Source: Halomonadaceae bacterium T82-2 | GTDB taxonomy: Bacteria > Pseudomonadota > Gammaproteobacteria > Pseudomonadales > Halomonadaceae | DNA length: 64,000 nt | Assembly: GCA_001577635.1 (NCBI GenBank) | Contig: LSBP01000008.1 | Span: forward strand, 1 to 64,000 | Reading direction: 5' to 3' | In this document: positions 1-64,000 of the stretch, piece by piece | Layout of the letters: every line of letters begins with the position of its first letter | Position numbering within the stretch: the first letter of the stretch is position 1 | Position numbers and translations under genes: made by a program | The notes under the pieces: generated by a model | Seen by the model: only the letters and a program-made list of their open reading frames with translations | Told to the model about the DNA's origin: nothing | Databases searched by the model: none

Positions 1-132
1 TGGCACGCATCGCCTTTTCACTGATGAAGCATGAGACGGGATATCGCCCTCCAAGCCCCATCAAGGCTTGACGGGCAACATAGAATCTCCCACGGCCAGG
101 CTCCGGATGAACGGCCCGGCAAGGGATCACGC

Positions 133-1581
133 CTAGCGTCGCCAGAAGGCGGGCGTGAACAGCACCAGCACCGTGAAGATCTCCAGACGCCCCAGCACCA
201 TCGCCACCACCAGGATCCACTTGGCCAGCGTGGGGATGTCGCCGTAGTCGGTGGCCACCTCGCCGAGCCCCGGCCCCAGGTTGTTGAGCGCCGAGCCCAC
301 CGCGGACCAGGCGGTGACCTGGTCGAGGCCGGTGGCCAGCAGGCCGATCAGCATCAGGAAGAACAGCATTACGTAGACGGCGAAGAAGCCCCACACCGCC
401 TGGGAGACACCGTCGGTGACGCGTACCTTGCCGACCTTGATGGCGATCACCGCGTTGGGGTGGATCAGACGGGTTACCTCGCGCATGCCCTGCTTGAAGA
501 TCAGCAGGATGCGGACCACCTTCATGCCGCCGCCGGCCGAGCCCGAGCAGGCGCCGACGAAGGCGGCGACGAACAGCATGAACGGCAGCGCGCCCGGCCA
601 CAGTGAGAAGTCGGCGACCCCGAAGCCGGTGGTGGTGGCCACCGAGACCGACTCGAACAGCCCGTGGCGCAGGGCCTTCCACTGCGTGTAGTTGGGGTCG
701 ACGAGCAGGGTGGCCATGCTGATCAGGCTCAGCAGCGCCAGAAAGGTCACGAAGAAGCGGAACTCCGGGTCGTGCAGGTAGTGGCCCAGGCGCTTCTCGC
801 GCCAGACCGCGAAGTGCAGCCCGAAGCTGGCCGAGGAGATCACCATGAACAGCACGCAGATCAGCTCGATGGTCGGGCTGTCGAAGTAGCCGATGCTGGC
901 GTCATGGGTTGAGAAGCCGCCGATCGCCACCGTCGAGAAGCTGTGGCCGAGGGCATCGAACCAGTTCATGCCGGCGAGCCAGTAGGCCAGGCCGCAGGCC
1001 ACGGTCAGGGCGGCGTAGATGTACCACAGCGCCTTGGCGGTCTCGGTGATGCGCGGGGTGAGCTTGGAGTCCTTGAGCGGCCCGGGGATCTCGGTGCGGT
1101 AGAGCTGCATGCCGCCGATGCCCAGCGTGGGCAGGATGGCCACCGCCAGCACCACGATGCCCATGCCGCCCAGCCACTGCAGCTGCTGACGGTAGTAGCG
1201 GATGCCCTCCGGCAACAGGTCGATGCCGGTGAGCACGGTGGCGCCGGTGGTGGTCAGCCCGGAGAAGGACTCGAACACCGCATCGGTCCAGGATAGCGAC
1301 GGGTCGCTGGACAGCATCAGCGGCAGCGAGCCGAACAGCCCCAGCACGCTCCAGAACAGTACCGTGATCAGGAAGCCGTCGCGGGTGCGCAGCTCCTTGT
1401 GGGCGCGGCGGTTGGGCCAGTAGAGCAGCGCGCCGGTGCCGGCGGTGATCGCCATGGCGATGGCGAAGGCATCCCAGTCGCCGTCGGCGAACAGCCAGGA
1501 GATCAGGATCGGCGGCACCAGGGTCAGGCTGAACAGCATCAGCAGCAGACCCAGGATGCGCAGGGCGACGCGCGGGCTCAT
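133..1581 (-). CDS. trkH: Trk potassium uptake channel subunit TrkH
   Basis: Membrane pore of the Trk K+ uptake system, working with the cytoplasmic gating ring TrkA encoded 49 bp upstream. The 482-residue product is the usual TrkH length and is strongly hydrophobic throughout. The repeated pore loops of the family are visible: TTTGAT near residue 110, [12 protein letters not shown] near 215, ATTTGFG near 315 and NNLGPG near 435. The ATG start at 1581 follows trkA directly, so the two are probably cotranscribed. K+ uptake is a first response to osmotic upshock, which suits a halophile. Family assignment is firm; regulation is not visible. Confidence 0.96.
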
Positions 1582-1630
1582 GACGGCGTTGTTCCGGCTG
1601 GGTGAGGCATGTCGGGCGGCGGCGTCCGGG

Positions 1631-3004
1631 TCAGAAGAAGGTCAGGCCGACCTGGAACAGACGCTCCACGTCGCGGATGCGGCGCTTGTCGATGACGAAC
1701 AGGATGACGTGGTCGCCGGATTCGACCACCACGTCGTCGTGGGCGATCAGCACTTCCTTGCCGCGCACCACGGCGCCGATGGTGGTGCCCGCCGGCAGGT
1801 CGATCTCGTCGATCGCCCGGCCCACCACCTTGGAGGAGCGCGAGTCGCCGTGGGCGATCGCCTCGATGGCCTCGGCCGCTCCGCGACGCAGCGAGTGGAC
1901 GTTGACGATGTCGCCGCGGCGCACGTGGGTGAGCAGTCCGCCGATGGTCGCCTGCTGCGGCGAGATGGCGATGTCGATCTCGCCGCCCTGGACCAGGTCG
2001 ACGTAGGCGGCGTTGTTGATCAGCGTCAGCACCTTCTTGGCCCCCAGCCGCTTGGCCAGCATCGACGACATGATGTTGACCTCGTCGTCGTTGGTCAGCG
2101 CGCAGAAGATGTCGCAGTCCTCGATGTTCTCCTCGATCAGCAGCCGCTTGCTGGTGGCGCTGCCGTGCAGCACCACGGTGCGGTCGAGGCGTTCGGAGAG
2201 CACGGTGCAGCGGTCCAGGTCGTGCTCGATGATCTTGACCTGATGGCTGTGCTCGAGCTGCTCGGCGAGGCGCTGGCCGATGTTGCCGCCGCCGGCGATC
2301 AGCACCCGGCGGAAGTCGCGCTCGACCTTGCGCAGTTCGCTCATCACCGCGCGGATATCCTTGCGCGCGGCGATGAAGAACACCTCGTCGTCGGCCTCGA
2401 TCACCGTGTCACCGCGCGGGATGATCGCCCGGTTGCGACGGTAGATCGCCGCCACGCGGGTGTCGACGTTGGGCATGTGGCGGCGCAAAAAGCCCAGTTC
2501 CTGGCCCACCAGCGGGCCGCCGTAGTAGGCCTTCACCGCCACCAGCTGGACCAGGCCGCCGGCGAACTCCAGCACCTGCAGCGCCCCGGGGTAGACGATC
2601 AACCGGCGGATGTGGTCGGTCACCACCTGCTCGGGGCTGATCAGCACGTCCACCGGCACCGCGTCGTGGGAGAACAGCCCCTTGCGGGTCAGATAGGCGG
2701 CGGCGCGCACCCGGGCGATCTTGGTCGGGGTGCGGAACAGCGTGTGCGCCACCTGACAGGCGACCATGTTGACCTCGTCGGAGTTGGTCACCGCGATCAG
2801 CATGTCGGCGTCCTCGCCACCGGCCTGGCGCAGCACCATCGGATACGAGGCGGGCCCGGTGACGGTGCGGATATCGAGGCGGTTGTGCAGTTCACGCAGC
2901 CGCTCGGTGTCGGTATCCACCACCGTGATGTCGTTCTCTTCGTGGGCCAGATGCTCGGCCAGTGTGCCGCCGACCTGGCCGGCGCCCAGTATGATGATCT
3001 TCAT
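1631..3004 (-). CDS. trkA: Trk system NAD-binding regulatory protein TrkA
   Basis: Peripheral cytoplasmic subunit that gates TrkH in response to nucleotide. There are two RCK/TrkA-N Rossmann units, each with its glycine motif ([11 protein letters not shown] at residues 2-12 and [11 protein letters not shown] near 235), each followed by a TrkA-C domain. I chose the ATG at 3004 (MKIIILGAG), which gives 457 residues and matches E. coli TrkA. A TTG- or ATG-like extension ten codons upstream adds residues unlike the family. The gene is first of a trkA-trkH pair and lies downstream of rsmB and a dodecin gene. Confidence 0.96.
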
Positions 3005-3170
3005 CGATGTCGAGTCCGCAGGGTTCGATGCCATCGCGCGGCCGGGCCGCGAGGCGGTGTATCAGACGCGAGGTAGCATAAACCACCCGGGCAGGGCGGG
3101 GACAGGTGTGTCGCGGTTCGGGGCGGGATTTCGGCCGGCCCGGGCCGCCGCGACGGCCCGGGCGAGTCAG

Positions 3171-3377
3171 TCAGCTCAGTGTGAAGCCGACCTTGACGGT
3201 CACCTGCCAGTGGGCGATGCGGCCGTGTTCGACGTGGCCGCGGGTGTCGGTGACCTCGAACCAGCGAATGTCGTGAAGCGTCTCGTTGGCCTTGGCCAGG
3301 GCCTGCTCGACGGCATCCTCGATCCCCTTGGGTGAGGAACCGGTCAGTTCGATGTGCTTGTAGACGTGCTGGGTCAT
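3171..3377 (-). CDS. Dodecin family flavin-binding protein
   Basis: A 68-residue protein with the dodecin pattern: a short beta strand ([10 protein letters not shown]), one helix ([15 protein letters not shown]), then two strands with the aromatic IRWFEV segment and an [10 protein letters not shown] ending. Family members assemble into hollow dodecamers that bind and buffer flavins. The ATG at 3377 is set by a good AAGGAG ribosome site 7 bases upstream; a longer open frame to 3629 lies inside rsmB and is not coding. It sits between rsmB and trkA on the same strand, a position where Pseudomonas genomes have no such gene. Confidence 0.9.
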
Positions 3378-3453
3378 GGGCTGCTCCTTGCCGTTGCAAA
3401 ACGAAGGCGCCGCTGGTGTGCATCGTTCAGCGGCGCCCTGGTCAGTATAGGCA

Positions 3454-4776
3454 TCAGGCGCCGGGCGTTGTCGACTCCTTGACCAGCCGCGCGTAGAAGA
3501 AGCCGTCGTGGCCGCCGGTCTGCGGCAGCAGCTGGCGGCCGGCACCGGCGGCGCGGCCCCAGGCGGCATCCACGGTCTCGGCCCGGGCACCCGGGGTGCG
3601 TGCCAGGAAGGCGGCCACCTGCTCGGCATTCTCCTCGGGCATTACCGAGCAGGTGGCATAGAGCAGGGTGCCGCCCGGGGCCAGTGCCTGCCAGAGGCTG
3701 TCGAGCAGGCGTGCCTGAAGGGCGGCCAGCTCGCGCAGGTCCGAGGGGCGGCGCAGCAGCTTGATGTCCGGGTGGCGACGGATTACCCCGGTGCCCGAAC
3801 AGGGCGCATCGAGCAGGATGGCCTCGTAGGGCGTGCCATCCCACCCGTCGAGCGAGCCGGCATCGGCGGCCTCGAGATGTGCCGCCAGGCCCAGGCGCTC
3901 GAGGGTCGTGCGTACCCGGGCCAGGCGCTGGGCGTCGACGTCCAGTGCCGTCAGCTCGGCGTCGCAGGTTTCCAGCAGATGGGCCGCCTTGCCGCCGGGT
4001 GCGGCGCAAGCATCGAGCACGCGGGGGGTGGCTCGGCCGGCGAGCGCGGGAGCGAGCAGGTCCGCGGCGAGCTGGGCGGCCTCGTCCTGGACACTGACCT
4101 CGCCCTCGGCGAAGCCGGGCAGGGCGCTGACGTCGCAGGGCGTCTCGAGGGTGATCCCCGTGGCGGCATGACGGCACGGTTCGGCGGCGATGCCCGCCTC
4201 GGCCAGCCGCGCCAGATAGCCCTCGCGGGTGGTGCGGCGGGCGTTGACCCTCAGGGTCATCGGCCCGGGCTGATTGTTGGCCTCGGCGATGGCGCGCCAG
4301 TCGTCCGGCCAGGCCTGACGCATCCGCTTGAGCAGCCAGGTCGGGTGCAGCAGAGCCACGCCGGGATCGCGGTCGACCCGTCCCTGCAGGGCGACCGATT
4401 CGCGCTGGAAGCGGCGCAGGCAGCCGTTGATCACGCGCGTTGCCCAGCCCTTGTTCAGGGCGCGGGCGGCGCCGGCCGTCTCGCTGACCGCGGCGTGGGG
4501 CGGCACCCGCATGTACAGGAGCTGATAGAGCCCCAGCAGCAGCAGGGCGTGAATGTCGTCGTCGCGCTGCTTGAAGGGCTGGCGCAGCAGTTCCTGGGCC
4601 AGGGCCTGCAGGCGAGGCTGGGTACGGCACACGCCGAAGCACAAGGCCTTGGCGAAGCCCCGGTCGCGGGTGGCGACGCCGCTGTCGGCGAGAGCGGCGT
4701 CGAGCCCGGACAGTGACCCCTGGCCGGCGAGCACCGGGGCAAGCTGGCGGGCGGCGAAGGCGCGAACGTCAGTCAT
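3454..4776 (-). CDS. rsmB: 16S rRNA (cytosine-C5)-methyltransferase RsmB
   Basis: Methylates C967 of 16S rRNA using S-adenosylmethionine. The 440-residue protein has an N-terminal NusB-like helical RNA-binding domain (about 1-140) and a C-terminal methyltransferase domain. Motifs seen are [13 protein letters not shown] (SAM binding), [15 protein letters not shown], and [11 protein letters not shown] carrying the catalytic cysteine. The ATG at 4776 overlaps the fmt stop by 8 bp, indicating translational coupling in the conserved def-fmt-rsmB group. A longer frame to 4827 runs into fmt and was not used. Confidence 0.95.
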
Positions 4777-5746
4777 CGGTGGTCTCTCCCAGACGCTGCC
4801 CGGCGACGAAGCGCTCACCGCGGGCATTGAGCAGGTCGCGCACCGCCAGCGGCTTGCCGCCGGGCAGCTGGGCCCGGGTCACCCGCAGCACGTCGCGCCC
4901 CGTGGGGCCGCAGGCGATGCGCAGGGCATCGGGCGCGCTGTCCAGCAGGGTGCCGGGAGCGGCGCCGGCGCCCGGTGGCGTCGGTTCCGCCTCGGCCAGC
5001 CATAGCCGCAGGGTGTCGCCGTCGAGGCGTGTCCAGGCCACCGGCCAGGGGTTGAAGGCGCGTACCCGGGCGGCGAGTTCGGCCGCCGGGCGGGTGAAGT
5101 CCAGCGCCGCCTCGGCCTTGGAGAGCTTGGCCGCGTAGGTCACGCCGGTATCGGGCTGGGGCGTGGCGGCGAGGCCGTCGCCGGCCAGGGCGTCGAGTGC
5201 CTCAGTCAGCGCCTCGCCGCCCAGGGTGGCCAGCCGGTCGTGCAGCTCGCCACCGGTGGTGGCGGTCTCGATCGGCGTGCGGCGTTCCAGCAGCACGTCG
5301 CCGGTATCCAGCCCGGCGTCCATCTGCATGATGGCCACACCGCTCTCGTGGTCACCGGCCTCGATGGCGCGCTGGATCGGCGCCGCACCGCGCCAGCGCG
5401 GCAGCAGCGAGGCGTGGACGTTGAGACAGCCAAGCCGCGGGATGTCGAGCACTGCCTGGGGCAGTAGCAGGCCGTAGGCCACCACCACCATCACGTCCGG
5501 ACGATACGCGGCGAGCTCGCGCCGGGCGTCTTCCGCCTTGAGGCTGACAGGCTGGTGCACCGGCAGGCCGTGCTCGAGCGCCAGCGCCTTGACCGGGCTG
5601 GGGGTGAGTTTGCGGCCGCGCCCGGCGGGGCGGTCGGGCTGGGTGTACACGGCGACTACCTCGTGGCGGCCGGCGAGCAGCGCGCGGAGGCTTTCCGCGG
5701 CGAAATCCGGGGTTCCGGCGAACACGACGCGCAGGGATCGGGTCAT
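4769..5746 (-). CDS. fmt: Methionyl-tRNA formyltransferase
   Basis: Formylates initiator Met-tRNA with 10-formyl-tetrahydrofolate before translation starts. The 325 residues are the normal length. The N-terminal formyltransferase domain shows [14 protein letters not shown], the [15 protein letters not shown] segment with the catalytic His, and [10 protein letters not shown]-terminal OB-type domain follows from about residue 210. The start codon is the ATG at 5746. The gene overlaps rsmB and lies downstream of def, whose product removes the same formyl group, but a hairpin resembling a terminator separates def from fmt. Confidence 0.97.
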
Positions 5747-5802
5747 CGACAGGGCCTTGCTGACGGGGAAATGGGCGTTAGGGTAGCGGATGGCACGGCG
5801 AA

Positions 5803-5837
5803 CAAAAAATGCCGGGGCGCATGGGCGACCCCGGCAT
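5803..5837 (-). terminator. Rho-independent terminator between def and fmt
   Basis: Perfect 9-bp inverted repeat ATGCCGGGG (5809-5817) and CCCCGGCAT (5829-5837) with an 11-base loop. Read on the minus strand it is followed by a run of six T (5803-5808). It would end or attenuate transcription of def before fmt. Confidence 0.75.
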
Positions 5838-5872
5838 CGTTCTCGGCCGCCTGCAGGCGGGGCGAGGCGTCG

Positions 5873-6385
5873 TCAGGCGGACTGCATCTGCCGATGACGC
5901 TTCTGCATCTTCTTCATCACACGGTCGCGCTTGAGCGGCGAGAGGTAGTCGACGAACAGCCGACCCTCGAGATGGTCGCACTCGTGCTGGATGCAGTGCG
6001 CCAGCAGCCCCTCGGCCTCGCGCTCGTAGGGCTTGCCGTCGCGCCCCAGTGCCTTGAGTCGCACGCGCAGGGCGCGAGGCACCTCGGCGTAGTATTCGGG
6101 GATCGACAGGCAGCCTTCCTGCATCGGCTCGCGCTCGTCGCCGAGCGGTTCGTACTCGGGGTTGATCAGGACCAGCGGTTCGCTGTGGTCCTCGCTGGCA
6201 TCGATGACGATCACCCGCCGATGGACGTCGACCTGGGTCGCCGCCAGGCCGATGCCGTGCGCGTCGTACATGGTCTCGAGCATGTCGTCGACCAGCGCGC
6301 GGACCTCGTCGTCGACGGTATCGACCGGCGCCGCCCGGGTACGCAGGCGTTCGTCGGGGAATTCGAGGATTTCTAGCTTGGCCAT
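5873..6385 (-). CDS. def: Peptide deformylase
   Basis: Removes the N-formyl group from nascent proteins; a metal (Fe2+) hydrolase. All three family motifs are intact in 170 residues: GIGLAATQV near residue 46, EGCLSIPE near 91 with the metal-binding Cys, and QHECDHLEG near 134 with two metal-binding His and the catalytic Glu. The ATG at 6385 begins [11 protein letters not shown], the usual start. It is divergent from the LysM gene across a 228-bp spacer and is the first gene of the def/fmt/rsmB group. Confidence 0.97.
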
Positions 6386-6613
6386 GGCGTTGAAGGTACC
6401 GTATTCGGTTTATGCAACAATGTTGTCCCAATTGTAGTCCGCGGCGACGCATTACGGAACCGCCGGGCCGTGCATCGTTGCGATAGGACTTGGCTATCCA
6501 GAACAGGGGGCAGCTATGGGGCAGCGTGCGTCAGGTTGTGCATTCGACCCCGCGGGGCGCATGCCGTTCCCGTCGGCGCGATCCAGAAGTACGCAGAGAA
6601 GGCGCAGAAGACC

Positions 6614-7750
6614 ATGAACCAACACAAGAGCGCCGGCCGCCGGCGACGGTGGCCCGTCAGGTTGCTGGCGGCATGTTTGCTGATCCCGGGCTGGAGCCTG
6701 GCCGCCGAGCCCCCTGCTGCCGGCACCAGCGAAATGGGCGCGAGTGCGCCGCAGTCAAGCGTTTCCTCCCCGGTACTGCGCCGTGATGCACCGCAACGCT
6801 ATACCGTGCAGCGCGGCGACACGCTCTGGGACATCGCCGGGCGCTTCCTCGCCGACCCCTGGCAATGGCCGCGCCTGTGGCGGGGCAACCCGCAGGTCGA
6901 CGACCCGCACTGGATCTATCCCGGCGACGTGATCCATCTCTACCGTGCTGCCGACGGCACGCCGCGCCTGGGGCTCGAGCGCGGGCAGGGCGTGGTGCAC
7001 CTGTCGCCGCAGGTGCGCCGGGTGCCGCGGCGCCGGGCGGTGCCGCCGCTGCCGCTGGACAAGGTGCAGCGCTTTCTCGAGGCCAATCGCATCGTCGCGC
7101 CCGACCGGCTGGCGCAGGCGCCCTACGTGATCGCCGGCGACGACCGACGCCTGATCAGCGGGGCCGGCGATCATGTCTACGTGCGTGGCGCGCTGCCCCC
7201 GGGCGAGCGTTTCGGGCTCTATCGCCCCGGCGAGCGCTACGTCGCCCCGGATACCGGCGAATTCCTCGGCCTTGAGCTCGAGACCCTGGGCGAGGCCCGT
7301 GTGCTGCGCCGCGAGGGGGACGTCTCCCGGCTGGTGGTGACCGCCTCGCGTCAGGAGATACGCCCCGGGGATCGGCTGCTGCCGCTGGAGTCGCTGCCGG
7401 TGACGCCCGAGTTCCAGCCCCGCCCGCCCTCGCACCCGGTCGCGGGGCACATCCTCTCGGTGCCCGGCGGCGTGCGCTACATCGGTCGTCTCGACGTGGT
7501 GGCGCTCGACCTGGGGCGTCGCGAGGGCATGGCGCCGGGCACGGTACTGGCCGTCGAGCAGCGCGGCGAGACGCTGAGCGACCCGCTGACCGACGCGGCC
7601 GTGACCCTGCCCGACGAGCAGGCGGGCCGGCTGATGGTGTTCCGGGTCTACGACCGGGTCAGTTATGCCCTGGTCATGCATGCCACGCGCAGCCTGGCGG
7701 TGGGCGACCGGGTGCGGGCGCCGCGCCCGGCGGGAGGGCGAGCGCCATGA
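6614..7750 (+). CDS. Secreted LysM-domain protein (TsaP-like)
   Basis: Predicted periplasmic, peptidoglycan-binding protein of 378 residues. It begins with an arginine-rich N-region and hydrophobic core (about residues 10-31) ending near SLAAEPP, a signal peptide. A LysM domain follows at about 62-110 (RYTVQRGDTLWDIAGRF to GDVIHLY), then a long C-terminal region without a recognised catalytic motif. Gene order next to def and dprA matches Pseudomonas PA0020, a homologue of TsaP, which anchors the type IV pilus secretin; transfer of that role is inference. The ATG at 6614 was chosen because it immediately precedes the signal peptide. Confidence 0.85.
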   Translation: MNQHKSAGRRRRWPVRLLAACLLIPGWSLAAEPPAAGTSEMGASAPQSSVSSPVLRRDAPQRYTVQRGDTLWDIAGRFLADPWQWPRLWRGNPQVDDPHWIYPGDVIHLYRAADGTPRLGLERGQGVVHLSPQVRRVPRRRAVPPLPLDKVQRFLEANRIVAPDRLAQAPYVIAGDDRRLISGAGDHVYVRGALPPGERFGLYRPGERYVAPDTGEFLGLELETLGEARVLRREGDVSRLVVTASRQEIRPGDRLLPLESLPVTPEFQPRPPSHPVAGHILSVPGGVRYIGRLDVVALDLGRREGMAPGTVLAVEQRGETLSDPLTDAAVTLPDEQAGRLMVFRVYDRVSYALVMHATRSLAVGDRVRAPRPAGGRAP

Positions 7751-8859
7751 CCCCGGAACGGCGCGACTGGCTGGCGCTGTGCCATCTGCCGAAGGTGGGG
7801 CCGCGGCGGCTGGCCGAGCTGAGGGCGGCCCGGCCCGCCTGGCCGGACGGCTGGCTGGCGGTGCTGCCGGCACCGGCGCGGGACGCCCTGCGGCTGTGGC
7901 TGGCTCGCCCGGCGGCGAGCCCGCTCGAGGCGCTGGTCGACCGCGCCCTGGCCTGGGAGGCGGCGTCGGCGACCCATCACCTGCTGTATCCCGGGCATCC
8001 GGCCTGGCCGGCCCTGCTCGATGAACTGCCCGATCCACCGCCGCTGCTCTGGGCCTGGGGGGAGCTTTCCGCGCTCGACGCGCCGGGGCTGGCGATCGTC
8101 GGCACCCGCCGGCCCACCCGCGACGGCCTGGGCAATGCCGCGCGCTTCGCCGGCGAGCTGGCCGGTGCCGGGTTCTGCGTGATCAGCGGCATGGCGATGG
8201 GCATCGACGGTCGTGCCCATCAGGCCGCGCTCGAGGCCGGCGGCTCCAGCATCGGCGTGCTGGGCTGCGGCATCGACGGCGTCTACCCGGCCCGGCACGG
8301 CGCGCTCTACCGCGCGATGCGCGAGACCGGCCTGCTGCTCAGCGAACACCCGCCCGGCACCCGGGCCAATCCGGCGTTCTTCCCGCGCCGCAACCGGCTG
8401 ATCACCGGGCTGTCGCTGGGCGTGCTGGTGGTCGAGGCGGCGGAGAAGAGCGGCTCGCTGATCAGCGCACGGCTGGCCGGGGAGCAGAACCGCGAAGTGT
8501 TTGCGCTGCCCGGCTCCCTGAACAATCCCCAGGCGCGCGGCTGCCTGGCGCTGATTCGCCAGGGCGCCACCCTGGTGACGGAACTCGACGACATCCTCGC
8601 CGAGCTCGCTCACTGGATCCCGGTGGGCGGCGAGCCATTTGGCGAGCCATTCGGCGAGCCTGCCGGCGCGGCATCGCCGCCGGCGACACCGGAGGAGCCG
8701 CTGCTGGCCCTGCTCAGCGACTCGCCCACGCCGCTGGACCTGCTCATCGAGCTGTCCGGCCAGGGCGTGCTGCACTGCCAGCAGCGCCTGCTGGAGTTCG
8801 AACTGGACGGCCGGGCGGCCCAGGTGCCCGGTGGCTGGGTCCGCCTGCCCGGGGCCTGA
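7747..8859 (+). CDS. dprA: DNA-processing protein DprA
   Basis: Binds single-stranded DNA entering during natural transformation and loads RecA. The 370-residue protein has an N-terminal SAM-like segment, the central Rossmann-like domain with AIVGTRRPT, SGMAMGIDGRAHQ, GCGIDGVYPARH and FFPRRNRLITGLS, and a C-terminal winged-helix-like domain. It overlaps the LysM gene by 4 bp (ATGA), so the two are coupled. The linker before the C-terminal domain contains a small triple repeat GEPFGEPFGEP (about 8631-8662) encoded by near-identical 12-base units. Confidence 0.95.
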   Translation: MTPERRDWLALCHLPKVGPRRLAELRAARPAWPDGWLAVLPAPARDALRLWLARPAASPLEALVDRALAWEAASATHHLLYPGHPAWPALLDELPDPPPLLWAWGELSALDAPGLAIVGTRRPTRDGLGNAARFAGELAGAGFCVISGMAMGIDGRAHQAALEAGGSSIGVLGCGIDGVYPARHGALYRAMRETGLLLSEHPPGTRANPAFFPRRNRLITGLSLGVLVVEAAEKSGSLISARLAGEQNREVFALPGSLNNPQARGCLALIRQGATLVTELDDILAELAHWIPVGGEPFGEPFGEPAGAASPPATPEEPLLALLSDSPTPLDLLIELSGQGVLHCQQRLLEFELDGRAAQVPGGWVRLPGA

Positions 8860-8883
8860 GGCGCTGTGACCCCCGGCGCGGCA

Positions 8884-8892
8884 TGCTAGAAT
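8884..8892 (+). promoter_or_regulatory. Candidate extended -10 promoter for tsaC
   Basis: TGCTAGAAT is an extended -10 element (TGn followed by TAGAAT at 8887-8892), 36 bases before the tsaC ATG. The -35 region is poor. The same GCTAGAAT core recurs upstream of der and of the candidate small RNA. Confidence 0.4.
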
Positions 8893-8927
8893 GAGCGGCT
8901 TTCGGACGTGCGGAGACAACGGGCGAA

Positions 8928-9482
8928 ATGAGCACCGCGACTGGTTTCGAGGCCGCCGTGGCGACCCTGCGCGACGGCGGCGTGATCGCGTATCCCACCG
9001 AAGGGGTGTGGGGGCTGGGTTGCGACCCGGACGACCCCGCGGCGCTGCAGGCCGTGCTGACCCTCAAGCAGCGCGACCCGGCCAAGGGGTTGATCCTGAT
9101 CGCCGGCGACATCGCCCAGGTGGCGCCGTGGCTGGAGGGCATCAGCAAGGCCCAGCGCGAGACGCTGCTGGCCACCTGGCCCGGGCCCAACACCTGGCTG
9201 GTGCCCGACAACGGCCGGGCCCATCCGCTGCTGCGCGGCGAGCATGACCGCGTCGCCCTGCGGGTCAGTGACCATCCGCTGGTCGCCGTGCTGTGCGCCG
9301 CCCACGGCGGGCCGATCGTCTCCACCTCGGCGAACCCGGCGGGCGCCGAGCCGGCCCGGGACCTGGCCACCGTGCGCCGCTACTTCGGGGCGTCGCTGGT
9401 CGCCGTGGACGGCGCGCTGGGTGGCCAGGCCCGTCCCAGCCGCATCCGCGACCTGGTCACCGGGGACACGCTGCGCGAGTGA
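8928..9482 (+). CDS. tsaC: Threonylcarbamoyl-AMP synthase TsaC (YrdC)
   Basis: Makes threonylcarbamoyl-AMP from threonine, bicarbonate and ATP, the first step of t6A modification at position 37 of ANN-decoding tRNAs. The 184 residues form a single YrdC domain with VIAYPTEGVWGLGCDP at the N-terminus, the KQRDPAKGLILI segment and PIVSTSANPAG, all typical. It lacks the extra Sua5 domain, as expected for the short bacterial TsaC. It is followed by hemF after 57 bp in the order known from Pseudomonas. Confidence 0.95.
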   Translation: MSTATGFEAAVATLRDGGVIAYPTEGVWGLGCDPDDPAALQAVLTLKQRDPAKGLILIAGDIAQVAPWLEGISKAQRETLLATWPGPNTWLVPDNGRAHPLLRGEHDRVALRVSDHPLVAVLCAAHGGPIVSTSANPAGAEPARDLATVRRYFGASLVAVDGALGGQARPSRIRDLVTGDTLRE

Positions 9483-11280
<1,798 letters not shown>

Positions 11281-11287
11281 CCCGGGC

Positions 11288-12079
11288 TCAGCCCGGCCGC
11301 CGGCAGTCAGGTGTGCGACCGGCGTCGCGGGCCTGACGGTAAAGCGTGAGCGCCTGATCCATCTGCGCCTGCAGGCCGTCGATGCGCTGGCCGTGGCTGG
11401 GGTGGGTGGACAGCCACGCCGGCGGCTGGCCCTGGCTGTTGGCCTCCATGTTCTTCCACAGGTCGATGCTCGCGCGCGGGTCGAATCCGGCGCGGGCCAT
11501 CAGGTTGAGACCCAGGGTATCGGCCTCGCTTTCCTGCTTGCGCGAGAAGGGCATCAGGATACCGTACTTGGCGCCCATGCCCAGCAGGCCCATCAGCTGC
11601 TGCCCCCCCTGACCCTCGAGCCCGGCGGCGGACTGCAGTACCGAGAGGCCGGTCTGGGTGGCCGCCTGGGTCGAGACCCGCTCGTTGGCGTGATGCGCCA
11701 GCACGTGGGCGACCTCGTGACCGAGCACGGTGGCCAGCTGGTTCTGATTTTTGGCGACCTCAAGAAGTCCCGTGTTGACGCCGATATGTCCTCCAGGGAG
11801 CGCGAAGGCGTTGGCGGAGTCATCCTTGAAGACCTTGACCTCCCAGTTTTCGCCGCTGTTGGTCTGGGCGGTGACGGCATGGGCCACGCACTGCACGTAG
11901 TCGGCGGTCGCGCCGCCCACGGTGGGCAGTTTCTGCTGGTACTGCTGGAAGCTCTGGTCGCCCATCTGATTGATCTCCTGGTCGGAGAACAGGGTCAGCT
12001 GCGATCGCCCAGTGGGGGTCTGGCTGCAGGCGGCCAGCACGAGCGTCAGGCTGAGCGCGCCGAGGGTGCGAAGTGTCAT
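11288..12079 (-). CDS. M48 family lipoprotein metalloprotease (LoiP-like)
   Basis: Predicted outer-membrane or periplasmic zinc protease. The N-terminus is a lipoprotein signal with lipobox LVLAAC (Cys18). The catalytic HEVAH zinc motif lies near residue 120 within LATVLGHEVAHVLAHHANE, and the third ligand region ESEADTLGL follows near residue 180. At 263 residues it is close to E. coli LoiP (YggG), a protease for aberrant outer-membrane proteins. The start ATG has a GGGAGAG site upstream. It stands alone, divergent from the DUF815 ATPase gene. Confidence 0.9.
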   Translation of the reverse strand: MTLRTLGALSLTLVLAACSQTPTGRSQLTLFSDQEINQMGDQSFQQYQQKLPTVGGATADYVQCVAHAVTAQTNSGENWEVKVFKDDSANAFALPGGHIGVNTGLLEVAKNQNQLATVLGHEVAHVLAHHANERVSTQAATQTGLSVLQSAAGLEGQGGQQLMGLLGMGAKYGILMPFSRKQESEADTLGLNLMARAGFDPRASIDLWKNMEANSQGQPPAWLSTHPSHGQRIDGLQAQMDQALTLYRQARDAGRTPDCRRPG

Positions 12080-12208
12080 GGGTCTCTCCCTGAGAATAAG
12101 CGGGGTGGGACCGCGCTGGACAGCGGCGGTCGCGTTCCGTGGCAGTGATCGCCTTCAAGATACCCCGTTGCCACATGGGGTCAACCGGATTGGAAAGAGG
12201 GGGAATCC

Positions 12209-13066
12209 ATGGACGAGAGTCTGAACCGGCGCCTGCACGGGCTGCTCGATCGCCTCGAGGCGTGGCTGCCGCCCGCGCCCGAGGCCGCCGACTGGTCGCG
12301 GGACGTGGCCGCGATCTGGCAGCGCCATCCGCTCGGCGGCCAGCTGGTGCCGGTGGCGGCCCGCGATGCCGTGCGCCTCGACGATCTGGTGGGCGTCGAT
12401 CGGCAGCGCGAGGCGCTGCTCGCCAACACGCGCGCCTTCCTGGCCGGCCGCCCGGCCAACCACGCCCTGCTGTGGGGGGCCCGTGGCAGCGGCAAGTCCT
12501 CGATGGTGCGGGCGCTGCTCAACACCCTGGCGCCGGAAGGGCTGCGGCTGATCCAGGTCGACCGTCACGATCTGGCCGGCCTGCCGTCACTGGTGGCGCA
12601 GCTGCGCGATACCGAGCATCGCTTCATCGTCTATTGCGACGACCTGTCGTTCGAGGGTCACGACGACGCCTACAAGGCGCTCAAGAGCGTGCTGGACGGC
12701 ACCCTGACCGGCCCGCCGGAGAACGTGCTGCTGTATGCCACCTCCAACCGTCGCCACCTGCTGCCCGAGTCGCTCGCCGACAACGCCGATACCCGGCTGG
12801 TCGGCGACGAGCTGCACCACGGCGATGCCGTCGAGGAAAAGATCTCGCTGTCGGACCGCTTCGGCCTGTGGCTGGCCTTCCATCCCTTCAACCAGGACTC
12901 CTATCTCGAGGCCTGCCGTCACTGGGTGGCGCACCTGGGCGGGGCGGAGTGCTGGAGCGAGGCGGCCCGGGAGGCGGCATTGCGACACGCCACCCTGCGC
13001 GGGACGCGCAGCGGGCGGGCCGCCTGGCAGTTCGCCTGCCAGTGGGTGGGCAGCGGCGTCGGCTGA
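12209..13066 (+). CDS. DUF815 family AAA-type ATPase
   Basis: A 285-residue P-loop ATPase of unknown cellular role. Walker A GARGSGKSS lies near residue 93 after the LDDLVGVDRQREAL lead-in typical of the family, the Walker B-like IVYCDDLSF lies near 145, and the sensor segment VLLYATSNRRHLLP lies near 178. The EEKISLSDRFGLWLAF stretch is a DUF815 signature. The start ATG is supported by AGAGGGGG upstream. It is a single gene between two minus-strand genes, and nothing nearby suggests a partner. Confidence 0.9.
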   Translation: MDESLNRRLHGLLDRLEAWLPPAPEAADWSRDVAAIWQRHPLGGQLVPVAARDAVRLDDLVGVDRQREALLANTRAFLAGRPANHALLWGARGSGKSSMVRALLNTLAPEGLRLIQVDRHDLAGLPSLVAQLRDTEHRFIVYCDDLSFEGHDDAYKALKSVLDGTLTGPPENVLLYATSNRRHLLPESLADNADTRLVGDELHHGDAVEEKISLSDRFGLWLAFHPFNQDSYLEACRHWVAHLGGAECWSEAAREAALRHATLRGTRSGRAAWQFACQWVGSGVG

Positions 13067-13084
13067 CCCGCGCCCCGGGCGGGG

Positions 13085-14497
13085 TCAGCGCCGGCTGCGG
13101 CGGGCCTCGCGGGTCCGTGCCAGCTGGCGGGCGCGGGCCTTCTCGCGGTCGTTGGCCCCGGCGTTGGGGTCGTAGGGGTTGGCGCCGGAGCGGAACTCGA
13201 AGCGGATCGGCGTGCCACGCACCTTGAGCACCTTGCGGAAGGTGTTGGTCAGGTAGCGCTTGTAGGCCTCGGGCAGCGACGCCGTCTGGTTGCCGTGGAC
13301 GACGATGATCGGCGGGTTGCTGCCGCCCTGGTGAGCCATGCGCAGCTTGATGCGCCGGCCGTTGATCAGCGGCGGCTGGTGCTCGCTGACGGCGTCCTGG
13401 AGGATGGTGGTCAGGCGGTTGGTCGACCAGTGGGCGGTGGCGGCCTTGTAGGCGCGCTCGATCGACGGGTAGAGATCACCCACTGCGGTGCCGTGCAGCG
13501 CCGAGATGAAGTGCAGGTCGGCGTAGTCGGCGAAGCCCAGGCGACGCTTGATCTCGCTGCGCATCTTGTCGCGCTGCTCGCTTTCCAGCCCGTCCCACTT
13601 GTTGACCGCCAGCACCAGTGCCCGCCCGGAGGAGAGCACATAGTCGAGCAGGTGCATGTCCTGTTCCACCAGTCCGCTGCGCGCGTCGAGCACCATGATC
13701 GCCACATGGCACTCCTTGATCGCCTCGAGCGTCTTGATGATCGAGAACTTCTCGGCCACCAGGCTGACGTTCTTGCGCCGGCGCACGCCGGCGGTGTCGA
13801 CCAGCACGTAGGGGCGGCCGCGGCGCTCGTAGGGGATCTCGATGGCGTCGCGGGTGGTGCCGGCCTCGTCGAAGACCACCACGCGCTCCTCGCCGAGCAG
13901 CCGGTTGACCAGCGTCGACTTGCCGACGTTGGGGCGGCCGATCACGCCGATGCGGATGCCCTGGTCGGCGGGGGGGAGGGCGTCCGCGTCCGGGTCGGTG
14001 TCGCGCTCGGGAAAGGGCGCGAGCACCTCGTCGATCAGCGCGGTGACGTTGCGCCCGTGGCTGGCGGCGATGGGACGCGGGTCGCCCAGGCCCAGCCCCC
14101 AGAACTCGGCCATCGCCGAGTGCTCCTCGAGGCCGTCGGTCTTGTTGACCACCAGCCAGGTCTTCTTCTGGTTGACCCGCAGGTGATTGGCGATCGCCTC
14201 GTCGGCGGGAATCAGTCCGCTGCGCGCATCGACCAGGAACAGCACGATGTCCGCCTCGTCGATGGCCAGCAGCGACTGCTCGGCCATGGCGGCGTCGATG
14301 CCCTGCTCGTCGCCGCTGATGCCGCCGGTGTCGATGACGGTGTATTCCTTGCCGCCGAGCTGGCCGTTGCCGTACTTGCGGTCGCGGGTCAGCCCCGGGA
14401 AGTCGGCCACCAGGGCATCGCGCGAGCGGGTCAGGCGATTGAAAAGGGTCGATTTGCCGACATTGGGGCGGCCGACCAGGGCGATCACGGGAGTCAT
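13085..14497 (-). CDS. der: Ribosome assembly GTPase Der (EngA)
   Basis: Essential GTPase of 50S subunit maturation with two tandem G domains and a C-terminal KH-like domain. GRPNVGKST occurs in both G domains (near residues 8 and 180), with DTGG and DTAG G3 motifs and NKTD and NKWD G4 motifs. I chose the ATG at 14497 ([12 protein letters not shown]), giving 470 residues; the frame opens three codons earlier at a TTG that extends beyond the family start. It heads away from bamB, with which it is conserved in order. Confidence 0.96.
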
Positions 14498-14806
14498 GGG
14501 AGTCAACGAGCCGGAGTTCAGAAACGGAATTTCGCACTACCCCGGGCGGGGTGCGCGGTCAGGGAGGCTGATTCTAGCATTACCCGGGCGGGGCGCCCAA
14601 TGTTCAATGGAAGTCCAGCGCGAATGCCCGACCGACTCGCGCGGGGCGGTTCCGGCGGCAGGTCGCGGCGGGGGCGCTGTGGACCCTTCCCTGGGCGCTA
14701 CCTCGGCCCTCCCTGGGCCGAGGACCCCCTCTGCGACCTGTCCCCCGGAGCCCCTTGCGATATGAAACGGGGCTGTCTCTGGAGGGCGGCGGCGCTGACG
14801 TGCGGC
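14498..14806. other. Spacer between der and bamB
   Basis: 309 bases with no credible gene. On the minus strand an extended -10 TGCTAGAAT (14571-14579) with a TTGGGC 18 bases upstream could be the der promoter. A 9-bp inverted repeat CCTCGGCCC (14701-14709) and GGGCCGAGG (14715-14723) lies downstream of bamB but has no T run, so it is at most a weak terminator. Confidence 0.5.
14571..14600 (-). promoter_or_regulatory. Candidate promoter for der
   Basis: Minus strand: TTGGGC (14595-14600), 18-base spacer, TAGAAT (14571-14576) preceded by TGC, an extended -10. It lies about 75 bases before the der ATG. Confidence 0.45.
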
Positions 14807-15958
14807 TTACTGGCCGTCCTGGAGGCGGTAGGCGGCGAGGTCGCCGTCGTTGTCCATCACGTAGAGCTGCTTGCCATCGCTGAGCGGGGTCAGGCTGATG
14901 CCGTCGCCGAGCTCGGTGCGGCCGACCAGCTTGCCGCTTTCGGCGTCGAGCAGGTGCACGTAGCCGGCGTAGTCGCCCACGGCCAGGCGGCCGTCGATGA
15001 AGGCCGGCGCGGTCAGGCTGCGGCCCTCGAGAGCGTCGCTTTCCCACATTACCCGCCCGGAACGGGCGTCGAGGGCCAGCACGTGGCTGTCCTCGTTGAC
15101 CGTGAACAGGAAGTCGCCGATCAGCAGCGGGCTCAGGTAGCTGGAGGCGTCATGCTCCCAGAGGATCTTGCCGGTGGTGGCCTGCAGGGCCAGCAGGCGG
15201 CCGTTGTAGCTGGTGACGTAGAGCCGGCCGTCGGAGGTGAGCAGCGGCTGACCGTCGAGGTCCACCAGGCGGTCCACCTCGGTGCGGCCCTTGGGAACGG
15301 CGACACGCATGTCCCACAGCGGCTGGCCGCTGCGGTTGTCGAGCGTCACCAGGCGGCCGTTGGCAAAGCCGGCGAAGCTGACCTGGTTGATCACCCGCGG
15401 CGTGCCGGTGCCGCGCAGGGTCAGCGCCGGCTGACTGCTGGTGTAGACCCACTGTTCCTTGCCGGTGGCGCGGTCGAGCGCGGTCACCGCACCGTCGACG
15501 CTCTGCACCACCAGCAGGTCGCGGTTGGCCTGCGGCGCGGCGAGTACTTCGCTGGATACCCGCGAGCGCCAGACGACACTGCCGTCGGCCTGGTCGAGAG
15601 CCAGCACCTCGCCGTTGCGGGTGCCCAGGTAGATGCGATCGGCGACGGCGGTGAGGCCGCTGGAGACCGGCGTGTCGAGGGTCACTTGCCACTGCGTCTT
15701 GCCGGAGGCGGTGTCGATGGCCCGCAGCAGGCCCGACTGGTCGGCGGCGAACAGCCGGTCCTGGTCGATGGCCGGGGTGATCGGGTAGCGGGCTATGCCC
15801 AGCCCGTCACCGATCGACTGGTCCCACTGCATCTGCAGGTCGGCCTGGCGGTCGATGTCGGTCAGTGGCTTGGGCGGGTACTCGGGCTCGACGTTCCCCG
15901 AGCAGCCCGCCAGCAGCGAGAGCAGCAGGGCCGGGGCGAGCAGCTGGACGAGTTTCAT
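14807..15958 (-). CDS. bamB: Outer membrane assembly lipoprotein BamB
   Basis: Lipoprotein of the BAM complex that folds beta-barrels into the outer membrane. The N-terminal signal peptide ends in lipobox LLAGCSG (Cys19). The rest, to 383 residues, is a series of PQQ-type repeats with the recurring pattern of alternating A-x-D-x-x-x-G-x-x-x-W (for example AIDTASGKTQW, ALDQADGSVVW, ALDRATGKEQW, ALDARSGRVMW) that build an eight-bladed propeller. The start overlaps the yfgM stop by 4 bp, so the two are coupled, as in many gammaproteobacteria. Confidence 0.95.
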   Translation of the reverse strand: MKLVQLLAPALLLSLLAGCSGNVEPEYPPKPLTDIDRQADLQMQWDQSIGDGLGIARYPITPAIDQDRLFAADQSGLLRAIDTASGKTQWQVTLDTPVSSGLTAVADRIYLGTRNGEVLALDQADGSVVWRSRVSSEVLAAPQANRDLLVVQSVDGAVTALDRATGKEQWVYTSSQPALTLRGTGTPRVINQVSFAGFANGRLVTLDNRSGQPLWDMRVAVPKGRTEVDRLVDLDGQPLLTSDGRLYVTSYNGRLLALQATTGKILWEHDASSYLSPLLIGDFLFTVNEDSHVLALDARSGRVMWESDALEGRSLTAPAFIDGRLAVGDYAGYVHLLDAESGKLVGRTELGDGISLTPLSDGKQLYVMDNDGDLAAYRLQDGQ

Positions 15959-16614
15959 AGCGTGGCATCCTCCGCGCCGAGATTGTCGAGCTTGAGCTGG
16001 GCGCCGAATACCGGCTGACCCTGCTCGCGGGACAGGTCGAGCGCCTTCCGGTAGGCGGTGCGTGCCTCATCGTTGCGATCCATGGCCACCAGGGCGTCGC
16101 CCCGGGTCATGGCCTGCGAGGCACCCAGCGTGTCGGGGACGCCGGCGTCGAGGGTATCGAGCGCGGCCTGCGGGTGGCCGTCGGCGACCTGGATGCGGGC
16201 CAGACGCAGGCGGGCCAGCCCCTTCAGGTAGGCATCGTCGCTGGTGTCGATCACGTTCGACAGGGCCTGCCGGGCGCCGGCGAGGTCGCCGTCGGCGACT
16301 TCCAGGCGCGCCTGGATCAGCGCGGCCAGGTCGGCGTAGAGCGTGCCGCCGTGCTCGTTGCGCAGCGTGCCGATCAGTTCGTCGGCGCGCGCGATGGTCT
16401 TGTCGTCTAGGGTGTCCTGGCCAGCCAGCCCCAGCAGTTCCTGGTAGCTTGCCGAGGCGGCAGCGGCCTGGTTGTGCTGATAGCGTTCCCAGGCCTTCCA
16501 GCCGACGACCGCGGCCACCGCGACGGCCACGCCGAGAATCAGCGACTTGCCGTTGTCCTTCCACCAGCGCTTGATGGCGTCCAGCTGTTCTTCTTCGCTT
16601 CTAAGCTCGGCCAC
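15955..16614 (-). CDS. yfgM: YfgM-type TPR membrane protein
   Basis: Ancillary inner-membrane protein linked in E. coli to the SecYEG translocon and periplasmic chaperones. The 219 residues have a cytoplasmic N-terminus (EEEQLDAIKRWWKDNGK), one membrane segment at about 24-43 (LILGVAVAVAAVVGWKAWERY) and a periplasmic TPR-like helical region. The position between hisS and bamB is conserved. The start ATG fits the family, and the stop overlaps the bamB start. Confidence 0.92.
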   Translation of the reverse strand: MAELRSEEEQLDAIKRWWKDNGKSLILGVAVAVAAVVGWKAWERYQHNQAAAASASYQELLGLAGQDTLDDKTIARADELIGTLRNEHGGTLYADLAALIQARLEVADGDLAGARQALSNVIDTSDDAYLKGLARLRLARIQVADGHPQAALDTLDAGVPDTLGASQAMTRGDALVAMDRNDEARTAYRKALDLSREQGQPVFGAQLKLDNLGAEDATL

Positions 16615-16673
16615 CGATGGCCCCTCCTATGCCGTGAGGTCCCGTGCCGGGGGCTCGGGACTTTATTTCAGTC

Positions 16674-17954
<1,281 letters not shown>

Positions 17955-17977
17955 CGAAACGAATCTCCTGAAGCAAT

Positions 17978-19093
17978 TCAGCCCTCGCGGGCGATGGTGT
18001 TCTGCTCGGCCTGTTCCTTCTCGCGCACCTTGTCGCGGATCAGCCGTTCCAGATCATCGACCAGATGGTCGTTGCGCAGCTTGGAGGCCGGCTTGCCGTC
18101 GATATAGACGAGGTTGGCGGGGCTGCCGCCGGTCAGGCCGATGTCGCTTTCCTTGGCTTCGCCCGGGCCGTTGACCACACAGCCGATCACCGAGACGTCG
18201 AGCGGCGTCATGACGTCGTCGAGGCGCTCCTCGAGGGCGTTCATGGTGCCGATCACGTCGAAGTTCTGGCGCGAGCAGCTGGGGCAGGCGACGAAGTTGA
18301 TGCCCTTGGCGCGCAGGCGCAGGCTCTTGAGCATGTCGTAGCCGACCTTGACCTCCTCGACCGGATCGGCGGCCAGCGACACGCGGATGGTGTCGCCGAT
18401 GCCGTCCATCAGCAGCATGCCCAGCCCGATCGACGACTTGACGGTGCCCGAGCGCAGGCCGCCGGCCTCGGTGATTCCCAGGTGCAGCGGCTGCTCGATG
18501 CGTGCGGCCAGGTCGCGATAGGCGGCGACCGCCATGAACACGTCGGAGGCCTTGACGCTGACCTTGAAGTCGGGGAAGTCGAGGCGCTCCAGGTGGTCGA
18601 TGTGGCGCATGGCGGACTCGACCAGCGCCTCGGGCGTGGGCTCGCCGTATTTCTTCTGCAGGTCCTTTTCCAGTGACCCGGCGTTGACGCCGATGCGGAT
18701 GGGGATGCCCCGCTCGCGGGCGGCGTCCACCACGGCGCGCACCCGGTCCTCGCGGCCGATGTTGCCGGGGTTGATGCGCAGGCAGTCGACGCCGAGTTCG
18801 GCGACACGCAGGGCGATCTTGTAGTCGAAGTGGATGTCGGCGACCAGTGGCACCGGCGAGCCGGCCTTGATGCGGCCGAACGCCTCGGCGGCGTCCATGG
18901 TCGGCACCGAGACGCGCACGATATCGGCGCCGGCCTGAGCGAGGCGCTGAATCTGGGCGAGCGTGGCCTCGACGTCGAGCGTGTCGGTGTTGGTCATGCT
19001 CTGTACGGAGATAGGCGCACCGCCGCCCACCGGCACGGAGCCGACATGAATCTGGCGCGACTGGCGCCGCTTGATCGGGGATTGCGCGTGCAT
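17978..19093 (-). CDS. ispG: 4-hydroxy-3-methylbut-2-enyl diphosphate synthase IspG
   Basis: Penultimate enzyme of the MEP isoprenoid pathway, reducing methylerythritol cyclodiphosphate to HMBPP with a [4Fe-4S] cluster. The 371-residue protein has the TIM-barrel N-terminus ([19 protein letters not shown]) and the cluster cysteines in [11 protein letters not shown] and [10 protein letters not shown]. As an iron-sulfur enzyme it depends on an assembly machinery that is only partly encoded in the isc cluster nearby. It lies between rodZ and hisS in conserved order. Confidence 0.97.
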
Positions 19094-19111
19094 CGCGGAG
19101 TCCTCTCCCAG

Positions 19112-20200
19112 TTATTCGCCCAGGGTGAATCGGGCGACATTGTTGCCGCCGGTGTGGGCGCCGAGGTCGACGGCCTTGCCGCGCCAGGTCAGCTCGACGC
19201 CGCTGGCGTTGCCGATGGTCATCCGGAACGGCGGCTGGCCCTCGACCGTGGTCTGACTACCGGCGGGCTGCAGACCGACCAGGATGCGCTGGTCGTTGGC
19301 ATCGTAGATCTCGGTCCATGACTGTTCGTTGAAGGTGAAGGCCAGGCGCCGGGTGTTGTCGGCGGCCGGCGTATTGTCTTCGGCGGTGGCCGTCGTGTCG
19401 GCTGTGGCGCTCGCGGCCTCCGGAGCGTCGGTGGTCGTCGCTGTGTCGCTGTCGGCAGGCGCAGCGTCGGTGGCCGCGGTATCCGAGGACGTACCGGCTG
19501 TTTCCGGCGTGCCGGTCTTGTCCGCCGTGGTGGCCGCGGTGGTGTCGCCGGTCGTTGCGGCGTCGTCCGCGGCCGGCTGGGTGCCACCGGAAGCCGGTGC
19601 ATCGGCGGCCTTCGCCTGACTGTCGGCGGGCAGCGGCGGCAACTCGGTGGCGCCGTCCGCTGTTGCACCGTCCGCGGCGTCGCTGTCGGCTTCGGCCGGC
19701 TCACCGCTCAGGGCCGTCGCGGCGGCCTCGTCGCCGCCTCCCAGGCCCAGCAGGTCGTTGCCGTTGCGGCTCTGCCACCACAGCAGCGACAGGCCGATCA
19801 GGCCGACGATCACCAGCAGGGTGAACAGTTTGAAGACCCAGGCGCCGAGGCGCGACGGCGGGCGGGAGGCATGCACCGGGGTGATCTTGCGCTCGATGTC
19901 GCTGCGGGTGTCGCCGTGCTGGCGATTGTAGGCGCCTACCACGTCGGCCTCGTCGATGCCCATCAGGCGCGCATAGGCCCGCAGGTAGCCGCGCCGATAG
20001 GCGGCGACGGGAATCTCGTCGTAGCGATCGGCCTCCAGGCCGCTGACCACGGCGGGGCGCAGGTTGAGCTGGGCGGCCACTTCGTCGATGGAGAGGCCCT
20101 GATTCTCGCGTTCGCGGCGCAGCACTTGGCCCGGCGATTCCGATGCCGTGCCGACGGCGGGGTCAAGACTGGCTTCCTGTCGCTGTTGTGTTTCGCTCAT
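19112..20200 (-). CDS. rodZ: Cell-shape protein RodZ
   Basis: Links MreB filaments to the membrane for rod morphology. The domains in its 362 residues are a cytoplasmic Xre-type helix-turn-helix (about 25-95, LRRERENQGLSIDEVAAQLN), one transmembrane segment at about 137-157, a long low-complexity linker rich in Ala, Thr and Asp (about 175-275), and a periplasmic beta domain (DUF4115) ending in GNNVARFTLGE. The linker is made of repeated short A/T/D stretches and is probably disordered. It precedes ispG by 18 bp. Confidence 0.94.
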   Translation of the reverse strand: MSETQQRQEASLDPAVGTASESPGQVLRRERENQGLSIDEVAAQLNLRPAVVSGLEADRYDEIPVAAYRRGYLRAYARLMGIDEADVVGAYNRQHGDTRSDIERKITPVHASRPPSRLGAWVFKLFTLLVIVGLIGLSLLWWQSRNGNDLLGLGGGDEAAATALSGEPAEADSDAADGATADGATELPPLPADSQAKAADAPASGGTQPAADDAATTGDTTAATTADKTGTPETAGTSSDTAATDAAPADSDTATTTDAPEAASATADTTATAEDNTPAADNTRRLAFTFNEQSWTEIYDANDQRILVGLQPAGSQTTVEGQPPFRMTIGNASGVELTWRGKAVDLGAHTGGNNVARFTLGE

Positions 20201-20225
20201 GACTGAGCCGTCCTCTCGATTGGGG

Positions 20226-20975
20226 TCAGGGGTCGCGCCGGGAGGCGTTGAGCTGGCGTGAATAGAAAGCGGCGGTGGCGGCGTCCCCGCGAGCGCTGGC
20301 GATCTGCTCGGCCAGTCGCAGGCTCTCCGGGGTGGTGCCGGCCAGCCGGATGAAGCGTTGCAGCGCCTCCCAGGCGCGGGTGTCCTCGCCCTGGTCGTGC
20401 AGGGCGCCGGCGAGTGCCAGGTAACTGGGTGCGTAACGCGGGTCGATCGTCTGGGCCTTGTTCAGGCTCTGCAGGGCGGCGTCGGCCCGGCCGAGCCGGC
20501 GCTGGCAGCGTCCCAGGTTGGTGAACAGCTGGGCCCGGTTGTCGTAGTGGATATCCTGCGTGGCGCGTTCGAGCTGGTCGCAGGCCGCGGCGGTTTCACC
20601 CCGGGCGTAGAGAAAGGCCGCATAGTTGTTGCGCCCCCGGGTGAAATCGGGTGCCACATCCAGGGCGCGCTTGAAGAAGCGGCGGGCGAGCTCGGGCTCG
20701 CCCTGGCGCTGGTAGAGCAGGGCACTGGCCTGCAGGGCGTCGGGGTCGTCGGGAGCGATCGACAGGGCCTTGTCCAGCTTGCGACGGGCCCGGGGCAGAT
20801 TGCCCTTCTGCATGTACTCGAGCCCCATCGTCACATTGAGCTCGGCCGCCTGGCTCGGGTCGGCCCCGCTCTGCAGCCCGGCCGGTGCGGACGTGGCGCA
20901 GCCGGACAGCCAGAGCATGCCGCACAGTGCGGCACCCAGCAGGGGGACGAAGGACGAGCGTTGGCGACGAATCAT
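20226..20975 (-). CDS. pilF: Type IV pilus biogenesis lipoprotein PilF/PilW
   Basis: Pilotin-type TPR lipoprotein required in Pseudomonas for outer-membrane localisation and multimerisation of the PilQ secretin. The 249-residue product starts at the ATG at 20975, directly preceded by GAGGAG; a longer frame to 21065 is rejected. The signal peptide ends in lipobox LSGC (Cys25). Successive TPR units cover about residues 45-240 (for example MGLEYMQKGNLPRARRKL and ALLYQRQGEPELARRFF). It is placed between rlmN and rodZ as in Pseudomonas. Confidence 0.9.
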   Translation of the reverse strand: MIRRQRSSFVPLLGAALCGMLWLSGCATSAPAGLQSGADPSQAAELNVTMGLEYMQKGNLPRARRKLDKALSIAPDDPDALQASALLYQRQGEPELARRFFKRALDVAPDFTRGRNNYAAFLYARGETAAACDQLERATQDIHYDNRAQLFTNLGRCQRRLGRADAALQSLNKAQTIDPRYAPSYLALAGALHDQGEDTRAWEALQRFIRLAGTTPESLRLAEQIASARGDAATAAFYSRQLNASRRDP

Positions 20976-21121
20976 GCACTCCTCTCGACAGTGGCGGGCC
21001 CGGCTCGCGATGGCCCTCGTCGAATCAATGGTATAGGGGATGACGATACTGGGCCGACCCGCCATGAAAAGGCGTACTCATAAAAGCGCCGTGACCGGTT
21101 GAAGTCAAGGACGCCACCGGG

Positions 21122-22249
21122 TCAGTCGGCATCCAGCTGGATCGACTGGATGTAGCGTTCGTGACGGCGCGTGCGGTCCTTGACCCGGCCGACCAGCTGG
21201 CCGCAGGCGGCATCGATGTCGTCACCGCGGGTGCTGCGAATCGGGGCCGTGTAGCCGAGCTCGTAGAGCCACTGCTGGAAGCGCATGGTCTGGTTGCGCG
21301 AGGGCTTCTCGTAGCCCGAGTGCGGGAACGGGTTGAACGGGATCAGGTTGATCTTGCACGGCAGCTCGTCGAGCAGCGCGGCGAGCTGGTCGGCGTGCTC
21401 GCGCTGGTCGTTGACGTCCTTGATCAGCGTGTACTCGATGGTGATCAGGCGCGTGTCGTCACACTTGGCCAGGTAGCGCTGGCAGGCGTCGAGCAGGGTG
21501 CGGATGTCGTACTTGCGATTGAGCGGCACCAGCTCGTTGCGCAACTCGTCGTTGGCGGCGTGCAGCGAGATCGCCAGGCTCACGTCGATCTCGTCGCCGA
21601 GCTTGTCGATCATCGGCACCACGCCGGAGGTCGACAGCGTCACGCGGCGCTTGGAGAGGCCGTAGCCGTTGTCGTCGAGCATCAGCTTCATCGCCGGCAC
21701 GACGTTGTCGTAGTTGAGCAGCGGCTCGCCCATGCCCATCATCACCACGTTGGTGACCGGGCGGTTGGCGGTGTCGCGGCGCGGGCCGACGCTGCGCTGG
21801 GCGACCCACACCTGGCCGATGATCTCGGCGGCGGTGAGGTTGCGCTGGAAGCCCTGCTTGCCGGTGGAACAGAAGCTGCAGTCCAGCGAGCAGCCCACCT
21901 GGGAGGAAACACAGAGCGTGCGGCGATTGCCGTTCTCGGACGGAATCAGCACGGTCTCGACGTAGCTGCCGTCCTCGACCTCGAGCACCCACTTGCGCGT
22001 CCCGTCGCTCGACGTGCCTTCGTAGACCACGCCGGGGCCGCGGATCTCGGCCACCTCGGCCAGGCGCGCACGCAGGGCCTTGGAGAGGTTGGTCATGGCC
22101 TCGAAATCGTCGCAGCCCTCGTGGTGAATCCACTTCATCACCTGGCTGGCGCGAAACTTCTTCTCGCCGATCGAGATGAAGAAGGCTTCCATCTGCTCGC
22201 GGGACAGACCGAGCAGGTTGGTCAGGGGGGTATGGGTGGTGGCGGTCAT
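21122..22249 (-). CDS. rlmN: 23S rRNA/tRNA adenine-C2 methyltransferase RlmN
   Basis: Radical SAM enzyme that methylates A2503 of 23S rRNA and A37 of some tRNAs. The cluster motif CSLDCSFC lies near residue 125, [14 protein letters not shown] near 178, and the C-terminal catalytic cysteine is in DIDAACGQL near 355. The ATG at 22249 gives 375 residues; a TTG three codons upstream is less likely. It lies in the conserved ndk-rlmN-pilF-rodZ order. Confidence 0.96.
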
Positions 22250-22328
22250 GATGGTCAACCGATGGTCGGAGGGCTGTCAGGCACGGCCCGGCGTGGCGGG
22301 CGGGAGCCGTGCGGCTCCCGCTCAGGGT

Positions 22329-22754
<426 letters not shown>

Positions 22755-22912
22755 GCAGGGTTCTCCGTGAAATCGAGTGCTTGGATACGGCTGCGCGCCG
22801 CTGTCGTGGCGGCGCGCAGGGTCGCGGTTCGGCCGCGGCAGGCGGCCGGGCGGAAAAGCGCCTGATTATAGCGGCTCGGGCGGGGTCTTGACACCCCGCA
22901 GGCCGCGCGTGC

Positions 22913-23239
22913 TCACACGCTGAAGCTCTCGCCGCAGCCGCACTGGTCCTTGACGTTGGGGTTGTTGAAGCGAAAGTAGCGATTGAGCCCTTCGTTGACG
23001 TAGTCGACTTCACTGCCGTCGAGCATCTCCAGGGCGTCGGGGGCCACGTAGACCGTGGCGCCGTGGGCCTCGAAGGGCACGTCGTCGTCGATCGCCTGAT
23101 CGGCGAAGTCCAGCACGTAGCTGTAGCCGGAGCAACCGCTGGGCTTGACGCTCACGCGCAGCCCCAGGCCGTGGCCGCGCTCGCCGAGCACGTGGCGGAT
23201 CTGGTCGGCGGCGGCGGGGGTGATCGAAAGGTTCGCCAT
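22913..23239 (-). CDS. iscA: Iron-sulfur carrier protein IscA
   Basis: A-type carrier that delivers Fe-S clusters to target enzymes. The 108 residues include the three invariant cysteines, one in PSGCSGYSY and two in the CGCGESF tail. I chose the ATG at 23239 ([15 protein letters not shown]), which follows a clear AGGAGGAG site. It lies 40 bp downstream of iscS with no iscU between them, contrary to the usual iscRSUA order. Confidence 0.93.
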
Positions 23240-23279
23240 GGAAACTCCTCCTGACTGCGAATCGGCGGCCGAGTCGGCG

Positions 23280-24428
23280 TCAACCGCGCAAGGTGGTAAT
23301 GGCATGACGGATATCGGCGATGGCCGCATCGATCTCCGCCTCGGTGGTGAAACGCCCGAAACTGAAGCGCAGCGCCGTCAGGGCGCGCGACCGGGGCACA
23401 CCGATGCCCTGCAGGACATAGGATGGCTCGACGCTTGCCGAATTGCAGGCCGAGCCGGTGGATACCGCGATGCCGCGCAGGGCCATGAGCAGCGATTCGC
23501 CATCGACGCCGTCGAAGGACAGATTGACGATATTGGGCACGGCCACGGTGACATCGGTGTTGCGGTGCACGCCCTCGAGATCGTCGAGCCCGGCGAGGAA
23601 GCGCTCGGCCAGCGCGGCGATGCGGGTCTGGTCGGCCTCGCCCTCGCTCTCGGCGAGCACGAAGGCCTCGCCCATGCCGGCGATCTGGTGGGTGGGCAGG
23701 GTGCCGGAGCGCATGCCGCGCTCGTGACCGCCGCCGTGGATCAGCGCCTCGAGGCGGATGTCCGGACTGCGTTTGACGTAGAGAGCGCCGACTCCCTTGG
23801 GGCCGTAGACCTTGTGGCCGGACAGCGACATCAGGTCGATGCCCAGCTCGACGACGTCCAGCGGAATCCGGCCCACCGCCTGGGCGGCGTCGACATGGAA
23901 GACCGCGTCGCGGGCATGCACCACCGCCGACAGCGCGGCAAGGTCGTTGATGCTGCCGAGCTCGTTGTTGACCGCCATCAGCGACACCAGCACGGTGTCG
24001 TCGCGCATCGCCGCGGCCAGTCGGGCGGGGGCGATGCGGCCGTCATGGCCGGGCTCGAGCCAGGTGACCTCGAAGCCCTCGGCCTCCAGGGCGCGGGCGG
24101 TATCGATGATCGCCTTGTGCTCGATGGTGGAGGTCACCAGGTGCATGCCCCGGGCGCGGTTGGCGCGCATGAAACCGATCAGCGCCAGGTTGTCGGCCTC
24201 GGTGGCGCCGGAGGTCCAGACGATCTCGCGCGGGTCGGCGCCGATCAGGTCGGCGACCTGGCGGCGGGCGCCTTCCACGACCTGCTCGGCCTGCCAGCCG
24301 GGCATGTGGCTGCGCGAGGCCGGGTTGGCGAAGATCCCGTCCAGGGTCAGATGGCGCGCCATGACCTCGGCGACGCGAGGGTCGACCGGCGTGGTGGCAG
24401 CGTAGTCCAGGTAGATCGGTGCGTTCAT
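23280..24428 (-). CDS. iscS: Cysteine desulfurase IscS, lacking the C-terminal tail
   Basis: PLP enzyme that takes sulfur from cysteine to form a persulfide for Fe-S clusters and thiolated tRNA. It is highly similar to E. coli IscS, with [15 protein letters not shown] (PLP-binding Lys), [14 protein letters not shown] and the persulfide Cys in [17 protein letters not shown]. At 382 residues it is about 22 shorter than E. coli IscS. It ends at AITTLRG, exactly where the E. coli protein continues with the tail implicated in IscU contact. The truncation coincides with absence of iscU downstream. Confidence 0.93.
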
Positions 24429-24471
24429 GGCTCTCTGCGTGACGGCGAGGCCGGCGGGCTGCGGCCGGTCC

Positions 24472-24942
24472 TCAGGGTGACGAGGTGACGATGGTGTTGT
24501 CGGTGGTGCTGCTGCGCTGACGTTCGGCGATGCCGCGCACCTCGTTGCGCCGCACCAGGTCGCCCAGGCTGATGCCGTCGAGGAAGCCGTGAATCTCCTG
24601 CGACAGCTCGCACCACAGGTGATGCGTCAGGCAGGTATGGCCCTGCTGGCAGTCCGACAGCCCCTGGCAGCGGGTGGCGTCCACCGACTCGTCGACGGCG
24701 TCGATCACCCGCGCGACCGACAGCGTGTCCGGGGCGGCGGCCAGCAGGTAGCCGCCGCCCGGCCCGCGCACGCTCTTGACCAGCCGGGCGCGGCGCAGGC
24801 GGGCGAACAGCTGCTCGAGGTAGGACAGCGAGATCGCCTGGCGCTGCGAGATGTCGGCGAGGCTGATCGGCCCCTGGTCGCCGTGCAGGGCGAGATCGAG
24901 CATCGCGGTGACGGCGTAACGTCCTTTGGTGGTCAGGCGCAT
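24472..24942 (-). CDS. iscR: Iron-sulfur cluster-responsive regulator IscR
   Basis: Rrf2-family repressor carrying a [2Fe-2S] cluster. In 156 residues it has the N-terminal winged helix ([19 protein letters not shown]) and the cluster ligands Cys92, Cys98, Cys104 and His107, at exactly the E. coli positions within [21 protein letters not shown]. It is first of iscR-iscS-iscA. A probable type 1 IscR operator overlaps the -35 of its promoter (25037-25061), so autorepression appears to be retained. Confidence 0.96.
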
Positions 24943-25028
24943 AAGCGAGTCGGGTCGGGCATCGGTCGCAGGGCCGCGCTGCGCCGGAGCGGGCTGAAGC
25001 GCGCGGCCGCCGGTGGAATCATCGCTCC

Positions 25029-25057
25029 ATTATGAGAAAACCCAGTAAAGCGGTCAA
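25029..25057 (-). promoter_or_regulatory. iscR promoter
   Basis: Minus strand TTGACC (25052-25057), 17-base spacer, CATAAT (25029-25034). It is near-consensus sigma-70 and about 87 bases before the iscR ATG. Confidence 0.75.
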
Positions 25058-25061
25058 CAAT
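25037..25061 (-). promoter_or_regulatory. Probable type 1 IscR operator
   Basis: Minus-strand 25-mer starting ATTGTTGACC and ending CTGGGTTTT. It matches the published type 1 consensus (ATASYYGACTRWWWYAGTC followed by RRSTAT) at 18 of 25 positions by my count. It overlaps the -35 element, as expected for repression by holo-IscR. Confidence 0.65.
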
Positions 25062-25099
25062 AGCGCCGCCCGCCCCGGAGGTATACGCCGCGATGCGGC

Positions 25100-25975
25100 T
25101 CAGTCCTCGTTGCCGCCGTCACGCCGGGTGTCCTGGCGTTCGGCTCGCCGTTCGGCTTGCCGTTCGGTGCGGGGGTCGGGGCCGCAGCAGCTGTCGACAT
25201 CGGCGAGGATCTCGGCGAAGTCCTCGTCGCGCAGCTCGGGCAGGCGGCCTTCGAGGTAGCCGGTGTCGAGCTTCCTGAGTGTGGTGCACATGCGCTCGAT
25301 GCGCTGGTCCACGGCGTGCATGTGGTCGAGCATCGCCTGCATGGAACGGGCCACGGGGTCGGGCATGTCCTGGCTCACGCCGTAGGCGTCGAAGCCGAAC
25401 TTCTGGCGGATCGCCTCGCGGCGCTCGGGATCGAAGGTCGGGACCTCCTCGGTGTCGGGCTCGGCGCGCTTGACGATCTTGCCGGGAATGCCCACCACCG
25501 TGGCGCCGTCCGGCACCTCCTTGGTGATCACCGCGTTGGAGCCGATCTTGGCGCCGGCGCCGACCCGGAACGGGCCCAGGATCTTGGCGCCGGCGCCGAC
25601 GATCACGCCGTCGCCCAGGGTCGGGTGGCGCTTGCCCTTGTTCCAGCTGGTGCCGCCCAGGGTGACGCCCTGATAGAGCGTCACGTCGTCGCCGACCTCG
25701 GCGGTCTCGCCGATCACCACGCCCATGCCGTGGTCGATGAAGAAGCGCCGGCCGATGGTCGCCCCGGGGTGGATCTCGATGCCGGTCAGCCAGCGCGCCA
25801 GGGTCGAGATGGTGCGTGCCAGCCACTTGAAGTTGTGCCGCCACAGCCGATGGCTCAGGCGATGGGCGAGCAGGGCGTGAAGCCCCGGGTAGTTGGTCAG
25901 GACCTCGAGAAAGTTGCGCGCCGCGGGGTCGCGGTCGAACACGCTGTTGATGTCTTCACGCAGACGACCAAACAT
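25100..25975 (-). CDS. cysE: Serine O-acetyltransferase CysE
   Basis: First step of cysteine synthesis: acetyl-CoA plus serine to O-acetylserine. The 291-residue protein has an N-terminal helical region and the left-handed beta-helix of hexapeptide repeats with catalytic [17 protein letters not shown] and YQGVTLGG. A charged C-terminal extension of about 90 residues follows the helix, as in the Pseudomonas/EpsC type. It lies upstream of iscR in the conserved trmJ-cysE-iscR order, tying cysteine supply to the desulfurase. Confidence 0.95.
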
Positions 25976-26074
25976 GAAGCCTTCCTTGTTGGGCTGTCGG
26001 TCGGCGCACGGGCCGGCCGCGAACGGGTTGGTGACTCATTATTGGGGCGCCCGGCGCCCCCTGCAAGGCGCCGC

Positions 26075-26854
26075 TCAGCGCTGGCCGATGCGTTTCTCGA
26101 CGGCGCTGAGGATGCCGCGCAGGATGCTGACCTCCTGGGTGTCCGGCCGGGCGCGCAGGTAGAGGCGGCGCAGCCGGGCCATCAGCTGGCGGGGGCGCTG
26201 CGGATCGTGGAAGCCGGTGTCGACCAGCACCCGCTCGAGATGCGCGAAGTAGCGCTCGAGATCGTCGTGGCTGGCTGGCGGGTGATCCCAGTCGATGCCG
26301 AACGGGGCGGCCTCGCTGCCGGCCTCGGTGGGCTCGGCGGCGGCCAGCCAGGCCAGGCGGCACTCGTAGGCCACCACCTGCACGGCGGCGGCGAGGTTCA
26401 GCGAGCTGAAGTCAGGGTCGGTGGGGATGTGCACATGATGGTGGCAGTGCTGCAGCTCGGCATTGGTCAGCCCGCTGTCCTCGCGGCCGAACACCAGCGC
26501 CACCCGGCCTTGCGGGTCGGCCAGTTCGGCGGGCAATGATTCGCCCAGCGCCCGGGGCGTGATCATCGGCCAGGGCAGGGTGCGCGAGCGGGCGCTGGCA
26601 CCCACCACCAGGGTGGCGTCGGCCACTGCGGCATCCAGCGTCTCGTGACGGCTAGCGCCGATCAGCAGGGCATCGGCCCCCGAGGCGCGGGCGATCGAGT
26701 CGCTGGTCTGGATCTCGCAGCGCGGCGCGACCAGCGCCAGGTCGCCGAGTCCCATGTTCTTCATCGCCCGGCACACGGCACCGATGTTGCCGGGGTGGCT
26801 GGTGCCGATCAGCACGATGCGCAGCTGGTCGAGGGAAAAGGCGGGTTGAGGCAT
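26075..26854 (-). CDS. trmJ: tRNA (cytidine/uridine-2'-O)-methyltransferase TrmJ
   Basis: SPOUT-class enzyme that 2'-O-methylates position 32 of several tRNAs. The 259-residue product shows IVLIGTSHPGNIGAVCRAMKN at the N-terminus, VALVFGREDSGLTNAEL (SAM knot) near residue 120, and LNLAAAVQVVAYE further on. The ATG at 26854 begins MPQPAFSLDQLR; the open frame extends to 26923 but the extra residues have no family counterpart. It is divergent from suhB across 145 bp. Confidence 0.94.
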   Translation of the reverse strand: MPQPAFSLDQLRIVLIGTSHPGNIGAVCRAMKNMGLGDLALVAPRCEIQTSDSIARASGADALLIGASRHETLDAAVADATLVVGASARSRTLPWPMITPRALGESLPAELADPQGRVALVFGREDSGLTNAELQHCHHHVHIPTDPDFSSLNLAAAVQVVAYECRLAWLAAAEPTEAGSEAAPFGIDWDHPPASHDDLERYFAHLERVLVDTGFHDPQRPRQLMARLRRLYLRARPDTQEVSILRGILSAVEKRIGQR

Positions 26855-26999
26855 GGCAAGACAACGTCGCGGCAATGAAAAGGGGCGCCAGTCTACCATG
26901 TCAGCCGCCGGGCCGGGACGCATCGCGATTCCCTCGCGGAGCCGGGTCTGCTAGCATGCGCGACGTTCTTTAACAGTTACCGACCCTCAAGGCCCGATC

Positions 27000-27794
27000 A
27001 TGCATCCGATGGTCCAGTTCGCGCTGCGTGCCGCACGCAGCGCCGCCGAGCAATTCGTCCGTATCCGCGAGCGCATCGATGTCGCCCGCGATGACCACGG
27101 TCTCGACCGCCTCCTGGAAGATACCGCCCGCAACGCCGAAACGCTGATTGTCCGTCAACTGTCCCGCGGCTATCCGCAGCACGGGATCGCCGGCCGCTAC
27201 ACGCCGCACCGCGACGGAGAAGGCGAGGGTCGGGACACGGTCTGGAAGATCGAACCCTTCCATGGCTACACCAATCTCGGCGTCGGCAGTGTGCAGTTCG
27301 CCCTCTCGCTGGTGTGTCTCGTCAAGGGGCGCCCCGAACACGCCGTGGTGATCTGCCCGTTCAGTGACGACGAATACCTGGTCAGCCGCGGCCGCGGTGC
27401 GCAGCACAACGGCAAGCGCATCCGCGTCGGCAAGACCCACGGCATCGACGGTATGCGCCTGGCGATGGGGCTGCCGGAAACCTGGCTGCGCCCGCGTCAT
27501 CTGCCTACCTACCAGACCCTGATCCAGCAGCTCGCCCCGCGGATCGAGTCGCTGACCGCCTCGGGCTGTGCGCTGCTCGACATGGCCGATGTCGCTGCCG
27601 GTCGTGCCGACGCCGTGTTCGTGCTGGGCCTCGAGGAGCAGGACAGCCTGGTCGGTACGCTGCTGCTCAAGGAGGCCGGCGCACTGATCGGCGGTCCGGA
27701 CGGCTCGCCCGGCGTGGCGCCGGAAGCCAACCTGATGGCCGCCGGGCCGCGTCTCTACAAGGCGCTGGTCCAGGGCCTCAAGCCGCACATGTAA
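27000..27794 (+). CDS. suhB: SuhB-family protein with degenerate inositol monophosphatase active site
   Basis: By length (264 residues), synteny (trmJ-suhB-sec block) and overall sequence this is SuhB. It begins MHPMVQFALRAAR like E. coli and keeps LDMADVAAGRADAVF and KEAGALIGG. The catalytic motifs are altered: the E. coli TEES segment reads GRYT (metal ligand Glu67 to Arg66), DPLDGTTN reads EPFHGYTN (both Asp ligands lost, Glu85 and His88), and PWDFAAG reads EQDSLVG. Phosphatase activity is therefore unlikely. E. coli SuhB also acts with Nus factors in rRNA antitermination without needing catalysis, and that is the likely retained role. Confidence 0.9.
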   Translation: MHPMVQFALRAARSAAEQFVRIRERIDVARDDHGLDRLLEDTARNAETLIVRQLSRGYPQHGIAGRYTPHRDGEGEGRDTVWKIEPFHGYTNLGVGSVQFALSLVCLVKGRPEHAVVICPFSDDEYLVSRGRGAQHNGKRIRVGKTHGIDGMRLAMGLPETWLRPRHLPTYQTLIQQLAPRIESLTASGCALLDMADVAAGRADAVFVLGLEEQDSLVGTLLLKEAGALIGGPDGSPGVAPEANLMAAGPRLYKALVQGLKPHM

Positions 27795-27810
27795 GTCCGC
27801 TATCCTGAGA

Positions 27811-27848
27811 AAAGCCCCGGCTCGCGTCCTGCGAGCCGGGGCTTTTTC
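27811..27848 (+). terminator. Strong terminator after suhB
   Basis: Perfect 15-bp stem AAAGCCCCGGCTCGC (27811-27825) and its complement (27831-27845), 5-base loop, then T residues. Flanking A and T runs make it usable in both directions, between convergent suhB and secF. Confidence 0.9.
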
Positions 27849-27887
27849 ATGTCGGCATGGCCGTGCGGAGGGGCCTCCCCGAAACGA

Positions 27888-27913
27888 CGACACCCCGCCG
27901 AGGCGGGGTGTCG
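27888..27913 (-). terminator. Hairpin downstream of secF
   Basis: Perfect 12-bp stem CGACACCCCGCC (27888-27899) and GGCGGGGTGTCG (27902-27913). On the minus strand it is followed by a loose T-rich TCGTTTC. It probably ends the secD-secF transcript. Confidence 0.6.
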
Positions 27914-27933
27914 CGCTGACGTCGCCGAACGGA

Positions 27934-28857
27934 TCAGGGCAGTTCGTCGCCCTCGGCGTTTTCCTTCTTCGCCGGGATCAGGTCCTCGCGCTGGAGCTTG
28001 ACGGCGATCAGCAGCGCCGAGGCGACATACACCGAGGAGTAGGTCCCCACGCCGACGCCGACGATCAGCGCCAGGGCGAAGTTGTGGATCATGTCGCCGC
28101 CGAGCAGCAGCAGGGCCAGCAGCACCAGCAGGGTGGTGCCGGAGGTGGCCAGCGTGCGCGACAGGGTCTGGTTGATCGCCTCGTTGAAGATCGTCGGCAT
28201 GTGGTCGGTGCGCGACTTGCGGATGTTCTCGCGGATGCGGTCGTAGACGATGATGGTGTCGTTGAGCGAGTAACCGATCACCGCCAGCACCGCCGCCAGC
28301 ACGGTGAGATCGAAGTCGAGCTGGAACAGCGAGAACACGCCGAGCACGATGATCACGTCGTGAACCAGCGCCAGCAGCGCCCCCAGCGAGAACTTGTACT
28401 GGAAGCGCAGGGCGACATAGAGCATCACCACGCCGAGCGCCACCAGCATGCCCAGGCCGCTCTGGTCGCGCAGCTGACCGCCGACCTGGGCGCCGACGAA
28501 TTCGGCGCGGATCAGGTCGACGCTGGCGCCACCCTGACGCAGCACGTCCGTCACCTGGGCGCCGACGTTGGGGTCGAAGGCCTGCTGCAGACGTACCAGC
28601 ACATCGGTGGGCGCGCCGAAGGTCTGCACCGAGACGTTGGTGAAGCCGGCGCCTTCCAGGGTCTGACGCACGGCCTCCAAGGCCGGCGCGGCGGCATAGC
28701 GCACCTCGACGAGGGTGCCGCCGGTGAAGTCCAGCCCCAGGTTGAGCTGCTGGAACAGCAGCGAGACGATCGACACCAGCAGCATCGCCCCCGAGACGAA
28801 AAACGCGAGGCGGCGCTTGCCCATGAAGTCGAGCCGGCGATTGATGAAAGCGTTCAT
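27934..28857 (-). CDS. secF: Protein translocase subunit SecF
   Basis: Inner-membrane partner of SecD that uses the proton motive force to complete Sec-dependent export. The 307 residues have the first membrane segment at about 17-35, a periplasmic domain starting GLDFTGGTLVEVR, and five further segments with the family motif SLNDTIIVYDRIREN near residue 205. I chose ATG 28857 because AAGAGG sits 6 bases upstream; a GTG two codons earlier is also open. It is 9 bp after secD. Confidence 0.96.
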   Translation of the reverse strand: MNAFINRRLDFMGKRRLAFFVSGAMLLVSIVSLLFQQLNLGLDFTGGTLVEVRYAAAPALEAVRQTLEGAGFTNVSVQTFGAPTDVLVRLQQAFDPNVGAQVTDVLRQGGASVDLIRAEFVGAQVGGQLRDQSGLGMLVALGVVMLYVALRFQYKFSLGALLALVHDVIIVLGVFSLFQLDFDLTVLAAVLAVIGYSLNDTIIVYDRIRENIRKSRTDHMPTIFNEAINQTLSRTLATSGTTLLVLLALLLLGGDMIHNFALALIVGVGVGTYSSVYVASALLIAVKLQREDLIPAKKENAEGDELP

Positions 28858-28866
28858 GGCCACCTC

Positions 28867-30717
28867 TTAGATCCAGAGTTTCTTCACCGGCTTGCCGCCG
28901 ATGGTGAGATTGACGACCGCGCGCGACACCATGATCGCGGTGAACATCGAGGTCAGGATCCCCAGCGACAGCGTCACGGCAAAGCCCTTGACCGGGCCGG
29001 TGCCGATCGAGAACAGGATCACGGCCACCAGCAGGGTGGTGATGTTGCCATCGAAGATCGAGGTGAAGGCCCGCTCGTAGCCGGCGTGGATCGCCTGCTG
29101 GATCGGCATCTTCGCGCGCAGTTCCTCGCGGATGCGCTCGTAGATCAGCACGTTGGCGTCCACCGCCATGCCCAGCGTCAGCACGATACCGGCGATACCC
29201 GGCAGGGTCAGGGTCGCGCCGAGCAGCGACAGGGCGGCGACCAGCAGCACCAGGTTGATGCCCAGCGCGAGGTTGGCGATCAGGCCGAAGGCGCGGTAGC
29301 GGATCAGCATGAAGGCCACGACCAGCAGCATGCCGATCTCCACCGAGTGGATGCCGCGCTCGATGTTCTTGGCGCCCAGGCTCGGCCCGATGGTGCGTTC
29401 GGCGACGAAGTAGATCGGTGCGGCCAGCGAGCCGGAACGCAGCAGCAGGGCGAGCTCCTTGGCCTCGGTGGGCGAGTCCAGCCCGGTGATGCGGAAGCGG
29501 TTGCCCAGCGCGCTCTGGATGGTGGCCAGGCTGATGATGCCGCGCTCGGTGTAGTTGTCGCGCTTCTCGACCGCCTTGCCGTTCTCCATCACCGTGCGGG
29601 TGCGGGTCTTGTTGTCGATGTAGACCACCGCCATCGACCGGCCGATGTTGGAACGGGTGGCCCGGTTCATCAGCGTGCCGCCGGTGCCGTCGAGGTTGAT
29701 GTTGACCTGCGGACGGCCGTTCTGGTCGAACCCGACGCTGGCGCTGGAGACGTTCTCGCCGGTGATGATCACGTCACGCATCAGCCGGGCAGTGCGCTGC
29801 TGGTCGTTGCGGAACGGCAGCGTCTCGGTCTGCGAGTCGGGGGTGTCGGGACGGGCGGCGAGGCGGAACTCCAGGTTGGCGGTGGCACCCACCACGCGTT
29901 TGGCGGCGGCGGTATCCTGCACGCCGGGCAGTTCGACGACGATACGGTTGGGGCCCTGGCGCTGCACCAGCGGCTCGGCCACGCCCAGTTCGTTGACGCG
30001 GTTGCGCAGCGTGGTGAGGTTCTGTTCCACCGCGTAGTCCTGGATCTCCTGAACCTTCTTCGGCGTCAGGGTCATCGCCAGGGTGGCGCCGCGTTCGGCG
30101 TCCTGGTCGGCGTACTGGAAGTCGGGGAACTGACGGCTGATGACGTCGCGGGCCTTGCTGCGATCCTCGGCGCTGGCGAAGGTGAAGGACAGCGTCCGGC
30201 CATTGATCTGCGTATCCCGGTAGCGGATGCGCTCGTTACGGAGAGCCTCGCGGATCGCGCTGGCGTTGACCTGCAGGCGCTGTTCGATGGCGGCGTCCAT
30301 GTCGACCTCGAGGGCGAAGTGCACGCCGCCGCGCAGGTCGAGGCCCAGGTTCATCGGCGAGGCGCCGAGGCTCTCGAGCCAGGCGGGGGTCGACTCGGCC
30401 AGGTTGAGTGCCACCGTGTAGTCGTCGTTGACCTGACCGGCGACGATCTGGCGGGCCTTGAGCTGGTCATCGCCGCTGGCGAGGCGAATCAGGGCGCCGT
30501 TGGGCTGGCTGTCGATGCGCTCGATGGGGATATCGGCCTTGCCGAGCGCGCTGCGGATGCGCTCGAGCTGGCCGTCGTCCAGGGTGGCATCGCCACGGGC
30601 ACTGCTGATCTGAACGGCGGGGTCCTCGGGGTAAAGGTTGGGTAGCGCGTAGATCAACCCGACGACGATCACGAACAGTATCAGCAGATACTTCCACAGG
30701 GGATAACGGTTGAGCAT
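28867..30717 (-). CDS. secD: Protein translocase subunit SecD
   Basis: Larger subunit of the SecDF export motor. The 616 residues match E. coli SecD, with an N-terminal membrane segment (about 7-26), a long periplasmic region containing LGLDLRGGVHFALEVD, and six membrane segments in the last 200 residues with the RND-like motif GMAVDANVLIYERIREEL. It is followed immediately by secF and preceded by yajC, the standard operon. A hairpin in the yajC-secD gap may tune expression. Confidence 0.97.
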   Translation of the reverse strand: MLNRYPLWKYLLILFVIVVGLIYALPNLYPEDPAVQISSARGDATLDDGQLERIRSALGKADIPIERIDSQPNGALIRLASGDDQLKARQIVAGQVNDDYTVALNLAESTPAWLESLGASPMNLGLDLRGGVHFALEVDMDAAIEQRLQVNASAIREALRNERIRYRDTQINGRTLSFTFASAEDRSKARDVISRQFPDFQYADQDAERGATLAMTLTPKKVQEIQDYAVEQNLTTLRNRVNELGVAEPLVQRQGPNRIVVELPGVQDTAAAKRVVGATANLEFRLAARPDTPDSQTETLPFRNDQQRTARLMRDVIITGENVSSASVGFDQNGRPQVNINLDGTGGTLMNRATRSNIGRSMAVVYIDNKTRTRTVMENGKAVEKRDNYTERGIISLATIQSALGNRFRITGLDSPTEAKELALLLRSGSLAAPIYFVAERTIGPSLGAKNIERGIHSVEIGMLLVVAFMLIRYRAFGLIANLALGINLVLLVAALSLLGATLTLPGIAGIVLTLGMAVDANVLIYERIREELRAKMPIQQAIHAGYERAFTSIFDGNITTLLVAVILFSIGTGPVKGFAVTLSLGILTSMFTAIMVSRAVVNLTIGGKPVKKLWI

Positions 30718-30746
30718 GGAAGCCCTGTCCTTGTTGCTGACGCGAA

Positions 30747-30776
30747 AAGAACGCTGCCGGCGTGAAGACCGGCAGC
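30747..30776 (-). terminator. Hairpin/attenuator between yajC and secD
   Basis: 8-bp stem GCTGCCGG (30753-30760) and CCGGCAGC (30769-30776). On the minus strand it is followed by GTTCTTTTC. It could partly terminate transcription after yajC, but the T run is interrupted. Confidence 0.45.
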
Positions 30777-30786
30777 GAGAGGCGGG

Positions 30787-31122
30787 TTAGAGGGACTTCA
30801 GAGTGCCCTTGGGCAGCACCGCCGCGACGGCGTTCTTCTGCACGTTGACCTCGGTGCCTTCGGCGATTTCCATGGTGAGGAACTCTTCATGCACCTTGGT
30901 GACCCGGCCGACCAGGCCCCCGCCGATGACGATCTCGTCGCCGTTGGCCAGATTGCTGATCAGTTTCTTGTGCTCCTTGGCCCGCTTGGACTGGGGGCGC
31001 CACAGCAGGAAGTAGAAGATCAGCACGAAGCCGACCAGCAGAACGATCTGGGCGATGCCGCCGCCCGCAGCCGCACCACCGCCGCTCTGGGCGTGCGCCT
31101 GTGAGATGAAGAAATCCAGCAT
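30787..31122 (-). CDS. yajC: Preprotein translocase subunit YajC
   Basis: Small inner-membrane protein associated with SecDF. The 111 residues include one membrane segment (about 22-42, IVLLVGFVLIFYFLLW) followed by RPQSKRAKEHKKLISNLANGDEIV and a cytoplasmic domain with GGLVGRVTKV. It lies between tgt and secD in the conserved queA-tgt-yajC-secD-secF order. Confidence 0.96.
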   Translation of the reverse strand: MLDFFISQAHAQSGGGAAAGGGIAQIVLLVGFVLIFYFLLWRPQSKRAKEHKKLISNLANGDEIVIGGGLVGRVTKVHEEFLTMEIAEGTEVNVQKNAVAAVLPKGTLKSL

Positions 31123-31217
31123 GGGTCAGTGTCTCCCGGAAGGTTGCGAAAAGGCTCTTGCCAAAGCGGGGCCGGGACGCGCGGGTCCCGGCCGGGAAAA
31201 GGGTTCCGCAGCGCGAT

Positions 31218-33450
<2,233 letters not shown>

Positions 33451-33566
33451 GGAAGCTCGCCACGAAGGCCGGGAATTGGGGATCACGGGGCGTCGCCGAA
33501 GCGGCGGCGCATGAATGAAACGGCGCAACATCATAGTCGAGACGCGCCGGGAAGTCAGTCCCGTTA

Positions 33567-33594
33567 TTGACGCGGCGAGGAGGACCCGTATAAT
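33567..33594 (+). promoter_or_regulatory. Promoter of tRNA-Leu
   Basis: TTGACG (33567-33572), 16-base spacer, TATAAT (33589-33594), with the tRNA 5' end 12 bases downstream. It is near-consensus sigma-70. Confidence 0.8.
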
Positions 33595-33605
33595 CCTGCC
33601 TCGCT

Positions 33606-33692
33606 GCCGGTGTGGCGGAATTGGTAGACGCAGCGGATTCAAAATCCGCCGCTAGCGATAGCGTGTCGGTTCGAGTCCGACCACCGGCACCA
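33606..33692 (+). tRNA. tRNA-Leu(CAA)
   Basis: 87 bases including an encoded CCA. Acceptor arms GCCGGTG and CACCGGC pair fully. The anticodon stem GCGGA/TCCGC encloses loop TTCAAAA with anticodon CAA, reading UUG. The long variable arm (CGCTAGCGATAGCG) marks a class II tRNA, and the T arm GTCGGTTCGAGTCCGAC is standard. The E. coli equivalent, leuX, is a well-known integration site for genomic islands. Confidence 0.97.
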
Positions 33693-33696
33693 TGAA

Positions 33697-33743
33697 ATCA
33701 AGTGAGCCCTGATTGCCCCTCCTTTTTTTGCTTGTCACTTGAT
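33697..33743 (+). repeat. Inverted repeat just downstream of tRNA-Leu
   Basis: Perfect 9-bp arms ATCAAGTGA (33697-33705) and TCACTTGAT (33735-33743) enclose 29 bases with a run of seven T. It may end the tRNA transcript, or be a recombination remnant. Confidence 0.5.
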
Positions 33744-33991
33744 GCCCTCCTTTCTGTACCTGCTGTATTCCCGACCCTTGTCGTTGTTGCCCTGTATGCA
33801 CGCTCTTCAAAAGCTTTCAGTCTGCCCTCTGGCGTGAAGGCGGGAAAACGCCGTTTCCTGGCACTACCGGTTGTGTGTCCGTCTTGTCTGCGAGGCGGGC
33901 AAGGGATTTTTTCGTTACCTATTGAATCTCAAACCCTTTTTGATAGGCGTTTACCGTAATTAACATCAATAAGCCTCGCCAATTCAGCGTA

Positions 33992-34018
33992 TTGACAGGC
34001 CGAAAACCCGGCTAGAAT
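33992..34018 (+). promoter_or_regulatory. Promoter-like TTGACA/TAGAAT pair
   Basis: TTGACA (33992-33997), 15-base spacer, TAGAAT (34013-34018). The -35 is perfect and the spacer short. It would start RNA near 34024, only about 56 bases before a strong terminator. Confidence 0.55.
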
Positions 34019-34023
34019 CGGTA

Positions 34024-34080
34024 CTGCTGCATCCCAGCATCCCTGTAATTTGACCGGCGCCCTCGGCGCCGGTTTTTTTA
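34024..34080 (+). ncRNA. Candidate small RNA of about 57 nt
   Basis: Lies between a consensus-like promoter and a strong terminator with no room for a protein. It can fold into a 5-bp hairpin TGCTG/CAGCA (34025-34029, 34035-34039), an unpaired middle (TCCCTGTAATTTG), and the terminator hairpin with its U tail, the layout of a minimal Hfq-type small RNA. I recognise no known family. It could instead be a terminator left from a lost gene. Confidence 0.4.
34053..34079 (+). terminator. Strong rho-independent terminator
   Basis: Perfect 9-bp stem ACCGGCGCC (34053-34061) and GGCGCCGGT (34065-34073), 3-base loop, and a tail in which seven T in a row follow the last G. No protein gene precedes it on this strand. 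Confidence 0.9.
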
Positions 34081-34134
34081 TGGCTGCCGCAAGGCGGGTA
34101 TGGCGATCCTCGTCTTTTGTCCAATTCCGCGCGG

Positions 34135-34164
34135 CTGACGCCGAAGCCGGGCAGGCAGTATGAT
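34135..34164 (+). promoter_or_regulatory. Candidate promoter for the LysE-family gene
   Basis: CTGACG (34135-34140), 18-base spacer, TATGAT (34159-34164), 29 bases before the ATG. Confidence 0.4.
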
Positions 34165-34193
34165 CGATGATTCCATGAGTCGAGGAGACAATC

Positions 34194-34802
34194 ATGCCGT
34201 TGACACTCTGGCTTTCCCTGGCGGCGGTCTGTGCCATGGGCGCGATGTCGCCGGGCCCCAGCCTGGCCATGGTCCTGCGTCACACCCTGGGCGGCGGGCG
34301 TACTCCGGGCGTCGTCGCGGGTATCAGTCACGCCCTGGGCGTGGGTCTGTACGCGCTGCTGACCGTCTGGGGGCTGGGGGCGGTGATCAGTCACGAGCCG
34401 GTGCTGTTCCGCATCATCACCTGGGGCGGCGCCGCCTATCTGGCGTGGCTGGGCATCAAGGCGCTGCAGGCCGGGCGGGGTGGCGCGCTGGAGGCGCAGG
34501 CGGCGGTCACCGATCCGTTGCAGGCGGCTCGCGACGGGGTGCTGGTCGCGCTCGGCAACCCCAAGCTGATCCTGTTCTTCGTGGCGCTGCTGAGCCAGTT
34601 CGTCAGCCCCGACATGAGCTGGACCGGCAAGGCGCTGATCGTGGCCACGGCCACGCTGATCGACGGCCTCTGGTATGTGCTGGTGGCGGTCGCGTTGTCG
34701 CACTCCTCGGTGCTGCCCTGGCTGCAGGCGCGCGCCCACTGGATCAATCGCCTGACCGGCGTGCTGTTGCTGGCGCTGGCGCTGCGCGTACTGATCGGCT
34801 GA
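34194..34802 (+). CDS. LysE/RhtB family amino acid exporter
   Basis: Inner-membrane exporter of 202 residues with about six hydrophobic segments. Family features are the N-terminal SPGPSLAMVLRHTLGGGRTPGVVAGISHALG stretch (shown by SPGPS at about 19-23 and GGGRTPG near 33), YLAWLGIKAL near residue 83 and LGNPKLILFF near 120. Members export lysine, threonine, homoserine or related compounds; the substrate cannot be read from sequence. The start ATG has GAGGAGA upstream. It converges with the aidB gene, whose stop is 3 bp away. Confidence 0.9.
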   Translation: MPLTLWLSLAAVCAMGAMSPGPSLAMVLRHTLGGGRTPGVVAGISHALGVGLYALLTVWGLGAVISHEPVLFRIITWGGAAYLAWLGIKALQAGRGGALEAQAAVTDPLQAARDGVLVALGNPKLILFFVALLSQFVSPDMSWTGKALIVATATLIDGLWYVLVAVALSHSSVLPWLQARAHWINRLTGVLLLALALRVLIG

Positions 34803-34805
34803 AGT

Positions 34806-36452
34806 TCACGGCTCGATACGGGCCAAGATGGCGTCGAGCGGCGCATCGAGCGGCAGCACGCCGTAGGCCGCGCTGACCGCATCGCCGAGGCGGCTGCGAC
34901 AGAAGGTCTCCGCCACCTCGTTGGGGGCGTGACGCAGCAGCAGCGAGGCCTGGATGCACTGGGCAAGACGCTGAGTCAGCCAGCGGGCATCGGCCTCGAG
35001 GGCCTCGGCGGGCCGGCTCAGGGCCGATGACAGGTTGGCCACGGCCCGGTCGTAGTCGCTGGACAGGCCGCGTGCCGCGGCGAGCTCGGCGTGCAGTACT
35101 TCCAGGCAGGCCGGGTGCCGATGCAGCGCCCGGAGCACGTCCAGACAGATCACGTTGCCCGAGCCTTCCCAGATCGAGTTGACCGGCGCCTCCCGATAGA
35201 GCCGTGCCAGCGGTGATTCCTCGACATAGCCGATGCCGCCCAGGCACTCCATGGCTTCGGCCATGAAGCCGGGAGCCCGCTTGTTGTGCCAGTACTTGCC
35301 CAGCGCTGGCAGCAGCCGGGCGAGCAGCCCCTCGCGCTCGTCGCCGGGGCTGTCGAAGGCACGGGCGGCACGCAGCACCAGCGCCAGGCCGGCTTCGGTT
35401 TCCAGCGCCAGGTCGGCGATCACCCGGCGCATCAGCGGCTGCTCGCCGAGCGGCTTGCCGAAGGCCTGACGCTGGCGCACATGGTCCCAGGCCTCGACGA
35501 GCGCCTGGCGCATCATGCCCACGGGCGCCGTGGCGGCGTCCAGCCGGGTCTGCTGGACCATTTCGAGAATGGTGGCGATGCCGCGGCCCGGCTCGCCGAT
35601 CGGTTCGGCCCAGGCCTCGCGGTACTCGATCTCCGCCGAGGCGTTGGCGCGATTGCCGCACTTGTCCTTGAGGCGCTGGAGTTCGATGGCGTTGCGTTCG
35701 CCGTCGGGCGTGAAGCGCGGCACCAGAAAGCAGCCCAGCCCCGCCTCGGTGACGGCCAGGGTGAGGAAGGCGTCGGACATCGGCGCGCTGCAGAACCACT
35801 TGTGGCCGGTCAGGCGGTAACCGTCGTTTCCGGCCCGGGCACGGGTCGAGTTGGCACGCACATCGCTGCCGCCCTGCTTCTCGGTCATCGCCATGCCCAG
35901 GGTCGCGGCGGGCTTGTCCCGGGCGGGCACGGCGCGCTCGTCGTAGTCCCAGGCCAGCAGCCGGGCCTGCCATTCGTCGTGCACGCGAGGCGCCTGGCGC
36001 AGCGCCGGCATGGCGGCGTGGGTCATGGTCACCGGGCAGCAGAACCCGGGCTCGGCCTGGGTCAGCAGATAGAGCGCGGCGACGTGGGCCTGATGACCGC
36101 CGCGGCCTTCCTCTTCCCAGGCCACGGCGTGCCAGCCGTTGTCGAAGGCCAGGTGCATGAGCTGGTGATAGGCGGGGTGGTAGCGGACCTCGTCGAGACG
36201 CCGGCCGTAGCGGTCGAACAGCTGAAGCTCCGGGGGGTGACGGTTGGCTTCCTCGCCGAGGGCCTGGACCGCGCGGCTGCCCACGGCCACGCCCAGCGGA
36301 TGCAGGCGGCGGGCGACCCAGTCGGGGGCCTCGCGGGCCAGGGTGTCCTGAAGCGGACGGTCGAGGGCGAACAGGTCGCGGTCGCCGGGGGGCGGGGGCT
36401 GGTTGTCCACCCGGTGCGTGGCGAGCTGGCGGCGCGGGGCGCGATCGGTCAT
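34806..36452 (-). CDS. aidB: AidB-type acyl-CoA dehydrogenase
   Basis: FAD protein of the acyl-CoA dehydrogenase fold. It aligns along its length with E. coli AidB of the alkylation response, sharing HRVDNQPPP near the start, NPPEL-like HPPELQLFDRYGRRLDEVR, GMAMTEKQGGSDVRANSTRA near residue 185, RLKDKCGNRANAS, ECLGGIGYVEESPLARLYRE and NSIWEGSGNVICLDVLR. The 548 residues match AidB length. E. coli AidB binds DNA and is thought to protect it from alkylation, with only weak dehydrogenase activity. The ATG at 36452 begins MTDRAPRRQLATHRV. No ada or alkB neighbours are present. Confidence 0.88.
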   Translation of the reverse strand: MTDRAPRRQLATHRVDNQPPPPGDRDLFALDRPLQDTLAREAPDWVARRLHPLGVAVGSRAVQALGEEANRHPPELQLFDRYGRRLDEVRYHPAYHQLMHLAFDNGWHAVAWEEEGRGGHQAHVAALYLLTQAEPGFCCPVTMTHAAMPALRQAPRVHDEWQARLLAWDYDERAVPARDKPAATLGMAMTEKQGGSDVRANSTRARAGNDGYRLTGHKWFCSAPMSDAFLTLAVTEAGLGCFLVPRFTPDGERNAIELQRLKDKCGNRANASAEIEYREAWAEPIGEPGRGIATILEMVQQTRLDAATAPVGMMRQALVEAWDHVRQRQAFGKPLGEQPLMRRVIADLALETEAGLALVLRAARAFDSPGDEREGLLARLLPALGKYWHNKRAPGFMAEAMECLGGIGYVEESPLARLYREAPVNSIWEGSGNVICLDVLRALHRHPACLEVLHAELAAARGLSSDYDRAVANLSSALSRPAEALEADARWLTQRLAQCIQASLLLRHAPNEVAETFCRSRLGDAVSAAYGVLPLDAPLDAILARIEP

Positions 36453-36647
36453 GGCGGGACTCCACGGGCGCACGGGAAACGGCCGATGGACTGAGCATGG
36501 GCCGGGGCGGGCGCCGGGTCAATCGACGGTCCTCCCGGGCCCACGGCCATCCTGCCGTTCGATGCCGGTTCCTTGATGGCGCAGCGATGACAGGGGCGGG
36601 GCGATCGTGGCATCGTCTAGCGTTCAGCGACAGCAAAGACGTGGGCC

Positions 36648-37142
36648 ATGCAGATCTACAGCCAGGATTGTCGTACCCAGAGTGGCGAGCCCTTCAATCT
36701 CCGGGCGCTGCGCGGGCAGGTGCTGCTGGTGGTCAATGTCGCCAGCCGTTGCGGCTTCACCCCGCAGCTCGCCGAACTCGAGCGTCTCTACCGGCGCTAT
36801 CGCGACCAGGGCTTCACGGTGCTGGCCTTTCCCTGCAACCAGTTCGCGCGCCAGTCGCCGGAAACGGCACGGGCCTTCGGCGCCTTCTGCGAACGCGAGT
36901 ACGGCGTCACCTTTCCGGTGATGGAGAAGGTCCGGGTCAACGGCCCGGGGGCGCACCCGCTGTTCGTGCTGCTGCGCCGCCAGGCGCCCGGGGTGCTGGG
37001 CAGCACCCCGATCAAGTGGAACTTCACCAAGTTCCTGGTCGGTCGCGACGGTCAGGTGATCCGCCGCTTCTCGCCCCGCGACCGGATGGCGCGCATCGTG
37101 CCGGATCTGGAGCGGGCCCTGGAGACGCCGTTCTCGGCGTGA
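36648..37142 (+). CDS. Glutathione peroxidase family thiol peroxidase
   Basis: Reduces hydrogen peroxide or lipid peroxides; most bacterial members use thioredoxin. The 164 residues have a thioredoxin fold with peroxidatic Cys35 in VASRCGFTPQ, the Gln of FPCNQFARQSP near residue 65 with a further Cys at the usual resolving position (FPC), and the Trp of IKWNFTKFLV near 126. This is the cysteine, not selenocysteine, form. It converges with a small hypothetical gene 2 bp away. Confidence 0.93.
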   Translation: MQIYSQDCRTQSGEPFNLRALRGQVLLVVNVASRCGFTPQLAELERLYRRYRDQGFTVLAFPCNQFARQSPETARAFGAFCEREYGVTFPVMEKVRVNGPGAHPLFVLLRRQAPGVLGSTPIKWNFTKFLVGRDGQVIRRFSPRDRMARIVPDLERALETPFSA

Positions 37143-37144
37143 GA

Positions 37145-37537
37145 TCAGTCCGGCGGCGTCTGGCCGCGGGCCACCAGCAGGCGTTCGATCAGGGTGTTCC
37201 AGCGCGGGCGGGCGAGCATCGTCATCATCCCCGAGAACAGCGCCCAGAAGCCCTTGCGCCAGCCGAACAGGCGGCGATTGTGGGCCACCAGCCGGCGCAG
37301 CAGCTGATGATCGTCCAGGGTGTTGTCGCCGGCCACGGACATCTGCTGGCGGGTCAGCACCGGGGCCAGCTCCAGGCGAAAGATCCACTCCAGCTGCTCG
37401 AGCGTCAGGTCGTGACGCTCGATCACCGTGACCATGCGCGCGTATTCGGTCTCGCGGGGCTCGTGCTCGCGCCACAGCGGTGCCAGGGCCAGCCACAGCT
37501 CGCCGCGCTCGTCGACCAGGGTCTGGGCGTCCTTCAC
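37145..37537 (-). CDS. Conserved hypothetical protein, 130 residues
   Basis: I do not recognise the family with confidence. The start is a GTG at 37537 with a strong GAGGAGGAT site 5-6 bases upstream; the open frame continues to 37681 but lacks a ribosome site there. The protein begins MKDAQTLVDERGELWLALAP, is helical and charged, has a Glu-rich stretch (REHEPRETEY), and ends with a basic region RRLFGWRKGFWALFSGMM that may touch the membrane. No cysteine or catalytic motif is evident. It is divergent from fabV. Confidence 0.7.
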   Translation of the reverse strand: MKDAQTLVDERGELWLALAPLWREHEPRETEYARMVTVIERHDLTLEQLEWIFRLELAPVLTRQQMSVAGDNTLDDHQLLRRLVAHNRRLFGWRKGFWALFSGMMTMLARPRWNTLIERLLVARGQTPPD

Positions 37538-37601
37538 GCCATCCTCCTCGCGATGCGAAACGGAACGCCATTGTCGCACAGTGGCGGACGGCGGGGCAGG
37601 G

Positions 37602-37630
37602 CGGACAGGTCTCCGGCAAATCGCTAGAAT
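37602..37630 (+). promoter_or_regulatory. Candidate promoter for fabV
   Basis: CGGACA (37602-37607), 17-base spacer, TAGAAT (37625-37630), with the context GCTAGAAT shared with several other genes here. It is 65 bases before the fabV start. Confidence 0.45.
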
Positions 37631-37695
37631 AGCCGCATCAGTCGCTTCCCGATCCGGGGAGTGCCCCGCAAGCTCCAGCAAAGCCGAGGTCTGAC

Positions 37696-38904
37696 GTGAT
37701 CATCAAACCCAAGGTTCGCGGTTTCATCTGCACCACCACCCATCCCACCGGCTGCGCGATGAGCGTGCTCGAGCAGATCCAGGCGACCCGCCGGGCGATC
37801 GGCGCGCGCGGTGCCGGCGATGCCGGGCCGAAGAAGGTGCTGGTCATCGGCGCGTCCAGCGGTTACGGCCTGGCGGCGCGCATCACCGCGGCCTTCGGCT
37901 ACGGCGCCAGCACCCTGGGCGTGTTCTTCGAGAAGCCCGGCACCGAGAAGAAGCCCGGTACCGCCGGCTGGTACAACGCCGCCGCCTTCGATCGCTACGC
38001 CAAGGAAGAGGGGCTCTACAGCCGTGCGATCAACGGCGATGCCTTCGCCCACGAGACCCGCGAGAAGGCCATCGAGATGATCAAGCAGGACCTCGGCGAG
38101 GTCGACCTGGTGATCTACTCGCTGGCCTCGCCGGTGCGCAAGCTGCCCGACAGCGGCGAGGTGAAGCGCTCCGCGCTCAAGCCGATCGGCGAGACCTACC
38201 GCGCCACCGCCATCGACACCAACAAGGACGCCATCATCGAGGCCGAGGTCGAACCGGCCACCCAGCAGGAAATCGACGACACCATCGCGGTGATGGGCGG
38301 CGAGGACTGGGAACTGTGGATCGACGCGCTCGACAAGGCCGGCGTGCTGGCCGACGGCGCGCGCAGCGTGGCCTTCAGCTACATCGGCACCGAGATCACC
38401 TGGCCGATCTACTGGCACGGCGCGCTGGGCAAGGCCAAGGAGGACCTCGATCGCGCCGCCGGCGAGATCGACAAGCGCCTGGCCGGGACGGGCGGTGGCG
38501 CCAACGTCGCGGTGCTCAAGTCGGTGGTCACCCAGGCCAGCGCGGCGATCCCGGTGATGCCGCTGTACATCGCCATGGTCTACAAGGTGATGAAGGAGCA
38601 GGGCCTGCACGAGGGCACCATCGACCAGCTCAACCGGCTGTTCCGCGACCGGCTCTACGCCGACGAGGCGCCTGCCACCGACGAGGCCGGGCGGCTGCGT
38701 CTCGACGACTGGGAGCTGCGCGACGACGTCCAGCAGGCCTGCAAGGACCTGTGGCCGACGGTGACCACCGACAACCTCTTCGAGATCACCGACTACGCCG
38801 GCTACAAGCACGAGTTCCTCAAGCTGTTCGGCTTCGAGCGCGATGACGTGGACTATGACGCCGACGTCGATCCGGTGGCCGACTTCGATGTCGTGCAGCC
38901 CTGA
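37696..38904 (+). CDS. fabV: Trans-2-enoyl-ACP/CoA reductase FabV
   Basis: NADH-dependent enoyl reductase for the last step of the fatty acid elongation cycle; FabV is naturally insensitive to triclosan. The 402 residues show the N-terminal [19 protein letters not shown], nucleotide-binding [16 protein letters not shown] near residue 48, and the family active site Y-x8-K in [10 protein letters not shown] near 236. The start is a GTG at 37696 with GAGG upstream. No FabI is visible in the window, so it is unclear whether FabV is the sole enoyl reductase. Confidence 0.96.
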
Positions 38905-38905
38905 G

Positions 38906-38934
38906 CGCCGGCCGGCGAGACACGCCGGCCGGCG
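38906..38934. repeat. Paired 12-bp palindromes between fabV and the AraC-type gene
   Basis: CGCCGGCCGGCG occurs twice (38906-38917 and 38923-38934). Each copy is self-complementary and the two can pair into a 12-bp hairpin with a 5-base loop just before the next gene's ribosome site. It may be a terminator-like or translation-controlling structure; there is no T run. Confidence 0.5.
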
Positions 38935-38951
38935 GGACGGCGAGGGCGGCG

Positions 38952-39917
38952 ATGCTGCACGATAGTTCGGCCATCTCAACACCCCGGCAGATCGGCTTCG
39001 TGCTGCTGCCGGGGTTCTCGCTGCTCGCCCAGGCCTGCGCGCTGGAGCCGCTGCACGTGGCCAACCGGCTGGCCGGCGAGCGGCTCTACACGCCGCTGAT
39101 CTTCAGCCTGGACGGCCGCGCGGTGAAAAGCGCCGCGGAGCTGGCGCTGTCGCCGAACGGCGCGACCGGCAGCGAGGCCGGGGCGCTGGACCTGCTGCTG
39201 GTCTGTGCCCCTTCCCAGGGTGTTGGCGCGCATCCGGCGCTCGAGGCCTGGCTGACGCGTCTGGCCGGGCGCGGCGTGGCGCTGGGCGGGGTCGCCGGGG
39301 GGACCGAGGTGCTGGCCCGGGCCGGGGTGCTCGACGGCTATCGCGCCACGCTGCCCTGGCAGAATCTGGAAGCCTTCGCCCGGGCCCATCCGGCGGTGCG
39401 GGTCAGCCACCAGCTCTTCGAGATCGACCGCGACCGTCTGAGCTGCGGCGGCGGTACCGCGGCGATGGACATGATGATGACCCTGATCGGCCAGCATCAC
39501 GGCCAGCGGCTCGCCGAGCGCATCTCCGAGCACTTCGTCTGCGAGCGCATCCGCATGGGCGACGAGCCCCAGCACGTGCCGCTGCGCGCGCGGCTCGGCC
39601 ATGCCCCGCAGAGCCTGGTCGACGCCGTGGCGCTGATGGAGTCCAACATCGAGGAGCCGCTGACCACCCACGAACTGGCCGAGCATCTGGGCATCTCGCG
39701 GCGCCAGCTAGAGCGGCTGTTCAAGAAGTACCTGCAGGCGGTGCCCAGCCGCTACTACCTGGACCTGCGCCTGCAGCGAGCGCGCAAGCTGCTGCGCGAG
39801 ACCGACCAGGCGGTGGGTGACATCGCCCTGCAGACCGGCTTCTCCTCCGGCGCCCACTTCTCCACCGCCTACCGCAACCACTTCGGCATGACGCCCCGCG
39901 AGGAGCGGCTGACCTGA
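38952..39917 (+). CDS. AraC-family regulator, GlxA type (ArgR-like)
   Basis: Transcription regulator of 321 residues with an N-terminal DJ-1/PfpI-like ligand domain (about 12-185) and a C-terminal double helix-turn-helix (about 215-315). The C-terminal half closely resembles Pseudomonas ArgR: LMESNIEEPLTTHELAEHLG, SRRQLERLFKKYL, PSRYYLDLRLQRARKLL and GFSSGAHFSTAYRNHFG. Pseudomonas ArgR activates the arginine succinyltransferase operon in response to arginine. Such an operon begins 2 kb downstream, so the same role is a reasonable inference. The start ATG is at 38952. Confidence 0.85.
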   Translation: MLHDSSAISTPRQIGFVLLPGFSLLAQACALEPLHVANRLAGERLYTPLIFSLDGRAVKSAAELALSPNGATGSEAGALDLLLVCAPSQGVGAHPALEAWLTRLAGRGVALGGVAGGTEVLARAGVLDGYRATLPWQNLEAFARAHPAVRVSHQLFEIDRDRLSCGGGTAAMDMMMTLIGQHHGQRLAERISEHFVCERIRMGDEPQHVPLRARLGHAPQSLVDAVALMESNIEEPLTTHELAEHLGISRRQLERLFKKYLQAVPSRYYLDLRLQRARKLLRETDQAVGDIALQTGFSSGAHFSTAYRNHFGMTPREERLT

Positions 39918-39992
39918 CGGCGCCGCCCCGTCATCAGGGCAATCGCAGTTGACTCTGGCCGGGGGGCGCCGGGGACAGGTCGAAGAAGGGGG

Positions 39993-40065
39993 CCTACGCC
40001 ATGGCCGGAAAATGTTCCTTTCCATTCCGGCATTTCCGCCATCCATGGCGGTCAGATGGCGTAGG
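39993..40065. repeat. Nested inverted repeats forming a three-way junction
   Basis: Outer arms CCTACGCCAT (39993-40002) and ATGGCGTAGG (40056-40065), both perfect, enclose two hairpins: GCCGGAA (40004-40010) with TTCCGGC (40025-40031), and CCGCCAT (40036-40042) with ATGGCGG (40045-40051). It lies between the convergent regulator and methyltransferase genes. There is no T run. It could be a REP-like element or structured RNA; one copy was seen. Confidence 0.65.
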
Positions 40066-40152
40066 TAGCGCCCATGGAGGGGGTCACAGCGCCCCTTTGA
40101 AGAGCTGTCGACGGGTCAGCCCTTGGCCGAACTGCGGGTAGCCTTGGTCCCG

Positions 40153-40770
40153 TCATGCCTTGTGCGCCAGCAGGGCGCGGAACAGCGAGCCCATCATCAC
40201 CGGCTCGTCACGTTCGACGACGAAGCCGGCCGCCTCCAGCAGTGGCCCCGCCTGACGGGTGATGTCGGTGGCGATGACGCGGGTGACGCGGTTGAGTGCG
40301 CGGCGCCCCGGGCCGGCGGGGTGGCTGTCCGGCTGGAACTTGTCCATCACGCACAGCTGGCCGTCGTCGGCGAGCACCCGATGCGCCTCCGCCAGCCCGC
40401 GCTCCGGGTGCGGCATCACCGCCAGGATCAGGTGCATCACCACCACGTCGAAATGGCCGTCCGGGTAGCTCAGCGCCGCGGCGTCCATCACCCCGGCCTG
40501 GCCGTCGAAGCCCAGCGCCTCGGCCCGGGCACGAAAGCGCCGCACCATCGCCGGGGTGAGGTCGCAGCCGTGCAGCTCGATGTCGCGGGGCAGCCAGGGC
40601 AGGTCGAGCCCGGTGCCGCAGCCGACGATCAGCACGCGCTGGCCGCCGGCCCAGTCCACCGCCTCGAGCGCGCGCCGCCGGGCGCGGCGAAAGGCCCGGT
40701 CGGCGACACAGTCGTAGACCGGGGCATACAAGGCATAGCGCCAGCGGTTCCAGGTGGTGGCATCGATCAT
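40153..40770 (-). CDS. Class I SAM-dependent methyltransferase
   Basis: A 205-residue Rossmann-fold methyltransferase with motif I VLIVGCGTGLDLPWLP near residue 46, an acidic motif II HGCDLTPAMV, and the HFDVVVMHLILAVMPHPE loop. The lead-in RYALYAPVYDCVADRAFRRARRRALE resembles phosphatidylethanolamine N-methyltransferases of the PmtA type and UbiE-like enzymes, but the substrate is not established. The start is the ATG at 40770. It lies between the ArgR-like gene and the short-chain dehydrogenase without an obvious functional link. Confidence 0.8.
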   Translation of the reverse strand: MIDATTWNRWRYALYAPVYDCVADRAFRRARRRALEAVDWAGGQRVLIVGCGTGLDLPWLPRDIELHGCDLTPAMVRRFRARAEALGFDGQAGVMDAAALSYPDGHFDVVVMHLILAVMPHPERGLAEAHRVLADDGQLCVMDKFQPDSHPAGPGRRALNRVTRVIATDITRQAGPLLEAAGFVVERDEPVMMGSLFRALLAHKA

Positions 40771-40880
40771 GGGTGGGCTCTCCCGGTAGGCCAGGCTGGG
40801 GAGTCCATCATGCGCCGGGAGCGGCGGTCAGGAAAGCCCGCCCGCTGGCGGCGGCCACCGGGCGGGGTCGGAGGCGGGCG

Positions 40881-41675
40881 TCAGGCCATGGTGTCGACGA
40901 TGCCGCCCTCGACGCGCAGCGCCGCGCCGGTGGTGGCGCTGGCCTGCTCGGAGGCCGCGTAGACGCTCATGTGGGCGACCTCCTCGGGCGTGGCCAGGCG
41001 CTGGATGATCGAGGAGGGGCGGTTCTCGCGGATGAAGCGTTCCTCCATCTCCGCCTGCGACACGCCCTGCTCCTCGGCGGCCTGGCGGATCATCTCGAGC
41101 ACGCCCTCGGAGCGGGTCGGCCCCGGCAGGATGGCGTTGACGGTGACCCGGGTGCCGCTGAGCACCTTGGCCAGCCCGCGCGAGATCGACTGCACGGCGG
41201 ACTTGGTCATGCCGTAGTGGACCATCTCGCTGGGGATGTTGAGCCCCGATTCGCTGGAGATGAACTGGATGCGCCCCCAGTCGCGGGCCTTCATGCCCTG
41301 GGCGTAGTGACGCGACAGGCGCACCGCGCTCATCACGTTGACGTCGAAGAACTGCTGCCAGGTGGCGTCGTCGACCGCGAAGAAGTCCTGGGGGCCGAAG
41401 ATGCCCACGTTGTTGACCAGGATGTCGGTCTCCGGCCGGGCCTCGATCAGCGCCCGGCAGCCCTCGGCGGTGCCCAGGTCGGCGGCCACGCCCGACACGC
41501 CGGCATTGGGGACGTCCTTCTTGATGGCCTCGATTGCCGCGTCGACGCGGGCCCGGGTGCGCCCGGTGACGGTGACCTCGGCGCCGGACTCGGCGAGCCC
41601 GCGGGCGATGGCGAAGCCGATGCCGGCGGTGGAGCCGGTGACGATGGCGTTCTTGCCGGAAAGGTCGATCTGCAT
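40881..41675 (-). CDS. Short-chain dehydrogenase/reductase
   Basis: NAD(P)-dependent oxidoreductase of 264 residues. Cofactor motif TGSTAGIGFAIA is near residue 11 and the structural NNVG near 88. The catalytic Ser lies in ISSESGLN, with Tyr and Lys in HYGMTKSAV near residue 155. I chose the ATG at 41675 because AAGGAG lies 8 bases upstream; a GTG three codons earlier is open. The substrate cannot be read. It is divergent from the ast operon across 240 bp. Confidence 0.88.
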   Translation of the reverse strand: MQIDLSGKNAIVTGSTAGIGFAIARGLAESGAEVTVTGRTRARVDAAIEAIKKDVPNAGVSGVAADLGTAEGCRALIEARPETDILVNNVGIFGPQDFFAVDDATWQQFFDVNVMSAVRLSRHYAQGMKARDWGRIQFISSESGLNIPSEMVHYGMTKSAVQSISRGLAKVLSGTRVTVNAILPGPTRSEGVLEMIRQAAEEQGVSQAEMEERFIRENRPSSIIQRLATPEEVAHMSVYAASEQASATTGAALRVEGGIVDTMA

Positions 41676-41767
41676 GGGGAACACTCCTTGTCGTGTGCTG
41701 GGCGGCGACGCGGCGCCGACCCCAAATGTAGCCTGCTAAAAAGGTGGCGGTGCCCCGGTGCGACTTC

Positions 41768-43130
<1,363 letters not shown>

Positions 43131-43162
43131 ACGGCCACGCGCCCACCACGGGAGGAAACGCC

Positions 43163-44227
43163 ATGCTGGTCGTGCGCCCTGCCAAGCCGGCCGACCTGCC
43201 GGGCCTCGAGCGCCTGGCGGGGACGGCCACCCCGCGGCTGACCAATCTGCCGGCGCATCGCGATCGCCTCGAGGAACGCATCACCCGGTCGCAGCGCTCG
43301 CTGGCCCGCGAGGTCGACTTTCCCGGCGACGAGAGCTACACCTTCGTGCTCGAGGACCTCGAGCGCGGCGAGATCGCCGGGACCGCCACCATTCGCGCCC
43401 ATGCCGGCGCTCACGAGGCGTACTACACCTATCGTCAGGAAACGCTGATCCACGCCTCGCAGCAGCTCAACGTGCGCCGCGAGGTGCAGACGCTGTCGCT
43501 GTCCCACGAGGTCTCGGACGCCAGCCTGCTGTGCGCGCTGTCGCTGGACCCGCGCTACAAGGGTACCAGCGCCGAGAGCCTGCTGCGCCGCTCGCGGCTG
43601 ATGTTCATCGCCCAGTATCCGGAACGCTTCGCCGAGCTCCTGGCGATCGCCTTCCCCGGCTACCTGGACGCCGACGGCGAGTCGCCGTTCTGGAACAGCG
43701 TCGGTCGTCACTTCTTCGCCCGCGGCTACCAGGAGATGAACCACCTGGCCGGGGTGCGCTCGAAGAGCTTCATCGCCGAGGTGATGCCGCAGTTCCCGCT
43801 CTACCTGCCGCTGCTCACCCCGGCGGCGCGGGCGGCGATCGGCCGCGAGCACCCGGCCCACGAGACGGCGCTGGCGGAAATGCTCGCCGAGGGCTTCGCC
43901 CGCTCGCGGCACGTCGACATCTTCGACGCCGGTCCGGTGATCAAGGCCGAGCGCGATCGGCTGGCGACCTTCCGTCACAGCACCTGGCATCCGGTGCGCA
44001 TCCGCCCGGCAACGGCGCTGCCGGACGCCGAGCCGGCGCTGATCGCCAACCAGAAGCTCGACGGCTTCCGCTGCGTGGTGGCGCGCTATGCGCTGTCGCC
44101 CACCGGCCAGCTGATGCTCTCGCCCGAGCATGCCGCGGAACTCGGCGTGGAGGAGGGCCGCGCGGTGCTCGCCGCGCCGCTGGGTCTGCCGGACGCCGAT
44201 GACGCCTTCGACGAGGGGGAACTGTAA
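43163..44227 (+). CDS. Arginine N-succinyltransferase, alpha-type subunit (AruF-like)
   Basis: Succinylates arginine with succinyl-CoA to start the AST degradation pathway. The 354-residue GNAT-type protein has the AstA-family pattern: VVRPAKPADLPGLERLA at the N-terminus, LSLDPRYKGTSAESLLRRSRLMFIAQYP, SPFWNSVGRHFFARGYQEMNHLAG and HVDIFDAGPVI. Pseudomonas encodes two paralogous subunits, AruF and AruG, that work as a heteromer; this is the first. The ATG at 43163 follows a GGGAGG site. It shares one base with the next gene (TAATG). Confidence 0.93.
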   Translation: MLVVRPAKPADLPGLERLAGTATPRLTNLPAHRDRLEERITRSQRSLAREVDFPGDESYTFVLEDLERGEIAGTATIRAHAGAHEAYYTYRQETLIHASQQLNVRREVQTLSLSHEVSDASLLCALSLDPRYKGTSAESLLRRSRLMFIAQYPERFAELLAIAFPGYLDADGESPFWNSVGRHFFARGYQEMNHLAGVRSKSFIAEVMPQFPLYLPLLTPAARAAIGREHPAHETALAEMLAEGFARSRHVDIFDAGPVIKAERDRLATFRHSTWHPVRIRPATALPDAEPALIANQKLDGFRCVVARYALSPTGQLMLSPEHAAELGVEEGRAVLAAPLGLPDADDAFDEGEL

Positions 44228-45246
44228 TGCGCATTCGACCCATCGCCCGCGGCGATCTCGACAGCCTGCAGCGGCTCGCTCGCGAGACCGGCGTCGGTTT
44301 CACGTCGCTGCCGGACAACCGCGATTTCCTGGCCGGCAAGATCGAGTCCGCCGCCCGGGCCTTCGAGGCCCGCGTGCCGGCCGAGGAACGGCTGTACTTC
44401 TTCGTGCTCGAGGATGACGAGACGGGCGAGCTGGCCGGCTGCTGCGCCATCGAGGCGCAGGTTGGCCGCGAGGTGCCGTTCTACCACTACCGGGTGGGCA
44501 CGCTGGCGCACTCGTCGGTACAGCTCGACCTGCACCGCACCATCGACACGCTGTTTCTGAGCTCGGACCACACCGGCGACGCCGAGGTGGCCTCGCTCTA
44601 CCTGCGTCCGGAATATCGCCGTCATCGCAACGGTGCGCTGCTCTCGAAGGCGCGCTGGCTGTTCATGGCCCAGTTCCGCAACTGCTTTCCCGACAAGGTG
44701 CTCGCCGAGATGCGCGGCAAGTTCGACGGCAACGGCATCAGCCCCTTCTGGCAGTGTCTGGGCAGTCACTTCTTCCCCATGGATTTCAATGAAGCCGACA
44801 GACTGACGGGATTAGGCCAAAAGAGCTTTATCGGCGAGCTGATGCCCAAGTTCCCGATCTACACCCCCTTTCTCACCGAGGAGGCGCGGGCCTGCATCGG
44901 CGCCGTCCACGACGACACCCGGCCCGCGCTGGAGATGCTCAAGAAGGAGGGCCTGCGCTGGGAGGGCTATATCGACATCTTCGACGGCGGCCCCACCGTG
45001 GAAGCCTACATCGATGACGTGCGGGCGGTGCGTCACTCAAGGCTGTGTACCGTGGAGGTCGCCGGCAGCGAGCCGGAATCCACCGAGCGCCCCGCCTGGC
45101 TGGTGGCGACCACCGACATGACCGGCTTCCGGGCCGCCTGGGTGGGCCGCGGCCCCGACGAGGACGGCAGCCTGACCCTCAGCGATGCGGAAGCCTGCCG
45201 CCTCGGTGTCGCCACCGGCGATACCCTGCGGGTTCTGGAAACGTAA
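44227..45246 (+). CDS. astA: Arginine N-succinyltransferase, beta-type subunit (AstA/AruG)
   Basis: Second AstA-family subunit, 339 residues, colinear with its neighbour: [79 protein letters not shown] and [15 protein letters not shown]. It is the closer of the two to the single AstA of E. coli. The stop/start overlap (TAATG) implies coupled translation and a 1:1 complex. A 23-bp gap leads to astD. Confidence 0.94.
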
Positions 45247-45268
45247 GCTCGAAACCTGGGAGCCTCTC

Positions 45269-46738
45269 ATGCAAGCCCGACAACAACTCTTCATCGGTGG
45301 TGCCTGGGTCGACGGCGCCGCCGACCCGCTGACCAAGACCGACCCGATCAGCGGCGATACCTTGTGGCAGGGTGCCAGTGCCGGCACGGCTCAGGTGGAC
45401 GAGGCGGTGGCCGCCGCCCGCACGGCGTTTCCCGGCTGGGCGCGTCGGACGTTCGAGGCGCGGCTGGCCGTGGTCGAGCGTTTCCGCGACCAGCTCGAGA
45501 CCCACCGCGAGGCGCTGGCCGAAAGCATCGCCCGGGAAACCGGCAAGCCGCTGTGGGAAGCGCGGACCGAGGTGGGCGCGATGATCGCCAAGGTGGCGAT
45601 CTCGGTGACCGCCCATCACGAGCGCACCGGCGAGCGCAGCCGCGATGCGGGCGGCACCACGGCGGTGCTGCGTCATCGCCCCCACGGCGTGCTGGCAGTG
45701 TTCGGCCCCTACAACTTCCCCGGCCATCTGCCCAACGGGCACATGGTCCCGGCGCTGCTGGCCGGCAACACCGTGGTCTTCAAGCCCAGCGAGATCACCC
45801 CGCGCACCGCCGACCTGACCCTGCAATGCTGGCAGGCCGCCGGGCTGCCCGAGGGCGTGATCAACCTGGTGCAGGGTGGCGCGCCGGTGGGGCAGGCGCT
45901 GGCCGGGGCCGACGACATCGACGGGCTGCTGTTCACCGGCAGTGCCCGCACCGGCAAGCTGCTGCACAAGCAGTTCGCCGGCCAGGTCGACAAGATCCTC
46001 GCGCTGGAGCTGGGCGGCAACAACCCGCTGGTGGTCAGGGACGTGCCGGACGAGGCCGCCGCGGTGCTGACCATCCTGCAGTCGGCGTTTCTCTCCGGCG
46101 GCCAGCGCTGCACCTGCGCGCGGCGGCTGATGGTGCCCGAGGGCGCCGTCGGCGACCGCCTGATCGAGGCGCTGGTCGCGGCCATCGGTGAGCTTCGCGT
46201 CGCCGCGCCGTTCAGCGAGCCGGCGCCGTTCTACGGTGGGCTGGCCACGGTGGCCGCCGCCGATGGGCTGCTCGCGGCCCAGGACGATCTCGAGGCGCGC
46301 GGTGGCAGTGTGCTGGCGCGGATGCGCCGTCTGGTCGACGGCACCAGCCTGCTCAGCCCCGGACTGATCGACGTCACCGACTGCGACGTGCCCGACGAGG
46401 AGCACTTCGGCCCGCTGCTCAAGGTGCACCGCTACCGTGACTGGGACGAGGCGATCGCGCTTGCCAACGATACCCGCTACGGGCTCTCCGCCGGGCTGAT
46501 CGGCGGCGAGCAAGCCGACTGGGACGACTTCCTGCTGCGCATCCGCGCCGGCATCGTCAACTGGAACCGCCAGACCACCGGCGCCTCCAGCGACGCGCCC
46601 TTCGGCGGCATCGGCGACAGCGGCAACCATCGCCCGAGCGCCTACTATGCCGCCGACTACTGCGCCTACCCGGTCGCCTCGATGGAGAGCGAGTCGCTGG
46701 CGCTGCCCGAGAACCTGCCGCCGGGGGTGACATTATGA
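45269..46738 (+). CDS. astD: N-succinylglutamate 5-semialdehyde dehydrogenase
   Basis: Oxidises succinylglutamate semialdehyde to succinylglutamate with NAD+. The 489-residue aldehyde dehydrogenase shows [14 protein letters not shown] near residue 150, FTGSARTGK near 225, catalytic Glu in [10 protein letters not shown] near 247 and catalytic Cys in [11 protein letters not shown] near 283. The ATG at 45269 begins [16 protein letters not shown] and has GGGAG upstream; an earlier ATG at 45185 lies in the previous gene. It overlaps astB by 4 bp (ATGA). Confidence 0.96.
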
Positions 46739-48111
46739 GCGACTCCACACCGCGGGCCGACGTCCGCGAGGTCAACTTCGACGGCCTGGTTGGCCCCACC
46801 CACAACTACGCCGGGCTGGCCCATGGCAACGTGGCGTCGATGCGCCACGGCGGCCTGGCCTCCAGCCCGAAGGAAGCGGCGCTGCAGGGGCTGGCCAAGA
46901 TGAAGGCCCTGCACGATGCGGGCTATGCTCAGGGGGTGCTGCCGCCCCAGCAGCGCCCGGACCTCGGCGCGCTGCGCGACCTGGGCTTTTCCGGCAGCAA
47001 CGCTCAGGTGCTGGAACGCGCCGCCCGCGAGGCGCCGCAGATCCTGCGCGCGGTGTGCTCGGCATCGTCGATGTGGACGGCCAACGCCGCTACGGTGACG
47101 CCGAGTATCGACGCACCGGACGGCCGGGTGCATTTCACCCCGGCCAACCTGCAGTCGAGCTTTCACCGCTTCCTCGAGCCGCAGACCACCGGCCGCGTGC
47201 TGGCGGCGATCTTCCGCGACGAGGCACGCTTCGCCCATCACCCGGCGCTGCCGGCGACCCCGGCGTTCTCCGACGAGGGCGCGGCCAACCATACCCGGCT
47301 GTGCGGCGATCACGGCGAGCCGGGCGTGCACCTCTACGCCTACGGGCGTCAGGCGTTTCCCGGCGAGGGGGAAACGCGTCGCGAGCCACGGCGCTTCCCG
47401 GCCCGCCAGACCCTGGAGGCCAGCCAGGCGGTAGCCCGTCAGCACGGCCTCGATGCCACGCAGGTGGTGTTCGCCCAGCAGCACCCGGAGGCCATCGATG
47501 CCGGCGTGTTCCACAATGATGTGATCGCGGTGGGTAACGGTCCGGTGCTGCTCTATCACGAGATGGCGTTTCTCGACGAGGAGGGCACCCTCGACGAACT
47601 GCGCCGCAAGATGACCACGCCGCTGATCCCGGTGCGCGTGCCGAGCGAAGCGGTGAGCCTCGACGATGCGGTGAGCTCGTATCTGTTCAACTCGCAGCTG
47701 CTCTCCGACCCCGACGGCAGCGGGGCCATGACCCTGGTGGTGCCCGGCGAGTGCCAGGAGAACGAGGCGGTGTGGCGGACCATCCAGGACCTGCTGCTGG
47801 CCGGCCACAATCCGATCGGCGAGGTGGTGGTCAAGGACGTCAAGCAGAGCATGCGCAACGGCGGTGGCCCGGCCTGTCTGCGGCTGCGGGTGGTGCTCGA
47901 CGCCGCCGAGCGCGCCGGGCTGTCCGGCCGGGTGCTGCTCGACGACGCGCTCTACACCGACCTCGTCGGCTGGGTCGAGCGCCACTATCGCGACACCCTG
48001 AGCCCGGCCGATCTCGCCGACCCGCAGCTCGCCGAGGAGACGCTCACCGCGCTCGACGAACTGACGCGGCTGTTGAAGATCGGCAGCGTCTATCCCTTCC
48101 AGCTGACCTGA
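46735..48111 (+). CDS. astB: N-succinylarginine dihydrolase
   Basis: Hydrolyses succinylarginine to succinylornithine, CO2 and ammonia. The 458-residue protein of the amidinotransferase-like fold begins [21 protein letters not shown] and carries [28 protein letters not shown] with an active-site His, and the catalytic Cys in [14 protein letters not shown] near residue 380. It is last in the operon; the next gene is on the opposite strand 4 bp away. The desuccinylase gene astE, needed to complete the pathway, is not in the window. Confidence 0.96.
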
Positions 48112-48115
48112 GGCA

Positions 48116-49075
48116 TCACGCCTGGAAGGGGTTGCTGGCCTCCTCCAGGCGACGCAGGGCGTCCTTGTCCAGGGTCAGCCGGGTGGCGGCGATCATGGCA
48201 TCCAGCTGGCGGCGCGAGGTGGCGCTGGCGATCGGTGCGGTGACCGCCGGGCGGGTCATCAGCCAGGCCAGCGAGACGCTCGCCGGCGTGGTGTCGAGCC
48301 GCCGGGCGACCTCGCCGAGGGCGTCGAGGATGCGCATCCCACGCTCGTCGAAGTACTTGTCGAGGAAGGCCTCGCGGGGCGTGCCGCGGGCATCCTCGCG
48401 GTCGCGGTACTTGCCGGTGAGAAAGCCGCTGGCCAGCGCGAAGTAGGGGATCACGCCGACGCCGTGTTGCTCGCACAGCGGGGCCAGCCGGGCCTCGTAG
48501 TCGCTGCGGTCGTAGAGGTTGTAGAACGGCTGCAGGGTTTCGTAGCGCGGCAGGTCGTTGCGCTCGGCGACCGTCAGTGCCTGGTCGAGGCGGCGCGCCG
48601 GATAGTTCGAGGCGCCGATGGCGCGGACCTTGCCCTGTTCAATGAGCCGCTGATAGGCCTCGAGGGTCTCCTCCAGCGGGGTATCGGTGTCGTCGTCGTG
48701 GGACTGGTAGAGGTCGATGACGTCGGTCTGCAGGCGCGTCAGCGAGGCCTCGACGGCGCGCATGATGTAGTCCTTCGAAAGCCCCTGCTCGCCGTCGCCC
48801 ATCGCCTTGCCGACCTTGGTGGCCAGCAGCACCTTGTCGCGGTTGCCGCGGGCCTTGAAGTAGCGGCCCAGCACGGTTTCGGACTCGCCGCCGCTGTGGC
48901 CGTCTACCCAGCGCGAGTAGACGTCGGCGGTGTCGATGGCGTTGAAGCCGGCGTCCAGCCAGGCGTCGATCATCGCGAACGATTCGCGCTCGTCGAGTGT
49001 CCAGCCGAAGACGTTGCCGCCGAAGATCAGCGGGGCGGTTTTCAGGCCGCTGTTGCCGAGCGGGCGTAATTCCAT
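48116..49075 (-). CDS. Aldo/keto reductase
   Basis: NADPH-dependent oxidoreductase with a TIM-barrel fold, 319 residues. The catalytic tetrad is in place: Asp and Tyr in DTADVYSRW near residue 50, Lys in LATKVGKAMG near 83 and His in DLYQSHDDD near 122. The cofactor end ASNYPARRL and IASATSRRQLDAM is also present. It resembles the YajO/Tas type of broad-specificity reductases. I chose the ATG at 49075 (MELRPLGNSGLK), preceded by AGGAGGAG. It converges with astB. Confidence 0.92.
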   Translation of the reverse strand: MELRPLGNSGLKTAPLIFGGNVFGWTLDERESFAMIDAWLDAGFNAIDTADVYSRWVDGHSGGESETVLGRYFKARGNRDKVLLATKVGKAMGDGEQGLSKDYIMRAVEASLTRLQTDVIDLYQSHDDDTDTPLEETLEAYQRLIEQGKVRAIGASNYPARRLDQALTVAERNDLPRYETLQPFYNLYDRSDYEARLAPLCEQHGVGVIPYFALASGFLTGKYRDREDARGTPREAFLDKYFDERGMRILDALGEVARRLDTTPASVSLAWLMTRPAVTAPIASATSRRQLDAMIAATRLTLDKDALRRLEEASNPFQA

Positions 49076-49246
49076 TACCAACTCCTCCTGTCGGGTCACG
49101 AGTGTGCCATGAGGCTGCTAAACGGATGTGTCGCCATCAGGGTAGTCGACCCGAGTTGGTGATGTCGGCCCCGGCGACAGGAGAACGGGACAGGGTGCGG
49201 AACTTGCCGGTAAGCTGTCGGGAAATCCAGGCGGGAGAAGCCAACC

Positions 49247-50173
49247 GTGGCCGGCAGCAGTCTGCTTACCCTGATCGATGACATTGCCACCCTGCTCGAC
49301 GACGTGTCGCTGATGACCAAGGTGGCGGCCAAGAAGACCGCCGGCGTGCTCGGCGACGATCTCGCCCTCAACGCCCAGCAGGTCACCGGCGTCAACGCCG
49401 ACCGCGAACTGCCGGTGGTCTGGGCGGTGGCCGTGGGGTCGCTGCGCAACAAGCTGATCCTGATTCCCGCGGCGCTTTTGATCAGCGCCTTCGTGCCCTG
49501 GGCGGTGACGCTGCTGCTGATGCTCGGCGGCGCCTACCTGTGCTTCGAGGGCGCCGAGAAGCTCGCCCACAAGTTCCTGCATCGCGCCGACGACGCCGAG
49601 GAACATCGCCGGCGGCTCGCGGCGATGGCCGATGCCACGGTGGACATGCGCGCCTTCGAGCGCGAGCGCATCAAGGGCGCGATACGCACCGACTTCATCC
49701 TCTCCGCGGAGATCATCGTGATCACCCTGGGTACCGTGGCCGGGGCGACGCTGACCCAGCAGATCGCGGTGCTCACGGGTATCGGCGTACTGATGACGCT
49801 GGGGGTCTACGGGCTGGTCGCCGGTATCGTCAAGATCGATGACCTGGGGCTGTATCTCAGCCGCCGCACCGGCGCGGCGGCATCGCTGGGGCGCGGTCTG
49901 CTGGCTGGAGCGCCCTGGCTGATGAAGGGGCTGTCGGTGGTCGGCACCCTGGCGATGTTCCTGGTCGGCGGCGGTATCCTCAGCCACGGCGTGCCGCTGC
50001 TGCATCACCTCGTCGAGGGGGCGGCCGAGGCCGAGCTCGGCGTGCCCGGGCTCGACGCCGTGATTCATGGCCTCGGCCCGTCACTGCTCAACCTGGCGAT
50101 CGGACTGGCGGCCGGCGCGCTGGTGCTGGCCGGGGTGACGCTCGTGCAGCGCCTGCGACGCCGAGGCGTCTGA
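49247..50173 (+). CDS. DUF808/YedI family inner membrane protein
   Basis: Integral membrane protein of 308 residues and unknown function. The conserved N-terminus [39 protein letters not shown]-type stretch (shown by [15 protein letters not shown] and [14 protein letters not shown]) is diagnostic, followed by the cytoplasmic segment [17 protein letters not shown]-like [16 protein letters not shown] and several membrane helices. The start is a GTG at 49247 with GGGAGAAG upstream. Its last 93 bp overlap the 3' end of the diguanylate cyclase gene on the other strand. Confidence 0.9.
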
Positions 50174-51637
50174 GCGTTCGGCGAGGCAGGTGTCGGCCAC
50201 CACCACCCGGTTGCGGCCGCGGTGCTTGGCGGCATAGAGCGCCCGGTCGGCCCGCGCGACGGCGTCGGCCTGGCAACCGTGCGGATCGGTCACCGCCGGC
50301 AGCATGACCAGCCCGATGCTCAAGGTGATCGACAGCGACAGTGGCGTCGTCGTGTCCGGTACGCTCAGCGTGAAGGGGTGCCCGGCAATGGCGCGACGGA
50401 TGCGTTCGGCGAGATCGTGGGCCTGGGCGGTGGTCATCGCCGTGGTGAGTATGGCGAACTCCTCGCCGCCGATACGCGCGAGGGCGTCTTCCTGACGCAG
50501 CTGCTGGCGCAGGCGCCGGGTCAGCCGCTGCAGCAGTTGATCGCCCGCCGGATGCCCGTGGTGGTCGTTGACCGGCTTGAAATGGTCGATGTCGAGCAGC
50601 AGCAGGTGGGGGGCACGGTCGTCATCGGACTCGCGAGAGGCCAGCTCGGCAAAGCGCTGGTCGAGGCCGCGCCGGTTGAGCAGGCCGGTGAGTGCATCGT
50701 GGTGAGAGGCGATCAGTGCCTGCTCTTCCTGCTGCTTGCGCCGGCTGATGTCGATCAGCAGCCCGGCGATGCTCAGCGGGCGGGCCTGCTCGTCGTAGGT
50801 GATGTCGGCGACGATCTCGCTCCAGCCGTATTCGCCACCGGCAATGCGCACCCGCGCATCCTGACGGCAGTGGCTGGCGCGCTCGCGCAGGGCCTGGCGC
50901 AGCTGATGGAACAGGGCGGTCCGGTCCTCGTGCAGGACGCATTCCAGCAGCCGCCGCAGTGGCACATGAGGGTAGGTCTCGGGATAGCCGAGCCGGCGGC
51001 GCAGCCCCTGAGAACACCAGGGTTCGCCGGTGGCAAGATTCAGTTCCCACACGCCGCAGTCCGTGACCTTGTGAAACAGCTCCAGCTGGGACGAGCGGCT
51101 GGAGAGCTGCTGACGGTAGATGCCGGAGGCGATCAGCTCGGCTGCCAGACCGAGCGCGTCCAGCCCCGGGCCTTCCCAGTCGACGGCGCGCTCGCAGTCG
51201 TCGATCCCCAGCGTGCCCCACCATTGGCCGTTGACCAAAATGGGCACCGTGGCCATCGACAGGATCGACTGGCTCTCGAGGTTGTCGCGCAGCGACCCCG
51301 GCGGCAACTCGGCGGTGACGGTGCCCTGGCGTTGGCCGCGACGACGCTGGTCGACCAGTGCCAGGAACTGCGGATCATCGAACAGGGTGGCAAAGAAGCG
51401 GAAGCGGCGCTGGGTGAGCTGGCGAAAGCGCGGCTCGGCCGCCCACTCGAACACATAGTCCTGAATGATGGCGTCGTCCTGCAGGTCTATCAGCTGAAAG
51501 ACCCAGACGCGGCTGGCGCCCGTGGTTTCGCCGATACGGGCCAGCAACTGCTGAACGCCTTCGGTGAACCGGGCCGTTTCCGACAGGGCCCGTGCCCCTT
51601 GCGTCAGCGCCGCAAGCAGTTCGGTGGTATTGATCAT
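50081..51637 (-). CDS. GAF-PAS-GGDEF diguanylate cyclase
   Basis: Soluble signalling protein of 518 residues. A GAF-like sensor (about 20-175, with [24 protein letters not shown]), a PAS domain (about 185-305, ending in [13 protein letters not shown]) and a GGDEF domain (about 315-480) follow in order. The active site reads [10 protein letters not shown], a functional GGEEF variant. An RQED motif five residues upstream fits the RxxD inhibitory site for product feedback. It should make cyclic-di-GMP. The last about 30 codons overlap the DUF808 gene antisense and are low-complexity ([20 protein letters not shown]). Confidence 0.9.
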
Positions 51638-51751
51638 CGGGTGGGTTCCGCTGCGCAGGCTGATTGTTGTTGGTCGTTATTCGTGAAAGTCTAAGATGCC
51701 GATCTACGCTTGCCAATGGCAGCGCCCGCCGTTATCGATCCGCGAGGAGCC

Positions 51752-52225
51752 ATGAACATCGCCTGGACCCTGCAGCGCCTGCAGCCTGACTCGCCCCATG
51801 TCGCTACCGTGGCGCGCTGGACCCACGAAATCTGGGGTCACCTAGACCCGACGCGCAGCCTTGCCGAACGGCGGCTCGAGACCCGCAGCGAATGCGGCGA
51901 GGCCGGGGTGCCGTCGGTGTTCGTGGCCCTGGCCGGCGCAATGCCGGTGGGCACGGCGAGCCTGATCGTCGACGACATGCCCACCCGGCCCGAGCTGACG
52001 CCCTGGCTCGCCTCGGTGTTCGTCCATCCCGAGTGGCGCCGGCACGGCATCGCTTCGGCCCTGGTGGAACGTGTCGAGCGCGAAGCGCGGGAGGCGGGCG
52101 TCGCGACACTGTATCTCTACACGCCCGACCGGCAGGCGCTGTACGAGCGGCTGGGCTGGCGGGCATTCGAGACCGTGAACTATCGCGGCGAGACGGTGAC
52201 GCTGATGAGGCGTGGCTGGGCATGA
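51752..52225 (+). CDS. GNAT family N-acetyltransferase
   Basis: Acetyl-CoA-dependent transferase of 157 residues. The acetyl-CoA-binding motif is WLASVFVHPEWRRHGIASALVERVEREAREAG (motif A core VFVHPEWRRHGIASAL near residue 90), followed by LYLYTPDRQALYERLGWR and FETVNYRGETVTLM. The substrate is unknown. I chose the ATG at 51752 with GAGGAG just upstream. The last 86 bp before the terminal codons are repeated at 93 percent identity 1.5 kb downstream, beyond the RTX-like gene. Confidence 0.9.
   Translation: MNIAWTLQRLQPDSPHVATVARWTHEIWGHLDPTRSLAERRLETRSECGEAGVPSVFVALAGAMPVGTASLIVDDMPTRPELTPWLASVFVHPEWRRHGIASALVERVEREAREAGVATLYLYTPDRQALYERLGWRAFETVNYRGETVTLMRRGWA
52122..52207 (+). repeat. Direct repeat, copy 1 (GNAT 3' part)
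   Basis: 86 bp encoding PDRQALYERLGWRAFETVNY and onward. It matches 53637-53722 in the same orientation with 6 mismatches by my count. Confidence 0.9.
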
Positions 52226-52408
52226 AGGGGACCCGGTGACGCGACTCGAGGAGTGTCATGCCCGGGGGGCGGTGTCTCGAGTGGTGCGGCGTATCCGTAT
52301 ATCCGGCCTGCATCAGGATGATAGTGTTGCCGGAGGTCGGGTGGCCTTGAGCGCAGGAAAGGACCTGTAGCCCGGCCCTGCCATATCCCAACAGCCAAGG
52401 AGAGACTC

Positions 52409-53635
52409 GTGGGAATCCAGACGATGGGCAATCCGGTGTTTACCGCGCTTTACCCCGGCCTGTCGGGCCGGGACGACAGCTTCCCGATCGACCCGACCGC
52501 CGGTATCACCCGGAATGTCCGAAATGAGGACGGGGCGGTCACCGCCCGGGACGCGGTCGGGCGAGGCGTGCCTCACGGGCCGGACGATCTCGATTCACCG
52601 GGGCGGACCGTGGCGTCCGTGGCGGCTCATAGCCATGGCAACGAGTCTGTCCGGTCTGCCGTCAACGAGATGCTGGAAAGCCGGCCGGCCGATGCTCATG
52701 CCGGCCCGAAGCCGGCGGGCCCCCCGTCGACGGGTGACGGTAACGGCAACGGACAGTCGGACACGCTGGTCATCGACGAATCGGGAACGCTGGACGCCGC
52801 GGTCTTCGAGGGCCGGCTCGAGGGTATCGATACCCTGCGCTTCACCAGTCATGTGACGGCCGATGCCAGTGACTTCAGCGAGGTCGGCGACATCACCCTC
52901 GAGGACGGGGCAACCCTGCTCAATCTGGGCGACGAGCAGACCGTCACCGCCTTGAACGGAAGCCTCGACGGCGAGGGTGAGCCCCTGATTCTCCGCGAGG
53001 CGGGGCAGGAGGTCGATATCGTCACGGACTTCTCCGGCCCGGGCGGGCATGTCGATCCGGACGAAACCCTCGAGCTGGTCGTCGAGCCGACCAGCGAGGA
53101 GATTGGTGGCCCTATCCCGTACGAATTGGGCACCCTGACGCTCTCGGGCAATGGCGCCGTCAGTTATGAAGATACCGGGCGGGGCTTCGAGAATATCGAC
53201 GCGTCGTCGTTGACGGGCGGCCTGACCTTTTCGGGACAGACCTTCGTCTGGGAGCACGTCATGCTGGGCGAGGGCGCCGATACGCTGAACATGGCCGGGA
53301 AGTCCAACTACCATTCCGCCGATGAGATCACCGGGTTCGATGTCAGTGAGGATACCCTGGACGTGATCAGCGGCGAGTTCGGCGATGTGAAGGTGATCGA
53401 GCCCGATACGCAAAACTGGGATCGAGACGCGTTGATGAATGCCGAGCACCAGGCAATCGAGGTCTCGGGCGAGAATGGGGGCGCCTACGTGGCCTTCGAG
53501 ACCGACGACAGCACGCGTATTCTCGGGGATACGGAAGGCAGGCAGGCCGGGATGATCAGCGATGGTGACTTCTCGATCAAGCTGGTCGGCACCACGGGGT
53601 TGACGGATATCCTTGCCGCCGAAGGCTCACTCTAG
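52409..53635 (+). CDS. Acidic RTX-like putative secreted protein
   Basis: Unrecognised as a named family. The 408 residues are very acidic and Gly/Asp/Thr-rich, contain no cysteine and have no classical signal peptide. From about residue 115 onward it looks all-beta (TLVIDESGTLDAAVFEG, TLRFTSHVTADASDF). The region GEGADTLNMAGKSNYHSADE followed by ITGFDVSEDTLDVIS is like the end of RTX beta-rolls and type I secretion substrates. No type I exporter is in the window. The start is GTG at 52409 with AAGGAGAG upstream. The gene is bracketed by a duplicated GNAT fragment. Confidence 0.7.
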   Translation: MGIQTMGNPVFTALYPGLSGRDDSFPIDPTAGITRNVRNEDGAVTARDAVGRGVPHGPDDLDSPGRTVASVAAHSHGNESVRSAVNEMLESRPADAHAGPKPAGPPSTGDGNGNGQSDTLVIDESGTLDAAVFEGRLEGIDTLRFTSHVTADASDFSEVGDITLEDGATLLNLGDEQTVTALNGSLDGEGEPLILREAGQEVDIVTDFSGPGGHVDPDETLELVVEPTSEEIGGPIPYELGTLTLSGNGAVSYEDTGRGFENIDASSLTGGLTFSGQTFVWEHVMLGEGADTLNMAGKSNYHSADEITGFDVSEDTLDVISGEFGDVKVIEPDTQNWDRDALMNAEHQAIEVSGENGGAYVAFETDDSTRILGDTEGRQAGMISDGDFSIKLVGTTGLTDILAAEGSL

Positions 53636-53740
53636 CCGCCCGGCCGACAGGCGCTGTACGAGCGGCTGGGCTGGCGGGTATTCGAGACCGTGAACTATCG
53701 TGGCGAAACCGTGACGCTGATGGTGCGGAACCTGGAGTGA
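53636..53740 (+). pseudogene. GNAT 3' fragment (second copy)
   Basis: Begins one base after the stop of the RTX-like gene. Its first 86 bp (53637-53722) repeat the GNAT gene. The reading frame is still open and reads PGRQALYERLGWRVFETVNY, then continues to its own end VRNLE and a stop at 53738-53740. The different last residues and mostly silent differences suggest a remnant of a diverged tandem GNAT paralogue rather than a fresh copy. Confidence 0.8.
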
Positions 53741-53826
53741 GCGGCGTCGGCGCGCCGGGGCGCTACCGGCCCGAGGGGCGTTGACGCTACCATGCCGGGG
53801 TCCTGAAACGATGAGCGAGACCGGCG

Positions 53827-55329
53827 ATGACCCTGGACCCGATTCCCCTGAGCGTAACGGCGCTGGTGGCGCTGCTGCTCGGCATGGCCCTGGCGGGCTG
53901 GCGCGGCGCGCGCCGCGTCGATGACTGGCGGCATGCCTGTGCGGAGCGCGAAGCGCAGGTCGAAGCGCTGCGCGAGCAACTCGGACAGTGGCAGGTGGCA
54001 CTTCAGGAGCGGGACGCCCGGCTGAGCCAGGCGGAGAGTACGGCGGCGCGCCTCGAGGCGGAGCGGGAGGCGGCCCGCCAGCAGCAGATCGAGTATCGCC
54101 ACTGGTGGGAGGTCGAGCGCGAACGTCGCGAGTCGCTGGGAGCGGAGCTGGCCGAGCTGAAGACGACCCACGGGGAGCTGACGGCGACCCTGGCGCAGAA
54201 GGAGTCTCATTTCCACGAGCAGTTCGCCACCTTGCGGGAGAGCCGCGATGCGCTCAAGCAGGAGTTCGAGAACCTGGCCAACGAGATTCTCGAACGCAAG
54301 GGGCGGGCATTCTCGGCATTGTCGCAAGAGCGCATCGGTGGCTTGCTGCAGCCCATCCACAGCGAGATGAAGGGCTTTCGCGAGACGGTCGAGTCGATCC
54401 AGCGCCAGGAGAGCGAGCAGCGCGTTCAGCTGCGCACCGAGTTGCAGAACCTGCAGAGCCTCAACCGGGCGATCACCGATCAGGCCGAGCGGCTGACCCA
54501 GGCCCTGCAGGGCCAGAAGAAGACCCAGGGCAACTGGGGCGAGCTGATGCTCGAGAACGTGCTCGACGGCGCCGGGTTGCGTCGGGGCACGGATTACGAG
54601 CGCGAGGTCAGCTTCACCACCGAGGAGGGACGGCGGCGTCCGGACGCCCTCGTTTACCTGCCGCAGCAGCGCCATCTGGTCATCGATGCCAAGACGTCGC
54701 TGGCCGCCTACACCCGTTACGTCAATGCCGATGACGAAAGCGAACGGCGCCGGGCGCTCGCCGAACACTGCCAGGCGGTCCGGGATCGCATCGACGAACT
54801 TGCCGATCGCCACTACTACGACCTGCCAGGGCTCAACTCGCCGGAGGTGGTGGTCATGTTCGTGCCCGTGGAGTCGGCTTTCGTCGAGGCGATCAAGCAT
54901 GACGCCACGCTGTATCAGCACGCCATCGAGCATCACGTGCTGGTCGCCACGCCCACCACGCTGCTGACCAGCCTCAATATCGTGCGTCAGCTGTGGCGCT
55001 TCGAGAATCAGAGTCGCCACAGCGCCGAGCTGGCCGACCGTGCTGAGAAGTTCCATGCCAAGCTCGCCGCCTTCCTCGCCAGCATGGAGGACGTCGGCAA
55101 GCGGCTCGACGGGGCTCGTACCAGCTACGACAGGGCGATGAATCAGCTACTCGCCGGCAAGGGCAATCTGATCAAGCAGGCCGATGAATTTCGTGAGCTG
55201 GGTGTGGCGGTCAAGAAGGAGTTGCCTCGCGAGCTGGTCGAGCGGGCCCGGCTGGAGCTCGATCACGGCAGTGGTGAGCCGTCGTCGGCCGGGCTCTCTG
55301 ACCGGGACACGAGCCGCTCGAATGCCTGA
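53827..55329 (+). CDS. rmuC: DNA recombination protein RmuC
   Basis: Membrane-anchored nuclease-fold protein that limits recombination at inverted repeats in E. coli. The 500 residues have an N-terminal membrane segment (about 9-26), a long coiled coil (about 35-230), and the RmuC domain with KKTQGNWGELMLENVLDGAGL, RRPDALVYLPQQRHLVIDAKTSL and VVVMFVPVESAFVEA, the last two matching a restriction-endonuclease-like core. The start is the ATG at 53827. Its last 67 bp overlap the Crp/Fnr gene end on the other strand. Confidence 0.94.
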   Translation: MTLDPIPLSVTALVALLLGMALAGWRGARRVDDWRHACAEREAQVEALREQLGQWQVALQERDARLSQAESTAARLEAEREAARQQQIEYRHWWEVERERRESLGAELAELKTTHGELTATLAQKESHFHEQFATLRESRDALKQEFENLANEILERKGRAFSALSQERIGGLLQPIHSEMKGFRETVESIQRQESEQRVQLRTELQNLQSLNRAITDQAERLTQALQGQKKTQGNWGELMLENVLDGAGLRRGTDYEREVSFTTEEGRRRPDALVYLPQQRHLVIDAKTSLAAYTRYVNADDESERRRALAEHCQAVRDRIDELADRHYYDLPGLNSPEVVVMFVPVESAFVEAIKHDATLYQHAIEHHVLVATPTTLLTSLNIVRQLWRFENQSRHSAELADRAEKFHAKLAAFLASMEDVGKRLDGARTSYDRAMNQLLAGKGNLIKQADEFRELGVAVKKELPRELVERARLELDHGSGEPSSAGLSDRDTSRSNA

Positions 55330-56117
55330 GCGTTGCCGTCGATGTCCGGGCCATGATGCGTCCGGGGCCGGCTTTCCTGCAGGCGAGCGTGCAGCCCACC
55401 GATATCGTCGCTCAGGTAACGGGCGTCGAGGCCGGCTTCCTCGTACAGCTTGTCGCAGTCGTGGACCTGGATGCGGCGGCGCTGCTTGCTGAGCACGCCG
55501 TCGCGCTCCATGTCGTTGAGCGAGCGGCAGACGTGGACCGAGGTCAGGCCGAGAATCTCGCCAAGCAGTTTCTGCGACAGCGGCATGAAGAAATCGCGCA
55601 GATCCGTCGCCTGAATGCGGTTGAGCCGCAGCTGCGTCTCGATGACGAAGTGGGCGATGCGTGCCCGGGCGCTGCGCCGCGAGATCATCAGCAGGCGTTC
55701 GGTAATGGCGGCTTCCTGGCGCGCGAAGGCGGCCACCAGTGCCATGGCCAAGGGCGTCGAGCGTTCGAAGACATCCACGATATTGACGTGGGGAAACGAG
55801 CAGACCACACCCTCGGTGATCATGCGTGCCTCCGAGGCATGGGTCGCGAAGGTCAGGTCGCGCAGGCCGATGATGTCTCCCGGCAGCAGCACGTCGATAA
55901 CCTGCCGGTTGCCCTCGGCATCGTCGCGGAACGTGCAGGCCCAGCCGCTGCGGATGGCGAAAAGTCGCTCCACCCGGCCATTCGCCGGCCACAGTGAGTA
56001 CTTGTTGACGACACGGGTGGCAGGCCCCTCCAGAGTGTTCAGCAGTTGAGCATCCGCGTCGTCCAGCCTGAAATAGTGACTCAGGTTGGTCAGGGTAGGG
56101 CTATGGCCATGAGGCAT
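55263..56117 (-). CDS. Crp/Fnr family transcriptional regulator
   Basis: A 284-residue regulator with an N-terminal cyclic-nucleotide-type beta domain (about 30-135, RSGWACTFRDDAEGNRQVIDVLLPGDIIGL) and a C-terminal winged helix (about 160-235) with SQKLLGEILGLTSVHVCRSL as recognition region. The FNR cysteine set is missing, so it is not an oxygen-sensing FNR. The C-terminus extends about 50 residues past the helix and overlaps rmuC antisense. I chose the ATG at 56117 (MPHGHSPTLTNL) by fit to the family; its ribosome site is weak. The signal is unknown. Confidence 0.85.
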   Translation of the reverse strand: MPHGHSPTLTNLSHYFRLDDADAQLLNTLEGPATRVVNKYSLWPANGRVERLFAIRSGWACTFRDDAEGNRQVIDVLLPGDIIGLRDLTFATHASEARMITEGVVCSFPHVNIVDVFERSTPLAMALVAAFARQEAAITERLLMISRRSARARIAHFVIETQLRLNRIQATDLRDFFMPLSQKLLGEILGLTSVHVCRSLNDMERDGVLSKQRRRIQVHDCDKLYEEAGLDARYLSDDIGGLHARLQESRPRTHHGPDIDGNAQAFERLVSRSESPADDGSPLP

Positions 56118-56394
56118 CGAGGAACCAACTTGGGGGTCGGGAAATGGTATAGCAGGAGAGTCGTGCGGCCTGTTCGTGAGGACAGTCTGCAATGAGCGCT
56201 GCCGGCTCTCGTCGGCGCCATGCATAACATGGGTTGTTCATGAGGGCCGGTGATTAAGGATAGTTAAGGTGTGGGAGAAGTCCAACCCGAGTGTGGACAG
56301 GTGGGAGTTGCGTCAGTGTCATGCTCCCCCGGAGAGGCATCCTGCCAAGATGGAAACGGGCAGGATGTGATCCTCAGGCCCCCGGCCGCCCCCC
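56118..56394. other. Spacer between two regulator genes
   Basis: 277 bases without a credible gene. An inverted repeat CATCCTGCC (56338-56346) and GGCAGGATG (56359-56367) lies downstream of the response regulator gene and may end its transcript, although no T run follows. Confidence 0.5.
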
Positions 56395-57081
56395 TCATTC
56401 GGCCCGGCGTTCCAGCCGGTAGCCGTGTTGATAGACACTCTTCAGGCGCAGGCCGTGGCTGCCGTCGAGTTCCAGCTTGTGGCGCAGGCGGCTGATGTGG
56501 GTGTCGACCGTGCGGGTCGAGACGTCGGCGCGAATACCCCACACCAGTTCGAGTATATTGGCGCGGGAGAATAGCTGGCCGATGCGGCTGAAGAGCAGGC
56601 TGGCCAGACGGAATTCGCGCTCGGTGAGGCGGATTTCCCGGCCGTCGAGATGGATGCGGTGATTGTCGTGGTCGAGCCGGTAGGCGCCGATGCGGTTGGG
56701 GCTGGCTGGGGCGTGAAGCCCGGCGCGGCGCGCCAGCGCACCTACCCGGGCGCGCAGTTCCGAGGGGCGCAGGGGTTTGGCGAGGAAGTCGTCCGCGCCC
56801 TTTTCCAGAGCGCGTACCACATGCTCTTCGGCATCACTGGCGGTGATGAACAGGATCGGGCCCTCCCAGCCGTGGTGACGGCGTAGCTGGTCGACGAGAT
56901 CCATCCCCGAGGCATCCGGCAGGTGCCAGTCGATGATCAGCAGGTCGAAGGGCTGCTCGAGCAGCGCCCGGTTGAGCTCGCTGGCGCGCTGATAGGTGCT
57001 GACCCGGGTCTCGTCCTGCATCAGGCAGTGCTGCAGGAAGTCGCACTGGTCGAGGTCGTCGTCGAGAACGCCGATATGCAT
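56395..57081 (-). CDS. OmpR/PhoB-type response regulator
   Basis: A 228-residue DNA-binding response regulator. The receiver domain (about 1-115) has the acidic pair in VLDDDLDQ, the phospho-acceptor Asp in LLIIDWHLPDASG near residue 51, and the Lys of LAKPLRPSE near 100. The winged-helix output domain (about 125-225) shows LTEREFRLASLLFSR and DVSTRTVDTHISRLRHKL. It is divergent from the SUOX-like/kinase operon, with a direct-repeat site between them. The hybrid kinase is the probable phosphodonor through its HPt domain. The ATG at 57081 begins MHIGVLDDD. Confidence 0.92.
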   Translation of the reverse strand: MHIGVLDDDLDQCDFLQHCLMQDETRVSTYQRASELNRALLEQPFDLLIIDWHLPDASGMDLVDQLRRHHGWEGPILFITASDAEEHVVRALEKGADDFLAKPLRPSELRARVGALARRAGLHAPASPNRIGAYRLDHDNHRIHLDGREIRLTEREFRLASLLFSRIGQLFSRANILELVWGIRADVSTRTVDTHISRLRHKLELDGSHGLRLKSVYQHGYRLERRAE

Positions 57082-57148
57082 GAGAGTGGCCACCCTTTCG
57101 GCTTTGGCTAATTTGTCTTCGGTTGTACCACAGCCGACCGTTGATGTT

Positions 57149-57169
57149 GTCACAAAGGTTCACAGTTGC
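57149..57169 (+). promoter_or_regulatory. Direct-repeat operator, site 1
   Basis: A 21-bp site with TCACA at 57150-57154 and again at 57160-57164, one helical turn apart, the spacing typical of OmpR/PhoB-family dimers. It ends 15 bases before a TATACT -10, so its second half overlaps the -35 position. It is nearly identical to 61262-61282. Confidence 0.65.
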
Positions 57170-57184
57170 CGATCGTACACGCCG

Positions 57185-57190
57185 TATACT
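57185..57190 (+). promoter_or_regulatory. -10 element of the SUOX-kinase operon
   Basis: TATACT, 26 bases before the ATG at 57217. The -35 position is taken by the TCACA repeat, suggesting activator dependence. Confidence 0.55.
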
Positions 57191-57216
57191 GATCCCATCC
57201 ATCGGGAGGGGATGTT

Positions 57217-57729
57217 ATGCCAACCATTTTCGGCAAATCACTGGCCTTGGCGGGTATCGCTCTGTGTGTTCTGTTCGGCGGGCAGGCGCTGGCTCTGGAA
57301 ACGCCCGGAGGGCCGGTGATTCTCACCGTCACGGGCGATATCGCGAATACCAATGCGCCGGGCGAGGCGCGCTTCGATCGCGCCATGCTGCTGGCGCTGC
57401 CCCAGCATGAGACCGCCACCCACACCCCCTGGCACGATGGCAGGGTCGTGTTCAGCGGACCGCTGGGGCGGGATCTGCTCGATGCCGTCGGAGCCCGTGG
57501 CAGCGAGCTGCGGGTCACGGCGTTGAATGACTATGCCTCGTCCATTCCGGTTTCGGACTTCCGCCAGCATGACGTGATTCTCGCCATGTCGGCCGACGGC
57601 AAGCGGCTGCGCATCCGCGACCAGGGGCCGCTGTTCGTGATCTATCCCTTCGACGACGAGCCGGACCTGCTCAACGAGACGGTGATGACCCGCTCGGTGT
57701 GGCAGCTCTCGCGAATCGACGTACGCTGA
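57217..57729 (+). CDS. Periplasmic SUOX/molybdopterin-fold protein, probable sensor partner
   Basis: A 170-residue exported protein with a signal peptide at about 1-27 (hydrophobic core LALAGIALCVLFGGQALA). The mature part resembles the oxidoreductase molybdopterin-binding (SUOX) fold in short form: VTGDIANTNAPGEARFDRAMLLALPQ, TPWHDGRVVFSGPLGRDLLD-like core, VTALNDYASSIPVSDF and a C-terminal NETVMTRSVWQL. The mature protein has no cysteine, so the molybdenum-ligating Cys of SUOX and MsrP is missing and enzymatic activity is doubtful. It is followed after 19 bp by the hybrid kinase, suggesting it presents a signal to it. Confidence 0.82.
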   Translation: MPTIFGKSLALAGIALCVLFGGQALALETPGGPVILTVTGDIANTNAPGEARFDRAMLLALPQHETATHTPWHDGRVVFSGPLGRDLLDAVGARGSELRVTALNDYASSIPVSDFRQHDVILAMSADGKRLRIRDQGPLFVIYPFDDEPDLLNETVMTRSVWQLSRIDVR

Positions 57730-57748
57730 CGCGCCGAGTCCATCGCTC

Positions 57749-59980
57749 GTGCGTGCTCTGCTGCTGCCGCGATTCCGGATCATTAGCCTGCTGGTACTGC
57801 TGTTCTTCCTGTCGGCCATGGTGACCGGCGGCGTGGTCTATCAGCGCCAGCAGGCGCTCGAGAACCGCCTGCTCGAGGACCTGGTCTGGGCCACCTATCA
57901 GTTCGATCGTGAAGTCCGCGAGCTGCGCCTGATACTCGGGCACACGCAAGCCGACGACCTCGACGAACTGCTGACCCGCTACGAGATTCTCTACAGCCGC
58001 GGCCAGCTGTTTGGTCGTGGCGAGATCGCCCGGGGCATGGCCGGCATACCCTCGGTCAAGCAGCCCCTGGCCGAGGCGCTGGCGGCCATTCAGGCGATGG
58101 ATGCGGACTTTCAGGCGCTGGCCTCGGGCGAGCAGCGCCTGACACCGGCCTTTCGTCAGCAGCTGGCGGTGAAGATGCAGCGTCTGCAGGACGCCACCGA
58201 GACCACGTTGGTCAATACCAACGCCCACGTGGCGGCGACCCGGACCGCATCGCGCCAGGAACTGCTGCGGCTGTATGGCGTCGTGCTGCTGATGGTGCTG
58301 TTGATGGTGGGCGCCGGCGGGCTGCTGGTCCGGGTACTGGTGCGCCAGATACGCGGCCGGGCGCTCAAGACCGAGCAGCTCGAGGCGCGCACCCGGGAGC
58401 TCGACGAGGCATTGGCACGGGCCGAGGCGGCCAGCCGCGCCAAGTCGGAGTTCATGGCGGTCATGAGCCACGAGATTCGCACGCCTCTCAACGGGGTGGT
58501 GGGGGTCGCCGATCTCCTCGACGTGGAGGTTCGCAGCCGGCGGGGCACCGAGCTGCTCAAGACTCTGCGGGACAGCGCCATGGGGCTTCAGGTGGTGATC
58601 AACGACGTTCTCGATTACACCAAGATCGAGGCCGGCTCGCTGGATCTCGATGACCGGCCCTTCTCGCTGAGCCGGTTTCTCGAGCAGGTCTGCGCCAGCT
58701 ATCAGGCCCGCCACGCCGGGAGCACGGGGCTGCGCTTCGAGTGCGAGATGGACGCCGGGTTGCCCGATCGGGTCCGTGGCGATGTCAACCGGCTGCGCCA
58801 GGTGGTGATGAACCTGCTCAACAACGCCTTCAAGTTCACCGATGCGGGGTTTGTGTGCTTCCGCGTCACGTGCGACGGGGATCAGGGCATTCGCTTCGCG
58901 GTACGCGATACCGGCTGCGGTATCGAGCCTGCCATGCTGTCGCGGCTGTTCGCGCCATTCTCGCAGGTCGACAGCTCGATTGCGCGCCGGCACGAAGGCT
59001 GCGGGCTGGGGCTGGTCATCTGCCAGCGTCTGGTATCGGCGATGGGCGGCGAGATCGGCGTCGAGAGCCACCCCGGGCTGGGCAGCCTGTTCTGGTTCCG
59101 GATCCCGCTGCCGGAAGCCGAAGATCCGGCCGACAGCAGCGAGCTGCCGGTACAGGACGCGGCGCTGGCCCGGCACCGGCTGCTGATCGTCGAGGACAAC
59201 CCCGTCAACCAGGCGTTGACGCAGGCCATGCTGGAGTTTCTGGGGCAGACGGCCGATATCGTGGATAACGGCGAGGCGGCCCTGGAGACACTGGCCGCCA
59301 CGTCCTACGACTTGGTGCTGATGGACATGCAGATGCCCATCCTGGATGGTCTGGAAACCACACGGCGCTGGCGAGCCCGGGAAATCGGGCATCGCCTGCC
59401 GATTGTCGCCATGACCGCCAATGTCATGCCGGCCGATCGGGAACGCTGTCAGAAAGCGGGGATGGACGACATGATCTTCAAACCGTTCACGCGGGCCGAC
59501 CTGCGCGAGCTGCTGGCGCGCTGGCTGGGGCGGGCGCCTTCCGGGACGCCCGCGGCGAGCGACGAGGGAGCCGATGCCGGCACCCGGGAATCGGCGCCGC
59601 AGACACAGGGCGCCCTGCTCGACGCGGCGACCATGCAGGAGCTTCACGAGGCGCTGGCGCCCGAGGTGCTCGAGAGCCTGCTGAGTACCTACCTGACGCG
59701 CCTGGAGGGTCGGCTGGCGCGGCTGCGTGCCGCCCGTGACGCCGAGGACCGCGCCGCCATCGCCGCCGAGGCCCACTCCCTGAAGGGGGCGTCATCGTCC
59801 ATGGGCTGCGCAGGGCTCGCGCGTGCCGCGGCCCGGCTCGAGACGGAGGCCGGCGAGGCATCCACCGAACAGCTGGAGGCGATGATCGCCGAGCTCGAGA
59901 CGCTCCAGGCGGCCACACAGGATAGGCTGGTAGAGAGAGGACTGGTGCCGGAGATGGCGCTGGTGGCGGGAAATGACTAG
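57749..59980 (+). CDS. Hybrid sensor histidine kinase (HisKA-HATPase-REC-HPt)
   Basis: A 743-residue membrane kinase. The first membrane helix is at about 11-30, a periplasmic helical sensor covers about 31-175, and the second helix is at about 176-200. HisKA carries His241 in FMAVMSHEIRTPLNG. HATPase (about 300-450) has NNAFKFTDAGF, DTGCGIEP and GCGLGLVIC. REC (about 470-590) has Asp in LVLMDMQMPILDG and Lys in FKPF. HPt (about 630-735) has His in EAHSLKGASSSMG. It forms a full phosphorelay whose final target is probably the divergent response regulator. The start is a GTG at 57749. Its stop shares CTAG with the convergent REC-EAL gene. Confidence 0.93.
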   Translation: MRALLLPRFRIISLLVLLFFLSAMVTGGVVYQRQQALENRLLEDLVWATYQFDREVRELRLILGHTQADDLDELLTRYEILYSRGQLFGRGEIARGMAGIPSVKQPLAEALAAIQAMDADFQALASGEQRLTPAFRQQLAVKMQRLQDATETTLVNTNAHVAATRTASRQELLRLYGVVLLMVLLMVGAGGLLVRVLVRQIRGRALKTEQLEARTRELDEALARAEAASRAKSEFMAVMSHEIRTPLNGVVGVADLLDVEVRSRRGTELLKTLRDSAMGLQVVINDVLDYTKIEAGSLDLDDRPFSLSRFLEQVCASYQARHAGSTGLRFECEMDAGLPDRVRGDVNRLRQVVMNLLNNAFKFTDAGFVCFRVTCDGDQGIRFAVRDTGCGIEPAMLSRLFAPFSQVDSSIARRHEGCGLGLVICQRLVSAMGGEIGVESHPGLGSLFWFRIPLPEAEDPADSSELPVQDAALARHRLLIVEDNPVNQALTQAMLEFLGQTADIVDNGEAALETLAATSYDLVLMDMQMPILDGLETTRRWRAREIGHRLPIVAMTANVMPADRERCQKAGMDDMIFKPFTRADLRELLARWLGRAPSGTPAASDEGADAGTRESAPQTQGALLDAATMQELHEALAPEVLESLLSTYLTRLEGRLARLRAARDAEDRAAIAAEAHSLKGASSSMGCAGLARAAARLETEAGEASTEQLEAMIAELETLQAATQDRLVERGLVPEMALVAGND

Positions 59981-61182
59981 AAGCGCTCGAGGTGGTGCTG
60001 GGCCAGCCAGGCGCTGAAGGGGCCGGCGGCCATCGGCCGGCCGAACAGGTACCCTTGGCCGAGCCGGCAATGCATGTCGGCCAGCAAAGCCTGCTGCTCG
60101 GCGGTCTCGATGCCCTCGGCGACGACGCAGAGATTCAGGCGTTCCCCGAGGTCGACGATGGTCTGCGTGATGGCCAGCGCTTCGGGGTCGATGTCGCAGC
60201 AACCGACGAAGCTGCGGTCGATCTTGATCTGGTCGAAGGGCAGGCGGTAGAGCTGGGCCAGCGACGAGTAGCCGGTACCGAAGTCGTCCATCGACAGCGT
60301 GCAACCCCTGTCGCGCAGGCTGTTGAGGACGTGCCGCGAGTATGACAGGCACTCCACGGCACCGCTTTCGGTGATTTCCAGCACGATGCCGCCGAGATCG
60401 ACGCCGTGGCGCGCCGCCATGGCCTCGATGGTACTCAGACAGTCGGGTGCGCGCAGCAACTGCTGGGGCAGGTTGATGGCCAGGTCAAAAACGTGGCCGG
60501 CTGCCTCCCAGCGCGCCTTCTGGGCAAACGCCAGCTCCATGATGTGCCAGGTCAGCGTGATGATCTGCTGGCTGCGCTCGGCCAGCGGGATGAAGCTGTC
60601 GGGAAAGACCAGCCCACGCTGCGCGGATTGCCAGCGGACCAGTGCCTCCACCCCGGTCAGCTGGCCGGTAGCGAGTTCGAGCTTGGGCTGGAAGGCCAGA
60701 AACAGCTCGTCGCCGGCCATCGCCGCGGTCAGCTGCGACGGTGCGATCGGTGGCGGCGCCGGACGGCGGTTTTCCAGCAGGTGCTGCAGGACGCCGGGCT
60801 GAATTGGCTTCTGCAAAAAGCCCAGCATCGCCAGGCCGGTGCCGCGTCCCTGGGCGACGGCGCGCTCGAGGGTTGCCACCGAGGCGCTGCTGATCAGCAC
60901 CACATCGGCGCGGACCCGCTTTTCCTGCAGGAAGTGCATGACATCCTGGCCGGTGAAATCGCCCAGGTCCATGTCCAGAAAGATCAGTTCGGCGTCCAGC
61001 CGCTCGCTGTGCCAGGCCAGCTCCTCCAGCCCGCCGGCCACCTCGACCCGATAGCCGTGACGCTCCAGCAGGGCGCGCAGCAGCAGCTGGATCTCGATAT
61101 CGTCATCGACGATCAGTGCACGGAGCCGCCGGGCCGTGGAGGCGGCTCGGGGCGAATCGTCGAGAGTGGGCGTCGAGGACAT
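59977..61182 (-). CDS. Response regulator with EAL phosphodiesterase output
   Basis: A 401-residue protein with a receiver domain (about 20-140; acidic pair in IVDDDIE, phospho-Asp in LIFLDMDLGD, Lys in LQKPIQ) and an EAL domain (about 155-395). EAL catalytic motifs are intact: EALVRW, NLPQQLL, EITESGAVE, DDFGTGYSSL, KIDRSF, AEGIET and QGYLFGRPM. It should hydrolyse cyclic-di-GMP under phosphorylation control. Starts at 61182, 61197 or 61227 are possible; I use 61182, which leaves a leader after the candidate -10. It lies tail-to-tail with the hybrid kinase. Confidence 0.9.
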   Translation of the reverse strand: MSSTPTLDDSPRAASTARRLRALIVDDDIEIQLLLRALLERHGYRVEVAGGLEELAWHSERLDAELIFLDMDLGDFTGQDVMHFLQEKRVRADVVLISSASVATLERAVAQGRGTGLAMLGFLQKPIQPGVLQHLLENRRPAPPPIAPSQLTAAMAGDELFLAFQPKLELATGQLTGVEALVRWQSAQRGLVFPDSFIPLAERSQQIITLTWHIMELAFAQKARWEAAGHVFDLAINLPQQLLRAPDCLSTIEAMAARHGVDLGGIVLEITESGAVECLSYSRHVLNSLRDRGCTLSMDDFGTGYSSLAQLYRLPFDQIKIDRSFVGCCDIDPEALAITQTIVDLGERLNLCVVAEGIETAEQQALLADMHCRLGQGYLFGRPMAAGPFSAWLAQHHLERF

Positions 61183-61215
61183 GGCATGCGATCTCATGGG
61201 TCGAGTCAGCCTCTC

Positions 61216-61221
61216 AGCATA
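61216..61221 (-). promoter_or_regulatory. Candidate -10 of the REC-EAL gene
   Basis: Minus strand TATGCT in the context GCCGTATGCTGA. The SUOX operon has GCCGTATACTGA at its -10, so the two promoters look related. Confidence 0.45.
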
Positions 61222-61261
61222 CGGCATGACGGCGCTCGATCGTTCGGCTCAGGCGACACAT

Positions 61262-61282
61262 GTCACAGAAGTTCACATTTGC
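61262..61282 (+). promoter_or_regulatory. Direct-repeat operator, site 2
   Basis: TCACA at 61263-61267 and 61273-61277. The 21 bp match site 1 (57149-57169) at 18 positions. It lies about 80 bases upstream of the REC-EAL start, overlapping the acyltransferase stop codon, and is inverted relative to the REC-EAL promoter. Confidence 0.6.
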
Positions 61283-62037
61283 GACGACAGGCTGACCCGG
61301 TGAGGCGTCGCCGTCCGGGACTGGCGCGTCAGTGTTGTCTCGATGCGTGAGTAAAGCGCCCGCAAATCGCCGGGCAGCTCGGCGACCGCACGGCGCTGAT
61401 CGATGTAGTAGGCGCGACGCAGGCCGTGGAAGGTCACGGGCTCGCCGACGCAGGTGAAGCGCAGGCCGTGGATCGCCAGGCGCCGCGGCAGGCGGTGCTG
61501 CATCATGGCGAAGACATGATGCCGGCCGGCCAGACCGACCAGTGCCGTCGCCGCCAGAAACAGGCCGACGCCGATCAGCGCAAAGCCGGCGCGCTCCTCG
61601 GGCGGGAACAGCGAGGGGGCGTCGGGACGGCCGCGGGTGTCCGCCCGGTGGCGAAAGGCCGGGGAGATGGCCAGCCGGGAAATCTCGCAGAGACGATCGC
61701 GCGGCAGACGCTCCGGATGCAGGGTGGGATGGGTCAGGCTGTCCCGGCAGTGCGCCTCCAGGGGCAGCCGGCGCAGCGCGTCGGGGCCGTCCGTCAGGGC
61801 CGGTACCAGGCGCACGCAGCCTGCCGGAATCCCGCTGGCGCGGTGCTCGAGCAGCACGATCAGGGACGCCGTGTCGTGCTCGTCGTACTCCAGGTGCGCG
61901 TCGGGGTCCTCGTGCATCCGGTAATCGAGTTCCCGGCGAAAGACGGCGTGACGCAGGGCATAGGCCCGTTCCCGCAGCACGGGGGTAGTGGCTAGATGGA
62001 AATCAAACGTCGCCTCGAAACGATCCAGTGCATTCAC
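61273..62037 (-). CDS. LuxI-superfamily acyltransferase (PEP-CTERM/exosortase-associated type)
   Basis: A 254-residue protein of the GNAT/autoinducer-synthase fold. Diagnostic features are RERAYALRHAVFRRELDYR near the start, EYDEHDTASLIVLLEHR, an IPAGCVRLVPA strand and CEISRLAISPAFRHR, matching the family often linked to exosortase loci. Such proteins are thought to use an acyl carrier or acyl-CoA donor; the product is unknown. No exosortase or PEP-CTERM protein is in the window. The start is a GTG at 62037 with AAAGGGA upstream. It lies between two cyclic-di-GMP genes on the same strand, 46 bp after the GGDEF-EAL gene. Confidence 0.8.
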   Translation of the reverse strand: MNALDRFEATFDFHLATTPVLRERAYALRHAVFRRELDYRMHEDPDAHLEYDEHDTASLIVLLEHRASGIPAGCVRLVPALTDGPDALRRLPLEAHCRDSLTHPTLHPERLPRDRLCEISRLAISPAFRHRADTRGRPDAPSLFPPEERAGFALIGVGLFLAATALVGLAGRHHVFAMMQHRLPRRLAIHGLRFTCVGEPVTFHGLRRAYYIDQRRAVAELPGDLRALYSRIETTLTRQSRTATPHRVSLSSQM

Positions 62038-62083
62038 GACAAGTCCCTTTCTGAAAGGGGCGCTGGGCCCCGATTGGTTGTGA

Positions 62084-64000
62084 TTATGGTGAGTCTTCCG
62101 AACCGCCCTGCACGTACTCGGTCGCCGGGGAGCGGTCGACATCGATGACGTCCGCCACCGCCATGGGGCGGCCGATGTAGAAGCCCTGGGCATAGGTGAT
62201 GCCGTAGGCGGCGAGCAGCGGCAGCATGCTTTCGCGATCGACGAACTCGGCGATAGTGCGCTTGCCGAAGCCGTTGGCGATGTCGGCGATGGCCTTGACG
62301 ATCAGGCGGTCCTCGGGGCTGTCGATCAGCTTCTGGATGAACGAGCCGTCGATCTTGATGTAGTCGGCGGGCAGTTGACCCAGGTAGTGGAAGCTGCTGA
62401 AGCCGACCCCGAAGTCGTCGAGTGCCGTCCGGCAGCCCAGCTCGCGGATGCCCTGCAGGACGCCGCGGGCGGTGGCGAAGTCGGTGACCGCGGCGGTTTC
62501 GGTGACCTCGAGAATCAGCCACCGCGGGTCGGCGCCGGAGGCCGCCAGGGCGTCGGCGAGGAAACCGGTCAGCCCCGGATCGTGGAGCGACTGGCCGGAC
62601 AGGTTGACCGCCAGACTGATGCCGCGCTGCTGCAGGCGCGCCAGCAGCGACAGGCTGTGACGCAGTACCCAGCGGTCGAGTTCGACGATCTGCCCGCTGC
62701 GTTCGGCGATGGGGATGAACAGACCGGGCATCACCGGATTGCCGTTGTCGCCGTGCATGCGCAGCAGCGCCTCGTAGTGACGGACACGGTTGTCGGCGAG
62801 GTGCAGAATGGGTTGCAGCACCAGTTCGAAGTCGTCGTCGCGCAAGGCCTGGCGGATGCGCTCCACCCAGTAGACGCGCTGCTGCAGCTCCTCCCGCGAG
62901 CGGTGCACCATCGACAACTGGTGCCAGCGCTGGCTGCCGTTTTCCTTGGCCTTGTACATGGCCAGGTCGGCACTCGCCATCAGGTCGGTGGGGGTCAGTC
63001 CGTGTTCGGGGTAGAGCGCAATGCCGATGCTGCCCATGGCCCGATGGCGGCGCCCGGCGACCGAGAAATCGATCATCTCGAGTACCTGGACGATGCGCCG
63101 GGCCACCTGGTCGGCCTGGGCCTCCCGGGCATCCTGAAGCAGGATCGAGAACTCGTCGCCGCCCAGTCGGGCGATGACCGCCTCCTGGCCGAGCTCTTGG
63201 GACAGCGCCTCGGCGACCAGCTTCAGCAGCTGGTCGCCGGCGTTGTGGCCGCTGAGCTCGTTGACCTCCTTGAACTGATCGAGATCGAGGAACAGAACGG
63301 CACCCCGGGCCTCGGGCGTCAGCGACTTTTCGAGGACCTCCTGGAAGTAGCGGCGGTTGTAGAGGTTGGTCAGCGGGTCGCGATGGGCCAGCCAGGAGAG
63401 GCGGTCCTCGGCCTGTTTGCGGTCGGTGATGTCCAGCCCCACCGAGATCAGGGTGCCGGCAGCATGCCCCTCGCCGGGCAGCGGGGCATGGAACCAGGCG
63501 ATGGTCCGCCGCTCGTTGTCGGGAGTAATCAGCGTGCCCTCTTCCTGGCCGGGGCGCGCCGGCGTTCCCGGTGCCTGATCCACCCGGAAGCAGGCAGCGA
63601 ACGTCTGGCCCAGCAAGTCTTCCCGCGGGCGTCCCGAGAGGGTTTCGGCGAAGTGGTTGACCAGGGTGATGTAGCCACGGGCGTCCTGGGTGAGGATCAG
63701 CACGTGCGCCGTGTCCAGCAGCCCGGCGACGAAGTCGCGCTCCTGGCCCAGCTCGGTCAGGCGCTGGGTCAGCTCCCGGTCACGGCTGGAGACGGTGTGC
63801 TCGAGGGTTTCCAGCTGCTCGGCCAGTTGCAGGGTGGTGCGTTCGAGCGTATCGATCTCGTCGGTATACAGGCGGGTGCCGGGCGGCAGGGCCTGGCGGA
63901 CCTGGGTAAAGTCGCGCCGTGCCAGCCGCGGCAGTAGCGTGGACAGCAGGCGCAGGCGCGCCATGGGCCGCCACAGGATCAGCAGCAGCAGTGCCTCGGC
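62084..64000 (-). CDS. HAMP-PAS-GGDEF-EAL cyclic-di-GMP enzyme, cut by the window end
   Basis: Partial: the frame stays open to the last base. The missing N-terminus must include the sensor, because the visible part opens with the end of a membrane helix (LLLLILWRP) and a HAMP-like coiled linker. A PAS domain (ending VGLDITDRKQAE) follows, then GGDEF with intact RLGGDEFSIL, then EAL with EALLRMH, NLSGQSL, EVTETAAV, DDFGVGFSSF, KIDGSFI and AEFVDRES. The EAL domain has the main metal and catalytic residues, so phosphodiesterase activity is plausible and cyclase activity possible. No RxxD site precedes GGDEF. Confidence 0.9.
   Translation of the reverse strand, partial: AEALLLLILWRPMARLRLLSTLLPRLARRDFTQVRQALPPGTRLYTDEIDTLERTTLQLAEQLETLEHTVSSRDRELTQRLTELGQERDFVAGLLDTAHVLILTQDARGYITLVNHFAETLSGRPREDLLGQTFAACFRVDQAPGTPARPGQEEGTLITPDNERRTIAWFHAPLPGEGHAAGTLISVGLDITDRKQAEDRLSWLAHRDPLTNLYNRRYFQEVLEKSLTPEARGAVLFLDLDQFKEVNELSGHNAGDQLLKLVAEALSQELGQEAVIARLGGDEFSILLQDAREAQADQVARRIVQVLEMIDFSVAGRRHRAMGSIGIALYPEHGLTPTDLMASADLAMYKAKENGSQRWHQLSMVHRSREELQQRVYWVERIRQALRDDDFELVLQPILHLADNRVRHYEALLRMHGDNGNPVMPGLFIPIAERSGQIVELDRWVLRHSLSLLARLQQRGISLAVNLSGQSLHDPGLTGFLADALAASGADPRWLILEVTETAAVTDFATARGVLQGIRELGCRTALDDFGVGFSSFHYLGQLPADYIKIDGSFIQKLIDSPEDRLIVKAIADIANGFGKRTIAEFVDRESMLPLLAAYGITYAQGFYIGRPMAVADVIDVDRSPATEYVQGGSEDSP

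Follow-up and report, generated by a model that had tools for sequence, protein, structure and literature searches.

A PruR-DTB pair in Halomonadaceae with a candidate OmpR-type regulator and conserved putative tandem operator sites before predicted c-di-GMP phosphodiesterase and chemoreceptor genes

A 64,000-nucleotide stretch of the genome of Halomonadaceae bacterium T82-2 (contig LSBP01000008.1, positions 1 to 64,000; here called the window) raises the question of what a phosphorelay with a predicted periplasmic SUOX-fold partner controls, and through which DNA sites. A first-pass annotation had described four adjacent genes, and both coordinates and domains agree with that description. An OmpR/PhoB-type response regulator of 228 aa (56395..57081, minus strand; REC and Trans_reg_C, Pfam PF00072 and PF00486) is divergent from a SUOX-fold protein gene, pruR (57217..57729, plus strand, 170 aa), which is followed directly on the same strand by a hybrid kinase gene with a GTG start (57749..59980; HisKA, HATPase_c, REC and HPt domains). 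The fourth gene (59977..61182, minus strand) encodes a REC-EAL response regulator. A gene with CRP/FNR-like domains lies at 55263-56225.

A nine-sequence profile of the SUOX-fold protein matched the PDB pterin-binding proteins 7KOS (E 2e-51), 7RKB (6.6e-48), 7KP2 (2.1e-27) and 7KOM (3.2e-21), and the match to PF00174 was weak yet above cut-off. Residues N104, Y106 and W162 are kept (ALNDY at 102, RSVWQ at 159), and the sole cysteine, residue 17, lies in the N-terminal hydrophobic stretch, leaving the mature chain Cys-less; this stretch, ending in QALALE, was recognized by sequence inspection alone. By homology the protein is assigned as PruR, more specific than the earlier SUOX-like label, and by family it would bind a reduced pterin, its ligand here being putative. 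It is conceivable, if on the whole unlikely, that the circuit proposed below is real and that this protein binds another small molecule or is a constitutive partner with no pterin sensing. A FolM-type reductase model gave 20 matches in this genome, none above a cut-off that the model reaches in only 1/14 control genomes, and clusters L278, L280, L281 and L285 contain the kinase without an adjoining PruR, so PruR is not indispensable; both observations are compatible with such a reading. Against it stand the strong homology to crystallized pterin-binding proteins, the kept N104/Y106/W162 residues and the Cys-less mature chain, and also Vibrio cholerae, which according to a review (PMC13259868) retains PruR-DcpA pairs despite having no PruA homolog.

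From its WX7E motif, helical periplasmic domain and place after pruR, we assign the kinase to the DTB type. The motif reads WATYQFDRE at residues 47-55 (W47...E55), with W and E invariant in 16/16 aligned sequences; text-pattern searches over 84 loci returned 57/84 and 66/84 with patterns that miss variants, and because these searches are crude the claim rests on the 16-sequence alignment. The N-terminal sensor domain was modelled as all-helical (pLDDT 90.6), and Foldseek, queried with this model, returned nothing at E ≤0.001 and, beyond that threshold, only weak helical-bundle matches such as the periplasmic sensor domain 4K0D. The span between the membrane helices is ~140 aa by eye, compared with ~190 aa in the review (PMC13259868). 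Among NCBIfam models the best match was TorS, which at 410.2 of 676.5 bits fell below the cut-off.

In the regulator, D51 is the candidate phospho-acceptor (IIDWHLP at 49) and the other REC residues are present. The REC-EAL protein contains EALVRW, EITES, DDFGTGYSS, KIDRSF, AEGIET and QGYLFG, which we take to be the signature words of a phosphodiesterase, and it is thus predicted to degrade c-di-GMP. Pseudomonas PvrR-type regulators share with it the REC-EAL architecture and a likely place as recipient in a hybrid-kinase relay; here the gene lies behind a putative operator, and in relatives it often follows a chemoreceptor gene directly. The match to the PvrR model was full-length and below the cut-off (212.4 of 580 bits).

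The first-pass annotation had linked these genes through a shared 21-bp site, and the two copies are exact as described: 57149-57169 (GTCACAAAGGTTCACAGTTGC) and 61262-61282 (GTCACAGAAGTTCACATTTGC) are identical at 18/21 positions, and in each the word TCACA occurs twice at a 10-bp spacing. The first falls within putative operator site 1 (57148..57169, plus strand), a pair of tandem 10-bp half-sites in the regulator/pruR intergenic region that overlaps the -35 position of the pruR-DTB operon, as had been claimed; the predicted -10, TATACT (57185..57190, plus strand), lies 17 bp past the 20-mer site. The second falls within putative operator site 2 (61261..61282, plus strand), upstream of REC-EAL and 39 bp from its predicted -10, TATGCT (61216..61221, minus strand). 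Here the motif is reversed relative to the gene, so the two sites have opposite orientations with respect to the genes they precede. Site 2 also overlaps the final codons of an acyltransferase gene ending at 61273. A GCCGTAT(A/G)CTGA word reported at both promoters is indeed present in the window, but did not recur at the listed REC-EAL or chemoreceptor promoters of relatives, where the recurring feature is the spacing between site and -10.

The exact pattern TCACAN5TCACA occurs twice in the window, compared with a mean of 0.06 in 100 shuffles, none of which contained two; with one mismatch allowed the pattern told nothing, its 2 occurrences being close to the 2.12 expected. Across the 3.42 Mb genome, a scan with the 21-mer at ≤3 mismatches found only the two sites, with 0 matches for a reversed-pattern control and an arithmetic expectation of 0.06 under equal base use, indicating that the motif is not scattered and the regulon near-exclusive. 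The sole one-mismatch match to a 14-position motif in this genome precedes a chemoreceptor (MCP) gene. A two-mismatch match to the extended motif (C44:66629) was judged to be chance, and a third exact TCACAN5TCACA, at C23:18888, is absent from the extended-motif matches. At ≤2 mismatches, 14 genus genomes contained 85 matches to the 14-position motif, and the reversed control occurred about as often (83). A scan of 12 relatives gave 27 matches, 22 at the two cluster promoters and 5 elsewhere, versus 10 for the reversed control, in genomes that were picked from loci with the cluster and with a pattern derived from those same promoters.

OmpR/PhoB regulators bind tandem direct-repeat sites with a 10-11 bp period. 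Direct-repeat identity at period 10 was 0.44 for 13 distinct pruR-type sites and 0.55 for 21 target-type sites, the largest shuffle means being 0.33 and 0.39, respectively; for the pruR-type sites period 8 scored as high (0.45). Inverted symmetry was within the shuffle range. The sites therefore fit the OmpR/PhoB tandem-repeat pattern, and binding by this regulator is predicted.

Of 31 Halomonadaceae clusters with a divergent OmpR-type regulator gene, 30 have site 1 in the intergenic region separating that gene from pruR (≥11/14 positions). Pairwise identity within the site was 88% versus 42-48% in the flanks, and the window site was 90% identical to those of the other clusters, with flanks at 16-34%. 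The pruR -10 stood at a fixed offset of 17 or 19 from the site in 29/30. In G008 (L059) the cluster is present and site 1 is absent (8/14). Named PruR loci with no detected divergent regulator had site 1 in only 3/49, a count that omits L104 (contig edge); these three are a contig edge ~180 bp before pruR (L077), a regulator fragment (L078) and a regulator in tandem (L113). A -10-like word in the regulator direction occurs at offset 16 in 20/30 clusters, the window not being among them.

In relatives the second site stands before REC-EAL itself or before a chemoreceptor gene that immediately precedes REC-EAL. A position weight matrix built from site 1 only was too strict for these sites, so a 12-position core was used. 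Of 30 upstream regions from loci that have the regulator, 21 contained a site matching at ≥10/12 positions, always in the same orientation, whereas 1.2% of 1050 shuffles reached this threshold; the shared site is thus conserved at both promoters. A -10-like TANNNT was located 38 or 39 bp downstream in 32/32 retained sites (29/35 linked regions and 3 unlinked MCPs), against a background of 0.65% per position. The six dropped regions had no 9/12 match in the family orientation, and three of them have the regulator (L062, L085, L093). In this genome, M. coralii (G011) and G008, the MCP gene sits on a separate contig and likewise has the site. The chemoreceptor with the one-mismatch site, whose orthologs immediately precede REC-EAL in many relatives, appears to belong to the circuit, a member absent from the earlier reading; MCP and REC-EAL are separated yet both keep the site, which neatly illustrates how a regulon can survive rearrangement. 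The non-scattered motif and the conserved sites support the earlier proposal that one phosphorelay is linked to its own expression and to c-di-GMP turnover, regulator binding being the predicted step.

Across the genus, regulator and REC-EAL were both present in the same 7/14 genomes, a co-occurrence that is not independent because the genes are adjacent. Within 300 bp upstream of genus MCP genes, the site was found in 5/5 genomes with the regulator and 1/4 without. In G009 the MCP site is seen with 300 bp and falls outside the nearest 220 bp. G002 is a plain counter-example: it retains the MCP site but has neither the regulator nor REC-EAL nor this PruR-DTB pair. Its MCP stretch is 99.8% identical to that of this genome, and recent exchange or loss may account for it. 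At L279 the regulator and an MCP each have a site, and PruR/DTB are not nearby. Since the species are related, locus counts are not independent events.

Twenty held-out loci were fetched, one of which was not independent (L295 = L080). Six contain a regulator relative whose stretch has neither REC-EAL nor MCP and whose nearest 800 bp lack PruR; the upstream site was found in 0/6 of them (best 7-9 of 14). Among the other 13, site 1 was present in 5/7 with a divergent PruR, an MCP site at ≥10/12 in 5/10 and a -10 at 38/39 bp in 6/10; the good MCP sites of L283 and L285 have no -10 at 38/39. Where REC-EAL occurred without an MCP, the site was found in 0/3. The held-out loci agree with the circuit only in part.

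Taken together, we judge it probable that the locus is a PruR-DTB unit with its own OmpR-type regulator, tandem operators and a very small dedicated regulon, the regulator most likely being an activator. The PruR-type protein, presumably periplasmic, would dock on the kinase's helical domain in the periplasm and control how active the kinase is; phosphate would then move from His via Asp and the HPt His to the OmpR-type regulator, with the REC-EAL receiver as a probable second recipient. The regulator would bind the tandem 10-bp half-sites (core TGTCAC-N4-GTTCAC) before pruR-DTB and before REC-EAL, or before the chemoreceptor-REC-EAL pair in relatives. With its site overlapping the -35 at pruR and just upstream of the -35 at the targets, it would most likely activate, so that a signal would raise the sensor itself, the c-di-GMP phosphodiesterase (perhaps phosphorylated by the same relay) and the chemoreceptor, favouring low c-di-GMP and motility. 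More tentatively, and somewhat short of an even prospect, the unit may be a pterin-responsive closed phosphorelay acting doubly on c-di-GMP, by phosphorylating REC-EAL and by driving its transcription, jointly with that of a chemoreceptor, through a dedicated operator with almost no other copies in the genome.

The same circuit could also run by repression, with binding at site 1 shutting the pruR operon until a signal arrives, and the overlap of site 1 with the -35 position is compatible with this. However, PhoB-type activated promoters have their site at a fixed distance from the -10, as pruR does in 29/30 clusters, and the target sites, 38-39 bp from the -10, are upstream of the -35 position, an activator-like placement; repression is unlikely. 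It is very improbable that REC-EAL merely receives phosphate from the kinase and that its promoter site has nothing to do with the regulator: REC-EAL and the kinase gene are tail-to-tail at L053, L067, L070 and L090, where no regulator was detected and no good site found, but in most loci with the regulator fixed-geometry sites precede REC-EAL or MCP-REC-EAL, and phosphotransfer and transcriptional inputs may coexist. Recognition of the sites by a CRP/FNR-type protein in place of the OmpR-type regulator is scarcely credible, and this reading was rejected: the TGTGA/TCACA words do resemble CRP half-sites and a neighbouring gene has CRP/FNR-like domains, but the sites are direct 10-bp repeats with inverted symmetry within shuffles, a CRP-like gene adjoins the cluster in the window and in just 1/80 named loci (L059), a global regulator would have many sites and near-perfect ones are few, and the sites accompany the OmpR-type gene even without PruR/DTB (L279).

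The preferred activator circuit resembles several known systems. TorT is a periplasmic protein and, to our knowledge, not a SUOX fold, unlike the PruR-type protein here. The TorT-TorS-TorR system (E. coli/Salmonella TMAO) likewise combines a periplasmic protein, an HPt hybrid kinase and an OmpR-type regulator; its target is a respiratory operon, whereas here c-di-GMP and chemotaxis genes are predicted and the kinase is below the TorS cut-off. The tor box (CTGTTCATAT; PMC9239176) has 10-bp boxes containing GTTCA, as do the sites here. In the review (PMC13259868), Agrobacterium tumefaciens PruR-DcpA likewise has a periplasmic PruR and lower c-di-GMP as output, as predicted here, but DcpA is itself the c-di-GMP enzyme, whereas here a kinase relay and transcription factor would act on a separate phosphodiesterase.

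The same review reports >5500 unique sequences of PruR-linked regulator pairs, and in one of the two common forms a kinase replaces the c-di-GMP enzyme (PMC13259868). The PruR-DTB (DcpA-TorS-BaeS) pairs it describes in Proteobacteria combine, as here, a Cys-less SUOX-type PruR homolog with a downstream membrane kinase that bears WX7E; unlike them, this locus has an HPt, a candidate OmpR-type regulator, a putative operator, and REC-EAL and a chemoreceptor as predicted targets. A term search of the review's text gave 0 occurrences of 'response regulator', and the literature searched, which did not include the primary paper (Greenwich 2024, doi 10.1073/pnas.2319903121), named no regulator, binding site or target for PruR-DTB.

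For this kinase branch, regulator, binding site and target are all predicted here at base-pair resolution. A predicted phosphodiesterase of c-di-GMP is once more the target, which makes DTB function directly testable in culturable halophiles. With essentially two predicted operators in each genome, the transcription factor also offers a clean model for dedicated two-component circuits. If the pterin-responsive closed relay proves true, the widespread PruR-DTB class would gain its first assigned output, with c-di-GMP breakdown as the point where the DcpA and DTB branches of PruR converge. In these salt-loving bacteria, a periplasmic protein from a family that binds pterins is apparently wired, via a phosphorelay and one operator, to predicted c-di-GMP destruction and a chemoreceptor.

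All four genes and both 21-bp sites lie exactly where the first-pass annotation had placed them: an OmpR-type regulator (56395-57081, minus strand), pruR (57217-57729, plus), a sensor kinase (57749-59980, plus) and a REC-EAL gene (59977-61182, minus), with site 1 at 57149-57169 before pruR and site 2 at 61262-61282 before REC-EAL. The SUOX-like gene product is homologous to pterin-binding proteins with crystal structures; it keeps the PruR residues set out in a 2026 review (PMC13259868) and lacks the catalytic cysteine. The kinase classifies by sequence as DTB-type (DcpA-TorS-BaeS), since its gene comes right after pruR and its N-terminal domain carries the periplasmic WX7E motif, whose W and E are invariant in 16/16 aligned sequences. 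HisKA, HATPase, REC and HPt domains follow in that order, and the phospho-acceptor and EAL signature words searched for were found. PruR-DTB pairs are already described in the same review. A literature search for a DTB regulator or target, conducted outside the primary 2024 paper, returned that review, some papers in which PruR or DcpA comes up in a different context, and others that are unrelated; 2015 work is cited in PMC11575326. TorT-TorS-TorR has the same working architecture, including 10-bp GTTCA-containing boxes (PMC9239176), but the kinase here falls under the TorS cut-off and so is not a member. The genome also holds a second PruR-DTB pair (L034; G000:C43:7224-7724 and 7778-9949), whose PruR is 58% identical; neither the surrounding ORF list nor a genus search showed a comparable OmpR-type regulator next to it.

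Site 1, scored on 14 specified positions, proved to be conserved in relatives, with at least 11/14 positions matched in 30/31 clusters with a divergent regulator (one in the window, the others in 30 of the 80 named loci); the single miss is L059 (same contig as G008). Of the 49 named PruR loci in which no divergent regulator was detected, 3 reach this score (L104 left out). L077 reaches it with the regulator undetected and only ~180 bp available before pruR, L078 retains a fragment of the regulator gene, and L113 (Zobellella iuensis), with regulator, pruR, kinase and REC-EAL in one array on one strand, has a weaker site (11/14) before pruR. Between species site 1 is 88% identical and the 20-bp windows either side are 42-48% identical; for the window against other species these flanks are 16-34% identical. 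A -10 element lies 17 or 19 bp past the site in 29/30 clusters (29 bp in L058), which puts site 1 over the -35 position in almost every case. Five PruR-DTB loci without the regulator (L061, L064, L069, L071 and L087; four Billgrantia and one Halomonas MAG) share a different conserved sequence ahead of pruR (CCTGCGACCCAGTGATTAACAGTCACT, opposite strand), which may be a further operator.

In many relatives a co-oriented chemoreceptor gene (MCP; domains 4HB_MCP_1, HAMP and MCPsignal) immediately precedes REC-EAL, with the site before the MCP; several that lack the MCP there have the site before REC-EAL instead. At least 10 of 12 core positions are matched in 21/30 regions from regulator-bearing loci, all 21 in one orientation, a score reached by 1.2% of 1050 shuffles. 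The full set of 35 target regions includes 5 without a detected complete regulator; 29 of the 35 have a match of at least 9/12 in that orientation, and L062, L067, L070, L085, L090 and L093 had none and were dropped. TANNNT stands 38 or 39 bp from the site in 32/32 retained cases (29 linked sites and three unlinked MCPs), the background rate being 0.65% per position; 20 other offsets examined gave 13 matches in sum, of which offset 28 accounts for 9. The distance from site to -10 differs by ~20 bp between targets and pruR. Just upstream of REC-EAL, a PEP-CTERM/exosortase-type acyltransferase gene (61273-62040; TIGR03694, above cut-off) has its last codons overlapped by site 2, and a PAS-GGDEF-EAL gene (62084-63964) lies further upstream; this order is repeated in L058 and L059.

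Random placement of the motif is not what the genome scans returned. The 21-mer with up to 3 mismatches occurs genome-wide at the two reported places, and its reversed control at 0. The 14-position pattern TGTGAACNNNTGTGACA matches the window genome (G000) perfectly twice (sites 1 and 2), with one mismatch once, before the MCP on contig C44, and with two mismatches once. Across 14 genus genomes it gives 85 matches with up to two mismatches, which is control level (83), and 10 with at most one, of which 8 precede pruR, REC-EAL or MCP and 2 lie elsewhere (G010, G005); the control count is pooled over mismatch classes and gives no figure specific to this last class. Motif specificity therefore rests on near-perfect matches together with their place. 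A degenerate pattern found 27 matches (reversed, 10) in 12 whole genomes of relatives picked from loci with the cluster, 22 at the two cluster promoters and 5 elsewhere, with both sites in 10 genomes and a single one in each of G063 and G069. As the pattern derives from those same loci, the cluster matches arise by construction, and the scan is informative in that no further place stands out.

Regulator and REC-EAL are present in the same 7/14 genus genomes; because they are neighbours, their co-occurrence is not independent evidence. The MCP, found in 9/14, lies on another contig with its site retained in the window genome, M. coralii (G011) and G008. Its site is present in 5/5 genomes with the regulator (11 or 12 of 12) and in 1/4 without, the other three scoring 9/12 over the start codon. 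The exception, G002, is a counter-example that keeps the MCP site without the regulator. Its MCP stretch is 99.8% identical to the window genome over 3017 bp, whereas the DNA flanking the missing cluster on both sides is 89-90% identical, which suggests recent exchange or loss. Inspection of the G002 junction sequence showed no site 2. A ~7.6-kb block (window 53637-61266) has no counterpart at the corresponding position of this close relative (C1:1810203-1810507); besides regulator, pruR, kinase and REC-EAL, the block holds an RmuC-like gene (by eye) and a CRP/FNR-like gene. Locus L279 has sites at the regulator (13/14) and MCP (10/12) though PruR and kinase are absent nearby, indicating that the sites are tied to the regulator, not the kinase; its sister L282 has the MCP site only. 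At both loci the regulator gene adjoins the MCP, with no PruR or kinase match in the stretch, and the regulator is possibly an orphan fed by another kinase.

A family-wide search detected the regulator in 59/275 genomes at E <=1e-70, and 20 loci were taken as held-out, L295 being set aside as already known. Six with a regulator relative (L286, L288, L289, L290, L292 and L293) showed no REC-EAL or MCP match in the stretch and no PruR within 800 bp, and the region ahead of the regulator gene lacks a site, scoring 7-9 of 14 at best; in four, a PruR-kinase pair lies ~6.5-7.3 kb off. Among the remaining 13, site 1 (at least 12/14, -10 at 18 or 19) is present in 5/7 with divergent PruR, the MCP site scores at least 10/12 in 5/10, a -10 at 38/39 is present in 6/10, and the site before REC-EAL without MCP is absent in 3/3. 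The wiring is thus not universal and grows weaker with distance. In L278, L280 and L281 (one genus) and in L285, the regulator stands divergent to a DTB-like kinase bearing a WX7E stretch, and no PruR gene lies in the interval.

Loci with neither a detected regulator nor good sites (L053, L067, L070 and L090) still have REC-EAL next to the kinase, which suggests that REC-EAL also receives phosphate from the relay. The pruR site overlaps the -35 and the target sites lie upstream of it. Activators act from class II positions, overlapping the -35, and class I positions, upstream of it, and by analogy both sites would be activator positions. We infer binding, the sign of regulation, the ligand and phosphotransfer; on such positions the regulator would raise expression of its own sensor pair, REC-EAL and the chemoreceptor.
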